Shown: piece after piece, positions 1 to 64,000 of the stretch
Numbering within the stretch: position 1 is the first letter of the stretch
Layout: each line of letters begins with the position of its first letter
NCBI GenBank assembly: GCA_948144175.1
Contig: CANXME010000426.1
Coordinates: forward strand, 36,649-100,648
DNA length: 64,000 nt
Direction of reading: 5' to 3'
Source: Closterium sp. NIES-65
Lineage: Eukaryota; Streptophyta; Zygnematophyceae; Desmidiales; Closteriaceae
Notes under the pieces: model-generated
The model's database searches: none
Told to the model about the DNA's origin: nothing
What the model saw: the letters and a program-made list of their open reading frames with translations, nothing else
Made by a program: the position numbers and the translations under genes

Positions 1-272
1 CGCTCTGACTACCATGTTGAAGTTAGGTGAGTGGCAGCCATGGCTAGTGAGTGAAGTAACGAGAGGAAAAGGTTTTTATACTTGAGAAAGTGTCGAGGGA
101 CATTTGATAGTTAGGGTTGGGAAACCCCAACTGAGCCTAAGGCGTGTTCAATGCAGAGACAAACTGCAAAGTGAACCTAAGATGAACCAGAAATGAAGCT
201 AAGTCTAAAAGTGGCCGAAAAATAATATAAGGCCAAAAAGAAATGCAGAGCAAACATTAGCCTACTCCAACA
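1..272 (-). mobile_element. 5' LTR and primer site of an LTR element leaving the window
   Basis: Read on the minus strand, 272 to 15 is a 258-bp block opening TGTTGGAGTAGG and closing AACTTCAACA, so it has TG...CA ends and a short terminal inversion. It is followed directly (14 to 1) by TGGTAGTCAGAGCG, which resembles the plant initiator-Met primer site with one extra base. This order makes it the 5' LTR of a minus-strand element whose body lies left of the window. It abuts family-C integrase remnants, so it probably inserted into that older element. The TSD cannot be tested because the other end is not present. Copia or Gypsy cannot be decided. Confidence 0.7.
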
Positions 273-2480
273 ATAACAACGGTGGGAGAAGGGTAGCGTG
301 TGACACACCAGACGGAGCAGGACCAGGGGAAGGTGGGTGTAGCGAAGGAGCAAGAGCAGGAGGAGGAGAGGGGGCGAGGAAAAAGGGAGGGGGGTTAACC
401 GGGAGACCTCGACAGGGGTACCGGTTGTAGTAGGACACAGACTCATCAAACCGGACGTTATGAGAGTCAAAAAACTGGTGGAGGGGCGGGTGGTAAAATA
501 TGTAGTTAGAGGAGTACACCGGAAAACCAAGGAAGACTTAGGGGATGGCGCGAGCCGAGAGCTTGTCCGCAGAGGTGTCGTGGACAAGTGCAAGGCAGCC
601 CGAGACACGAAACTCCGATGCAACATTAGGGGACCAGTCCAAAGACTAGTTGTTGAAGCCTCTGGTTGTGAAAAACGGGGCCAGAGGTTCAGCTGGTGGG
701 CGGCGTAGCGAATCGCGTAGGGCCATAGAAAATGGGGCGCACGGGCATGGATCATGGAGGTGCGGACAATCTCCATGACCAAGCCTATGCGGCAGTCAGC
801 AACCCCATTCTACTGTGAGGACTCTAGAAGCGCCCAAGACTGGTGGATGCCCTGCTCACAACAGAATCTGGCAAGAATGCCGGAGCGAAACTCACCTCCA
901 CGACCGAAGTGGAGACAACCGACACGACGACTGCGAGTGATCTCAGTGGCCAGCAACCACCTGATCGGCATAGAAGTCACGTCGGACTTCTTCACTAGGG
1001 GGACACGGTGGTGCAGCGGGAGTAGTCGTCAACGACCACGAGAAAGAAGCTCTCCCTCTTGGGTCCAGGGCGAGGGGCGGGGCCCTAGACGTCCAAGTGG
1101 AGAGTCCGGAAGGGAGCGGTGGCCGGAGGAAGAGAGGAGGAGTGAGGAGTGGCGCGCCACCGACCCTCGACACAAGGAGCGCACGGCGGCGCAAGCGAAG
1201 GAGGGAGCAACGCAAACACGCGCGCGAGGTGTAGACAAGATGCTGGCTAGACATGTCGCGAAGGCGTGCGACGGACGGGTGCAAGACGGTGGTGTTATAA
1301 GGCTGTCGGGTAGGAGAGTAACCGACAGGAGCACGATGCAGTGACCGGACCAGACGCAGCAACCTGACTGCAATGACCTGACTAGACGCAGCGACCTGAC
1401 TAGACGCAGTGACCTGACTAGACGCAGCGACCTGACTAAATGTAGATACCTAGGAGGCCGCAATGCGCAGAACGAACAGACCCGAGTGGGCTCCCTAACA
1501 AATGAGACAAGAATGGCGCCTGCGGAAGCGTCCGTACAGAGAGCAATCCTCTCGACCACAGGAAAGCTGACGAGGATCCCTCGATCCTGAAGATATCCGA
1601 CACCCACCAAGTTCCGCGAGAATGAGGGGATGTACAGACCAGTGAGGACACCAGAGGGGACAGCCGGGCATGGGAGGGTGGTAGAACTGCGAGTGACTAC
1701 TGGTCCAGAAGTAGGATCAGCCAAGGCAATTGTTTTTGGAGCAAAAAGAGATGTGACGGTGATGTGGTCACGGAAGAAGCATTGAGACGTGCTAGAATCC
1801 AGTGTAAACGAGAGAAACGCGTCAACCGTAGGTACAGCTGGGCTAGTAACTACACAAGCACCTACACTAAAAGCCAGCTGAGGTCCTAAGCTAGGCATAT
1901 GCGAATCAACAGGCCTGACATGAGTTTAGTTATTAGCATACATGACTTATAAGCGTCATGCGTAGATGTAGAATAAATATCATAACCACGACAAGTCAGG
2001 GTAGGTCAGTGCGGAAGAAGCGTGTCATGCCCAAAACTCTCATGATAGAGGTTGTTGAGGCGGTGGTGGCAGCGGAACGAGGAGTGGTCAGGGCGCAAGC
2101 AAGTAGTGCTAGCACCAAGGCCAGTCAGGAGCTAGTACTGGCAGGGGCCGATGTCGCGACCACTGCGGTGAGGCGCCCAGCTTGTACTGTAGCTGGGACA
2201 ATCAGGTCCCCGCCGCCGGGACTGCTGCTGTTGTTGCCGCTGCTGGCCCTGTTGCTGCATAACCCTAACGGATGCCATGGCACAGGCCAGAGGAGCGTAA
2301 GAGCGGCAACAACAAGAAACATTTCAACACGAAACGTTGCGTGAGGGCTAGTCTGGAATCGGTAAAGAGGGTGGCGAGTGGAAAGTGAAGAGTAAGACTC
2401 ACCAGGAGAGGTGACCCGCCATAAGAAATGCCTATTGCAGGAGGCGTATAGGAGAGACACCAAGTACGTGTGCAATTGCA
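273..2480 (-). mobile_element. Copia family-C fragment (gag end, protease, integrase), broken
   Basis: Minus-strand remnant of the commonest Copia family here. Recognisable parts, 5' to 3' on the minus strand: a gag tail (about 2475-1950), a protease region with FTLDSSTSQCFFRD near 1800 (the LDSGAS-type active-site region of this family), and integrase pieces, including HFLWPYAIRYAAHQLN near 700. The protease and integrase pieces closely resemble those at 37992-40643 and 48840-49800, which sets the family. The copy is broken many times and looks old. No LTR of its own is recognised, and the left side is cut by the LTR at 15-272. Confidence 0.7.
1335..1440 (-). repeat. 18-bp tandem repeat inside the family-C fragment
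   Basis: About five to six copies of an 18-bp unit (GACCTGACTAGACGCAGC on the plus strand) lie between the protease and integrase remnants. On the minus strand the unit reads as a repeated hexapeptide RLVRSL, so the array could have expanded in frame. Comparable copies elsewhere (49200-49270, 39000-39070) have at most a trace of it, so it is specific to this copy. Confidence 0.75.
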
Positions 2481-2482
2481 GC

Positions 2483-2592
2483 TACCTGGTGCGGTCGAGT
2501 GCGGTTCAGTGCGGTCGAGTGTGGCTGAGTGCGGTTGAGCGCGGTTGAGTGCAGTAGAATGCGGATGAGTGCGGTTGAGTGCGGTTGGTGCG
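2483..2592 (-). repeat. 10-bp minisatellite, probable leader remnant
   Basis: Roughly eleven degenerate copies of a 10-bp unit (GTGCGGTTGA on the plus strand) follow the gag end of the family-C fragment. On that element's sense strand the array is C-rich. The position, upstream of gag, and the base bias match the C-rich leaders of other elements in the window, so a leader remnant is the likeliest reading. Confidence 0.6.
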
Positions 2593-2915
2593 GTACCGGA
2601 ACGGAGAGATAGAGTGAAGCAGTTGTTATAGTCACAGTAGGCTTCAATGTGCCTAAAACGAAAGATAGAGTGGACAGTCGGATTTCTGCACAGCGGCTTT
2701 AAACGTTCATAGCGTTCTGGTCACAGCTTTAAATGACCTGATTCAACTTGTTTTTGGAGCGTCTTAAAGTCGCCTACACTAGGCAATTTAGATCGCACGA
2801 TTTTATTCAGAATTGACGACACGGCTTCGGTTTGAACGAACGGCACCATGGCAGCCACTATAGTCTTAGAACACAAATTAGGAAGAGTTACGAGTTGGGA
2901 ATGACTCCCAGCTCC
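2593..2915. other. Unassigned spacer with an unrecognised open frame
   Basis: No LTR or primer site is visible. The minus strand holds an open stretch over about 2721-2915 with a protein-like composition (LCSKTIVAAMVPFVQTEAV, then LPSVGDFKTLQKQ). I do not recognise it. It stops where the Copia-B LTR begins at 2916, so it could be a host or transposon coding fragment cut by that insertion, or chance. Confidence 0.3.
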
Positions 2916-4547
2916 TACAAACCCCAAGAGCCGAGGTACAGTGATGTGGATCAGTGCCACACTATCCCCAAACAGGAAGGGTCTCGAAACTACCTACCAC
3001 AAGGACCTACACCAACTGAAATGTTACACTACATGAAGTAATGTAACTATTTACGTTATCTTGAGGTGCACCCTTTTGCGGGCTTCGAGATCACTTGGGT
3101 CTTGACACCAAGGCTCGGACTCTTCATCACAAACTCGTCCTTGAGTTCTTGATAGGTCTGCTGCACACACCTGCAACACGCCGAACATTCGACATGTTGG
3201 GTGCAAATTCACATTGCACGACATCCTGCCGTCTGTTTGTACGAGTATGCGTGTGCGAATGCATTTGCGTGTGAATGGTATGTTTGTGTGTTTGTTTGCT
3301 TTCGCAATTTTCGCTTGAAGCATTTGCAGGTACTCGCAAAATGTGCGCTTCGGCATAACATTGTACGCGCTATGAACAGTACAAGCAGAAAGGACGAGCT
3401 CGCAAAGGAACCCAAGATGGAAGCTTTGCGGTTCGGCTTACTTGATTGCGCAGATTCAGTTCTATCCAACTCGAAATTGTACTGTTTTGTTTGGTTGACT
3501 ATAGTGTAGCAGGGCAGGCACTATAGGGGTACAATTTAGGTGAAGGTTGGATGTTGTTTGTCTGTATCTGCATGCTACAGGGCCAGGGGAAACCAGCGGA
3601 ACCAGCATTTGGCTGGTTGGGCAAAGACAAAACAGGTTCTGTTTTTAGGACCTGAACCTGGTTGTTGTTTTCCCAGGTTGGAAAAACAGAACCAGAGGTT
3701 GTTCACCAACCTATCACCTGCTATTTTGTTCAGCCAGGTTGGTTCTGTTGCTTGGAATTATTTGGGATCATCCCTGGTTGTTCCCAGGTTGATTCCCAAG
3801 GTCCTTGCTAGCTAGAGCTATTTATTCCTTCTCTGTTTGTACCTGAATATAGTGAAATTGATTCAAGCGAATTCCTTCCTTGCTGGAATTTCTTTTCTAC
3901 GCGGTGCGATGGCGGAACGCTACCCGAGTCAACGCTAGTACGCTAGCACTCCAACGCTAGGCTAACGCTGTCCGAGCCATAACTTCGTAATGGCAGAACT
4001 TTTCGCGAGGCAACTTGGCTTATTTTAAAGCTCTTAGAGTGAGCTTCGATATAGGAAATTCTCAGCTTAATCCGATCGACGGTCTGCACGATACGCTGCG
4101 CGACGTTCAAGGTACTCTTGCTGTTTTGACTAAGTCCCTCTTGATCCCTCTCTCTACAAACTCGGACCCGAGGATAGGGGCTGGTCTTGTACCAGGCACC
4201 CAAGGACCCTTGGAGGTGACCCCGAGGAGAGGTTTTAAGTGTGATAAAGTCTTAATAGCTTGAGTTTATTAGGCCCTTACACCAACACGACACACGACAA
4301 AATAGAAACCGCGCACGGGACACACGACAAAACAAAAAACGCGCGCGAGACACAAATGACCGCGTAACACGCGACTAGCGATAACTCGCTATTGACTCGA
4401 CACACACACTCAAGATAATGACTCATAATTCAACACTATAATAAGCATGAAATGTCTATTATCTTATGCCCTCATACCATTCCATGCACACACGCATGCA
4501 CGCACACGGGCAACAAGCTGAGTGCAAACCATAGGGTTGCACGAACA
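2916..4547 (-). repeat. Copia-B 3' LTR, interrupted
   Basis: It matches 9008-9542 from the TACAAACCCC end to the GGTTGCAC end. A Copia-A solo LTR plus its duplicated 5 bp (1098 bp) splits it, leaving 534 bp of Copia-B LTR. A third, partial copy of this LTR type is at 12537-12857. Confidence 0.8.
3195..4287 (+). repeat. Solo LTR of Copia-A
   Basis: This 1093-bp block runs from TGTTGGGTGCAAATTC to CCTTACACCAACA. It has the same length as the two Copia-A LTRs at 22137-23229 and 27899-28991, and I see no difference between them by eye. It is flanked by a perfect 5-bp TSD, CGACA (3190-3194 and 4288-4292). No internal sequence remains, as expected after recombination between the two LTRs of a full copy. 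Confidence 0.95.
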
Positions 4548-4586
4548 GACCCCCCCTCGGATTGTTGGCCTTAGGATCTGTTGCTC

Positions 4587-7500
4587 TCAGTTCAGAGCCA
4601 TCCCAGCCAGCTTGCAACACTTCCAATGCTGCTGCTCCACCAGCCTCTTGGTCATCATGTCAGCCGGCTGCCCCAGGGTCTTCACGTAATGCAACTCAAC
4701 TTCACCCGCGGCCACCATGCTCCTCATCCAATGCCACTTCACCCTCATGTGCTTGGTGAGGCCATGCAACACAGGGTTCTTAGCAAGAGAAATGGCACCC
4801 TGGCTGTCACAGTAGAGAGGGGTAGGTCCTTGCTGCTCCTCCCCCAATTCAGCCAACAAACGCCGCTGCCACACAATCTCCCGTACCACACGGAAGAGTG
4901 CCATGTACTCGGACTCCAACGAGCTCAAAACTTGGTCCACCTGCTTCTTGCTCTCCCAAGCAGTTGGGCCTCCACCAAGACAGCAAATGAAGCCTCCCAC
5001 ACTTGTCATGTTCTCTGGTTCCAATGCATATGAAGCATCCGAGTAGGCGGTGAGGAACAAACGCCCGGGTTCTACACCATCCGCGCCCTTTTGGCGCCTT
5101 TGTGCCGCCACCGAGTATTGCAGCCCAACGGTCGGTGTTTGGCCAAGATACTTGGCCACCCTCATTCCAGCTGCTCCTCATTAGGGCATTGCACAACCCT
5201 AGCTAGGTAGCAAAGGCCACGTCCGGCCGAGTGTTTACCGCAGCATATATAAGGCTGCCCACCAACGAGTGAAAACGGCGCCTCTCCTCTTCACCAACGC
5301 TCTCTTCATCTGGTCCCTTCACACACTTGAACCCAGAGGGAAAGGGTGTAGCCACATGACCTTCACTCTACCCAAAGTTGGCAGCTAACGCCTCCAGGTA
5401 CTTGCGTTGGTGCACCCGCATGCACCGCTTTTCCACGGCGCGTTCGATGTGGAGCCCGAGGTAGAAGTTTACATCGCCAAGTGCCTTGCAATTGAACTTG
5501 TCCTGAAGCTTCAGCATCACCTCCTTCACAAGGTCAGAGGCGGGTGAGAAGATGAGAATGTCATCCAAGTACACCACCATGAACCTCCTCTGCCCCCCCT
5601 CGCCAAGCATGAACAAGGAGTGATCGGCCGATGAGGGAGTGAAGCTGATCTCCTCCAACACTTCGCGCAGCTTTAAGTACCACTGCCTAGGGGCCTGCTT
5701 CAGCCCATAGAGGGCCTTCTTCAGCTTCCACACTCTGCCACTACCATCATCAAACCCCTCCGGCTGCGCCATGAAGATCTCTCCCTCAAGGATTCTATTG
5801 AGGAACGCCGTTGTGATATCCATCTGCTTCACCACCCATCCTTTGATGGCAGCTCCCGCGAGTAGGGTCCGCAGCATTGTAGGCTTCACCACAGGAGAAA
5901 ACAACTCCATGAAGTCCACTTTCTCCTTCTGCTGGTACCCCTTAGCCACAAGCCTCGACTTGTAGCGCTCGATCTTTCCGTCAGCGCCGGACTTAATCTT
6001 GAAGAGCCACTTGGACGTTATCGCCATACACCCCTCCGGTAGCTCCACCAAGTCAAAGGAGGCGTTCTCCTCAATACTCTTCAGCTCACTCTCCATTCCT
6101 TTCTTCCACTCCTTAGCATCACTGCTCTCCAAGGCCTCCTTGAGAGTTGCTGGTTCTCCCGCCATCTCCACAGGAGAGAAGAACACGAACGCATACTCCT
6201 CGTAGTCACTCTCCTCATCATCTCCGACTATCGTTGCCGCTCCAGCTAGGGCTGTCTTGCCCTGCTTTCCCAGCGCATCATACTTCAGCCTATTAGGGGC
6301 TTGGACTCTCCTCTTGCCCCTTCCTTCCTCCTTAGCTGCAGGGACTTGAAGGCCTTGGCTTTGCTGCGGTGTGTTTCGGATCCGTGGAGCGATCGTAGTG
6401 CGTGAAGGAAGTGTCGGTTCAAGCTCGCTCACTTGCTGCACTTCCTCCTCTTCTTCCTCTGCATCCTTGGCCTCCTCTTCACCATTAACAAGGGAAGATT
6501 GCCTTGTGGTGGTGCTGCCGCTGCTCAGCTCCAAAGGCAGCTCCACATGCTCCAAACCGGAACTCTTCACCTCCCCAAACCGCACACCTATCTTCACCTC
6601 GTTCTCCGCCTTCCAATCCTTGTACTCGAGATTCTCCATGAACTTGCAGTCCCTGCTCACCAAGAATTTCTTGATGAATGGGTCCCAAAGAAGCCACCCC
6701 TTGCTGTTTTGAGCCATGCCCAAGTGCACGGCCCATATCGCCTTGGCACCAGGCTTGTTGTGCCGAAGATGCTTAGGTACAAGCGCCATGCACATGCACC
6801 CGAACACCCGAAGCATATCCACCTTTGGCTTCCTTCCAGGCCACTCCACATAGGGCACCCATTTGTCCACTCACACATGAGTCAAGGCTCTGTTCTTGGC
6901 CACACACACACTCCGCACCGCATCAGGCCAGAAATAGTCGGGTTGTCCGGCTTCTATGAGCAACCCGCGCGCCGTCTCTGTGATTGTGCGGTTCGCTCGC
7001 TCAGCGATGCCGTTCATTGCAGGGGTGTATGGCATGGTAAGGGAGTGCCTTATGCCATTCTTCTTCATCCATATTGAGAACTCGTTGCTCAGGAACTCTC
7101 CCCCACGATCGGTGCGGATCGACTTCACAAGCCGGTCTTGTTGCCGCTCCACCATTGGTAGCCAATCGGTCTTCACCGTTTCAGTTACGTCGCTCTTCTT
7201 GGACAGCACTTACACCCAGGTCATGCGGGTGTAGACATCCACAATGGTGAGGAAATATTCATCTCCAGCCGCTCCAAGCTTCAGGGGGCCCACCACGTCC
7301 ATCACCACCTCATCAAGTGGTGCCTTTGCCGTTGCCCACGAACTCGGGAACGGAAACCGGGTGAACTTGGCTTGAATGCACGTTGGGCAGCCAAGCTCCT
7401 CATCGGGCTCCCCCTTCACACGTATGCCAGCAACCATCTCATTCTTCACTAGCTGCTGCAAGATGGGCAGGGCCACATGCCCCATTCGCCGATGCAAGGT

Positions 7501-9000
7501 GAGCCAATCGCGCTCGCAATAGCGCCCCACATGCTCTCTCCGTACTCCTCCGCTGCTGCCTCGGGGTTCTCCTCACCCTTGTGCTGTTCCTTGGCTGCTG
7601 CACCACTCTCCTTAGGATCACAAGGCTTGCTGGTACCTCCAGGTTTGCTCTTCTTGAGCTCGTTCTCCATGGCACGATGGTTCTTGCCATAGCCGCTACC
7701 AACCGCTTCGTCCTTGGCGCTGCTGATGCTTGCTGCCACTTGCCTCTCCTTGGGCATGGGGACTACAGGGATCTGCCACATCTTTTTGTAGACATCCCTA
7801 TCTTCGTGAAGGTCCCATAGAATCCGCTCGCCAATCCTCGCGGTGTAGGTCTTGGCTCCCTTCGAGTTCGAGTCCATGCCGACCTTTGCCAATCGCCGCA
7901 CGGAAATCAGGTTCGCAGCAAGGCTGGGCACCCAAAGCATATTCTTGAGGCCCACCATCTTCCCATCAGCACCCTTGAACATGGCCTTGCCCATGCCTTT
8001 CACCTCTGCTCACTGCCCCGAAGCCGATGTGACATGCTTCACCGGTGACGGTTCAAGTTCGGTGAGCAAGTCCGCGTTAGGTGGTATAGGTAGCGCCGCT
8101 ATCGATCACCAAATAGTCCAGGGGGTGTAGGGTGACCTTTCCCACAGCTGCAAGTTCTTCGAAGTCTTCATCCTTCTCTGGTGCAGCCGGTGCTTGCGTT
8201 GACACAAAGTAGAATTGACCCGGGTACCGATCATCGCTCCAGTCCTTGTCATTATCTCCGCTCTTCGTGTTTGCAGCACCGCCTCCGCGACCGCCACATT
8301 CTCCACGGCCTCTTCCTCTCCATCCTCCAGGTCCTCTACCCTCTGTCTTGAGCAGGGGTCCAGCCATCAGGGAGCTTGTAGCAATCGCGCCACATATGTC
8401 CGCTCTTGTGGAAATCATGGCATTCGCCATCGAATTGGCCGCGACCGTGTCTGTGGCTCTTGTCGTCACTGCCGTATCCGCCATTCCCGCGGCCTCCATT
8501 GAAGTTTTTGCTGCCAAATCTGCCTCCCCCTTGTCCTCTGCCTCTTCCACGACCGTACCCCCGGCCGATGCTTGCTGCCCCGGCGCCATCCGCACTCGCC
8601 AACTCACGGCGGCGGAAATCCTCTTGGAGGATTGCTCGCTTCACATCTTCGAGCGAGAGGCGGGGCAGATCTCTGTTGAGGTTGATGATGAGCATGGACC
8701 ATGACTCTGGGAGTAAGGCCAGCAAATTGGTCTTCTTCTGGAGCTCACTGTAGTTCAAATCAGCTCCCTAAAGCCGCATCAACAAATCGAAGGATTTCTG
8801 CACCCCTTCTTCAACCACTTCATCCTCGTCAATTCGTAGTGTCACCATTTGCCGTTCCAACACCACCGCTACCGCCGCTGCTGCAGGAGCATGTACACCC
8901 TTGAAAGCAGCCCATGCCTTTGGTCCCTTCTCTGGTTCACGCTGGAATGGCTTGATGTGACGGATTTGGCTGCTCCCCAATGCTTGCTCAAGTAAGAGGT
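4587..9000 (-). pseudogene. Copia-B gag-pol remnants
   Basis: On the minus strand, in order: gag (about 9000-8340, with GPKAWAAFKGVHAP and a zinc-knuckle-like CHDFHKSGHMWRDC); protease (LDYLVIDSGATYTT near 8100); GAG-pre-integrase (LTLHRRMGHVALP near 7500); integrase core (RTDRGGEFL near 7100, then NGIAERANR); reverse transcriptase (YVDDILIF near 5570); and RNase H (YSDASYALEPEN to QPADMMTKRL, 5165-4590). These are the Ty1/Copia domains in standard order, integrase before reverse transcriptase. The product would be a virus-like-particle polyprotein. The frame is broken many times and is not expected to work. Confidence 0.85.
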
Positions 9001-9007
9001 AGCCTTG

Positions 9008-9542
9008 TACAAACCCCAAGAGCCGAGGTACAGTGATGTAGAACAGTGCCACACTGTCCCCAAACAGGAAGGGTCTCGAAACTACCCACCACAAGGGCCT
9101 ACACCAACTGAAATGTTACACTACATAAAGTAATGTAACTATATGCATTATCTTGAGGTGTATCCTTTTGCGGGCTTCGAGATCACTTGAGTCTTGACAC
9201 CAAGGCTCGGGCTCTTCATCACAAACTCGTCCTTGAGTTCTTGATGGGTCAGCTGCACACACCTGCGATACGCTGAACGTTCGACACACGACAAAATAGA
9301 AACCGCGCACGGGACACACGACAAAACAGAAAACGCGCGCGAGACAAAAATGGCCATGTAACACGCGACTAGCGATAACACGCTATTGATTCGACACACA
9401 CACTTGAGATAATGACTCATCATTCAAACACTATAATAAGCATGAAATATATATTATCTCATGCCCTCATACCATTCCATGCACACATGCATGCACGCAC
9501 ACGGACAACAAGCCGAGTGCAAACTGTAGGGTTGCACCAATA
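9008..9542 (-). repeat. Copia-B 5' LTR
   Basis: About 535 bp, matching the split LTR at 2916-4547 with scattered differences. The minus strand begins TATTGGTGCAACCC; the partial copy at 12537 has the expected TGTTGGTGCAACCC. No clean primer site is visible at the inner edge. Confidence 0.75.
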
Positions 9543-10216
9543 AAGAGGAACTCTCTAGCGGCGTATGGAGCGAGTGGGCTGTCACGGAGCATGGGCAGAA
9601 GTGCGTGGCGAAGGCACGAGTAGTTATTGGTGCTAATCGCGGCTCGTAGTGCATAGTCAGTTGCTGGTGAGCATACAGTTGCTGCTGCGCGCGCCTACTC
9701 GTGCGCGGCGGCATGCGTGAGGCTGCGCATGCTGGTGGCAGGACAGGGCGTAGGCCGTGACGGGGCAGGGCGCAGGTAAGGGCTGCAGTGGCGCGTGGTC
9801 CGTGGCGTTTACGACGGCTACAGCTGCTGCGCTCGCGGCGGCTGCGGGCGTGGCCGCGACTTCTGCTCGTGCGCATGCGTTGGCGAGCGCGCTTACAGTT
9901 GCCACTGTTGTGCGTGCTGCCTGCCCGCAGCTGACTGCGCGCGCGGCTATACCTTCTGCAGAGGCGTGCGCGCGGCAGAGCAGGGCCCGGAACGGGACGA
10001 AAAACAAGGGGGGGCAGCGCGTGGCGTCCTGTGCGCGCGCGCACGTGCATGTGGCTTACGGCACGTGCTATGGGGCGTTACGAGGCGTCATGGGGCATTA
10101 CACGGCGTTACGGGACACGCCACGGCCTGGACTCATCACAAGCGAGTCGAGGTGCAGGACGGGGCGGGAGAGGCGCATTTTCTTAGGGTAGGATCGAGCG
10201 TACTGCTGATACCATC
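9543..10216 (-). mobile_element. GC-rich leader of an LTR element, cut at Copia-B
   Basis: This strongly GC-rich, low-complexity stretch has repeated GCGCG and CGTTACG-type words and lies just inside the LTR and primer site at 10203-10472. It is C-rich on that element's sense (minus) strand. Overlapping open frames occur on both strands, but none resembles gag or any family I know. I read it as the untranslated leader of an element whose body was lost or displaced at the Copia-B boundary (9542). Confidence 0.55.
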
Positions 10217-10472
10217 TGAGAAACTAAGAACTCTAGAAACGAAGGAGAATGATGGCATTGATAAATGTGGGGAGAAGGTACAAGAACAAATGTCGAGATA
10301 AGCCTATACCCTATATCATGCACCTCACTACTACCTAACAGACTTAACATACCTATATACATATATATAACTTGACAAGTCAGTATGAGGTGGCACGCCG
10401 CAAAGTGACGTGCCAAAGCTCCATGTGCCGGCATGGAATCCTCACGCGATTCTGATTTTGGACCCTCTAACA
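10217..10472 (-). repeat. 256-bp LTR (5') with adjacent primer site
   Basis: The minus strand runs from TGTTAGAGGGTCC (10472) to CTTAGTTTCTCA (10217), with TG...CA ends. Two bases further in, 10214-10203 reads TGGTATCAGCAG, close to the initiator-Met primer site. This is therefore a 5' LTR of a minus-strand element. The matching 3' LTR is not in the window. Confidence 0.7.
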
Positions 10473-10639
10473 TTTCGTTTCGTTTGAGATTGCAAGACTG
10501 AGACGTACAAATTGGTGCGTTTGAATTATATTTCCGTACTTGTCATTACATAAGCACATACGGTTACATTTTTTACTCAATTATATGCGCACCCCCTTGA
10601 AAAGACACATTTTATTATAATCGCATGTGCGCTTATCTC

Positions 10640-10837
10640 TGTCAAAGTTATTTTATGTAACTGCTTGTGGTTTAGGTGTAGTGTATTTATCTTGTCTTCT
10701 GTTTGGTGGTGCACCTCTAGTTTCTTGACTATATGTTGTATCTCTTTGCTATTATTCAACCCTTCTTATTTGGCCAAACCCTCTCGACCTTCCTTTCGCT
10801 ATCTCCATGCTTCCTAGGTTCTAGAACTTTTCTGATA
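10640..10837 (+). repeat. 5' LTR of the protein-less element
   Basis: 198 bp, from TGTCAAAGTTATTTTATG to AACTTTTCTGATA. The TGTCA start is shared with family-C LTRs; the end is TA rather than CA. Confidence 0.9.
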
Positions 10838-10914
10838 TGCTATCAGAGCAAACTACGTTCCTGGCCTGTTGCTTCCGCTGCTACTCTGTGTACTGCACGC
10901 CCCGTGGCGTGCCC

Positions 10915-11700
10915 CTCGCGAGACCCTTAGTGGCCCCTCGCGGCCCCCTTCGCGGCCCCGTTGCCGCCCTTCCAGGCCCTTCGCGGCCCCTTCGCGGCCC
11001 CGTCGCCGCCCCTATCGGCCCCGTCGCCGACCTTTCAGGCCCCTCACGGCCCCCTTCGCGGCCCCGTCGCCGCCTTTACCGGCCCGTCGCCGCCCTTCCA
11101 GGCCCCTCGCGGCCCCTTCGCGGCCCCGTCGCCGCCCTTATCGGCCCCGTCGTCGCCTTCAGCGGCCCCGTCGCCGCCTTTTGCGGCCCCGTCGCCACCC
11201 CTACCGGCCCCGTCGCCGACCTTTCAGGCCCCTCACGGCCCCTTCGCGGCCCCGTCGCCGCCTCCAGCGGCCCCGTCGCCGCCCCTACCGGCCCCGTCGC
11301 CGACCTTTCAGGCCCCTCGCGGCCCCTTCGCGACCTTGTCGCCGCCCCTATCGGCCCCGTCGCCGCCCCTATCGGCCCCGCCGCCGCCTCCAGCGGCCCC
11401 GTCGCCCCCCCTATCGGCCCCGCCGCCGCCTCTAGCGGCCCCGTCGCCGCCCCTTGCGGCCCCGTCGCTGCCCCTTTCGGCCCTGCCCCGACCCTGTCGC
11501 GGCCCCGTCCCGGACCTGCCCTAACCCTGGCCCAGCCCCGACCCTGTCGCGGCCCCTCGGCGCGGCCTTGCCCCGACCCTGTCGCGGCCCCGTCCCGGAC
11601 CTGCCCCGACCCCGGCCCTGCCCTGACCTTGTCGCGGCCCTATCGCGGCCCTCCCCCTGCTATGCACCGACCTTGCCTCGACCCTGCCCCGGCCCCGCCC
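10915..11700 (+). repeat. GGCCCCGTCGCCG tandem repeat array
   Basis: Degenerate tandem array of 12-45 bp units built on GGCCCCGTCGCCGCC and CCCTTCGCGGCCCC, C-rich on the element's sense strand. All three forward frames stay open for long stretches because the repeat avoids stop codons, so these frames are not evidence of a gene. Confidence 0.9.
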
Positions 11701-12295
11701 CGGCCATGCTCCGTCGCCTGTCGCGGCGCACCGGGGGCACGTGCACCGCCCCCCCCCTCTTTTTCCCGTCGCCCGTTGCGGCTCCCTGGGGGGCTGCACG
11801 CGGCCCCCTCAGGTCGCCTCGACAGGCGACGGGAGGGGCGACCTGGGGGGGGGGGGCGAGCGTCGCCCCTTCTGCCGCTTGCTTTGGCGCCCTGGGAGGC
11901 CGCTGCTACGGTGGCGGGTGTGGGGGTGGCGGGTGTGTGGTCTCCCCTTCCCCTCCTCCTCCTTTCGTTCCCACTGCTGCAGCTGCCGCAGGGGGGGAGG
12001 GTGTGAGGGTGTGGGGGAGCCAGGGGAGTGGCATTGGGGTGGCGGGTGTGTGGTCTCCCCTTCCCATCCTCCTCCTTTCGCCCCCCTCTGCTGCTCCTGC
12101 AGCAGTGTGGGGGGGAGGGGGAGGGGGAGGGTGAGGGGATGGAGGGGGTGACCAACCAGAGCCTACCATCTGCTCTCTCTCCCTCTCTCTCTCCTCCTCC
12201 TTGCCTGCCCTCTCCCGTTCTGCTGCGCACTCTGCCTGGTGTACCCCTTCAGGGGGCGATAACTACACTTCTTCCCACAAGCAATTATGGGGGCG

Positions 12296-12493
12296 TGTCA
12301 AAGTTATTTTATGTAACTGCTTGTGGTTTAGGTGTAGTGTATTTATCTTGTCTTCTGTTTGGTGGTGCACCTCTAGTTTCTTGACTATATGTTGTATCTC
12401 TTTGCTATTATTCAACCCTTCTTGTTTGGCCAAACTCTCTCGACCTTCCTTTCGCTATCTCCATGCCTCCTAGGTTCTAGAACTTTTCTGATA
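12296..12493 (+). repeat. 3' LTR of the protein-less element
   Basis: 198 bp, with about three substitutions relative to 10640-10837. The TSD ATCTC follows directly. Confidence 0.9.
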
Positions 12494-12536
12494 ATCTCCG
12501 AGTGATATGGTACATTTGTAAACAAATAGAGTAAAT

Positions 12537-12857
12537 TGTTGGTGCAACCCTACGGTTTTGCACTCGACTTGTTGTCCGTGTGGAATGGTATGAGGGCATG
12601 GGATAATATATATTTCATGCTAATAATAGTGTGTGGATGTTGATTCGTGATGTTGAATGTGTGTGTATATGTGTGTGTGTGTCGAGTTAATAGCGAGTCA
12701 TCGCTAGTCGCGTGTCTACGTCGTGGTTTGTGTGTCTCGCGCGGTTTCTATTTCGTCGTTTGTGTGTCCCGCATGGTTCTATTTTGTCGTCCATCGAACG
12801 TTCTACATGTCGCAGGTATATGCAGCAGAACCATCAAGAACTGAAGGATGACTATGC
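12537..12857 (+). repeat. Partial Copia-B-type LTR, plus strand
   Basis: It begins TGTTGGTGCAACCCTA and follows the Copia-B LTR (reverse of 9542 downward) for roughly 320 bp, including the GTGTCGAGTTAATAGCGAG region and the CATCAAGAACT region, then the match stops. It is diverged and holds a short GT-rich run near 12658-12684. It is an old fragment. Confidence 0.7.
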
Positions 12858-13310
12858 ACTCTATCTTTTTTTATAGGCACATTCAAGCCTATTGTGACTA
12901 TAACATAAATGGGAATACGAAACGACTTAGCTAGACATGTACTATAAGGAATACAATCCCTTATTACAGCGAACTCCAGCCATGCGGCTCAAGATGATCG
13001 AAAGCGTTCCCGCCAAATCCTCGCCACTGCAGCTGCCTGATGTTGTTTGCTCTTACAATTCAGATCCTTCGTAACTGTATGTGACCCTATGTGTCAATGT
13101 ATCTTTTAGCCTTCGTACTCGTTACTGCGTGCTTGACTGACTGCTGCTAGGATTGCACAGTATTTTCACCGTTTACTATTCGTAACACACCAAGGCCAAG
13201 ACGACTAGTGTGTCCATTTTGTCCTTTCGACTACCGTATGACGTTTTGTCATGATCGCATTTGTGCTTAGGTCCAAGGTATGATGGTATTCTTATAGCGT
13301 CAAACTGCTC
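12858..13310. other. Unassigned spacer
   Basis: Moderately AT-rich unique-looking sequence between the LTR fragment and Copia-D. I see no LTR, primer site, RNA gene or convincing coding frame. Confidence 0.5.
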
Positions 13311-14023
13311 AAAGGTAACATCTTAGAAGTGAATTTTTTTTGGGAAAGGCATGCTTCCCCGCCGACCTGTCACGGATGATCTCCGGCCCAAGGTACTTCT
13401 GCACCGGCGAAAACTCACGCAGCTCGAAGACGGACTCCAGCAACTCCTTCAGCTCCTTCAGCATCTCTGTGCTGCTGCTGGCGGCGAGCAGGTCGTCGAC
13501 GTAGACCAACACCCAGCACGCTACTCCGTCGTTGCCAACCTTGAAGTACAGAGCCTCGTTGACCTTGCTCTTCTTCCACCCGGCGCCGACCAGCACGTCG
13601 TTGAGCGACAAGTACCACAGCAGCGGCGACTGCTTCAGGCCGTACAAGCTCTTCAGCAACTTGCATACCCGGCCGGTTCCATCATTGAAGTAGTCCGGCG
13701 TGGACACGTAGAGCACCCTGTCGAGCTTGCTCTACAGGATGGCGTTCTTCATGTCGAGCTGCATCGGGTTGAAGTTGAGGACGGCGACGATGCTGAGGAA
13801 GATCCTCAGCGTGACGTAGCTGCCCACCGGCGCGAACGTCTCGTCGTAGTTGGCGCCATACACCTGGGTAAAGCCCTTCACGACCAGCCTCGCCTTCTCG
13901 CGCTCGACGATGTCGTCGAGGTGGTACTTCATCGTCAACACCCACCAGTTCTTCATGATGTTTACCCTCGGCAGGCATTCAACCAGCTCCCAAGTGCCCA
14001 TGTTGATGAGGCTGCGGATCTCC

Positions 14024-14152
14024 TGTCAGAATGTTATTATCTAGCCTGTAGTGGGGTGCTCTATAGCAAGTACAACCCTGTTAGGGTTTGCTATATGTAT
14101 CCTAACTGCTACTAGTGAAACCCTCTCTCTTCTTCATTCCTCAATTTTCAAA
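14024..14152 (+). repeat. Solo short LTR in Copia-D
   Basis: About 129 bp beginning TGTCAGAATGTTATTATC, closely resembling the solo LTR at 53976-54105. TCTCC stands on both sides (14019-14023 and 14153-14157), as a TSD would. The block splits the linker before the Copia-D reverse transcriptase. Confidence 0.75.
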
Positions 14153-15544
14153 TCTCCTCCTCCATGGCGGCCTTCACCGCCAAGCCCTTCCAGCTCGCCA
14201 ACGCCTCCTTCACCGTCATTGTCGAGATGTCCCAACGGTGTTCGGGGTCGGCATGCATGTTGGGGTCGAGCTCCAAAAACTCCTCATCCTCCTTGGCGTT
14301 GTCATATGCCAAGTCGTCGTCATCCACATCGTACACCGTGGTGAAGGCAGAGGGAATGAAGAAGTCGGGGGGCCTCCGAAGTCGGCCTGACTTTTGAGGT
14401 CCAGGCTGAACTTCCACCGCGTCGCTGTCGGTGGACTTCTCGGCGCCCCCTCCTTCGTCGCCGGCTTCGCTGCCCTCGTTGTCCTGCTGCACCTCGGTCG
14501 GCTTCCTGGCCGACTTCTCCCTTGTGGTAGGCTCTTCTCCCGACTGCCTAGTTGCCAACTGCTCCGTGGTCGGCATCACCGCTGCCTGCTCTCCTGTCGG
14601 CTACTGCACTTCTGGTGCTTTCTTCGCCAGCTTCATCCAAGTCGGTTGCTCCCTCCTCGGCCTGCTCTTCCCCAACGTCGACTTGTCGCTCATCACGTCG
14701 GCCACCGACGATGCCCTTGGCCAGCGCCGAAGGCGACGTCCCACTACTCCCCTTATCGCCGGAGGCCAACTTAGGAGTCAGCCCGTGCAGGTCGGCCACG
14801 AGGGGAGGGGCAAGGGTCGTAGGGGGAGGAGGACGGACGAGCTCGACGTCATCACTAGTAAGCTCACCGACCTCGGCGAGCAGAGGCAGCGTCGTCGTCG
14901 AGAAGTCGGACGGCGGTGTGGTCGGCGTCCGTCCTGACACCGGCCCGTGCTCCGACTTCCACACCTTCAGCGACATATCCTCGTAGAACACCACGTCCGA
15001 CGTGGTGACCACCTGGTTGTCGGCAATATCGAGGAGCTCCCAGCCCTTGCTCTCCGCCGACACACCGAGGTGAAGGCCCCACTTAGCCTTCGGCGTCAGT
15101 TTTCCGCCACGCTGCTGCTCGGGGACCAAGACCTGTGCCATGCAGCCCCACACCCGTGCCAACGACAGGTCGGGCTTCTACTCAGTGAGCAGCTAGTACG
15201 GCGTTGTCTCCGTCGGCAGCGTCGACCTCTCAAGGCAGTTGCGGACCCAGACGGCCTGCCGCAGAGCAAGGTGCCACCAATGGTGCTGCACGCCCATGTG
15301 CAGCAGCATCGTCCGCACCGACTCCACCACCGTCCGCATCTCCCGCTCCGCCATGCCCTTCTGCTGCGGGGTGTTCGGGCTGTCAGATTTATATGACATA
15401 GCTACTGTAGGCTATAGTAGGGTAGTACATATGGGGTACAGCTTTCTAGGGTTTGCACTTGTACCCAACTTTCTCTTAGTCATTTTCATTCTCGTTCAGT
15501 TTCTCATGGTATCGAGCAGGTTCCCCTGTGGGAACTGTTCCTAG

Positions 15545-16230
15545 GGCCCACCACCTTTTTTTTTTTCCTGCCCGGAGCGCGCTCTACACTGCCCGAGTCG
15601 CGCTCCCCTCTCACGGCCCCGTCGAGCCGCCCTTTCGACCCTGTCGCGTCGTGCTAGCGACCCCGTCGCCTACCCCTGCGGCCCCGGAGCCGCCCTTCCC
15701 TGCCTCGGCGCCGCCTCTGCTGGCCCCGTCGCCTACCCCCGCGGCCCCGGAGCTGCCCTTCCCGGCCCCAGCGCCGCCTCTACTGGCCCCGACGCTGCTC
15801 CACCCGGCCCCGACGCCGCTCCACCCGGCCCCGACGCTGCTCCACCCGGCCCCGCCGCCGCTCCACTCGGCCCCGCCGCCGTCCCCACGCGGCCCCGCCG
15901 TCACCACCGAGCCGCCGGCGCCGCCGAGCTGCTGCCGAGCCGCCCGATCCACCCGAGCCGCCCGAGCCGCCGCGCCACCTGAGCCGCCCGAGCCGCCGAG
16001 CTGCAGTTGCTGCCGAGCCGCTGTACCGCCGAGCCGCCCGAGCCGCCCGAGCCGCCGAGTCGCCGAGCCGCAGTTGCTGCCGAGGCGCCGTACTGCCGAG
16101 CCGCCCGAGCCGCCCAAGCCGCCGAGTTGCCGAGCCGCCGAGCCGCCCGAGCCGCCCTGTCCGGTAAGAGCAGCGCCTCTGACACTGCACTGCCCTTACC
16201 CTACTGCTCGCGCTGCTGACTGTCTACTGC
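15545..16230 (+). repeat. C-rich repeat leader of C7
   Basis: Low-complexity leader between primer site and gag start. The first half repeats CGGCCCCGACGCCGCTCCAC-like units; the second half repeats GAGCCGCCCGAGCCGCC. It is C-rich on the sense strand. Open frames reading Pro/Glu/Ala/Ser strings follow from the repeat. Confidence 0.8.
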
Positions 16231-16234
16231 TGTC

Positions 16235-17905
16235 ATGGCTACCCCTAGTGTCCTCGCTTTTGACGCTAAGGGTCGGGCCATTGACTTTGACGTCTGGGGA
16301 GATGACCTGCAGCTTTTCCTACAGTGCGATAGGGCAGACGGTCTCTCCCTCTTTGACCTCACCTCTGGTGCCTCTCCTGCCCCTGCTGCTGATGCTGACA
16401 CCACTATTCGCTCACAGTGGGCCACAAGCGATGCTGCTGCACGTCTTGCTGTGCGTCGCCACCTGCCGGGTGGCATGTGGATCTTCAGGGTGAAGCGGCC
16501 GCCGGGTTCTCCGCCTGTCTTCAAGGCACGTTACGTGGCTCGTGGCTTCAGTCAGCGGCAGGGAGTTGACTACTTTCAGACCTTCTCTCCCACCCCGAAG
16601 ATGACCACTCTTCGGGTACTGCTGCACATAGCTGCTCACCGCAACTACGAGCTGCACTCTCTTGAATTCAGCACTGCTTTCTTGTAGGGCAGCCTGCACG
16701 AGGAGATCTGGCTGCGCCGCCCACCTGGCTTCACTAGGTCTTTTCCTCCTGGCACCCAGTGGAGCCTCCGGCGGCCAGTCTACGGTCTCCGCCAGGCACC
16801 GCGTGAGTGGCACGACACACTGAGGACTACACTTGCGGCTCTTGGGTTTGCTCCCTCTACTGCTGACCTGTCGTTGTTTCTGCGCAACGACACTTCTTTG
16901 CCACCGTTCTACATCCTCGTGTACGTCGACGACTTGGTCTTTGCCACAGCTGACACTGCTGGACTCGCCCACGTGAAGTCCGAGCTGCAGAAGAGACACA
17001 CGTGCACAGACCTGGGTGAACTGCGCAGCTACCTTGGCTTGCAGATCACCCGGGACAGAGCACGCCGCACCATTACCCTGACTCAGTCACACATGGTGCA
17101 GCAGGTCCTTCAGCGCTTCGGCTTCACGTACTCCTCGCCTCAGGCCACTCCTCTGCCTACTCGCCACTCGCTCTCAGCTCTGCCTTCGGATGAGTCCGTA
17201 GAGCCGAGTGGCCCGTACCCAGAGCTTGTTGGCTGCCTCATGTACCTGATGACCTGCACACGACCTGACCTTGCGTACCCTCTTAGCATCTTGGCACGCT
17301 ATGTTGCTCCTCGGAGACACAGACCAGAGCACATGGCTGCAGCGAAGAGGGTGTTGCGCTACTTCTGCAGTACGTCGGGCATGGGGCTTGTGCTTGGAGG
17401 GCAGAGTCCAGTGGTCCTCACTGGGCACGCAGACGCTTCTTGGGCTGACGACCAGGCTACGCAGCGATCGTCACAGGGTTACACCTTCAGCCTTGGTTCC
17501 GGCTCTATTTCGTGGCGGGCTACCCGCTCGTCTTCTGTTCTCGGCTCAAGTTGTGAGGCTGAGATCTACGCCGGGGCCATGGCTGCACAGGAGCTTCGCT
17601 GGCTCACCTACCTGCTGACTGTCCTCGGAGAGCCGCCTCGTTCTCCTCCAGTGTTGTACGTAGACAACAAGGCCATGCTGGCCTTGTGTCGAGAGCAGAG
17701 ACTGGAGCACAGAACGAAGCACATTGCTCTCCGCTACTTCCTTGCTTGTGAGCTACAGCAGCGTGGTCAGCTGCGCCTTGCGTACGTGGTCTCTGAGGCC
17801 AACACTGCTGATATCTTCACCAAGGCACTTGCGCCTTGTGATCATCAGCGCTTCTGTACTCAGCTGGGTCTTGTGCCTACCTTGCCTCACTTGCTCACCC
17901 CTTGA
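16235..17905 (+). pseudogene. C7 gag N-terminus, reverse transcriptase and RNase H
   Basis: Begins with the family-C gag signature (FDAKGRAIDFDVWGDDLQLF). The reverse transcriptase follows, with FKARYVARGFSQRQGVDYF, HSLEFSTAF and LVYVDDLVFAT near 16920, then RNase H with LTGHADASWADDQ, SCEAEIYAGAMAAQELRW, VDNKAMLALCREQ and the C-terminal FTKALAPCDHQRFC. The RNase H end is well kept and stops at 17905. The element is broken and would depend on another copy for the missing activities. Confidence 0.85.
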
Positions 17906-18111
17906 CCTTTTTTGTACTGTTGCATATATATATACATCTGCTCTTACTTGTCTAGCCTTATATATATATGTAATCCTGCATGTGAACTGGCCTTGTGGCC
18001 TTGAACTTGTGCTCGGAATGTGTGGTGACTTTGTGATCCACCCTGAGCTTGCTTTGCTTTGCTTGACTGGTCTTGTGACCCCTTGTTCTCCCCCACTTGC
18101 CTATGGGGGTG
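17906..18111 (+). other. Conserved 3' noncoding block of family C
   Basis: Between the RNase H stop and the polypurine tract. It holds TA-repeat runs, then TGCATGTGAACTGGCCTTG, TTGTGATCCACCCTGAGC and TTCTCCCCCACTTG-like words. The same order recurs in C1 (42840-43044), C2 (29775-29975 minus), C4 (43499-43740 minus) and C3 (53660-53898). The shared position and conservation suggest a cis-acting RNA or replication signal. Confidence 0.7.
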
Positions 18112-18822
18112 TGTCAGATTTATATGACATAGCTACTGTAGGCTATAGTGGGGTAGTACATATGGGGTACAGCTTTCTAGGGTTTGCACTTGTACCCAAC
18201 TTTCTCTTAGTCATTTTCATTCTCGTTCAGTTTCTCAGGGGCAGGTAAGGTCGTGGACGATCCCCTTGCCGTCCACGAAGTCGGTGATCTTCTTCCCAAG
18301 GAACTCCCCTCCCCGGTTTGAGCGCAGCATCAGCACCAACTTCTTCAGCTGCCTCTCCACCAACACCAGCCACTTCTGGAACTCTAGCAGCACATCCGAC
18401 TTCTTGGCAACCAGCCTCACCGACACGTAGTGGGTCTTGCGGTCCTTTAGCAGCTAGAAGTACAAGCTGCCATCCTTGGCAGCCATGCGGAGCAGCCCTC
18501 ACAGGTCGATGTGCACGACAGCGAGCTCGTCGACAGCGTCAGAGCCTTGGTTGGGGAAGGTGTGCCGCGCCAGCTTCCCGCCGACGCACGACACACACAG
18601 TAAGCCGGCACCCGTTGTCGACTTGAGGTCCAGCCCAGTAGCGACCCCGTGCTTTGCCGAGCTCCGTATGGTGTCCATGCCGACATGCGCAAGTTTTGCA
18701 TGCATCCTGGCTGGCGTCGACTTTGTCTTACAGACGATCGCCCGCAGGGCCACAACCTCCGGCGTGACCGATGTCGACCTCGTTAAGCAGGGACGCAGGT
18801 CGGTGCAGAGGACACGCCCGAC

Positions 18823-20361
18823 CTACGTCGCCCGACCGAGCACCTCTCCTGCTGCCGAGACGAGCAGCATCTCGTCGCGGTCCTCCTGCAGCTTCACGCC
18901 GTGCTCCTTCAACTGGCCGAACGACAGCAAGTTTGCCCGCACACCCAGGACGTACAGCACGTTGGGGATAAGTACTTGCTTCCCGGCCTCCCCTTGCAGG
19001 GCGACAGTGCCGCGGCCCTGGACGTTTTGCAGCGCCCCATTGAATCCGCGCATGTGCTTGATGGAGCCGCTCGGCTGCAGGTCGACGAAGACTTCCTTTG
19101 TTCCAATCAGGTGGTGGGAACAGCCGCTGTCGAGCAGGACCACCGCCGGGTTTGCCTGCACAGCTGCCGCCACCGCCTGGAAGTCCTCTCCGGCCTCCAG
19201 AGCCAGCGAGACGGTCGGCTCCATGACGCCGACCAGTGAGCACGACGCCGTCTTGTCGTCCCGCGCCTTGCCGCCAGCAAGGGAGTCGGCTTCCTTCGTC
19301 GAGGTCGGCGTGGCCGACTGCTTCTCCTTGCGCGGCTTGTTTCCTCCACGACAAGGACGACGACTGCCAGACCTCCCACGGCCTTCCTTGGCTTCGTCAT
19401 CGTCAGAGTCATTGCGGTCGGGGCACTCGAAGGAGAGTTGGTCGGGGTCGCCACACAGCCAGCATTCCCGACGTCGACCTCCTCCTCCTCGACCGCTGTC
19501 CTTGGTCGACTTCTTCTTGTCAACTTCCTTGGCCGGCTTCCAGCCACTGTTACCACCGCCACCAGACTGCCCGCACTGCCCGGGTCGACCTCCTTGCTTC
19601 GCCGGGGCGATGAAGTTCGCCTGCGCCAAGAGCTCCTGGGACCTCTCTGCCTCCTGCATTGCCTCGTCCCACAGGATGTACGAGGTCAATGTGTCCTCGT
19701 TGAGCATCGTCCTCGTGCTTAGCGCCATCGACAGCCGCTTCAGGAGGTTGTAGTTGCTCGACAGTCCCTGCATGACGTGGGTGACGTACGACGCCGTCGA
19801 GTACTGCGCGCCGGCCATCCTGATGGTGGCGAGAATTCGCCGGGCTCGGTTGCAGTAGTCAGTCGCCGGCTCCTCGTCGCCCATACGCAGGTGCATCAGC
19901 TGCCCCTCCAGTTGGGCGATCAACAAGTCGTCGGGGACTTGGTAGGTCGACTTAATGAAGTGCCACGCCTGGTGGCTGGCGTCAAGGTACTCTCGGCACC
20001 ACTTCAAGGCGATCTGCACGCCCGGCGAGCAGCGCCGCGAAATAACCGTGAAGGTCAACAGCTGCACGGCGCGAAACTCGGCTCGCAAGTTGGGGTCGTC
20101 CGGTGTTGCCATGGTTCCTCAAACGAAGCCGATCAGCCCATCCATCTCCAGCTGGGGCTCAATAGCTTCCTTCCATGTAAGGATGTCGGGTCGACCAACC
20201 AGCGGAGGGGTGACCGAGATCCTGTCCGGCGTAAACTTGAAGTAGTCGTAGCTCGGCGCAATCCTGCTCGCTGTCACGTGGGTCGCCGACATCGGTGACT
20301 GTCCGCTTCGTCGACCTCCGACGCCGCCGTGCAAGGAGCCTGCAGCCACCGCCGACCGCAT
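18823..20361 (-). pseudogene. Copia-D gag and protease remnant
   Basis: On the minus strand, a gag of the UBN2/DUF4219 type (ILTWKEAIEPQLEMDG near 20170, ALKWCREYLDASHQAWHF, DEEPATDYCNRARRILATI) is followed by a Gly/Lys/Arg-rich segment, a zinc-knuckle-like CWLCGDPDQLSFECP near 19450, and a retropepsin region (VVLLDSGCSHHLIGT, then NVLYVLGVRANLLS). The order is that of a Copia gag-protease N-terminus. The copy is broken. Confidence 0.8.
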
Positions 20362-21899
20362 CCCTCGCGCCTAATCGCCGCCGACTTCATCGGCGTGTAT
20401 CATACCACGCTGCCTCGCCGTGCCTCCTGCACTGCTGCCGACTTGGCCACCACCGGCGTGGACGCCCACGTCGACGCCGCCCTCTGTGTCCACTGGTCGA
20501 GGAGACGCAGGTCGAGAAGGGTGCAACGTCGCCCACATGGTGCAAATGCCAGCCTCCACAACCGCCCAGGGGATCGTTCCGTACTCTTGGGAACCATGGC
20601 GTGTCGTTGCGTCCTCTAGCTGTGCTTCCAGGGTCTCCATTCCCTTGGCGTCACCTACGCGTACGCTAGTGACTGCACGGTTGCCGGCCTACGAACATCT
20701 TAGGAAACTGACCTCTACGTCGACCTGATTGAAAGGTAAGTCGTGTGCCGTCCACGCTCACCGCACCATGCGGAAATAACTACTACAACAGGAGCTAGAC
20801 TACGGGCTAGGCACGCATGCTCGTGTCTCGTTTTCCTAGTGCACACACTGCTTGCGAGATCACGGGGCAATTTGGCAAGATTTTCACTAGAGAAAGTTGA
20901 CAACAATGGTTGCAATAAAGTTGGCATGGCAAGACTACATCAGAGGTAGCATTCAGGTCGGTCAACTGCCAGCGCAACATGGTCGACCGCGTTCCAGCAC
21001 GACTTGGTAGACCCCGCTCCAGCAGTGCAAAGTTGACGGCGTGCCAACGCTGTAGGTCGACAGGGTGCCAGCGTAGCTCCCATAGTACAGCATTGCACCA
21101 GCTTCGCAGGTGATCGCAGATGATTGGCGGGCTAAGCCTCGTCACCTGCACAGCGCACACACCAAGTTAACATGGCGCTGACGACTGCATCTGATCAGCC
21201 ACGTTAACCTCGGGATACCACCACCGAGGTCCGACTCGCCAACTTTGCCTGGGCGACCGTCGCACTCCTCCGCAGAACCTCGTCACCCAGGTAACCTGGT
21301 CGACCGGGCAACCACGTCGACCAGCTGCTACCGTATGTGCTCGTCGACCTCCGAAGTCGACGACCACCTCCAAGTCAACCTCACCAGGTCAACCACACCC
21401 CTGGTCGACCAGCTCCAGGTCGACGTCACTCCTGGTTGACCAGCTCCATGTCAACCAGCGCAGTTGTCAGCCGATCAACTCCAAGTCGGCGTCACCAGGT
21501 TGACGACATGCTAGTCGATGCCCAAGTGCTCGGCGTCCTGAGTCGAGGTCGACGTCGGCCCCTCCTCCGTCGACCACTAGGTCAGGTCGACCAACAGGTC
21601 AACATCACGCCTGGTCGACCAACCACCAAGTCGACCAGCAGGTCTGTCAGTCGAACACCAAGTCAGCTGCCCCCAAGTTGGCGTCACCAAGTCGACGCCC
21701 TCCACAGGTCGACTTCCCAGGTCGACCTCCCTGAAGTTGGCGTCACCCTGAACTCGGCGCCCGTGCAGTGGCCCCCATGCAGGTCGACCTCCTCGTCAAC
21801 CAGCTCGCCCACTTCTGCAGGTCGGCTACCTCCCTCACACCCGACCATGAGTCGGCTCCGCCCAAGCGAGGATGGGGACAACTCACAACTCCCATTGAC
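20362..21899 (-). repeat. GTCGAC-rich degenerate repeat, probable Copia-D leader
   Basis: Upstream of Copia-D gag. The first 580 bp is GC-rich without clear repeats. From about 20940 to 21830 the word GTCGAC or GTCGACC recurs dozens of times in variable 12-30 bp spacings (CCAGGTCGACCTC, GGTCGACCAGC, GTTGGCGTCACC). Position suggests the Copia-D 5' leader, but no LTR or primer site is seen at its far end, where a family-C fragment begins. It could instead be an unrelated satellite. Confidence 0.55.
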
Positions 21900-22136
21900 A
21901 GGAAGTCAAAAGGCACTTACGTTGACAAGGTTCCCCCTCCTTGGGCGAACATCGTCAGTGGTATGTGAATTTTCAGGGTGAAGCGGCCGCCGGGTTCTCC
22001 GCCTGTCTTCAAGGCGCGCTACGTTGCACGAGGCTTCAGTCAGCGACAGGGAGTTGACTTCTTCCAGACCTTCTCCCCGACCCCGAAGATGACCACTCTT
22101 CGGGTTCTACTAGACGTCACCGCTCAGCGTGACTAC

Positions 22137-23229
22137 TGTTGGGTGCAAATTCACATTGCACGACATCCTGCCGTCTGTTTGTACGAGTATGCGTGTGCGA
22201 ATGCATTTGCGTGTGAATGGTATGTTTGTGTGTTTGTTTGCTTTCGCAATTTTCGCTTGAAGCATTTGCAGGTACTCGCAAAATGTGCGCTTCGGCATAA
22301 CATTGTACGCGCTATGAACAGTACAAGCAGAAAGGACGAGCTCGCAAAGGAACCCAAGATGGAAGCTTTGCGGTTCGGCTTACTTGATTGCGCAGATTCA
22401 GTTCTATCCAACTCGAAATTGTACTGTTTTGTTTGGTTGACTATAGTGTAGCAGGGCAGGCACTATAGGGGTACAATTTAGGTGAAGGTTGGATGTTGTT
22501 TGTCTGTATCTGCATGCTACAGGGCCAGGGGAAACCAGCGGAACCAGCATTTGGCTGGTTGGGCAAAGACAAAACAGGTTCTGTTTTTAGGACCTGAACC
22601 TGGTTGTTGTTTTCCCAGGTTGGAAAAACAGAACCAGAGGTTGTTCACCAACCTATCACCTGCTATTTTGTTCAGCCAGGTTGGTTCTGTTGCTTGGAAT
22701 TATTTGGGATCATCCCTGGTTGTTCCCAGGTTGATTCCCAAGGTCCTTGCTAGCTAGAGCTATTTATTCCTTCTCTGTTTGTACCTGAATATAGTGAAAT
22801 TGATTCAAGCGAATTCCTTCCTTGCTGGAATTTCTTTTCTACGCGGTGCGATGGCGGAACGCTACCCGAGTCAACGCTAGTACGCTAGCACTCCAACGCT
22901 AGGCTAACGCTGTCCGAGCCATAACTTCGTAATGGCAGAACTTTTCGCGAGGCAACTTGGCTTATTTTAAAGCTCTTAGAGTGAGCTTCGATATAGGAAA
23001 TTCTCAGCTTAATCCGATCGACGGTCTGCACGATACGCTGCGCGACGTTCAAGGTACTCTTGCTGTTTTGACTAAGTCCCTCTTGATCCCTCTCTCTACA
23101 AACTCGGACCCGAGGATAGGGGCTGGTCTTGTACCAGGCACCCAAGGACCCTTGGAGGTGACCCCGAGGAGAGGTTTTAAGTGTGATAAAGTCTTAATAG
23201 CTTGAGTTTATTAGGCCCTTACACCAACA
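22137..23229 (+). repeat. Copia-A 5' LTR
   Basis: 1093 bp, TGTTGGGTGC to ACACCAACA. Its middle (about 22540-22745) is packed with CCAGGTTG and CCTGGTTG words in both orientations, a possible regulatory cluster. A TATTTATTCC run near 22762 could serve as a TATA element, which is inference. Confidence 0.95.
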
Positions 23230-23232
23230 AGC

Positions 23233-23244
23233 TGGTATCAGAGC
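23233..23244 (+). other. Copia-A primer-binding site
   Basis: TGGTATCAGAGC, three bases inside the 5' LTR. It is complementary to the 3' end of plant initiator tRNA-Met, the usual Copia primer. Confidence 0.9.
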
Positions 23245-23275
23245 TGCGTTATAGTGATCCTCGATATAGGTAGCT

Positions 23276-26200
23276 ATGGCGGGCAACACCTCGGCGGTAG
23301 CTGGTGAATCTTCAGCCCAAGATCGTAGCGGCAGCCATGATTCTGGTGTTTCTGCGCCAAGGGGAGCGCGAACAAGCCAGGGCTCGCTGATCAAGGAGGT
23401 GCTGAAAAACTTCACCGTCGAGAAGTTCAATGGTGAGGGCTATGATGATTGGGCCTGGAAAATGCAACTTTATTTCCGTCAAATCGGATTGCTGAAACTA
23501 ATGATTGGGGAGGAGCCTAGACCGAGTGACCCCGCCCTTCAGGAAGATTGGGACGAGCGCGCCTCGGCTGGCTACTACTTGATGTCGCAGAGTTTGGAGC
23601 TGAACCAGCGTCACCACGTCATGCACCTGCTGCCGGAGGCTGAGTGTGGTCCGAAGGCGTGGACGGTGTTGAAGGAGCTGCACGCCCCGACCTCCGTTGT
23701 TGCAACATTGATGCTGGAGAGGGAGCTGTCCGCGTTGCGCCTGAGCGAGGGAGAGCCGGTGCAACCTGTCCTGGACAAATTGCGCGACCTCTACGCGAAG
23801 TTGGCGACCGCGGGAATCACCTACCCGGAGCAAACAAAGTGCTTGAAGATGCTCTCGCTGCTGCCGGAATCGTGGCTTCAATTTACGAGCGGATTGAGCC
23901 TGCCGCAGAACCAGAGCTTGTGGACGCTCGAGTGGGTGCGGACGAAGATTCTGGAGGAGGACTTCCGTCGCCGCCAACTGAGGGGTGGAGACGACGGCAG
24001 CAGCGGCTACGGGATGCAAGGGAGCCGACGTGGCAAAGGACGTGGCTTCGGTGGTGCTGGACGCGGTGCAAAGAAAGACGACGACTTCAACGACCAACAA
24101 GGAGGTACCGGTTGGGGTCGCGGTGCAAAATCTGGACGTGGGGGCAAGTCGGGTGCTGGTGGCAAAATGAAAGGGAGTTGCTGGTATTGTGAGAAGGAAG
24201 GGCACCCCTGGTTTTTGTGCTATAAGAAACCCGATGGATGGACCCCCCAGAATCGTCACCAGGATGGCGGCGCGCGGAGGAACCAGAAAAACGGTGCCAA
24301 CATGATCGCTGATTCGTCCGACAACAACCCAAAGGGCAACGGCGGTGCGGAGAAGAAGAAGGAGCGCACCGCGGGCCAATTCTTCCATATGGGAGACAAG
24401 GGGGAGCAAGGAGACGCCTCTGCTAAGGCTGGAGCAGAGCTGCACCCCCTGGACTATTGGGTGTTGGACACAGGCGCTGCTTGGACAATGACGCCGCGCA
24501 AGGACCTGCTGGACGACGTACGCGCTGCACCGATTAATGAGGTGTGCTCTGCCTCTGGACACATGTTGAAGGTGGCTGGTGCGGGACGAGCTGCATTTAA
24601 GGGAGCGGATGGCAAGCCGGTGGTGCTGCACGACGTTCTCCTCGTCCCCGACCTGAAGGCCAACCTCATCTCCCTCCGTAAGCTTGGCAAGGCTGGGGTG
24701 AACACCAACACGGATGGGGCTCGCACTTATAAGGGGAAGCTGGGCAATCGGGTGCTTTGGGATCTGCACGAGAGCAAGGACGTGTACAGATCCATGTGGC
24801 AGCTGCCGGCGCTGGCGTGGCATGGTGAGGGGCAGGCTAGAGAGGGGTCTGCATCCCAGGGGGAGTGCAACGCCGTTGGAGGGGTTGGTGTGAAAGTGTC
24901 GGCCAGATCTGGGGAGACAGATTGGGCAACTGCACACCGACGTTTGGGGCATGTGGCAATGCCTTTGCTGAAGCAGCTCGAGAAGGATGGAGCCGTTAAG
25001 GGCTTAAAGCTGAACGGACAACCACCCGATGATAACTGTGAAATTTGCCTCCTTTCAAAGTTCACTCGTTTCCCCTTCCATAGTGTGGCTGGCAGGAGCA
25101 AAAAGCCGTTGGAGCTGGTCCACATGGACTTGGTGGGGCCGCTGCCGGTGCAAGGGCACAAGGGGGAGCGGTACTTCCTAACCATAGTGGATGACTGGAG
25201 CAGGCTAATGTGGGCGTATCCGCTGAAGCAGAAAGATCACGCCGCCTCCACGATTCGGGACGATTGGCTGCCGTTCGTGGAGAAGCAAGCGGAGTGTGTG
25301 GTGAAGCGGATTAGGACAGATCGGGGTGGTGAGTTCCTTGGAACTGACATGACGGCCTGGCTCAAGAAGCAGGGCATCCAGAGGGAGCTGACCACGGCTT
25401 ACACCCCACAGTCCAACGGTGTAGCAGAACGGGCGAACCGGACAATTCTGGAGGCAGCTAGGGCGCTGCTCATAGAATCTGGGCTGGGCAACTTGATGTG
25501 GCCCCATGCTGTTCGGCACGCTACCGTCGCTAGGAACAGGGTACTCACAAAGGTTGGGGATGACTCGTGGGTGCCGTTGGAGAGGTGGCTTGGGAGGAAG
25601 CCGCCGGTGGACATGCTGAGGGTGTTCGGTTGCATGGCAGTCGCCCACGTCCCCAAGACCTACCGCAGTAAGTTGGGGGCGAGTGCAATCTGGTGTGTGC
25701 ATTTGGGGCTGGCTGCTGAGAGCAAGGGATGGCTGCTGTGGGAACCCTCCAAGGGTGTGTTATTTGACAGCAGGGATGTGAAGTTTGTTGAGGGCATGAT
25801 GTATGGGAGCTGGGAGAAACAGCCGGAGGCCAGGGTGTCCCAGCAGATGGAGCAGATTACCATGCAGCTGGACCTGACTCCTAGTGTGTGGGAGGAGGGA
25901 GAGGAGGCAGCTGCAGAGGGTGGTGATAAAGAGAAGGTGCAGGAGGCACCTGCTGGTGGAGGTGATGGTGTGGAGATTAGCGGTAGCACTAGTGGAGCTG
26001 CTGGATCTGAGGGAGGAGAGCAGCAGCAGGGGAAAACTAAGAAGCCGAAGGGTGTTATTATGAAGGGATGGGAGACACCCGTCTCCAGGCCAGGACGTAC
26101 CCGTATGGCTACTAAGAAGCTGACTGCAGGAGCTGATGTAGCGGAGCAGCAGCTTGGGACCGAGGAGGCATTGCTGATTCTACCGCATGGCTATGACCCG

Positions 26201-27856
26201 GATGAGGAGGATCAACCTGCGTACTGTTTTCTTGCCCCTGCACCAGAGGAACCAGCTAGCATGGAGGAGGCATTAGCTGGACCAGATAGGGACAAATGGC
26301 TAGCTTCCAGGGATGCTGAATACCAGAGCCTGCTGGAGAATGGGACTTGGGAACTAGTGGTGCTGCCTGAGGGAAAGAAAGCGGTACAATGCAAGTGGGT
26401 GCTAAGGATCAAGACTGACGACAAGGGGCAGGTCACCATCTACAAGAGTAGGTTGGTGGCTAAGGGGTTTATGCAGAAGGAGAAGCGGGACTTCAATGAG
26501 ATCTTTGCTCCCACTGCCAAACCCCCTACCCTTCGTGTCTTGTTGGCAGATGCAGCCGTTAGTGGGAAGTTCATTATCCAGATGGACATATCAACGGCAT
26601 TTCTCAACGGGATTTTAGAGGAGGAGGTGTTCATGACGCAGCCACCTGGGTATGAGGATGGTACGGGCAGGGTGTGCAAGCTGAAAAAGTCCATCTACGG
26701 CTTGAAGCAGGCGCCACGCTGCTGGTACCAGAAGTTGGCAGCTGTTTTAGAGGAGATGGGATTCAGGACCAGCAGCTGTGATGAGAGCCTCTTTCTCAAG
26801 GGGGAGGGGGAGAAGCTGGTGCTGTTTCTGGTCTATGTGGACGACATTCTTCTCTTTAGCAGCAGCATGAAGGAGGTCCAGAAGGTGCAGCAGCAGCTGA
26901 TGGAGAACTTCAAGTGCAAGAACCTTGGGGAGGTAAAGTACTACCTCGGGATGCACGTGGAGAGGGATCTGGATCACAGGTGGTTGAAGCTGCACCAGGA
27001 GAAGTTCATCAAGGAGCTTGGGGAGAAGTATGGAATTGAGAATGAGCGCAAGGTTGCAACTCCCCTGCCAGCAGAATTCAAGCTTGTGAAAGCTGCAGAG
27101 GATGAAGGAGTTGAAGCCGAGGAGCAGCAGCAATTTCAGTCCTTGGTGGGCAGCCTCTTGTATGCAGCAGTTCACACGAGACCCGACATCTCTTTCTCGG
27201 TTGGGCAGCTGGCTAGGGTAGTGCAGAATCCATCAGAGGAGCAGGTGGATGCAGCTGAGCGTGTGGTGAAGTATCTGAACTCTCACCCAAGCATTGGAGT
27301 TCAATACTCCGCATCTGCACAGGTGAAGCAGAAAGGGGTTGAGGTGCTGAAAGAGAAGGGGGAGAGGCTTGGAGAAGGCAAGCTTTTTCTCACTTGCTTT
27401 ACAGATGCTACGTGGGCCTCTGAGAAGGAGGATTCCTCATCTGTGGGAGGATACATCTGCGTAGTTGGGGGAGGACCGGTTAGTTGGAGGTCAAAGAAGC
27501 AGACGGAGACAGCACTCTCTTCCGTGGAGTCAGAGTACATGGCGATGTTCCATGGGGTGAAGGAGGTGATTTGGCTGAGGAGGCTGTTGGAGGAGATTGG
27601 CCAGGAGCAAAAGGTTGCTACGCCGCTGTTTTGTGATAGCAAGGGAGCTCTTGGGATGGCCAGGAACGCTGTGCTTCATGGGCTGAATAAGCACATGCGT
27701 ATCAAGTGGCACTGGCTGCGTAAGGAGGTGAAGAGGGGGACGGTGAATCCGATCTACATCAAGACTCACCAGCAGCCAGCAGACTTCCTCACCAAGAGGC
27801 TTGCGGATGAGTCTCATTGGCGTTGTGTGCGCATGAGTGGAATGAGCATGAACTAG
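23276..27856 (+). CDS. Copia-A gag-pol polyprotein
   Basis: One frame of 1526 residues encodes the whole Copia polyprotein, a usual length for the family. Gag spans about 1-380 (VEKFNGEGYDDWAWKMQ near 43; zinc knuckle CWYCEKEGHPWFLC near 302). Protease has LDTGAAWTMTPR near 395. GAG-pre-integrase has HRRLGHVAMPLL near 551. Integrase carries HMDLVGPLP near 615, RTDRGGEFL near 681 and NGVAERANR near 715, the DDE positions. A charged, Gly-rich linker spans about 860-970. Reverse transcriptase begins near 1020 and has LVYVDDILLF near 1185. RNase H has FTDATWASEKED near 1375, SSVESEYMAM near 1415 and the C-terminal QPADFLTKRL. The start is the first ATG after the primer site. No frame change separates gag from pol, as is common in plant Copia elements. 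Confidence 0.97.
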   Translation: MAGNTSAVAGESSAQDRSGSHDSGVSAPRGARTSQGSLIKEVLKNFTVEKFNGEGYDDWAWKMQLYFRQIGLLKLMIGEEPRPSDPALQEDWDERASAGYYLMSQSLELNQRHHVMHLLPEAECGPKAWTVLKELHAPTSVVATLMLERELSALRLSEGEPVQPVLDKLRDLYAKLATAGITYPEQTKCLKMLSLLPESWLQFTSGLSLPQNQSLWTLEWVRTKILEEDFRRRQLRGGDDGSSGYGMQGSRRGKGRGFGGAGRGAKKDDDFNDQQGGTGWGRGAKSGRGGKSGAGGKMKGSCWYCEKEGHPWFLCYKKPDGWTPQNRHQDGGARRNQKNGANMIADSSDNNPKGNGGAEKKKERTAGQFFHMGDKGEQGDASAKAGAELHPLDYWVLDTGAAWTMTPRKDLLDDVRAAPINEVCSASGHMLKVAGAGRAAFKGADGKPVVLHDVLLVPDLKANLISLRKLGKAGVNTNTDGARTYKGKLGNRVLWDLHESKDVYRSMWQLPALAWHGEGQAREGSASQGECNAVGGVGVKVSARSGETDWATAHRRLGHVAMPLLKQLEKDGAVKGLKLNGQPPDDNCEICLLSKFTRFPFHSVAGRSKKPLELVHMDLVGPLPVQGHKGERYFLTIVDDWSRLMWAYPLKQKDHAASTIRDDWLPFVEKQAECVVKRIRTDRGGEFLGTDMTAWLKKQGIQRELTTAYTPQSNGVAERANRTILEAARALLIESGLGNLMWPHAVRHATVARNRVLTKVGDDSWVPLERWLGRKPPVDMLRVFGCMAVAHVPKTYRSKLGASAIWCVHLGLAAESKGWLLWEPSKGVLFDSRDVKFVEGMMYGSWEKQPEARVSQQMEQITMQLDLTPSVWEEGEEAAAEGGDKEKVQEAPAGGGDGVEISGSTSGAAGSEGGEQQQGKTKKPKGVIMKGWETPVSRPGRTRMATKKLTAGADVAEQQLGTEEALLILPHGYDPDEEDQPAYCFLAPAPEEPASMEEALAGPDRDKWLASRDAEYQSLLENGTWELVVLPEGKKAVQCKWVLRIKTDDKGQVTIYKSRLVAKGFMQKEKRDFNEIFAPTAKPPTLRVLLADAAVSGKFIIQMDISTAFLNGILEEEVFMTQPPGYEDGTGRVCKLKKSIYGLKQAPRCWYQKLAAVLEEMGFRTSSCDESLFLKGEGEKLVLFLVYVDDILLFSSSMKEVQKVQQQLMENFKCKNLGEVKYYLGMHVERDLDHRWLKLHQEKFIKELGEKYGIENERKVATPLPAEFKLVKAAEDEGVEAEEQQQFQSLVGSLLYAAVHTRPDISFSVGQLARVVQNPSEEQVDAAERVVKYLNSHPSIGVQYSASAQVKQKGVEVLKEKGERLGEGKLFLTCFTDATWASEKEDSSSVGGYICVVGGGPVSWRSKKQTETALSSVESEYMAMFHGVKEVIWLRRLLEEIGQEQKVATPLFCDSKGALGMARNAVLHGLNKHMRIKWHWLRKEVKRGTVNPIYIKTHQQPADFLTKRLADESHWRCVRMSGMSMN

Positions 27857-27898
27857 TATGGAATGATGGGGATGCAGCCGGCAGGCTGAGGGGGAGTG

Positions 27899-28991
27899 TG
27901 TTGGGTGCAAATTCACATTGCACGACATCCTGCCGTCTGTTTGTACGAGTATGCGTGTGCGAATGCATTTGCGTGTGAATGGTATGTTTGTGTGTTTGTT
28001 TGCTTTCGCAATTTTCGCTTGAAGCATTTGCAGGTACTCGCAAAATGTGCGCTTCGGCATAACATTGTACGCGCTATGAACAGTACAAGCAGAAAGGACG
28101 AGCTCGCAAAGGAACCCAAGATGGAAGCTTTGCGGTTCGGCTTACTTGATTGCGCAGATTCAGTTCTATCCAACTCGAAATTGTACTGTTTTGTTTGGTT
28201 GACTATAGTGTAGCAGGGCAGGCACTATAGGGGTACAATTTAGGTGAAGGTTGGATGTTGTTTGTCTGTATCTGCATGCTACAGGGCCAGGGGAAACCAG
28301 CGGAACCAGCATTTGGCTGGTTGGGCAAAGACAAAACAGGTTCTGTTTTTAGGACCTGAACCTGGTTGTTGTTTTCCCAGGTTGGAAAAACAGAACCAGA
28401 GGTTGTTCACCAACCTATCACCTGCTATTTTGTTCAGCCAGGTTGGTTCTGTTGCTTGGAATTATTTGGGATCATCCCTGGTTGTTCCCAGGTTGATTCC
28501 CAAGGTCCTTGCTAGCTAGAGCTATTTATTCCTTCTCTGTTTGTACCTGAATATAGTGAAATTGATTCAAGCGAATTCCTTCCTTGCTGGAATTTCTTTT
28601 CTACGCGGTGCGATGGCGGAACGCTACCCGAGTCAACGCTAGTACGCTAGCACTCCAACGCTAGGCTAACGCTGTCCGAGCCATAACTTCGTAATGGCAG
28701 AACTTTTCGCGAGGCAACTTGGCTTATTTTAAAGCTCTTAGAGTGAGCTTCGATATAGGAAATTCTCAGCTTAATCCGATCGACGGTCTGCACGATACGC
28801 TGCGCGACGTTCAAGGTACTCTTGCTGTTTTGACTAAGTCCCTCTTGATCCCTCTCTCTACAAACTCGGACCCGAGGATAGGGGCTGGTCTTGTACCAGG
28901 CACCCAAGGACCCTTGGAGGTGACCCCGAGGAGAGGTTTTAAGTGTGATAAAGTCTTAATAGCTTGAGTTTATTAGGCCCTTACACCAACA
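27899..28991 (+). repeat. Copia-A 3' LTR
   Basis: 1093 bp, same as 22137-23229 as far as I can see. It directly follows the polypurine tract and is followed by TSD ACTAC. Confidence 0.95.
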
Positions 28992-29642
28992 ACTACGAGC
29001 TTCACTCTCTTGACTTCAGCACTTTTTTCCTACAGAGCAGCCTGCACGAGGAGATCTGACTGCGCCGCCCACGTGGCTTCACTAGGTCGTTTCCTCTTGG
29101 TACCCAGTGGAACGTCCGGTGGCCAGTCTACGGTCTCCGCCAGGCGCCTCGCGAGTGGCACGACACACTGAGGACTACGCTTGCGGCTCTTGGGTTTGCT
29201 CCTTCTACTACTGACCCATCGCTATTTCTACACACCGACACTTCGCTGCCGCCATTCTACATCCTTGTGTACGTCAAGAACTTGGTTTTTGCCACTGCTG
29301 AAGCTGAGGCAGTGACTCTAGTGAAGTCGGAGCTGCAGAAGAAACATACGTGCACAGACCTGGGTGAGCTGCACAGCTATCTTGGCTTGCAGATCACCCT
29401 GGACAGAGCGCGCCGCACCATCACCCTGACTCAATCACACATAGTGCAGCAAGTCCTTCAGCGCTTCGACATCACGTACTCCTCGCCACTGTCCACTCCT
29501 CTGCCTACCGGTCACTCGCTCTCAGCTCTGCCTTTGGATGAGTATGTAGAGCTGAGTGGCTTGTATCCAGAGCTTGTGGGCTGCCTCATGTACCTGATGA
29601 CCTGCACTCGTCCTAACCTTGCTTACCCTCTTAGCATCCTGG

Positions 29643-29774
29643 GGACGAGAAGTGAGAATGGAATGAATGAACTATGAAACAGTTGGGTACAAGTACTAAC
29701 CCTAATTGGGTTGTACCCCTTATGGGCTACCCCACTACAGCCTACACAAATGTATGAGCTATAATGTTCTGACA
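29643..29774 (-). repeat. C2 3' LTR
   Basis: 132 bp. The minus strand starts TGTCAGAACATTATAGC at 29774. It matches 42078-42209. Confidence 0.85.
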
Positions 29775-29974
29775 CACCCCCATAGGCAAAGTGGGGGAGA
29801 ACAAGTGGTCACAAGACCAGTCAAGCAAAGCAAAGCAAGCTCAGGGTGGATCACAAAGTCACCACACAGTCCAAGCACAAGAGTAAGGCCACAAGGCCAG
29901 TTCACATGCAAGGTCATATATATAAAGGTAAAACAAGCAAGGGCAGGTATAGAAAGAAGACAGTACAAACAAGA

Positions 29975-32708
29975 TCAAGAAGTGAGCAAGTGAGGCCAGG
30001 TAGGCACAAGACCTAGCACAGTACAGAAGCGCTGATGATCACAAGGCGAAAGGGCCTTGGTGAAGATATCAACAGTGTTGGCCTCAGAGGCCACGTAGGT
30101 GAGGCGGAGCTGACCACGCTGCTGCAGCTCACGAGACAAGAAGTAGCGGAGAGCAATGTGCTTCATTCTGTGCTCCAGTCTGTGCTCCCGACACAAGGCC
30201 AGCATGGCCTTGTTGTCTACGTACAGAACTGGAGGAGAACGAGGCGGCTCTCCTAGGTCAATCAGCAGGTAGGTGAGCCAGCATAGCTCCTGTGCAGCCT
30301 GGCCCCTGCGTAGATCTCAGCCTCACAGTTGGAGCCGAGAACAGAGGACGAGCAGGTAGACCGCCACGAAACAGAGCCGGAGCCAAGGCTGAAGGTGTAA
30401 CCCTGTGACGACCGCTGCGTAGCCTGGTCGTCAGCCCAAGAAGCGTCAGCATGACCTGTGAGGAGTACTCGACGTCGCCCTCCAAGCACTAGCCCCATGC
30501 CCGACGTACTGCACATGTAGCACAACACCCTCTTCGCTGCAGCCATGTGCTCTGGTCGGTGTCTCCCAGTAGCAACATAGCGTGCCAAGATGCTAAGAGG
30601 GTATGCAAGGTCAGGTCGTGTGCAGGTCATCAGGTACATGAGGCAGCCAACAAGCTCTGGGTACGGGCCACTCGACTCTACGGACTCATCCGAAGGCAGA
30701 GCTGAGAGCGAGTGGCGAGTAGGCAGAGGAGTGGCCTGAGGCGAGGAGTACGTGAAGCCGAAGCGCTGAAGGACCTGCTGCACCATGTGTGACTGAGTCA
30801 GGGTAATGGTGCTCTGTGCTCTCTCCCGGGTGATCTGCAAGCCAAGGTAGCTGCGCAGTTCACCCAGGTCTGTGCACGTGTGTCTCTTCTGCAGCTCGGA
30901 CTTCACGTGGGCGAGTCCAGTAGTGTCAGCAGGGGCAAAGACCAGGTCGTCGACGTACACGAGGATGTAGAACGGCGGCAAAGAGGTGTCGGTGCGTAGA
31001 AATAGCGACGGGTCGGCTGTAGAAGGAGCAAACCCAAGAGCCGCAAGTGTAGTCCTCAGTATGTCGTGCCACTCACGGGGCGCCTGGCGGAGACCGTAGA
31101 CTGGCCGCCGGAGGCTCCACTGGGTGCCAGGAGGAAACGACCCAGTGAAGCCAGGAGGGCGGCGCAGCCAGATCTCCTCGTGCAGGCTGCCCTGCAGGAA
31201 AGCAGTGCTGAAGTCAAGAGAGTGAAGCTCGTAGTCGCGCTGAGCGGCTATGTGCAGCAGCATCCGAAGAGTGGTCATCTTCGGGGTGGGAGAGAAGGTA
31301 TGAAAGTAGTCAACTCCCTGCCGCTGACTGAAGCCTCGAGCCACGTAACGCGCCTTGAAGACAGGCGGAGAGCCTGGCGGCCGCTTCACCCTGAAGATCC
31401 ACATCCCACTGACGATGTTCGCCCCAGGTGGGGGAACCTCGTCGATGTAGGTGCCTGTGGACTTCCAGGAAGCCATCTCTGCGTCCATGGCCGACTGCCA
31501 CTGAGAGGAGTAGGGACCCTCGATCGCCTCAGCGTACGATCGAGGAGTCGGGATGTCTGGTGCACCCGGGTCTCCCTCAGGGGTAATCAGCATGGACACG
31601 AGATGGGGCAAAGCAGCCGCAAAGCACTGGAACTCCTCCTGCCTGTCCTCAAGGACGTCCGTGCTAAGAGCACACTCACCCCCGACGGACGGAGGACAGA
31701 CAGACTCAGACTCAGCATTAAGACTGGCAGCGTAGTCTAGACGACAGTGAGCAGCGAAGTTGACAAGCTCAGCAACGAGAGCAGACACAGCAGCAGACTC
31801 AAAGGAAGGGTCAGTGACGACAGTAGCAAGAAGGCGCGTGACCGAAGGACTAGCAGCACGAAGGGAGTCAGACTCCGGGTCAGCAAGAGAAGGAAGAGAG
31901 GACTCTGGAGGAGACGGCAACGGGACACGCAACGGAGCAGTGGAAGGACGCAGTGCCATCTGGTGTGTGCCGGGGACCGCAGGAGGACGCGGACGCGCAG
32001 TACGACCACTAGTGCGAGCAGCACGAACAGGTGACGCGGGACGAGACGGCTCACGACGCTCAGCAAGACCTGTAGTAGGACCAGTGTAGGGAGAAGGAGC
32101 AGGTAGAGGGGAGGCGGGCAGTAATTGTGACTGCGACTGGACACGCGGTGGACACTCTAGGGGAGGAGCAGGACCAGTAGAGGGCGGGAGACCAAGAACC
32201 TGCTCCAGGAGCGGAACGAAGTACGGCCTCGGCCGCGCAGCGCCTCTAGAACCAACAAGTACGGCACCAGTACCCCCACCGGCAGCACCAGCGCCAGCAG
32301 AACCTCCAGCTCCAACAGCGCCAACTCCAGTACCCTCAGAAGCACCAGCGCCAGCAGCACCGCCAGCGCCAACACCCCGAGCAGCTCCAGCTCCAGCAGC
32401 ACCAACTCCGGTAGGACCATCAGCACCAGTAGAAACACCAGCGCCAACACCCCCAGCAGCTCCAATTCCAGCAGCACCAACTCCAGTAGGACCGTCAGCA
32501 CCAGCTGCCTCAGCAGCACCCCCAGACGCACCAGCACCAGTAGAAACACCAGCGCCAACACCCCCAGCAGCTCCAGCTCCAGCAGCACGTCTCAAGCGGC
32601 GGGCGAACCACACGCGCAGCTCCTGCGGAGAGAGCGGCTTCCGCCTTGACGAAGTACCGCCGGCGGCCACACGAGCAGAGCCAGCACCCCCAGGCTCCGC
32701 ACCCCCAG
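29975..32708 (-). pseudogene. C2 linker, reverse transcriptase and RNase H
   Basis: Minus-strand coding part downstream of the Gypsy insertion. It begins with a Gly/Ala/Thr/Ser-rich linker (GVGAAGAGAARGVGAGG near 32400), then PPPGANIVSGMWIFRVKRPP near 31400, reverse transcriptase (FKARYVARGFSQRQGVDYF, LVYVDDLVFAP near 30960) and RNase H (LTGHADASWADDQATQRSS near 30440, SNCEAEIYAGA), ending with the FTKALSPCDHQRFC motif near 30030. It is close to the C7, C4 and C5 copies. It is broken, but long stretches remain open. Confidence 0.85.
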
Positions 32709-33081
32709 TGTGAGGATCTGGGATCGAGCTCAGAAAAGATGATTCAAATCGAATTGAATGATCACCTGGGTACAACACGAGGCTATATATAGGCTCGACA
32801 GAAGGCCCCGTAACCAGGTGTTACGCGAAGGTTCCGCGGGTCGCGAAGCGTCCCGAACAGATCCTTACCAAATTCGGTAGAAGGCAATTCGGTGGCAACC
32901 GAAAAGCCAGAATTCGGTGCACGCAACCTAGCTCGGTGCTATAACTATAATAAAATATAGGAAAGCACCTAGCCTAGGAAATCAAGCAATTCATGCATGC
33001 ATATAATTATCCTATGCTAGAAATAGCATGATAAAGTAGAGGCAAGCAAGCATAGCTGGCATAAGCCGTCGTACTCTCACA
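32709..33081 (-). repeat. Gypsy 3' LTR
   Basis: 373 bp. The minus strand begins TGTGAGAGTACGACGGC. It matches 37419-37791 except at five positions. Confidence 0.95.
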
Positions 33082-33091
33082 CGTCCCCCCC

Positions 33092-35014
33092 TCAAAGCTG
33101 GGTGGCGTGAGATACACCCTGCTTGACAAGATAGTCCTTGAGAGCATGGCGTGTGTTGCCCATATCAGCTTCTGCAACCCAACTGTCCTCAGTGGGGTCG
33201 TATCCCTTCCAGCATATCTGGAACTCGAGGGTCTTGCCACCGCGGCGCCGATGGGTGAGAACGCGCTCGATCTCGTACTCGGGTTCATCCTGTATGAGAA
33301 CAGGTGGTGGTGGCGGTAGTTGCCGTCCCTGGAACTGTTGGTTGGGGTCCTTGTAGGGCTTCAGTAGCTGGACATGGAAACCGTTGTGAAGCTTCCATGT
33401 ATCTGGTAAGCGCAAGCGGAATGTAACTGGTGTCACCTGTGCCTCAACGAGAAAAGGACCACAGAAGCGAGGCCGGAGTTTGGATGGGAGGTGAGACAGG
33501 TTCAAGTTGCGTGTGTCAAGAAGCACCTGATCTCCGACTGCTACTGAGTGATCTCGTCGCTGACGATCGGCATACTGCTTCTGGGAGTTCTGCATCGTGG
33601 TGAGACGTCGCTGAGTCTTCTCCCATAGCTGCTCCATGGTGGTGACGAAGTCATGTGCGGCTTGGACGTGTGCCGGTGTGGTTGGCTGCTGTGGTGTGAG
33701 TGGTTCCTGTCCGGAACATAGGAAGAAAGGAGTTTTCCCTGTGGCCGCATGTGATGCGTTGTTGTAAGCGAACTCTAGGGTCGCTAACTGTGTGTCCCAG
33801 TGGCTGACGTCGTCCTTGCAAGCTGTGCGTAGTATCTGTTCAACCACTTGATTGAGTCGCTCTGTCTGTCCGTCAGTCTGGGGGTGGTATGCAGAAGACA
33901 TTGCAAGCTTTGTCCCATACAGTCCCATGAGCTCCTTCCAGAACTTACTCGTGAATTTGGGGTCTCTGTCTGAGATGAGTGTAGTGGGGATGCCGTGGAT
34001 GGTGATGATGCGGTCGAAGAAGAGGCGAGAAGTTGCTTCAGCTGTAGCTGTGGCGTTGGTCGGTATGAAGTGACCCATTTTGGAGAACTTATCGATCACC
34101 ACGAGGATGGAATCATGTCCCCGTGAGGTCGAAGGAAGTCCTGTGATGAAGTCGAGGCTAACGACCTGCCATGGCTGCTCCGGTACGGGTAGAGGCTGAA
34201 GTAACCCTGCTTTTTTCTGCTTGCTGCTCTTCATCCGCTGGCACGTGTCGCAAGAGGTGACGAACTGCTGCACGTCTACTGCCATCCCGGGCCAGTAGTA
34301 ATACTTCGCTATCCCTGCTAACGTCTTGTTGCTCCCGAAATGTCCCGCGTAAGGTACGTCGTGAAACTCCTCCAATAGGATCTGCCGTAGCGGGGCGTAA
34401 TTCGGTACCCAAATCTTTCCTGAACCCTTCCTTACAGCTAAGTCTTTCTCCCACTGTAATAGCTTCTTGGTCTGTGCTGTAGCAATCTCTGCGTCCACGG
34501 AGTACCCATGTTGGAATAGACCCTTCAGCAGAGGGTTCATCCCGTCGAGCTGGATGCCTGCGACATGTCCGGGGCGGCTCAACGCGTCTGCCTTGTTGTG
34601 TAGCCCGGGCTTGTAGACGATGTCGTAGTGGAAGTGAGTTTCCAGGAAGTCCACCCACCGCACCTGTCGTCGTGAGAGTGTCGGCTGTGACTTCAGGTAT
34701 TTGAGACTGCAGTGGTCAGTATAGACTGTAGTCTTGGCTCCCTCTAGGTAACACCTCCACGCCTTGAAGGCTATGACTATCGCTAAGGCTTCCTTGTCGT
34801 GAATGGGGTAGTTTAGTTCTGCTCCGTGTAGCTTCTTACTGAGGTAGGCGATGGGCTGCAAACCGCGTTCGTGATGCTGCATCAGTACTGCTCCGAATGC
34901 TTGGTCACTAGCGTCTGCTTCCACCACGTAGTCTCTGTCTGGATCCGGTAGGATGAGTACTGGCGCTGTAGTCAGTGCTGTCTGTTTGTTCAGTGCGCGG
35001 TAGTCGATGCACAT
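33092..35014 (-). pseudogene. Gypsy pol: RNase H, integrase, chromodomain
   Basis: Minus-strand frame of 640 residues from a Ty3/Gypsy polyprotein. Seen in order: a short reverse-transcriptase trace (MCIDYRALNKQT, 1-12), RNase H-side motifs (VVEADASDQAFGAVLMQ near 30; YTDHCSLKYL near 97), the integrase HHCC finger (HDVPYAGHF, CDTCQRMK, about 215-265), the integrase core (VSLDFITGLPSTS near 290, ISDRDPKFTSKFW near 345, YHPQTDGQTERLNQ near 375) and a chromodomain (YEIERVLTHRRRGGKTLEF to ICWKGYDPTEDSWV, about 575-625). Chromodomains in this class bind modified histones and steer insertion to heterochromatin (known for the family). The element is broken. Confidence 0.9.
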
Positions 35015-35106
35015 CCGTAAACTACCGTCTGGCTTTGGAGTGAAGAGAACTGGTGCACCGTAGGGAGAGGTGGATGGGTGGATCAGTTGTCTGTCTAGTA
35101 GATACT

Positions 35107-35823
35107 CTATCTGTTTTTCATGTCTGTCAGTTCAGTTGGACTCAGTCGGTATGGTGCACGTGAGACGGGTTTCGCACCTGGTTCCTCCACGATCTCGTGC
35201 TCGTGGGTGCGTGCTGGAGATACGCCTGTGGGTAGGTCGTCGGGCATTATATCCTTGTACTGCTCCAAGACCTCCTCCTCTGCTGCTGCTATAACCAGTG
35301 CTAAGTAACCCGTGTTACTCTCGTTCACTGTCCGTTCGAACCGTGCCAGTGTCGTTTCAGGAACGCTCCCTGTATCCGTCAAGCTTCGCAGCTCCACTCG
35401 TTTCCCGTTGTTGTAGATGCACACCTTGCTGTTGACCCAATCGATCTCGGGGTTGAACTGCTTCAGGAAATCTCGCCCCAAGATAAAATCTAATCCCTTG
35501 ATGTTTGTGATCGGCAACGTCGGCTTCCACCTCAAAGCCCCTATCTGCAGCTGCAGTGTTGACTTTCCGTGGATGGGAAGCTTCGTACCGTCCACCATCG
35601 TTGCTGTAAACTGGGTTTCTTCTTAGGATTATCCAATTTTCTCCAACGTCCCGCGGTCGCACACCGAGTGGGACGCACCACTGTCCACCAGGGTCTGGAG
35701 GCGACGCCCGTTGCAGATCACCTCGAGTACTAGTGGTTGCTGCTGCTCCGAGTATCCGTAGATGGTATCGCTTATAGGATCGTAGGGTACGTCGAATATG
35801 TTATCCCTGGGTCCTGCACTCAA
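35107..35823 (-). pseudogene. Gypsy protease and start of pol
   Basis: The minus strand holds a retropepsin-like domain in two visible pieces: VDSGASHSVCDRGTL near 35650 and LDFILGRDFLKQFNPEIDW near 35480. A segment leading toward reverse transcriptase follows (PDDLPTGVSPARTHEHEI, APYRLSPTELTDMKNR). The order fits a Ty3/Gypsy polyprotein between gag and reverse transcriptase. It is broken. Confidence 0.8.
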
Positions 35824-35847
35824 AGATGCAGCTTCAGTATCAGTTTT

Positions 35848-36774
35848 CTACTGAGAAAGGTTAGAAGGATTTATCCGAGGCCGATTCGGCTTCTCTTGGG
35901 CCTGGAACCTTCCACTAAGCCTTTGCAGCTGTGTAGGCTTCATCTGTGGGGAACAGGGAGCCTTTAAACAGTGCTGCTGGGAGAGAATATTAACTCCTCG
36001 GAACGCTCGACCCGTATTAGCGCTCTGGAGTTGGGTCCCCATAATACCCGGTACCGGTTTAATTTCTGACTCTCCCTTAATAAAGGCTTGAAACCCACGA
36101 GAAGTAATATTCTTACTTGTCGGGGTATACGGCTGGAGTTTCCCGGTCGGTGCAGGGTCTTGTTTCGCGGATCCTCCATTAGTCTCGGCGATTTCCCCTG
36201 GTGCCGGCTGGTCGTGACGTTTTAAATTTGCGCCACCATATTCTCCTTTTTTCGCCCTCTCCGAAGTTGCCACGTTGTCCGTTTTCTGCTTCGGGGGTGC
36301 CGCACTGTTCTTGTCCTTCAGCTCCGCACACCTTCTCTTCATTTTCCAACACGCCAAGATACGATGTCCTGTAGCGCCGCAAAATTTGCACGTCTCATTA
36401 TTTGCTAGCCGCTGCTCCACATCGCCCTCGTCGTTCTCCATCGGGTCGGCAGTCGTGGGTGGTGCCAATCGCCCCATGCCACTAGTTGGCTTGTTGCGTC
36501 GTGTTCCGTAGTAGCTACTGTTCAACGTGTCAAACTGTTCGATCAGTGCTGCCGGAACCTGCGCCCACGTCCCCTCGCCTTGGACTATTCTGTTGTTGAT
36601 CCACTCTAGAGCTGGGCCTCGTAACAGTGTTGCTGCGAGCCGTATGCGCATTGCGTCTTTTGTCGGGGTCGTGCATCTAACGGCTTCGAAGTAAATTTCG
36701 AGTTCAGCTACAAATCGACGAACGTCGTTCCTTTTTACTGTAGGATCGAACGCCTCCGGTAGCCTCAGCTTCAC
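35848..36774 (-). pseudogene. Gypsy gag
   Basis: Minus-strand frame of 308 residues. The capsid-like part starts LRLPEAFDPTVKRNDVRRF, with LRGPALEWINNRI near 55, and a CCHC zinc knuckle CKFCGATGHRILAC near 130 that would bind genomic RNA. A Lys/Pro/Gly-rich tail follows. The true start may lie further upstream, because Ala/Thr-rich sequence continues open to about 36930. A matching gag frame elsewhere would be needed to settle the start. Confidence 0.8.
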
Positions 36775-37418
36775 TGCTTCGAGGTTAACTGTAGCTGCTG
36801 CCGTTGTCGCATGTAGAATTGTCGGTGTTGCCGCTGCTGTTGCTGCTACTGTTGTCGCTGCTGCTGTGGCGGTTGCCGACTGGTTCGCAATGAGTTTTTC
36901 AAGTTGTGGGAGCGCTGCACATATTTGCTTATGCTCAGCACGTAACTCCGCGATTTTCTGTACTAAAATATCTCTTTTTTCCCTCCATTTGGCGATTTAC
37001 AGGAAGATGCGCGACGAAAATAATTGAATTCAAGGGGCTGGTCGACTTACTGCGAGTCAAATTGACTGTAGAATCGACGAGCGCGAATTCTGTAGGTTGC
37101 GTAAATCTCCCTTAGGCGAAATTCGCGTCCGATCTTGGCCGTTGAGGAGAAAATCGATCCGACGCACCAAATTCCAACTTTTTTGGGCGAAATTCTCTGG
37201 GCCGTTGAGATGAAACTCGATCGAACGGTCGAAACTCCAACCTTTCCACCAGTAAATCTGAGGGGTGTTCGAAAACCGAATCGAGGGGGACTTAGAAAAA
37301 TTGCGCAGAACTGGTTTTACATACCCGTATCGGCGCTTTCGTCGTCGCCCCCGCGGTTTTTAAAGGCCGGAACTAAGCGGTTGAAGACCTCGCGTGTAAA
37401 CCCGCTCTGATTACCAAG

Positions 37419-37791
37419 TGTGAGGATCTGGGATCGAGCTCAGAAAAGATGATTCAAATTGAATTGAATGATCACCTGGGTACAACACGAGGCTATATAT
37501 AGGCTCGACACAAGGCCCCGTAACCAGGTGTTACGCGAAGGTTCCGCGGGTCGCGAAGCGTCCCGAACAGATCCTTACCGAATTCGGTAGAAGGCAATTC
37601 GGTGGCAACCGAAAAGCCAGAATTCGGTGCACGCAACCTAGCTCGGTGCTATAACTATAATAAAATATAGGAAAGCACCTAGCCTAGGAAATCAAGCAAT
37701 TCATGCATGCATATGATTATCCTATGCTAGAAATAGCATGATAAAGTAGAGGCAGGCAAGCATAGCTGGCATAAGCCGTCGTACTCTCACA
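37419..37791 (-). repeat. Gypsy 5' LTR
   Basis: 373 bp. The minus strand begins at 37791 with TGTGAGAGTACG and ends CACA at 37419, then the primer site. TSD CCCAG lies on the outer side. Confidence 0.95.
37494..37501 (-). promoter_or_regulatory. TATA box in the Gypsy 5' LTR
   Basis: TATATATA within GGCTATATATAGGC, about 290 bp into the minus-strand LTR and 75 bp from its inner end. That is a plausible place for a core promoter with transcription starting 25-35 bp further on. It is present in both LTRs. Confidence 0.6.
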
Positions 37792-37991
37792 CCCAGACTC
37801 AGCACCCCCAGGCTCAGCACCTCCAGTCACAGCACCCCCAGACTCAGCACCCCCAGACCCGGCACCCGCAGACGCGGCACCCGCAGGCTCAGCACCTCTA
37901 GCAGCACCAGAGTCTACAGCTACCTCGACAGGCTCGACTGCGTCTACCTGGGACACACCTGAAGGGGCAGGACCCTGAGGAGGGAGGGGGT

Positions 37992-40643
37992 CTACCTGAG
38001 TAGCACCTGGCGCAAGGAAGAGCGGCGGCGGGGGGAGGGGCGCAGTGCAGTAGGGGAAGAGACGGTAGTAAGGCACCGACTCGTCAAAGGTGACGTCCTG
38101 GGAGGACAGAACACATGGCGCGTGGTGGGGTGGTAAAACTGCCAGCCAGGCGCGTCAGGGGGGAAGCCAAGGAAGACGCAAGGAACAGCACGGGGGGACA
38201 GCTTGTCCGCAGACAAGTCGCGGACAAACGCCCGAGATCCCCAGACCCGAAACGCAGACGCATCGCCAACCTTCCCTGTCCACCGCAAGGCGGGGGAGGT
38301 CTCTGGCAAGGAGACTCGGGGCTGAAGGTTGAGCTGATGCGCGGCGTACTGAACCGGAAACGGCAACAGATAATGGGGGGCAGCCGCATGCATCATGGAC
38401 GCACGCGCGACGTCCATGACCATGCCAATGCGGCGCTCAGCAATCCCATTTTGCTGTGGAGAGGCCGGAAGCGTGAAGGTCTGGCGGATGCCCTGTGCCC
38501 GACAGAAGGCTCCCAGACGGGCAGAGGAAAACTCCCCTCCTCTGTCCGAGTGCAGACGCAAAACAGGAAAGTCCGAGCCGAAACTCTCTCTGAGCTGGAG
38601 ACGAGCTGCGCGGATCCAGCCGATCAACACCTCAGTGACGTCACCCTTGCTGTGCAAGGGGAAGACTATGGTGTAACGCGAGTAGTCGTCAACGACCAGC
38701 AGAAAGTACCGCTCTCTCCCCTGCCCACTGACGCGGGCTGGGCCCCACACGTCCATGTGTAGAGTCTGCAGCGGAGCCTCTGTCGGAGGAAACTCGGAGG
38801 AGTGAGGGTCGGCGCGCTGTCGCCCCTCGACGCAGGGGACGCAGGTAGGGCCAGGCCCCGGAGGAAGGGGAGCGAGAGACCAAGGAAGACCAGAGACAAG
38901 GACACGGGAGGCCATGCCTCGGAGACGAGGCAAGGAGGGGTGACCAAGGCGGTGGTGCCAAAGGAGAGTCTGGTGGGACAGCAGACGACACGAGCAGGGG
39001 GCAGACTCAGGACCAGACCTGGACGCCGCAGCAAACACCTGACTCGACGCAGCTACCTCGGCAGACTCAGCAGTAGGAGGAGACTCAGCAGAAAGGGTGT
39101 ACAGGCTAGACCCTGGCCGACGGGTGAACGTGGCCAAGTGTCGGCCTGTCCGAGCACACCTGCAGTGGGTCACTCGCTGACTCGCAGGAGTGAACTGGTC
39201 AACCCCTCGATCCTGTAGGTCCGCTCCACTCACCAAGCTCGTAGAGAACGAGGGGAGGTAGAGACCAGACAGGGAGCCTGAGGGGGCTGCAGGGCACGGA
39301 AGGACAGTGGAGAAGCTAGCAAGGACAGGACCCGCAGAGGGGTCTGCCAGGGAGACTGCAACCGGTCGACTAAGCGGCGTAAGAGTGGTGCGGTCTCGAA
39401 AGAAGGAGCGGGACGCACCCGAGTCCAGGGTGAAGGTGTGGAAGGCCTGAGCCGACGTAGTACCTGAGAGAGCAGACTCACCAGCACCTGGGGCGGCAGA
39501 CGCAGTGGCACCTGGGGCAGCAGACGCACTAGCACCTAGAGCAGTAGTCTCACCAGCACCTAGCGCAGCAGCCTCAATGCCCGGGTCAGGCGGTACACAC
39601 AGGTTACGGGCACCCTCAACACTATCAGCAACAGCATACATGGCAGCAAGAATAGCATCAAAGTCAAGATCAAAGATAGCAACCCTGGCCTTAGCCAGAT
39701 CTCCCAAGCGAGGGATCTCTGACGCCTCAGGGAACTGGCGACGCCACGCGTCCGTCAGGCGACCAAAGCAGCGCTGGGTGGAGTGTGGACCCCCGCACTG
39801 CTCACCAGTGCAGTCGCCGGTACAGGGAACGTAAGAGCAGGGACCAAAACCCCCACCGCGCTGGCGTGCAGTGTACCACTCACGAAGCTGCTGAGGGGAC
39901 AGGGTCACACCACTCCGCTGCTGCTGCTGGCGCTGACCACCACCGGCGCCACTCCTCGACGCAGAGTCGCGACTCGCTCCACCACCGCCGCCTCCGCCGC
40001 CGCCGCCGCCTCCGCCGCCTCCGCCGCCTCCTCCACCTCCGCCTCCTCCACTACCTCCGCCGCCTCCGCTCCCTCCGCCACCTCCACCGCCTCCGCCGCC
40101 TCCACTGCTGCCGCTGCCGCCGCCGCCACCCCCAGCACCACTCCCACCACCACCCCCACTCCCTCCACCGCCTCCACCACCACCTCCACCGCCCCCTCCA
40201 CCTCCTCTAGTGCCCTTGCCCCCCTTGCCCTTGCCGGTGCGGCGTCTCCCGCTCGGGGCAGACGCAGCGCCGACCGACTCGAAACCAACGAGGTCGGCCA
40301 CAGCAGCAGAGGCAACAGAGGGCAAGAGGGGGGAGGGAGAACACCCCTCAAAGACGGGGGTGCGAGGGTCACCACGAGAGGCTCCTACAGCGACTATGCT
40401 CTTCTCTATCGCTAGGAGGGCCTTCTCGAGGAGGTCAACGGTGAGAGTGGTGGGGCAAACAGAGAGGAAGTGGTCCTTGACTAAATGGAGAGAGTCAGGG
40501 AGACGGGTGACTATGTAGTAGAGGGTGATGTACATGGGGGGGGGGGTTCTTGGCGCAGAACTCAGCAGGAAGCGCAGCGCGGTAGCGAGTGTCACTAGTG
40601 CGGAGGTGCGTAATGAGGTCAGCAACAGTGGGAAAGGCAGCAA
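37992..40643 (-). pseudogene. C2 gag (part), protease and integrase
   Basis: Minus-strand frame of 883 residues. A gag portion (LLEKALLAIEKSIVAVGA, about 70-90) runs into a poly-Gly tract (about 145-225) and a Cys/His segment (CSYVPCTGDCTGEQC near 265). Protease has FTLDSGASRSFFRD near 400. GAG-pre-integrase has LLWHHRLGHPSLPRLRGM near 540. Integrase has HMDVWGPARV near 605, LHSDRGGEFSSARL near 665 and SPQQNGIAERRIG near 695. Further gag sequence starts upstream at 41007 (MASPSVLTFDAEGRAVDF). Products would form the Copia particle and integrase. It is broken. Confidence 0.85.
39965..40210 (-). repeat. Poly-Gly coding microsatellite in C2 gag
   Basis: A run of CCGCC/CCTCCA-type triplets (plus strand) encodes roughly 80 residues that are nearly all Gly with a few Ser/Ala on the minus strand. 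It lies between the gag core and the Cys/His segment. C3 has a shorter Gly/Ser tract in the same place (48310-48420), so the tract is a family feature of variable length. Confidence 0.85.
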
Positions 40644-41007
40644 GGTCAGGGAAGAGGTACGGTAGCATGAGGCGGCTCAGTGCAGCAGTGGCAGGGGAAG
40701 AGTAGCGTGCAACTACAGCGTCGTACAAGGTCTGAGCACTCTTGTACTGGCTAAAGTGTGCACGCTCAGTGGTCGGTCAGTGGCGGCGCACAGCAAGGCG
40801 AGCAGCAGCGTCACGTGTGGCCCACTGTGAGCGAATAGTGGCGTCAGCATCAGCAGCGGGGGCAGGGGAGGCACCAGAAGTGAGGTCAAACAGGGAGAGG
40901 CCGTCTGCCCTATCGCGCTGCAGGAAAAGCTGCAGATCATCTACCCAGACCTCAAAGTCCACTGCCCGACCCTCAGCGTCAAAGGTGAGAACGCTAGGGG
41001 AAGCCAT

Positions 41008-42010
41008 AACAGCCGGAGGCAGGGCAGTGCAGTGGCAGAGACTGTGCTCTTACCAGGTAGGTGGAGCGATCGGGCTGCTCGGCGGCTCGGCTGTCGGGCG
41101 ACTCAGCTGCAGGGCGGCTCGTCTGCTGGGCGGCTCGGCTGCTGGGCGGCTCTGCTGCTGGTGCGGGGCGGCTCGGCTGTCGGGCGGCTCGGCTGCTGGG
41201 CGGCTCGGCTGCTGGGCGGCTCGGCTGCACGGTGCTGGGCGGCTCGGCTGTTGGGCGGCTCGGCTGCTGGGCGGCTCGGGAGGTCGGGCGGCTCAGGAGG
41301 CCGGCGGTTCGGCTGCTCGGCGTTGCGGGCGCTGGGAGGCGGGGTCGCAGGTGGTGGCGAGGTCGCAGGTGGCGGTGGGCCGCAATGGTGGGCGGGGCCG
41401 CGGTGGCGACGGGGCCGAAGTGGGGCCTAAGTGGGGCCGTAGAGGGGCCGACGGGGCCGAAGTGGGGCCGTAGCGGGGCCGCAGCGGGGCCTAAGCGGGG
41501 CCGAAGCGGGGCCGTAGCGGGGCCTAAGCGGGGCCGTAGCGGGGCCGTAGCGGGGCCGTAGCGGGGCCGACAGGGCCGTACGGGGCTGTAGCGGGGCCTA
41601 AGCGGGGCCGACGGGGCCGTAGCGGGGCCGTAGCGGGGCCGTAGCGGGGCCTAAGCGGGGCCGACGGGGCCGTAGCGGGGCCGTAGCGGGGCCGTAGCGG
41701 GGCCTAAGCGGGGCCGTAGCGGGGCCGACGGGGCCTAAGCGGGGCCGTAGCGGGGCCGTAGCGGGGCCTAAGCGGGGCCGACGGGGCCGTAGCGGGGCCG
41801 TAGCGGGGCCTAAGCGGGGCCGACGGGGCCGTAGCGGGGCCGTAGCGGTGCCTAAGCGGGGCCGTAGCGGGGCCGACGGGGCCTAAGCGGGGCCGTAGCG
41901 GCCTAAGTGAGGCCGTAGAAGGCGGCTCGAGGGGCAGTAAGGGCGGCCAATAGGGGCCACTAAGGCGGCTCGAGGTGCTACTCGGGTTAGGAGCTAAGCG
42001 CTCTCCGGGC
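41008..42010 (-). repeat. C-rich repeat leader of C2
   Basis: Between the primer site and gag start. 41060-41340 repeats GGGCGGCTCGGCTGCT-like units. 41400-41900 is a tidy minisatellite of GGGGCCGTAGC and GGGGCCTAAGC units in irregular order, with occasional GGGGCCGAC. On the sense (minus) strand it is C-rich. Open frames through it are repeat artefacts. Confidence 0.85.
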
Positions 42011-42077
42011 AGGGAAGGAAAAAAAGTTCGTGGTGGGCCCTAGGCAGTATTCCCAGTCGGGAACCTGCTCGATACCA

Positions 42078-42209
42078 TGACAAGAAGTGAGAATGGAATG
42101 AATGAACTATGAAACAGTTGGGTACAAGTTCTAACCCTAATTGGGTTGTACCCCTTATGGGCTACCCCACTACAGCCTACACAAATGTATAAGCTATAAT
42201 GTTCTGACA
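42078..42209 (-). repeat. C2 5' LTR
   Basis: 132 bp, about four differences from 29643-29774. The primer site lies immediately inside (42077-42064). Confidence 0.85.
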
Positions 42210-43044
42210 CCTGACACGCTATGTTGCGCTCGGGAGACACCGACCAGAGCACTGGAAGGCAGCTAAGAGGGTGATGCGCTATTTGTGCAGTACGTCGGGC
42301 ATGGGGCTCGTGCTTTGAGGACGGGGTCCAGTTGTCTTTACTGGTCGCGCAGACGCTTCTTCGGTTGACGACTTTGCTACGCAGCGGTCGTCACAGGGAT
42401 ACACCTTCAGCCTTGGCTCCGGTTCTATTTCGTGGCGGTCTACCCGCTCGTCTTTTGTTCTCAGCTCCAGATGTGAGACTGAGATCTACGCAGGGGCCAT
42501 GGCTGCACAGGAGCTACGCTGGCTCACCTACCTGCTGACTTACCTGGGAGAGGCACCTCGTTCTTCTCCAGTTTTATACTTCGACAACAAGGCAATGCTT
42601 GCCTTGTGTCGCGAGCAGAGACTGGAGCACAGAACGAAGCACATTGCTCTTCGCTACTTCCTTCCTTGAGAGTTGCAGCAGCGTGGTCAGCTTCATCTTG
42701 TTTACGTGGCCTCTCAGGCCAACACTGCTGATGTCTTCCCCATGGCACTTCAGCCTTGTGATCATCAACGGTTCTGTGCTGTTCTAGGCCTTGTGCCTAC
42801 TTGGCCTCACTTGCTCACTTCCTGACTTTGCTTGTACTGTGATCTATATATTTATACCTGCATGCTTACACTTGCTAGGATGTGATCATTGTCCTACTTG
42901 TTCTTCTATATATACATAACTCTGCATGTGAACTGGCCTTGTGGCCATTTGCTGGTGCTCAAAATGTGTGGTGGCGTTGTGATCCACCCTGGGCTTGACC
43001 TTGCTTAGTTCTCTTGCTTGTCCCCCACTTTGCCTATAAGGGTG

Positions 43045-43166
43045 TGTCAGAACTATGCTGTAGGCTGTAGTGGGGCACTCCTTATGGGGCAGAGCCCAAT
43101 TAGTTTTTCATATACAAACCCCGTACTACTGTGTTTCTAGTCATTCTTGGTTCCTAGATTCTGACA
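43045..43166 (+). repeat. C1 3' LTR
   Basis: 122 bp from TGTCAGAACTATGCTG to TAGATTCTGACA, with perfect 6-bp terminal inversion TGTCAG/CTGACA. It is preceded by a degraded polypurine tract and the family-C 3' noncoding block. The closest relative is the LTR at 43375-43498. Confidence 0.75.
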
Positions 43167-43374
43167 ACGCGCATTGCCATAAAAGGCACCGCGCATATAA
43201 CCGACCAATTAAGCGCGGTCATTAAAGGTCTCGTGCATTGACGCCTAGGCATTGCAGTTATTCACGGAAATATATGATCGGGCATTAATATAAAATGCGC
43301 CCGACCATAAATTGCCACGCATGATTGGTCAATTATATGCACGTCCAATCAGGCGCGATCATATAGGGTCACGC
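43167..43374. repeat. Imperfect inverted-repeat spacer, MITE-like
   Basis: This 208-bp block lies between two LTRs. GCGCATATAACCGACCAATTA (43187 on) reappears inverted and diverged as TTGGTCAATTATATGCAC near 43336, and GCGCGGTCATTAAAGG-like words recur as ATCATATA/CGCGATC forms. It could fold into a long hairpin, as miniature inverted-repeat DNA elements do, but no clean termini or TSD are seen. Confidence 0.35.
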
Positions 43375-45779
43375 TGTTACAAAGTAAGGAATGAGAATGA
43401 CTAGAATGAGAACAGTAGAATGTTTGTATAGGCAAAACCTAACAGGGCTCTACCCCATAAGGAGTGCCCCACTTACAGCCTACAATATAGTTCTGACACA
43501 CCCTCGTAGGCAAAGTGGGGGACAAACAAGAGAACAAATCAAGGTCAAGCTCAAGGTGGATCACAACGTCACCACGCATTCTGAGCACAAGCAAAAGGCC
43601 ACAAGGCCAGTTCACATGCAGAGTTATATATCAAGGTGAAAAAGCAGTACAGTGATCTCAACCTCACAAGTGTAAGCATGCAGGTGCAGGAATATATAGA
43701 TCACAGTACAAGCAAAGTCACGAGGTAAGCAAGTGATGCCAGGTAGGCACAAGACCTAGCATAATACAAAAACGCGGATGATCACAAGGCTGAAGTGCCT
43801 TGGTAAAGATATCAGCAGTGTTGGCCCGAGTGGCCACGTAAGCAAGACAAAGCTAACCACGCTGCTGCAACTCTCGAGAAAGGAAGTAGCGTAGAGCAAT
43901 GTGCTTCGTTCTGTGCTCTAGTCTGTGCTCCTGGACACAAAGCAATCATGGCCTTGTTGTCGACGTACAGAACTGGAGGAGAACGAGGCGCCTCTCCCAA
44001 GTCGGTCAGCAGGTAGGTGAGCCAGCGTAACTCCTGTGCAGCCATGGTCCCTGCGTAGATCTCAGCCTCACAACTGGAGCTGAGAACAAAAGATGAGCGG
44101 GTAGACCGCCATGAAACAGAGCCGGAACAAAGGCTGAAAGTGTAACCCTGTGACAATCCCTGCATAGCCAAGTCGTCAACCCAAGAAGCATCTGCATGAC
44201 CAGTGAGGACAACTCGAGCCCGTCCTCCAAGCACGAGCCCCATGCCCGACGTACTGCACAAGTAGCGCAACACCCTCTTAGCTGCATCCATGTGCTCTGG
44301 TAGGTGTCTCCCAGGAGCAACATAGCGTGCTAGGATGCTAAGAGGGTAAGCAAGGTCAGGTCGAGTGCAGGTCATCAGGTACATGAGGCAACCCACAAGC
44401 TCTGGGAACGGGCCACTCGGCTCTACGGACTCATCCGAAGGCAGAGCTGAGAGCGAGTCGCGAGTAGACAAAGGAGTGGACTGTGGCGAGGAGTTCGTGA
44501 AGCTGAAGCTCCGAAGGACCTGCTGCACCATGTGTGACTGAGTCAAGGTAATGGTGCACCGTGCTCTGTCCCGGGTGATCTGCAAGCCAATATAGCTGCG
44601 CAGCTCACCCAAGTCTATGAACGTGTGTCTCTTCTACAGCTCCAAGTATACTTGGGCCAGTCCAGCAGTGCCAGCAGTAGCAAAGACCAAATTGTTGACG
44701 TACACGAGGATGCAGAATGGCGGCAGAGTAGTGTCGGTGCGAAGAAACAGCGACGGGTCAGCAGTGGAAGGAGCAAACCCAAGAGCCGCAAGCGTAGTCC
44801 TCATTGTGTCGTGCCACTCATGAGGAGCCTGGCGGAGACCGTAGACTGGCCACCGGAGGCTCCACTGGGTGCCAGGAGGAAACGACCAAGAGAAGCCAGG
44901 TGGGCGGCGCAGCCAGATCTCCTTGTGCAGGCTGCCCTGTAGGAAAGCTGTGCTGAAGTCAAGAGAGTGAAGCTCGTAGTCACGTTGAGCGAAAACGTGC
45001 AACAGCACCAGAAGAGTGGTCATCTTTGGGGTAGGGGAGAAGGTCTGAACGTAGTCAACTCCTTGTCGATGACTGAAACCTCGAGCAACATAACACACCT
45101 TGAAGACAGGCGGAGAACTCGTAGGCCGCTTCACCCTGAAAATCCACATGCCATCGATTATGTTCGCCCCGGGTGGGGGAACCTCGTCAACATAAGTGCC
45201 TGTGGACTTCTAGGAAGCCATCTCTACGCCCATGGTTGTCTGCCACTGAGAAGAGTAGGGACCCTCTATCGCCTCTACGTAAGAGCGCGGGGTCGGGATG
45301 TCTGGTGCGTCCGGGTCTCCCTCAGGGGCAATCATCATGGACACGAGATGAGGTAAAGCAGCGGCAAAACACTGGAACTCCTCCTGCCTGTCCTCAAGGA
45401 CGTCCGTGCTAACAGCACACTCACCCCCGACGGACGGAGGACAGACAGACTCGGACTCAGCAACAAGACCAGCGGCGTAGTCTAGACGACAGTGAGTAGC
45501 AAAGTCGACAAGCTGAGCAACAAGTAGACAGTGGTTGCGAACGGCTAGGCGAGCAGCATCGTTACGGGTAAGCCACTGTGACCGAGTCGCACTGTCAGCT
45601 GTGGCGTTAGGGGTGGGCGAGGTGCCAGAAGTGAGGTGAAATAGCGAAGTACCGTCCTTAGAGTCTGTCAGCAGGAACAGCTGTAAGTCGTCTAGCCACG
45701 CATTGAACTCTATCGGGCGGCCCTCCGAATCGAAGGTGAGAATGTTGAGAGTGGCCATAGCGGGCAGAGCAGTCGGGCG

Positions 45780-46400
45780 CGCTAGCAGCAGAGCAGCATG
45801 CTAGCAGCAGTGCACCAGTGAGCGCGCTAGCAGCAGTGCAGCAGTGAGCGGCGCGTGGTAAGGCAGGGTGTGCACGGCAGGACAGGGCGCGCGGCAGAGC
45901 AGGGCGCGTAGCGGCGCGGCGCGCGGGAAGGGCAGGGCGCGCGGCGCAGGGGCGCGGGCAGGGCAGGGCGCGCAGTGGCGCGGCGCGCAGACAGGGCAGG
46001 GTGCGCAGCGGCGCGGCGCGCGGGCAGAGCAGAGCGCGTGGCGGCTCGGCGCGCGGGTAGGGCAGGGCGCACGGCGGCGCAGCGCACGGGCAGGGCAGGG
46101 CGCTCGGCGGCGCGGCGCGCGGGCAGGGCAGGGCGCACGACACGGGCAGCGCGCGGGCAGAGCTGGGCGCGCGGCGGCTCGCCGCGCGGGCAGGGCAAGG
46201 CGCGTGACGGCTCGGCGCTCATGCAGGGCGTGCGCGGCGGCGCGACGCGCGGGCAGGGCAGGGCGTGCTGCAGTAGGCGGCGCGCGACTCAGCAGGGCGC
46301 GCTGCAGCAGGCGGCGCGCGAGCAAAGCAGTTTGCGCTGCTGCTGGCAGCACAGGGCAGGGAAGGGCAGGGTAGGGTAGGACAACGCGATTACACTAGCG
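45780..46400 (-). repeat. C-rich repeat leader of C4
   Basis: Tandem GGGCAGGGCAGGGCGCGC/GGCGGCGCGGCGCGC units of about 30-36 bp (plus strand), so C-rich on the element's sense strand. The word composition matches the leader of C3 (CCTGCGTCGCGC, GCCCTGC) better than that of C2 or C7. Confidence 0.8.
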
Positions 46401-46471
46401 CGACGGTTGGGGTAGCGCTACTCGGTGGGCCCTAAGAAATTGGTTCTAGGCTAGGACCTGCTCTGAAACCA

Positions 46472-46612
46472 TGTCAGAATAACGAACAGGAATGAATGAA
46501 CTAGCAGCAGGATGGGTACAAAGTAGGAAACCCTAATTTGGGTTGTACCCCATATGGGCTACCCCACTACAGTCCACACAATAGGCAGCATGTATGTTTC
46601 ACAAAATTGACA
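46472..46612 (-). repeat. C4 5' LTR
   Basis: About 141 bp. The minus strand starts TGTCAATTTTGTGAAAC at 46612 and ends TTATTCTGACA at 46472, followed by the primer site TGGTTTCAGAGCAG. The outer end is set from the TGTCA start and is less sure than the inner one. Confidence 0.65.
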
Positions 46613-47104
46613 GTCCACATGTACTCCACAAAATGCGCATTTCGGTTTATAGCAACGGCGTTTACAAGGCTGCACGTTCAAAACTCGATATGCTAACTCG
46701 TAATCTCTATAAATAAAAGCGAACGGATTGTTATCAAACAAACGCCACCAAAAAAAAAAATTGTGATAAATATAGTGAAACAGAGTGTTTTACTCTACGA
46801 GACACATATTTAAGAATCTTAAGATTTGAAGCTAAATTAAGATACAAAAATTACAATATCAAATTTTGATAATATCATTTTTCTAATATAAAATCTTGAA
46901 ATCTGCATTTAGAAATCAAAATTTTGATATATCAAATTATGTATTACATGCATTGTTAAAATTGCTTATCTTAAGTTTTTGACCGGTAGCTGATTTATAT
47001 CATACACTTAGATAATAATCCAATTCAATCAATTTGAATGAATGGACTGATTTTGTAAATTGCTACATGTTCTTTATAGTTTCCGTAAGATGCTTGCTAT
47101 TATT
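46613..47104. other. AT-rich spacer, possible host sequence
   Basis: From 46740 on this is the most AT-rich stretch of the window, with dyads around CAAATTTTGAT and ATCAAAATTTTGATATA. The 46613-46741 part reads on the minus strand as a Cys-rich peptide, CKRRCYKPKCAFCGVHV, whose like recurs on the other side of the C3 element. The right edge is the TTATT target site of C3. I see no RNA gene or long coding frame. Confidence 0.4.
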
Positions 47105-47239
47105 TGTCAAACTATATCTCTGCTAGTTCTATGTAGGCTATAGTAGGGTAGCCTATATGGGATACAACTCAATGTTAGGGTTAATACTTGTACCCACAAC
47201 TCATTCAATGCAGTCATTTTCCGACTTGCTATCTGGACA
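47105..47239 (+). repeat. C3 5' LTR
   Basis: 135 bp, TGTCAAACTATATCTC to GCTATCTGGACA, then the primer site. Confidence 0.85.
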
Positions 47240-48297
47240 TGGTTTCAGTGCAGTAGGTCCGTAGGACCGTTTTTTTTGCGGGCCCACCATATTTAGCGAC
47301 CGACTTCGGTTACCGTGTTACCCCACTACCCTGCGTCGCGCTGCCCCGCGCACGCCGTGCCCTGCTGTTGCGATACATATTTATATGTATGTTTATAACT
47401 GCCTATAGCATTAGCTTTAGTGTAGTTATGCCTTCTTACATTGGTGGTGCACCTTCTCTATGTTCTTTTGCTATATGTTCTTGCAAACCTATAGTGAAAC
47501 ATTCCATTCTCGATTCTCTTTGGTACAACCACCTAGACACCCACTTGGCCTAGGCTACTAAGCCTAGGCCCTTAGTAAACTCCGGTTCCTAGACTAAGTT
47601 CGTTTCGTAACACCTGCCCTGCGTCGCGCTGCTCTGCGCACGCCCTGCCTTGCCCTGCGTCGCACTGCCTAGCGGACGCCCTGCCCAGCCCTGGCTCATG
47701 TCACCTTGCGCCAGCGCCCTGCCCTGCGCCAGCGCCCTGTCCTGCTCGTGCGCCCTGCCCTACGCCCGCGCTGCTGCCCTGTGCGTCACGCCCTACGGCA
47801 GCCCGTGCGTCGCGCGCTGCTGTCCCGCGTGTCACACCCTACGGCAGCCCGCGAGTCGCGCGCTGCTGCCCTGCGCGTCGCGCTCTGCTGCAGCCCATGC
47901 GTCGCGCCCTGATGCCCCGCGCATCACGCCCTACAACAGCCCGCGAGTCTCGCGCTGCTGCCCCGCGCGTCGCGCTCAGCTGCAGCCCGCGCGTCACGCC
48001 CTGCTGCCCTACGCGTCGCGCCCTGCTGCAGCACGTGCGTCGCGCCCTGCTGCCCTGCACAGCACGTGCCCTGTTGCCCGCGCCGCCCAAGCCGAGCCGA
48101 GCCGCCCTACCTGGCCCGATCCGCCCTGCTGCTCGTGCTACTACTGCTGTTGGTGGAGGTGCTGCTAGGAGTGCTCGAGGTGATGCAGCCTAGCTTCACC
48201 GAGCCGCTCTGCTGCTCTTACTACTGCTGCTACTCTTCGTGCTACTACCTTCACTCCGTACTGCCCTAGAGGTCGCGCTCCTCCTAGCTTGCCCGCC
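47240..48297 (+). repeat. C-rich leader of C3
   Basis: Repeats of CCCTGCGCGTCGCGC and CTGCTGCAGCCCGCGCGTC run from 47320 to about 48110, interrupted by a solo LTR, followed by CTGCT/CTACT-rich sequence up to the gag start (ATGACTTCACTC at 48298). C-rich on the sense strand. Confidence 0.8.
47366..47612 (+). repeat. 247-bp solo LTR in the C3 leader
   Basis: Runs from TGTTGCGATACATATT to TTCGTTTCGTAACA, TG...CA, with a perfect TSD CCTGC (47361-47365 and 47613-47617). Its middle shares GGTGGTGCACC and CTATATGTT in the same order with the LTR of the protein-less element at 10640, so the two are probably distant relatives. Confidence 0.85.
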
Positions 48298-51200
48298 ATG
48301 ACTTCACTCTATAGTAACGGTGGGAGTGGTGACGGCGGTGGTGGCAGTAGTGGGAGTGGTGGCGGTCGTAGTAGCAGTCAATGTGGCGCTGTTTGGTGTG
48401 GAGTTTCTGGCGGTGGCCAGATGCAGCTACGGTAGCGTCCGACCCTTACGTCCCAGCAGCTTCGTGAGTGGCTTTACCAGCATGGGACGTCTCCGAGTCT
48501 GGTCATTGCGCGTACGTCATTCGCACAGGTCGTCAAGCTGGTCAGATCTGTGGGACACCTGTTCACGCACAGTCCCGCTGCTTTGCCTATTTGAGTGACG
48601 ACTGGCACGCAGAGTTTGGCGACGAGGCTGAGATCCCCCACTGGCATGAGCTGCTTAGGTCAAGCGTTGATGTCTTTGCCTTAGACTATGACGCCATCCT
48701 TACTTCTATGTATGCTTTGCCTGGTGGTGCTGAGGGTGACTGTTACCTGTGTGTGCAGTACGACCCCGGTATAGAGGTTGCTACAGTAGGTGGTAGTGAG
48801 GTTGCTGCCTTAGGTGCTAGCGAGTCTACTCTCTCAAGTACTGCGCCTGCTGAGGTGTTGCACACCTTCACGCTTGATTCAGGTGCTTCCCGATGTTTCT
48901 TTCGCGACAATACCAAACTCACGCCACTCCCTACACCTGTTGCAGTGTCTCTGGCTGACCCCTCAGGGGGCCTAGTTCTTGCACGGTCCTCCACTGTGCT
49001 TCCGTGCCCGGCGGTTCCGTCTGGCTCACTGTCACGTCTTCACCTCCTCTCGTTCTCTACGAACCTGGTGAGCAAGGCAGTCCTCCTGGATGCATGGGTT
49101 GATACCTTTACCCCTGGAGGACAGCGTGTGGTGATCTGTACGTGCTCCCGGTCTGGCCGTCACCTGGCCACGTTCACTCGACGGCCAGGGTCGAGTCTTT
49201 GCACACTGACTACTGAGTCCCCTCAGATAGCTGCTACTGGTCAGGTGTCTGCGTCAGGTCAGGTAGCCTCCCCTTGTGAGTGTCGCTCTCTGTCGCACCA
49301 GACTCTTCTCTGGCACCACCGCCTGGGTCACCCTTCCTTGCCACGTCTCCGTGGCATGCACCGTCACCTCCTAGTGTCTGGTCTTCCCAGGTCTCTCCCT
49401 CCCCTCCCTGCCTCCCCTGCACCGCCCTGCCTTCCTTGTGTCGAGGGGCGGCAGCGCGCCGCTCCTCACTCCTCCTCGTTTCCCCGGACATAGGCTCCTC
49501 TGCAGACCCTCCACCTGGACATGTGGGGCCCAGCCCGCGTTCGTGGACAGGGCGGTGAGCGGTACTTTCTGCTGGTTGTCGACGACTATTCACGTTACAT
49601 CACAGTCTTCTCCTTGTGCACCAAGGAGGTCCCTGCTGTCCTGATCCCTTGGATCGGAGCAGTTCGTCTTCAACTCCGCCGGAGGTTCCGCCAGGACCTT
49701 CCTGTCCTGTGTCTGCACTCCGACAGAAGTGGTGAATTCACCTCCAACTTCTTACGGGCCTTCTGTCAGGGGGAGGGCATCGAGTAGTCGTTCACACTTC
49801 CGCGCTCACCGCAGAAAAATGGGGTTGCTGAGCGCCGCATTGGCTTGGTCATGGAGATCGCGCGTACCTCCTTGATCCATGCAGCGGCTCCCCATTTTCT
49901 GTGGCCGTTTGTGGTCTGGTACGCCACGCAGCAGCTCAACATCTGGCCCCATGTCTCCTTGTCGGAGACCTCGCCCACACTGCATTGGACGGGAGAGGTT
50001 GGCGATGCGTCGCATTTCCGAGTCAGGGGTGCTCGTGCCCTTGGCCGTAATATGTCCGCGGACAAGCTCTCCTCCCGCACCATTCCCTGTGTCCTCCTTG
50101 GCTTTGTCCCTGTCGCGCCTGGCTGGCAGTTCTACCACCCCACCTCGCGCCGAGTCTTCCCCTCTCAGAACGTCACCTTTGACGAGTTGGTTCCTTTCTA
50201 CCATCTCTTCCCCTACCGCACTACCCCTCTCCCTCCCCCGCCGCTTTTCCTCGCTCCAAGTCCCCCTCAAGTAGACCCCCCCCCCCCCTCAGGGTCCTCC
50301 CCCTCAGGTGTGTCTCAGGTAGACCCACTCCCCTTGTCTGAGCCTGTAGAGGTCACTAGCAACTCAGGTGCTGCTACGGGTGGTGCTGCTCGGGGAACTG
50401 CGTTTGGGGGTGCTGAGCCTGTGCGTGAGGTGCTGGGGGGTGCGGAGCCTGGGGGGTGCGAAGCCTGGGGGTGCTGAGCCTACAAGTGCGGAGCCTGGGG
50501 TGCTGAGCCGGAGGGTGCTGAGTCTGGGGGTCTCTCTTCACGACGGGGGCCTCTCTCACCACACTAGCTACGAGAGTGGCTGGCGTGGCGTACCCGCCTA
50601 AGGAGTCGTGCTGCTGCTGCTGGAAGTGCTGCGTTTGGAGTTGCTGGAGCTGCTCGTCGTGGAGGCGCTGGGGGTGCTGGCACTGAGGGTCCTGGAGGTG
50701 CTCGTACCGGAGGTACTCGAGCTGCCGCGGTCCGTGGTGCTGGAGGCACTGGAGCTGGAGAGCCGCGCGTTGGAGTTCGAGACCTTGGAGCTGGAGGTGC
50801 TGGCCCTTGAGGTGCTGGCCCCGGGGATACTGAGTCTGTTGGTGCTGAGCCTAGGGGTGCTGATTCTGCTGGAGGACCTCCTGGTGCCGCGTTGCAGCGA
50901 TCACCTCTCTCACCACGGCAGCTGCGCGAGTGGCTTGCATCGCGCACCCGCCTTCGGAGTTGCGCGGCCAGAGCTGGAGGCACTGGAGCTGGGGGCGCTG
51001 GAGCTGGAGACCCTGGGGCTGTAGGTGCCGGTTCTGGGGGTACTGCTGCTGGAGGCACTGGAGCTGGGGGACCTGGAGCTGGTGATGTCGACCTTGGAGT
51101 TGGAGACCCTAGAGCTGGAGGTGCCGGTTCTGGGGGTGCTGCTGCTGGGGGCACTAAAGCTGGAGGCCCTGGAGCTTGTGTTGTCGACCCTGGAGTTGGA

Positions 51201-53660
51201 GACCCCGGAGCTGGAGGTGTCGGTTCTGGGGGTGCTACTGCTGGAGGTCCTGGGGCTGGAGGTTCTGGAGCTACTGGAGGAGCTGGTGCTGCTGGTGCTT
51301 GTTCTGGAGGTGCTGGAGCTGCCGGAGCTGGTGTTGCTGCGGGCTTTGGAGCTGGAGGCGCTGGCGCTGAAGGCGCTGGAGCTGGAGAACCTAGAGCTGG
51401 AGGTTCTGGAGCTGGAGGTTCTGCTGCTGCTGGAGGTGCTGGTGCTGGTGGTACTGGTGCTCGGGGTAGTGCACCGCCGCGACTGTTCTTTGCTCCGCCG
51501 TCACCGTCGTCTCTGCCACCGCCTGACTCCATGCTTTGCCATATTCTTAGCCTCTCGTCTTCTACTGGCCTCCCGTTACAGCCAGGCTCTCCACTGCCTG
51601 CTCCTTCTCCTTACACTGAGCAGACAGACTTGCTTACAGAGCGTCGTGAGCCTGCGTCTCGTCCTGCCTCGCCTGTTCGCGCTGGTCGCACTGGTCGTTG
51701 TGTTCCTCGTGAGCGTCCTCCTCCTGTCCCCGGCACGCACACTATGGCACTTCATCCTTCCTCTGTTCCACATTCTGTTCCCCTGCCGTCTCCTCCTGCG
51801 TCTTCTCTGTCTGACGTTCCGGACCCTGAGTCTGACCTGGTTCGTGCTGCTCACCCTACTGTCACACGTCTGCTAGCCACTGTTGTCACTGACCCGTCGT
51901 TTGAGTCTGCTGCTGCGTCTGCCTTAGTCTCAAAGCTTGTTGACTTTGCTACTGCCTCTCGTCTAGACTTCGCTGCTAGTCTTGTTGCTGAGTTTGAGTC
52001 TGTCTGTCCTCCGTCCATCGGGGGTGATTGTGCTCTTGGCACGAACGTCCTTGAGGACAGGCAGGAGGACTTTGAGAGTCTTGTAGCCGCTGCACCTCAT
52101 CTCGTGGCCATGCTACTTGCTTCTGAGGGAGACCCGGGTGCTCCAAACATCCTGACCCCGCGCTCTTACGCTGAGGCGATCGCGGGTGAGTACTCCTCTC
52201 AATGGCAGACAGCCATGGATGCAGAGATGGCATCCTGGAAGTCCACATGTACTTACGTCGACGCAGTTCCCCCTCCTGGGGCGAACATCCTCGATGGCAT
52301 GTGGCTTCAGTCAGCGACAAGGAGTTGACTTCTTCCAGACCTTCTCCCTGACCCCGAAGATGACCACTCTTCGGGTGCTGCTGCACTTTGCCGCTCAGCG
52401 TGACTACGAGCTTCACTCTCTTGACTTCAGCACAGCGTTCTTAGAGGGCAGCCTGCGCGAGGAGATCTGGCTGCACTGCCCACCTGGCTTCACTGGGTCG
52501 TTCTCTCCTTGTACCAAGTGGAGCCTCCGCCGGCCGGTCTGCAGTCTCCGTCAGGCACCTCGTGAGTGGCACGCCGCACTGAGAATGACACTTGCGGCTC
52601 TTGGGTTTGCACCTTCTACTGCTGACCCGTCGCTGTTTCTGCGCACCGACACTTCGTTGTTGACGTTCTACATTCATTCTCGTGTACGTCGATCACTTGT
52701 TCTTTGCCACTGGTGACACTGAGGCTCTCGCCCTTTTGAAGTCGGAGCTACAAAAGAGACACACGTGCACAGACCTGGGTGAGCTGCGCAGCTACCTTGG
52801 CTTGCAGATCATCCGGGACAGAGCACGCCGCACCATCACACAAACTCAGTCACACATGGTGCAGCATGTCCTTCAGCGCTTCGGCTTCACTTGGTCCTCG
52901 CCACAATACACTCCCATGGCTACACGTCACTCGCTCTCAGCTCCACCTTCGGACGAGTCCGTAGAGCCGAGTGGTCCGTACGCAGAGCTAGTGGGCTGCC
53001 TCATGTACCTGATAACCTGTAGTCGTCCTGACCTTGCGTACCCTCTTGGCCTTCTGGCACACTACGTGGCTCCTTATAGGCACCAAAAGGTGCACTTCGA
53101 TGCTGCGAAGAAGGTACTGTGCTACTTGTGCAGTACATCGGGCATGGGGCTCGTGCTTGGAGGGCGGAGTCCAGTTGTCCTCACTGGGCACTCAGACGCT
53201 TCTTGGGTTGACAACCTGGCTACGCAGCGGTCGTCACAGGGTTACACGTTCAAATTTGGCTCTGGCTCTGTTTCTTGGCGGTCTACATGCTCGTCTTCTA
53301 TTCTCAGCTCCAGTTATGAGGCTGAGATCTATGCGACAGACATGGCTGCACAGGAGTTACGCTGGCTCACCTACCCGCTGACCGACTTGGCAGAGGCCTC
53401 ATTCTCCTCCAGTTGTGTACGTCGACAACAAGGCTGCCATTGCCTTGTGTCCGGACCACGGACTGGAGCACAGAACGAAGCACATCGCTCTGCGTTACTT
53501 CCTTGCTCGAGAGTTGCAGCACCATGGTCAGCTTCATGTTGCTCACATGCCCACTCGAGCAAACATGGCTGATGTGTTCACCAAGGCCCTTCCGGTTGGT
53601 GATCATGAGCGCTTCTGCTCTGCTCTAGGCCTGGTGCCTACGTTTCATCACTTGTTGTAG
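48298..53660 (+). pseudogene. C3 gag-pol remnants
   Basis: In order: a Gly/Ser-rich gag part (48298-48600); protease (FTLDSGASRCFFRDN near 48875); GAG-pre-integrase (LLWHHRLGHPSLPRLRGM near 49310); integrase (HLDMWGPARVRGQGGERYF near 49515, LHSDRSGEF near 49720, HFLWPFVVWYATQQLNIWP near 49900); a long Gly/Ala linker (50370-51470); reverse transcriptase (PPPGANILDGMW near 52270, FSTAFLEGSLREEIW near 52430); and RNase H (LTGHSDASWVDNLATQRSS near 53180, NKAAIALCPDHGLEHRTKH near 53430, FTKALPVGDHERFC), ending at 53660. Close to C2 in every domain. It is broken. Confidence 0.85.
50370..51470 (+). repeat. Gly/Ala-coding minisatellite between integrase and reverse transcriptase of C3
   Basis: About 1.1 kb of degenerate GGTGCTGGAGCTGGAGGT units (9- and 18-bp periods). 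One frame reads Gly-Ala-rich (GGTGAGGAGAGDPGAVGAG), another Leu/Glu/Val-rich, because the repeat avoids stops in several frames. C2 (32160-32600) and C5 (59830-60340) have shorter versions in the same place. Confidence 0.85.
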
Positions 53661-53898
53661 ACCTTAGTTTTACTGCAATCTACATGTATATATATACAAA
53701 CACGTATATATACCTGCTATGTTTACTCATGCTATGTAATGTTGTTGTTGCATATATACATCTGCATGTGAACTGGCCTTGTAGCCCTTTGCTTGTGCTC
53801 GGAGTGTGTGGTGACGTTGTGATCCACCCTGAGCTTGCTTTGCTTTTCTTGACTGGTCCTGAGACCCCTTGTTCTCCCCCACTTTGCCTTTGGGGGTG

Positions 53899-54168
53899 TG
53901 TCAAATTATATATGTGCTAGTTCTATGTAGGCTATAGTGGGGTAGCCCATATGGGGTACAACCCAATGTAAGGATTGTCAGAATATTATTCTTATGTTCT
54001 AGCCTGTAGTGGGGTGCTCTATAGCGAGTACAACCCTTCTAGGGTTTGCTATTTGTATCCCCATTTCTGCTAGTTCATTCCTCTTTCTTCCTTCTAATTT
54101 TGACAAGGATTAGTACTTGTACCCACAACTCATTCAATGGAGTCATTTTCCTGCTTGCTATCTTGACA
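53899..54168 (+). repeat. C3 3' LTR, split by a solo LTR
   Basis: Starts TGTCAAATTATATATGTG right after the polypurine tract and ends GCTATCTTGACA. Without the inserted 130 bp and its duplicated 5 bp it is 135 bp, equal to the 5' LTR. Confidence 0.85.
53976..54105 (+). repeat. 130-bp solo LTR in the C3 3' LTR
   Basis: TGTCAGAATATTATTC to CTAATTTTGACA with a perfect TSD AGGAT (53971-53975 and 54106-54110). Same family as 14024-14152. Confidence 0.9.
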
Positions 54169-54173
54169 TTATT

Positions 54174-54272
54174 GTGATATGTCCGTAATTGTATCGCTTA
54201 CGTGCATGTAACGTTTTGCATTTGTAAGGTTTCATACACTAAAGAGAAATGCACATTCTGTGGGGTATACGT
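54174..54272 (+). other. Cys-rich coding-like fragment beside C3
   Basis: Reads FCICKVSYTKEKCTFCGVYV in one frame, resembling CKRRCYKPKCAFCGVHV read on the minus strand near 46650-46690. Underlying bases match too (AAATGCACATTCTGTGGGGT against AAATGCGCATTTTGTGGAGT). Family unknown. It ends where the Copia-E LTR starts. Confidence 0.35.
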
Positions 54273-54706
54273 TGTTACGAATAGAAATGAATGAAGGTTA
54301 CAGTGCACTCCCAACCGTAGCTAAAGAAGCACGCAGTATCGAGAACGAATGTGAAGAGTCAGAGTTGACTCGAAACAGCAGACGATTTGGACGCATCTGG
54401 ACCGTCGGAAGTAGACGGCATCGGCAGCTGCAGGCAGAAGGGTTCTGGCAGGAACAGTTTTCGTAACTGTATGCGCCGCACAGTTGGGAATGAATTTGAA
54501 TAAGGGAATGTACCCCTTAGATTACATGGATAGCTAGGTCGATTCATCTTCCCTGTACTCAAATTTATATCCTTGTACTTGCATGTTTTTTTTATCTCAA
54601 GCATTTTACATTCACTCTGCTATTGAGGTCAAGGGCCCACCACCACTCAGTAGTGTGCGAACCTTCTTGAGGTGATCCCGAGAATGGTCAACTTCTGATC
54701 ACAACA
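54273..54706 (+). repeat. Copia-E 5' LTR
   Basis: 434 bp from TGTTACGAATAGAAATG to TTCTGATCACAACA, TG...CA with TGTT/AACA inversion, followed directly by the primer site. 62412-62729 matches its last three quarters. Confidence 0.8.
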
Positions 54707-54769
54707 TGGTATGAGAGCGACTCAGGAATCTTTCGCACTGCCACTCCCGAAAATTACGACATTCGGAAA

Positions 54770-55820
54770 GTGGCGTCCGGCACACGCTCGCGTGTAAGAA
54801 TGGCTGGAGGATCTGGCGGTCAGACGAACCTGACGGCTGAAGCGCAACCCAACCCGGCTGCGACAAGCGAGGGAACGACGACAATCGGAAGCGAATTCCT
54901 CGTACAACTGCTTCAGCGACTCACCAGCTTGGAGCAAGGGCTCCAAACATTGCGGAACGGTGACGCGGGAACATCCTCGCAACCTTCTCAACCTGCCCCA
55001 ACCGGCCAGAATGCCGCCCCGCACACATTCTCCCTCGACACAAATGGTTCAACTCCCAAGACTCCCCGTCCCAATGAAGAGGCAATTCTCTCTGCGCAAT
55101 CAAGGTTTCTCAGCATATCAAAAGTAAAGACAAGTACCTGCTTTGACGGCAGAGATTTCTATACCTGGAGCTTCGAACTGGAACTCCTGCTGCAGAACGC
55201 CCAAATCTTCCATTACTTCGACGGGAGTTACACAGAGCCTGCTGAGGACACCGACGACGCCAAGGCAAGATACTATAACGAATCCCTGATGGCGTACGGG
55301 GTGCTCCTGCAGAACATGTCGCCGGCGGAGCAATTGAGCTTTCGCTCATACAAGACATCAGCCGCTCCAGCCCTTGACGCTTGGCGCCATCTCAACGGCA
55401 TGTATCAGCCGAAGGACTCTGTCTCTTCGAGCCGGCTGCTCTAGCAGCTACTGGAAACCAAAATGGCCTTAGGGGAGAAGGCCAACAGCTACATCAATCG
55501 CTGTCGGAGCTTACGCGATCAAATCGCAAAACTTGGGAGCACGATCTCTGAGGAAATCTTCATAAATATCGTGCTTCAAGGGCTCGGCCCAGAGTGGCAG
55601 CCCTACAAGGCGCTTCTCCGATAACAGGGGGTCATCTCGGAGGCCGCCCTTTGCGCCGCCCTTCTCGTCGAACAAGGGGATATGGATCAGCAGCGACCAG
55701 CGCCACGACAAGAACGAGAACGGCTCGCCTTCTACGCCGACAACAACGAAGAGCGAAGGCCGCGGCGCCTCTACTGCAAAAATTGCAGAATTTTCTGGGC
55801 ACCTAGCGGATCGATATAAA
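54770..55820 (+). pseudogene. Copia-E gag
   Basis: Gag of a Copia type with a Ser/Pro/Gln-rich N-terminus and the capsid-like core KTSTCFDGRDFYTWSFELEL (near 55130), then FHYFDGSYTEPAEDTDDAKA and YGVLLQNMSPAEQLSFRSY. The later segment contains NIVLQGLGPEWQPYKALLR. The likely initiator is the ATG at 54800 (MAGGSGGQTN) or that at 54770. The gag at 62824-63840 is nearly the same sequence. It is broken. Confidence 0.8.
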
Positions 55821-55886
55821 TTCCGATCTCGCCCTTGCCAGACCAATCCGAGCTACTGGTCCGGCCGACAAGACTCACGAGGCGAC

Positions 55887-57089
55887 GTGCATCCAGCCCA
55901 GAGGTATCAACCCCCACCCGCGCGCAACCTGAACCCAGCGGTTCAGCATCAGCAGCAGCAGCCGTCATCGACTGCCCCAGTACGCAATGTCATGAGCAAC
56001 ATGGCCATGACAGGCGAGTCGCGTCGTCGCCGTGTGCGCTCACTCTCACCTGAGCCAGCACCGCACCCCATTGGCGCGTTCACCAACAACAACCCGTTCA
56101 GTCCGCGCCGCGACTTCACCGACGACGACGACGACCAGGACTGGAATCTTCCAGTCCCGCTGCTTGAATGTCCCCCGCACGTACTTGATATGCAGGTGGC
56201 GCCACTCGACTGGCTCTCACGCGAGCAATTTCTTAAGTTCGACACTCCGCACATCGTCACGCCGCGACTGGCACTGCTCGCACGTGACGACAACAAGCGT
56301 TACAACACCTGGTACCTGGAGAGCTGCTGCGGCCAGCATATGGTGGGCTCCGACCGTTACATATCCAACGCCGTCGCCACACCCACAGTCACCTACGTCA
56401 CCGTGGCCAACAACACCCACCTGCGCGCAAGCGTGCAAGGCATCGTCGTGCTCAAGGCACGCGGAAGCCGCACGCACATCACGCTCAACGATGTGTTGAT
56501 CGTCCAGAACCTACGCTTCAGCTTGCTTTCCGCCGCACAACTCATGGACTGCGGCGTCAACCTCAGCACGGACCGTGAGACACGCGACATCCTGCTGCAC
56601 TACGAATCACGACACTTCCCCCGCAGGCAGATCGGAAGAGCGCACTCCGAAAATGGAGTGTATGTCCTAGACTTCAACATTCCCGACTGCAGCGGCGACT
56701 CGCACGAGTTAATCGACCTCGTGCCACTGCGCTTCAAGCATATCCACCGCAGGGACTGGAAGCACCCTGACGGCAGGCCGTGGGTACAGCATCATCCTCA
56801 CCCACGCGAAGCGGCGTTGCATGACCCTGACCCAGACGGAATCTGCCGGGATTGCCACACGCCGACGGCGTCGACTAGCGCCATTGCCGGCCGCGGACTC
56901 GCCGGCATCGCCGAAGTAGAGCGCCACGCACCACCAAAAGAAGGAATGTCGCAACTCGAACTTGAGGTCACCACGCACGGCGTGTTCGGCACGCTAGAAC
57001 ACCCTCTCATTGGACCCCCCTCCCAACACCTGCAAGGAATTCTGCGCGGTACTGGTGTTGGATTCTTTGATGCGCATGGTGAGCCATGA
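55887..57089 (+). pseudogene. Copia-E protease region and unusual spacer
   Basis: Frame of 400 residues: Gln/Pro-rich start, acidic run FTDDDDDQDWNLPVPLLE near 78, then a Copia retropepsin-like domain (NTWYLESCCGQHMVG near 135, followed by NDVLIVQNLRFSLLSAAQLM near 195). The rest (about 250-400), with HRRDWKHPDGRPWVQHHPH and CRDCHTPTAS, resembles nothing I recognise in Copia and separates protease from GAG-pre-integrase by far more than usual. A mini-element lies at its end. It is broken. Confidence 0.65.
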
Positions 57090-57092
57090 CCC

Positions 57093-57232
57093 TGTCAGTA
57101 GATCTGCACTGTGGATGCCCGATTGATCCTGGAGAGGGTTACAGGCGCGTTCACCTGGGGGGTTATGGGCGCACTGACCCGCTACTGAAACAAGCCCTTT
57201 TATCCCAGTGGTTAGTGGCTGGGATTCTGACA
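57093..57232 (+). repeat. Mini-element LTR 1
   Basis: 140 bp. One difference from LTR 3 (57561-57700). Confidence 0.9.
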
Positions 57233-57275
57233 TGGTATCAGAGTGGTCTCGGGTTCGATTCCCGGTGAATGCACA
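57201..57275 (+). promoter_or_regulatory. tRNA-like fold with Pol III A- and B-box-like motifs
   Basis: Three successive hairpins. D-arm-like: ATCCCAG (57202-57208) with CTGGGAT (57219-57225), loop TGGTTAGTGG. Anticodon-arm-like: TCTGA (57226-57230) with TCAGA (57238-57242) and a 7-base loop, inside which the LTR/primer-site boundary falls. T-arm: TCGGG/CCCGG around TTCGATT (57249-57265). B box GGTTCGATTCC is at 57252-57262; A-box-like TATCCCAGTGGTTAGTGG is at 57201-57218. The flanking acceptor stem does not pair, so this is not a working tRNA gene. Confidence 0.75.
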
Positions 57276-57325
57276 TGTAGGCCGGTGCCGCTGTGCTTTG
57301 TCCTGGGCCTCCCAGTGTGGGGGGG

Positions 57326-57467
57326 TGTCAGTAGAGCTACACTATGAGATCCCCGATCGATCCTAGGGGGGGTTACAGGCGCGTTCGCCTGGGGGGTTAT
57401 GGGCGCACTGACCCGCTACTGAAACAAGCCCTTTTATCCCAATGGTCTAGTGTTTGGGATTCTGACA
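57326..57467 (+). repeat. Mini-element LTR 2 (middle)
   Basis: 142 bp, visibly more diverged than LTR 1 and LTR 3 are from each other, mostly in its first 50 bp and in the D-arm-like hairpin. Confidence 0.9.
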
Positions 57468-57501
57468 TGGTATCAGAACGGTCTCGGGTTCGAATCCCGG
57501 T
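57435..57501 (+). promoter_or_regulatory. Second tRNA-like fold
   Basis: Same three hairpins as 57201-57265. The first stem is ATCCCAA (57436-57442) with TTGGGAT (57454-57460): the last pair is A-T where the other copy has G-C. The B box is GGTTCGAATCC at 57487-57497, an exact consensus match. Confidence 0.75.
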
Positions 57502-57560
57502 GTATGCACATGTAGGCCGTTGCCGCTGTGCTTAGTCCTGGGCCTCCGAGTGTGGGGGGG

Positions 57561-57700
57561 TGTCAGTAGATCTGCACTGTGGATGCCCGATTGATCCTGG
57601 AGAGGGTTACAGGCGCGTTCGCCTGGGGGGTTATGGGCGCACTGACCCGCTACTGAAACAAGCCCTTTTATCCCAGTGGTTAGTGGCTGGGATTCTGACA
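57561..57700 (+). repeat. Mini-element LTR 3
   Basis: 140 bp, followed directly by TSD GACCC and not by a primer site. Confidence 0.9.
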
Positions 57701-58439
57701 GACCCTACACCCACAAGAAATTTCTGGAAATCTACTCCCATCGACGCGACTCGTCGAAGAAACTTACCGTGGAGCAGGAAGAATAACTGGCGCGGCGCGA
57801 AGGTGAGGAGCTTCGCCAGCAAAGCCTCGCCGAAGCACACAGGACATTCGCTTGCGGCGCATGGGGAGCCGAAGCGGAAGAAAGCGCCTCCAACGAAGGA
57901 GGGTGGGGAAGCGCTGGTGGATGGGGAACGAGTGATACCGGCGGTTGGGGAACCGGCGGCGGAACCTGGGCCGACGCAAGCGGGGGATGGGACGCCGCAA
58001 CTGGCGCCGACAACAGCGGCTGGGGAACTTTCCGCGAAGAACAAAAGGGGGGAGAGGATGCAGCAGAGGAAACTGAGTTAACACCTGCAGTTGTTCCCCT
58101 TGGTCGTCCCCCGCGCCACGCTCCACTCGCATTACCTCCTCCTGAAAACCCACCGCAACGGGACCCCTGGGACACCATCGACTGGGGCAACGAACCGTCA
58201 ACCCCGCGTTGCACTGTTTACGGACCCGCTCCCGAACCGCGCAAACCCACCTTTGTCCCCGGAACCATCCCTGGGACCAATATTCGACTCTCTGAGATTC
58301 TTGACAGAGAGTTTTCTAGCGCTAATGCTGACTACCGCCAATGACGAAGATGAAGCGGCAAAAGAAGCATCAGTAGCACCTGCCCCTGTACCTGATGAGG
58401 ATCCCGAAGAAGCTTGCGCACGCTACATGCGCACTTCCG

Positions 58440-59197
58440 GCTTTCGCGCTGACGATGCGCTTTGGTATCAGCGTTTCGTACATCCTTCTCGCGTGACACT
58501 TAAGAACTGCATCGACGCAGGAGTCTTTGCTCCTGGGGCACTGTTACACCCAGACGGCACTGAAGTGAGAGGCACGACACATCCGCGCAACTGCAACCGT
58601 CTGCCCCGAAGCTGCGCTAAGCCATCAGCCGTTCCCGCTGCTCGAGCCCGGGACGAGCCGCTACCCCAAGCTGTACAAGGTGTACAGCGATTTCTTGAAC
58701 GTGGGGCACTGCGGAGTCGACGACGAAATGTACACGCTTACCTTCATCGATGTCGGGACGTGCTATATGTGGATCGTGAACGTCGAAACACGAGACAGAG
58801 AGTATAAGGTGTGCCGCCTCTAGCTAGCGCACGCGCAGCGGCAATCCGGGGAGAAGCTGAAAATCTGGCAATCTGACGGCGCAAAGGAGTTCAGCAGCAA
58901 TCAGATGCAGAGTTACCTCGCGCAAAAGGGGATCGAGCACCATATTTCTCTCCCCTACGCACACCAGCAGCAGGGCATAGCTGAGCGGACGAACCGCACG
59001 CTGATGACGAAGGTGCGAGCATTAATGAGGCAGTTGAAACTCCCGCCGATCTACTGGACTTACACGATGCACCACGCCGTGCGGGTGCACAACTTATTGT
59101 CAACTAACGCCATTACCGGCAACATGTCCCCGCATGTGAAGTGGACCGGGACTGTGAGAGTACGACGGCTTATGCCAGCTATGCTTGTTGCCTTTAC
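58440..59197 (+). pseudogene. Copia-E GAG-pre-integrase and integrase
   Basis: GAG-pre-integrase-like ALWYQRFVHPSRVTLKNCI near 58460, then an integrase core: IWQSDGAKEFSSNQMQSYLA near 58865 and HQQQGIAERTNRTLMTKVRA near 58965, then PPIYWTYTMHHAVRVHNLL. The middle integrase Asp and the Glu context are recognisable. Family-C LTR sequence begins at 59198. It is broken. Confidence 0.75.
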
Positions 59198-62100
59198 TGT
59201 CAAATTATAATGTTGTCGAGGCTTTAGTGGGGTAGCCCATATGGGGTACACATTTCTAGGGTTGCATATTTGTATCACTTTCATTCCATAGTCATTCGCT
59301 GCGGCCCCGCCGCCCTTCGCTGCGGCCCCGCCGCACTTCGCTGCGGCTCCGCCGCCCTTCGCTGCGGCCCCGAAGCCCTTCACTGCGGCCCCGCCCGCCC
59401 TTCACTGCGGCCCCGCTGCCCGTCTCAGCGGCCCCGCCGCCCTTTGCTGCGGCCCCGCCGCCCTTCGCTGCGGCCCCCGCCGCCTCACATTGCAGCCCGC
59501 CGCCCTTTGCTGCGGCCCCGCCACCTCTCTCGCTGCGGCCCCGACGCCCTTCTCAGCGGCCCCGCCGCCCTTCGCTGCGGCCCCGCCGTCTGTCTCAGCG
59601 GCCCCGCCGCCCTTCGCTGCGGCCCCGCCGCCCTTCACTGCGGCCCCGCCACCCCTTCGCTGCGGCCCCGCCGACCGTCTCTTCCCCTACCGCACTCCTT
59701 CCCTCCCCCCGCCGCCGCACTTCCTTGTGCCAGGTCCCCCCCAGGTAGACCCCCTCCCCCCCTCAGGGTCCTGCCCCTTCAGGTGTGTCCCAGGTAGACG
59801 CAAGTCGAGCCGGTCGAGGTTGCTGGTGACTCTGGTATTGCTGCGGGTGCTGAGCCTGGGGGTCTTTCGCCTGGGGGTGCTGCGTCTGGAGCTGCTGAGC
59901 CTGGGGGTGCTGCGTCTGGAGCTGCTGAGCCTTGGGGTACTGAGTCTGGAGCTGCTGAGCCTGGGGGTGCGGAGCCCGCGGCCGCAAGACCTGCTCGTGT
60001 GGCGTCTGGCAGTGCTGGGACTGGTGGTTCTCCGGGTGCTTCGTCTCGGCGAAAGCCACTCTCTCCACAAGAGCTGCGCGAGTGGTTTGCCCGGCGCTGG
60101 AGGCGTACTGCTGGAGCTGGTGCTTCTGCGGCTACTGAGGGTGCTGGCGCAGCCGGTCTCGGAGGTGCTAGCCCTAGGAGTGCTGGAGCTGCTGGGCTTG
60201 CGAGTGCGACTGGAGTCGGAGCTGCTGAGGGTGTTGGCACTGAGGCTACTGCTGTCAGTCCTAGCGGCGGTCCTGCTGCGGGTGCTGCTGGTGCTGCTGG
60301 AGGTACTGGAGCTGGAGGTGCTGTTGGCGCTGGTGCTGCCACTGGGGGTGCTGGTGCTGTCCCTGCTGTGTGTGGAGTCGCCGCGCGGCCTCGGCCGTAC
60401 TTTGTTCCGCTCCTTCAGCAAGTTCTTGGTCTTCCTCCTCCCTTAGAGTGTCCACCGCCTATCCAGTCACAGTCACAGTTACCGCCGGCCTCCCCACTGC
60501 CTGCTCCTTCTCCCTACACTGGTCCTACTGGAGGTCTTGCTGAGCGTCGTGAGCCTGCGTCTCGTCCTGCGTCGCCGGTTCGTGCTGCTCGCGCTAGTGG
60601 TCGCGGTTCGCGTAAGCGTCCTCCTCCTGTCCCTGGCACGCACCGGATGTCTCTGCATCCGTCCACTGCTCCTCTGCGTGCCCCTTTGCCTTCTCCTCCT
60701 GAGTCCTCTCTTCCTGCCCTTGCCGCCCGGAGTCGGACTCTCTTCGTGCTGCCAGTCCTACTGTCACGCGTCTCCTTGCTACTGTCGTCACTGACCCCTC
60801 TTTTGAGTCCACTGCTGCGTCTGCTTTTGTTGCTGAGCTCGTCAACTTTGCTGCTCGCTGTCGTCTAGACTACGCTGCTAGTCTCGTTGCTGAGTCTGCG
60901 TCTGTCTGTCCTCCGTCCGTCGGGGGGTGAGTGTGCTCTTGGCACGGACGTCCTTGAGGACAGGCAGGAGGAGTTCCAGTGTCTGGCAGCTGCTTCACCT
61001 CATCTCGTGTCCGTACTGCTTACCCCTGAGGGAGACCCGGATGCACTTGACATCCCGACTCCGCGCTCTTACGCGGAGGCCGTAGAGGGTCCCTACTCCT
61101 CTTAGTGGCAGGCAGCTATGGATGCAGAGATGGCTTCCTGGAAGTCCACAGGCACCTACGTTGACGCGGTTCCCCCACCTGGGGCCAACATCGTCAGTGG
61201 CATGTGGATCTTCAGGGTGAAGCGGGCCGCCGGGCTCTCCGCCTGTCTTCAAGGCGCGGTACGTGGCTCGTGGCTTCAGTCAGCGGCATGGAATTGACTA
61301 CTTTCAGACCTTCTCTCCCACCCGAAGATGACCACTCTTCGGGTGCTGCTACACATAGCCGCTCAGCGTGACTACGAGCTTCACTCCCTTGACTTCAGCA
61401 CTGCTTTCCTGCAGGGTAGGCTGCACGAGGAGATCTGGCTGCGCCGTCCACCTGGCTTCACTGGGACTTTCCCTCCTGGCTCCCAGTGGAGCCTCCGACG
61501 GCCAGTCTACGGTCTCCGCCAGGCACCGCGCGAGTGGCACGACACACTGAGAGACTACGCTTGCGGCTCTTGGGTTTGCTCCTTCTACTGCTGACCCGTC
61601 GCTGTTTTCTACGCACCGACACCTCTTTGCCGCCGTTCTACATCCTCGTGGTACGTCGACGACTTGGTCTTGCCACAGCTGACACTGCTGGACTCGCCCA
61701 CGTGAAGTCCGAGCTGCAGAAGAGGACACACGTTGCACAGACCTAGGTGAACTGCGCAGCTACCTTGGCTTGCAGATCACCCGGGACAGAGCACGCCGCA
61801 CCATTACCCTGACTCAGTCACACATGGTGCAGCAGGTCCTTCAGCGCTTCGGCTTCACGTACTCCTCGCCCTCAGGCCACTCCTCTGCCTACTCGCCACT
61901 CGCTCTCAGCTCTGCCTTCGGATGAGTCCGTAGAGTCGAGTGGCCCGTACCCAGAGCTTGTTGGCTGCCTCATGTACCTGATGACCTGCACACGACCTGA
62001 CCTTGCATACCCTCTTAGCATTCTTGCACGCTATGTTGCTCCTGGGAGACACAGACCAGAGCACATGGCTGCAGCGAAGAGGGTGTTGCGCTACTTGTGC

Positions 62101-62411
62101 AGTACGTCGGGCATGGGGCTAGTGCTTGGAGGGCAGAGTCCAGTGGTCCTCACTGGGCACGCGGACGCTTCTTGGGCTGACGACCAGGCTACGCAGCGGT
62201 CGTCACAGGGTTACACCTTCAGCCTTGGTTCCGGCTCTGTTTCGTGGCGGGCTACTTGCTCGTCTTCTGTTCTCGGCTCTTGTTGTGAGGCCGAGATCTA
62301 CGCCGGGGGCCATGGCTGCACAGGAGCTTTGCTGGCTCACCTACCTGCTGACTGACCTTGGAGAGCTGCCTCGTTCTCCTCCAGTCCTTTACTTAGACAA
62401 GAAGGCCATGC
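59198..62411 (+). mobile_element. Family-C element C5, broken
   Basis: Plus-strand Copia fragment. 5' LTR-like start TGTCAAATTATAATGTTG at 59198, C-rich repeat leader (59295-59690), post-integrase linker (FPYRTPSLPPPPHFLVPGPP near 59690; Gly/Ala repeats 59830-60340), reverse transcriptase (HSLDFSTAFLQGRLHEEIW near 61390), and RNase H (LTGHADASWADDQATQRSS near 62150) up to the Copia-E LTR at 62412. No 3' LTR. It is internally shortened with many breaks. Confidence 0.8.
59295..59690 (+). repeat. C-rich repeat leader of C5
   Basis: About twenty units of CTGCGGCCCCGCCGCCCTTCG (18-23 bp), C-rich on the sense strand. It shares the GGCCCCG core with the leaders of C2, C7 and the protein-less element. 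Confidence 0.85.
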
Positions 62412-64000
62412 TGACATCTGGACCGTCGGAAGTAGATGGCATCGGCAGCTGCAGGCAGGAGGGTTTCTGGCAGGAATAGTTTTCGTAACTGTATGCGCCC
62501 GCACGGTTGGGAATGAATTTGAATAAGGGAATGTACCCCTTAGAGTACATGGATAGCTAGGTCGATTCATCTTCCCTGTACTCAAATTTATATCCTTGTA
62601 CTTGCATGTTTTTTTTATCTCAAGCATTTTACATTCACTCTGCTATTGAGGTCAAGGGCCCACCACCACTCAGTAGTGTGCGAACCTTCTTGAGGTGATC
62701 CCGAGAATGGTCAACTTCTGATCACAACATGGTATGAGAGCGACTCAGGAATCTTTCGCACTGCCACTCCCGAAAATTACGACATTCGGAAAGTGGCGTC
62801 CGGCACACGCTCGCGTGTAAGAATGGCTGGAGGATCTGGCGGTCAGACGAACCTGACGGCTGAAGCGCAACCCAACCCGGCTGCGACAAGCGAGGGAACA
62901 ACGACGATCGGATGCGAATTCCTCGTATAACTGCTTCAGCGACTCACCAGCTTGGAGCAAGGGCTCCAAACATTGCGGAACGGTGACGCGGGAACATCCT
63001 CGCAACCTTCTCAACCAGCCCCAACCGGCCAGAATGCCGCCCCGCACACATTCTCCCTCGACACAAATGGTTCAACTCCCAAGACTCCCCGTCCCAATGA
63101 AGAGGCAATTCTCTCTGCGCAATCAAGGTTTCTTAGCATATCAAAAGTAAAGACAAGTACCTGCTTTGACGGCAGAGATTTCTATACCTGGAGCTTCGAA
63201 CTGGAAATCCTGCTGCAGAACGCCCAAATCTTCCATTACTTCGACGGGAGTTACACAGAGCCTGCTGAGGACACCGATGACGCCAAGGCAAGATACTATA
63301 ACGAATCCCTGATGGCGTACGGGGTGCTCTTACGGAACATGTCGCCGGCGGAGCAATTGAGCTTTCGCTCATACAAGACATCAGCCGCTCCAGCCCTTGA
63401 CGCTTTGGCGCCATCTCAACGGCGTGTATCAGCCGAAGGACTCTGTCTCTTCGAGCCGGCTGCTCCAGCAGCTACTGGGAAACCAAAATGGCCTCAAGGG
63501 AGGAAGGCCAACAAGCTACATCAATCGTTGTCGGAGCTTACGCGATCAAATCGCAAAACTTGGGAGCACGATCTCTGAGGGAAATTTTTGTAAATATCGT
63601 GCTTCAAGGGCTCGGCCCAGAGTGGCAGCCCTACAAGGCGCTTCTCCGACAACAGTGGGGTTCATCTCGGAGGCCCGCCCTTTGCGCCGCCCTTCTCGTC
63701 AAACAAGTGGATATGGATCAGCAGCGACCAGCGCCACGACAAGAACGAGAACGGCTCGCCTTCTACGCCGACAACAACGAAGAGCGAAGGCCGCGGCGCC
63801 TCTACTTCAAAAATTGCAGAATTTTCTGGGCACCTAGCGGATCGATGTAAATTCCGATCTCACCCTTGCCAGACAATCCGAGCTACTGGTCCGGCCGACA
63901 AGACTCACGAGGCGACGTGCATCCAGCCCAGAGGTATCAAACCCCACCCGCGCGCAACATGCACCTAGCGGTTCAGCATCAGCAGCAGCAGCCGTCATCG
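62412..64000 (+). mobile_element. Copia-E, second copy, runs off the window
   Basis: 62412-62729 matches the last 318 bp of the Copia-E LTR (54390-54706), then primer site TGGTATGAGAGC (62730 on) and gag to beyond 63850, nearly identical to 54707-55960. Start of the LTR is not present: it meets C5 RNase H sequence. It is broken in a few places. Right end lies beyond the window. Confidence 0.85.

Follow-up and report, generated by a model that had tools for sequence, protein, structure and literature searches.

A three-LTR mini element of Closterium in which a putative tRNA-derived Pol III promoter spans the LTR edge

Introduction

TRIMs with a tRNA-derived sequence in the LTR have been in print since February 2024 under the name Helenus, with families in fungi, animals and one plant, and are grouped with Cassandra and Ajax as TRIMp3 (Kojima 2024, PMC10886601). 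As far as the available text of that paper goes, the Selaginella family has an LTR of 120 bp, an internal region of 85 bp and a 5-bp TSD, the anticodon loop of initiator tRNA-Met is the dominant primer type of the fungal families, and Helenus is likewise presented without transcription data. The first, sequence-only reading of the locus studied here knew of no tRNA-type counterpart of Cassandra; Helenus is one (PMC10886601). A TRIM with a tRNA-type promoter is thus already known, and the split described below is the difference.

The mini element that we analyse lies in a 64-kb stretch of DNA from Closterium sp. NIES-65 (64,000 nucleotides, hereafter the window). Helenus resembles it in the TRIM format, a Pol III-type promoter derived from a tRNA, a PBS, a PPT and, in fungi and plants, a 5-bp TSD; fungal Helenus families are also tied to Copia, and initiator tRNA-Met is among the Helenus primers. 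In Helenus (PMC10886601), however, boxes A and B both lie in the LTR, whereas here the A-box half lies in the LTR and the B-box half in the internal segment. Among the titles, abstracts and few papers that the literature search covered, we found no element with an A box in the LTR and a B box in the internal region, although Repbase may hold Helenus families split in this way.

Cassandra shares with the mini element the TRIM format, a Pol III promoter, a PBS (given as TGGTATCAGAGC in its search pattern) and arrays of about three LTRs, but its promoter is that of 5S rRNA and lies inside each LTR; its transcripts appear to read through inner LTRs (PMC7215508, in the portion accessible to us). 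Its R is 18 bp as cited in PMC10886601, against about 10 nt predicted for the mini element. SMART / FRetro129 is comparable in being very small, with an internal region of 122 bp, a 5-bp TSD and a Copia partner of similar PBS and PPT; it differs in that the partner has the internal region in common with it, and its description never mentions tRNA by that word (PMC3281118). In Ty3 of yeast, initiator tRNA-Met serves as primer and makes a second contact in U3, for which an 11-nt anticodon-arm complement in the LTR would be the counterpart here; the Ty3 contact uses the T-psi-C arm, whereas the candidate contact of the mini element would use the anticodon arm (PMC5371799, available sections).

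Three LTRs and two internal segments in one insertion

The mini element occupies positions 57093-57700 (608 bp) on the plus strand and is built as LTR-internal-LTR-internal-LTR, with lengths of 140, 93, 142, 93 and 140 bp. LTR1 (57093-57232, TGTCAG...CTGACA) is followed by internal segment 1 (57233-57325), the diverged middle LTR2 (57326-57467), internal segment 2 (57468-57560) and LTR3 (57561-57700). A perfect 5-bp TSD, GACCC (57088-57092 and 57701-57705), encloses all of these parts as one insertion. The sequence-only reading had described a mini LTR unit with only 93 bp between its LTRs. The element itself stands, both internal segments are indeed 93 bp long, and the TGTCAG/CTGACA ends, primer site, G-rich tract and TSD are all present, but the three LTRs and two internal segments within one TSD had not been spelled out.

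Two LTRs and one internal segment, the single unit, measure about 373 bp. As in other TRIMs, LTRs surround a short internal region, the length is below 1000 bp, no mobility protein is encoded, a PBS follows the 5' LTR and a PPT precedes the 3' LTR; GACCC on both sides also has the 5-bp TSD length of Helenus in fungi and plants. The primer binding site TGGTATCAGA adjoins LTR1 (57233-57242) and recurs next to LTR2 (57468-57477), and we take it to match the 3' end of initiator tRNA-Met. G-rich tracts lie 5' of LTR2 (57315-57325) and of LTR3 (57550-57560), with GTGTGGGGGGG directly 5' of either LTR. All three LTRs carry GGGTTATGGGC (57160-57170, 57394-57404 and 57628-57638), an exact 11-nt complement of the anticodon arm of initiator tRNA-Met. 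This match was found post hoc; an equally long one occurred in 5 of 1000 dinucleotide shuffles and in 10 of 995 window segments, which may include ordinary primer sites.

LTR1 and LTR3 differ at one of 140 positions, while LTR2 differs from LTR1 in 14 of 142 columns and from LTR3 in 13; the two internal segments differ at 7 of 93 positions. A block of 54 columns is unchanged between LTR1 and LTR2, and a run as long arose in 246 of 20000 random placements, although the block was singled out post hoc. Reverse transcription evens out the outer LTRs and copies inner sequence unchanged. Since the outer LTRs are nearly identical and the middle one has diverged, the simplest reading would be that the three-LTR unit transposed as a dimer, which we regard as probable.

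No second copy of the mini element exists within the 64-kb window. The element sits where an ORF that encodes a Copia Pol_BBD domain has its stop codon. Its empty site retains one frame, with in-frame stops close to and past the join, and carries no weight either way. The element lies between two direct repeats of some 1.6 kb that are 97% identical (54394-55970 and 62415-64000, the second clipped by the window end).

Promoter boxes on either side of the LTR edge

The B-box consensus GGTTCGANTCC occurs twice in 64 kb when both strands are searched, against 0.10 expected, and both occurrences (57252 and 57487) are in the mini element. Each lies in a T-arm-like hairpin, the first at 57249-57265 with the B box GGTTCGATTCC at 57252-57262 and the second at 57484-57500 with GGTTCGAATCC at 57487-57497, and the two boxes differ solely at the free position. 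Upstream, a D-arm-like hairpin TCCCAG/CTGGGA (57203-57224) contains the A-box-like motif TGGTTAGTGG starting at 57209, and its second copy TCCCAA/TTGGGA (57437-57459) contains TGGTCTAGTG starting at 57443. The A-box-like motif and the B box start 43 bp apart at junction 1 and 44 bp apart at junction 2, close to the spacing in tRNA genes. An A-box-like motif with a consensus B box had been noted at this locus before; the B box holds at both junctions, while the A box, judged by its consensus, is imperfect in both copies, one base being missing in copy 1 and in LTR3 and T replacing the consensus G in copy 2.

The end of LTR3 at the TSD fixes where the LTR stops. At both junctions the B box lies outside the LTR, and it is missing after LTR3, which carries the A-box-like half with no B box past its end; the LTR alone thus holds only the A-box half, and boxes A and B are not found together inside an LTR as they are in Helenus.

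A candidate Pol III start motif, CAA (57191-57193, plus strand), lies immediately 5' of the start of the Rfam match described below and 10-12 nt 5' of the TCCC at 57203. A CAA located no more than about 10 nt upstream works as a start motif in plant tRNA genes (PMC11700998, available text). Each unit has one T run of at least four, a TTTT just 5' of the A-box-like motif (57198-57201 in LTR1, 57432-57435 in LTR2 and 57666-57669 in LTR3), where 0.85 would be expected by composition. A TTTT might serve as a Pol III stop if its LTR is the 3' one, for which one T4 run per unit is weak evidence. Transcription of the mini element by Pol III is what we infer from these motifs.

tRNA likeness and predicted folding of the junctions

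A cmscan of 57150-57560 against Rfam, with E up to 10 and E-values spanning 4227 families, returned seven rows, of which two were the tRNA family RF00005, one per junction and each covering model positions 1-71. Junction 1 (57194-57273) scored 19.1 bits with E 0.2 and junction 2 (57428-57508) 17.1 bits with E 0.73, against a gathering score of 29. The top row, a minus-strand match to a plastid family, is in our reading an echo of the T arm; it scored 22.8 bits where the gathering score is 65.7. No RF00005 row came from two flanking stretches (together 8,001 bases, seven rows, E up to 10), a control near its limit, as 17 bits would correspond to E of about 7 there by length scaling. In the window as a whole, ARAGORN reported no tRNA and the Rfam scan no match at gathering score, 5S rRNA included; the 5S rRNA sequence that characterises Cassandra was also absent from the rows at E up to 10 in 57150-57560, which covers LTR2, both internal segments and the end of LTR1.

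Compared with a panel of 23 tRNAs, the junctions scored up to 157 and 169, whereas the best of 299 window segments reached 98. The two sides of the edge contribute separately: the best tRNA scores of the LTR-side halves were equalled by none of 396 and none of 394 window segments, and those of the internal-side halves by none of 392 and none of 394. Human Glu and plant Gly gave the best panel scores, and yeast Glu and Gly scored far lower. Glu or Gly would be the best candidate source of the junction sequence.

Three hairpins had been claimed across each junction. At junction 1 the D-arm-, anticodon-arm- and T-arm-like hairpins were drawn in both cuts of the sequence; at junction 2 they appeared in the tight cut but not in the wider one, and the predicted 243-nt transcript kept the first two without forming the T-arm-like one. 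Against shuffles, the folding energies of the junction folds had z values of -1.63, 0.16, -0.44, 0.54 and -0.87 and the predicted transcript one of 0.42; for the best of these six, 12 of 200 shuffles were equally good. The first hairpin stays paired through the double change from TCCCAG/CTGGGA to TCCCAA/TTGGGA, a single event. The junctions lack an acceptor stem and hence form no cloverleaf. Since neither the junctions nor the predicted transcript fold more stably than shuffles, it is similarity in sequence and the spacing of the boxes that carry the case.

The middle hairpin, TCTGA/TCAGA at 57226-57242 and its second copy at 57461-57477 including the primer site 57468-57477, is formed by the LTR end and the primer site, as had been proposed. 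When nine junctions of the window were folded, an unbroken stem of at least five pairs spanning the edge was found in four, namely the two of the mini element, 46471(-) and 10838(+); junctions 42077 and 47240 had broken stems of six and seven pairs. At 46471(-) and 10838(+), where the LTRs end in TTCTGACA and TTCTGATA, the middle-type hairpin forms without a B box, so its presence gives no evidence of tRNA mimicry. With ordinary folding energies, no acceptor stem and a middle hairpin that also occurs elsewhere, the description of the junction as folding like a tRNA was overstated. Separately, a tRNA-Thr gene (anticodon ggt) on a viral contig, L059:3276-3347, has in its anticodon arm the retrotransposon primer-site string TGGTATCAGAG, 9 nt 5' of a B box as in the mini element; the string is thus at least compatible with a tRNA arm.

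A proposed promoter divided between LTR and internal segment

We consider it likely, on one locus with two junctions, that the mini element is a TRIM, probably moved by Copia-type elements within its own genome, with a tRNA-derived promoter, presumably used by Pol III, that is split by the LTR edge. The A-box half would close each LTR and the B-box half would follow in the internal segment right after the primer site, and a whole promoter would exist only where an LTR is followed by an internal segment. Pol III would start near the CAA at 57191-57193 and proceed through the end of the 5' LTR, the primer site and the internal segment to stop at the TTTT of the next LTR. The predicted RNA would be about 240-245 nt long and carry a terminal repeat (R) of about 10 nt. 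Its copying would be primed at TGGTATCAGA by initiator tRNA-Met and completed by a reverse transcriptase and an integrase that act in trans. A dimer transcript would have to read through the TTTT of the middle LTR, which counts against this explanation.

The imperfect A box in both copies and a structure no better than shuffles would fit an ordinary TRIM transcribed by Pol II, one that once captured a tRNA or SINE and whose tRNA-derived pieces are now passive relics with no promoter role. We think this unlikely while granting it some weight: the B-box core and the 43-44 bp spacing have been kept despite 14 of 142 differences in the LTR and 7 of 93 in the internal segment, and the sole change in the B box falls at a free position. 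Alternatively, the element could be a Helenus in the strict sense, the tRNA-like unit belonging to the LTR and the split being a local oddity of this copy, such as a shifted LTR edge. Helenus TRIMs do have a Pol III-type promoter derived from a tRNA and, in fungi and plants, a 5-bp TSD, and their Selaginella family is of similar size; they were defined, though, by LTRs that hold the tRNA sequence and conserve boxes A and B (PMC10886601, available text). Against that definition, no B box is present up to the TSD at which LTR3 ends, and the split is common to two diverged junctions, which makes this account very improbable. A SINE or tRNA-pseudogene array that looks like an LTR element by chance is scarcely credible, for although it would explain the tRNA similarity and the tandem 234-bp period, the inverted TG...CA ends, the exact 5-bp TSD around LTR-internal-LTR-internal-LTR, the primer site and G tract, the missing A-rich tail and the last 10 nt common to an LTR-like stretch beside Copia-like sequence all speak against it.

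If the promoter of the mini element is completed only across the LTR/internal edge, Pol III starts would be limited to replication-capable copies, and promoter spacing, primer site and integrase end would come under one joint constraint. With the promoter in the LTR, as in Cassandra and Helenus, 3' and solo LTRs would carry it too. Helenus is named for tRNA sequence in the LTRs, and split promoters may have been dropped as partial matches; a search of LTR/internal junctions with a tRNA model would allow such promoters to be tested across genomes. A more ambitious version, which we judge quite doubtful, would give the junction three duties. It would act as a Pol III promoter only at a joint between LTR and internal segment, which would leave solo and 3' LTRs silent by design. 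In the RNA, the middle arm would combine the integrase-recognised end with the primer site at the place of a tRNA anticodon arm, and a second initiator tRNA-Met contact in U3, at GGGTTATGGGC, would bridge the RNA ends as in Ty3.

Copia elements of the window and searches for further copies

Further copies were sought in collections of viruses, plasmids and prokaryotes, where absence says little about a eukaryote. Of the stretches that matched the 16-mer CTGACATGGTATCAGA, 11 came from viral_contigs and 45 from genome_contigs; none of the 56 had GGTTCRA within 40 bases downstream, as would be expected of chance hits, and they were rejected as copies. Longer mini-element patterns gave no match in viral_contigs. 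A loose pattern from primer site to B box gave ten stretches there, one of them in the tRNA-Thr gene of L059, and these were also rejected, none having CTGACA in the preceding 8 bases. By blastn, 57093-57700 had no match in phages or plasmids, and a search of viral_contigs with a Copia protein yielded no relative.

Within the window, a G-rich tract precedes a TGTCAG LTR start at 18112(+), 43045(+), 29774(-) and 43498(-), an arrangement also seen in the mini element. The LTR-like stretch 43045-43166, for which no mate LTR was identified, is located past a segment that resembles the 3' part of a Copia pol region and ends (43157-43166) in GATTCTGACA, the last 10 nt of the mini element. At 46471(-), ATTCTGACA adjoins TGGTTTCAGAGC, and about 1 kb inward the stretch 43435-45524 is 85% identical to one with an RVT_2 ORF; RVT_2 was found in three of the five ORFs searched with Pfam. 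Two other LTR pairs have 5-bp TSDs, ATCTC for 10640/12296 and ACTAC for 22137/27899. The latter, a Copia element, carries TGGTATCAGAGC at 23233 and differs from the mini element in its TGTTGG ends and the 3-nt spacer before the primer site. Copia termini, PBS and TSD length are therefore matched piecewise on different elements of the window, with no single element shown to combine all three.

Other elements of the window were recorded along the way. At 10640-12493, an LTR pair 98.5% identical with the TSD ATCTC surrounds 1.46 kb, of which GC-rich tandem repeat makes up about half, and the LTR end TTCTGATA pairs with the primer site TGCTATCAGAGC in an 8-pair hairpin. The Copia element at 22137-28991 looks very recent; its two 1093-bp LTRs are 100% identical, its TSD is ACTAC and its 1526-aa ORF encodes gag, integrase and RVT_2 domains. 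Its LTR occurs a third time, again identical, at 3195-4287. The flanks of this copy match 9008-9286 and 9282-9540 at 92-93% identity, and these two stretches have 5 bases (CGACA) in common; 3195-4287 is a solo LTR and 9008-9540 is its paralogous empty site.
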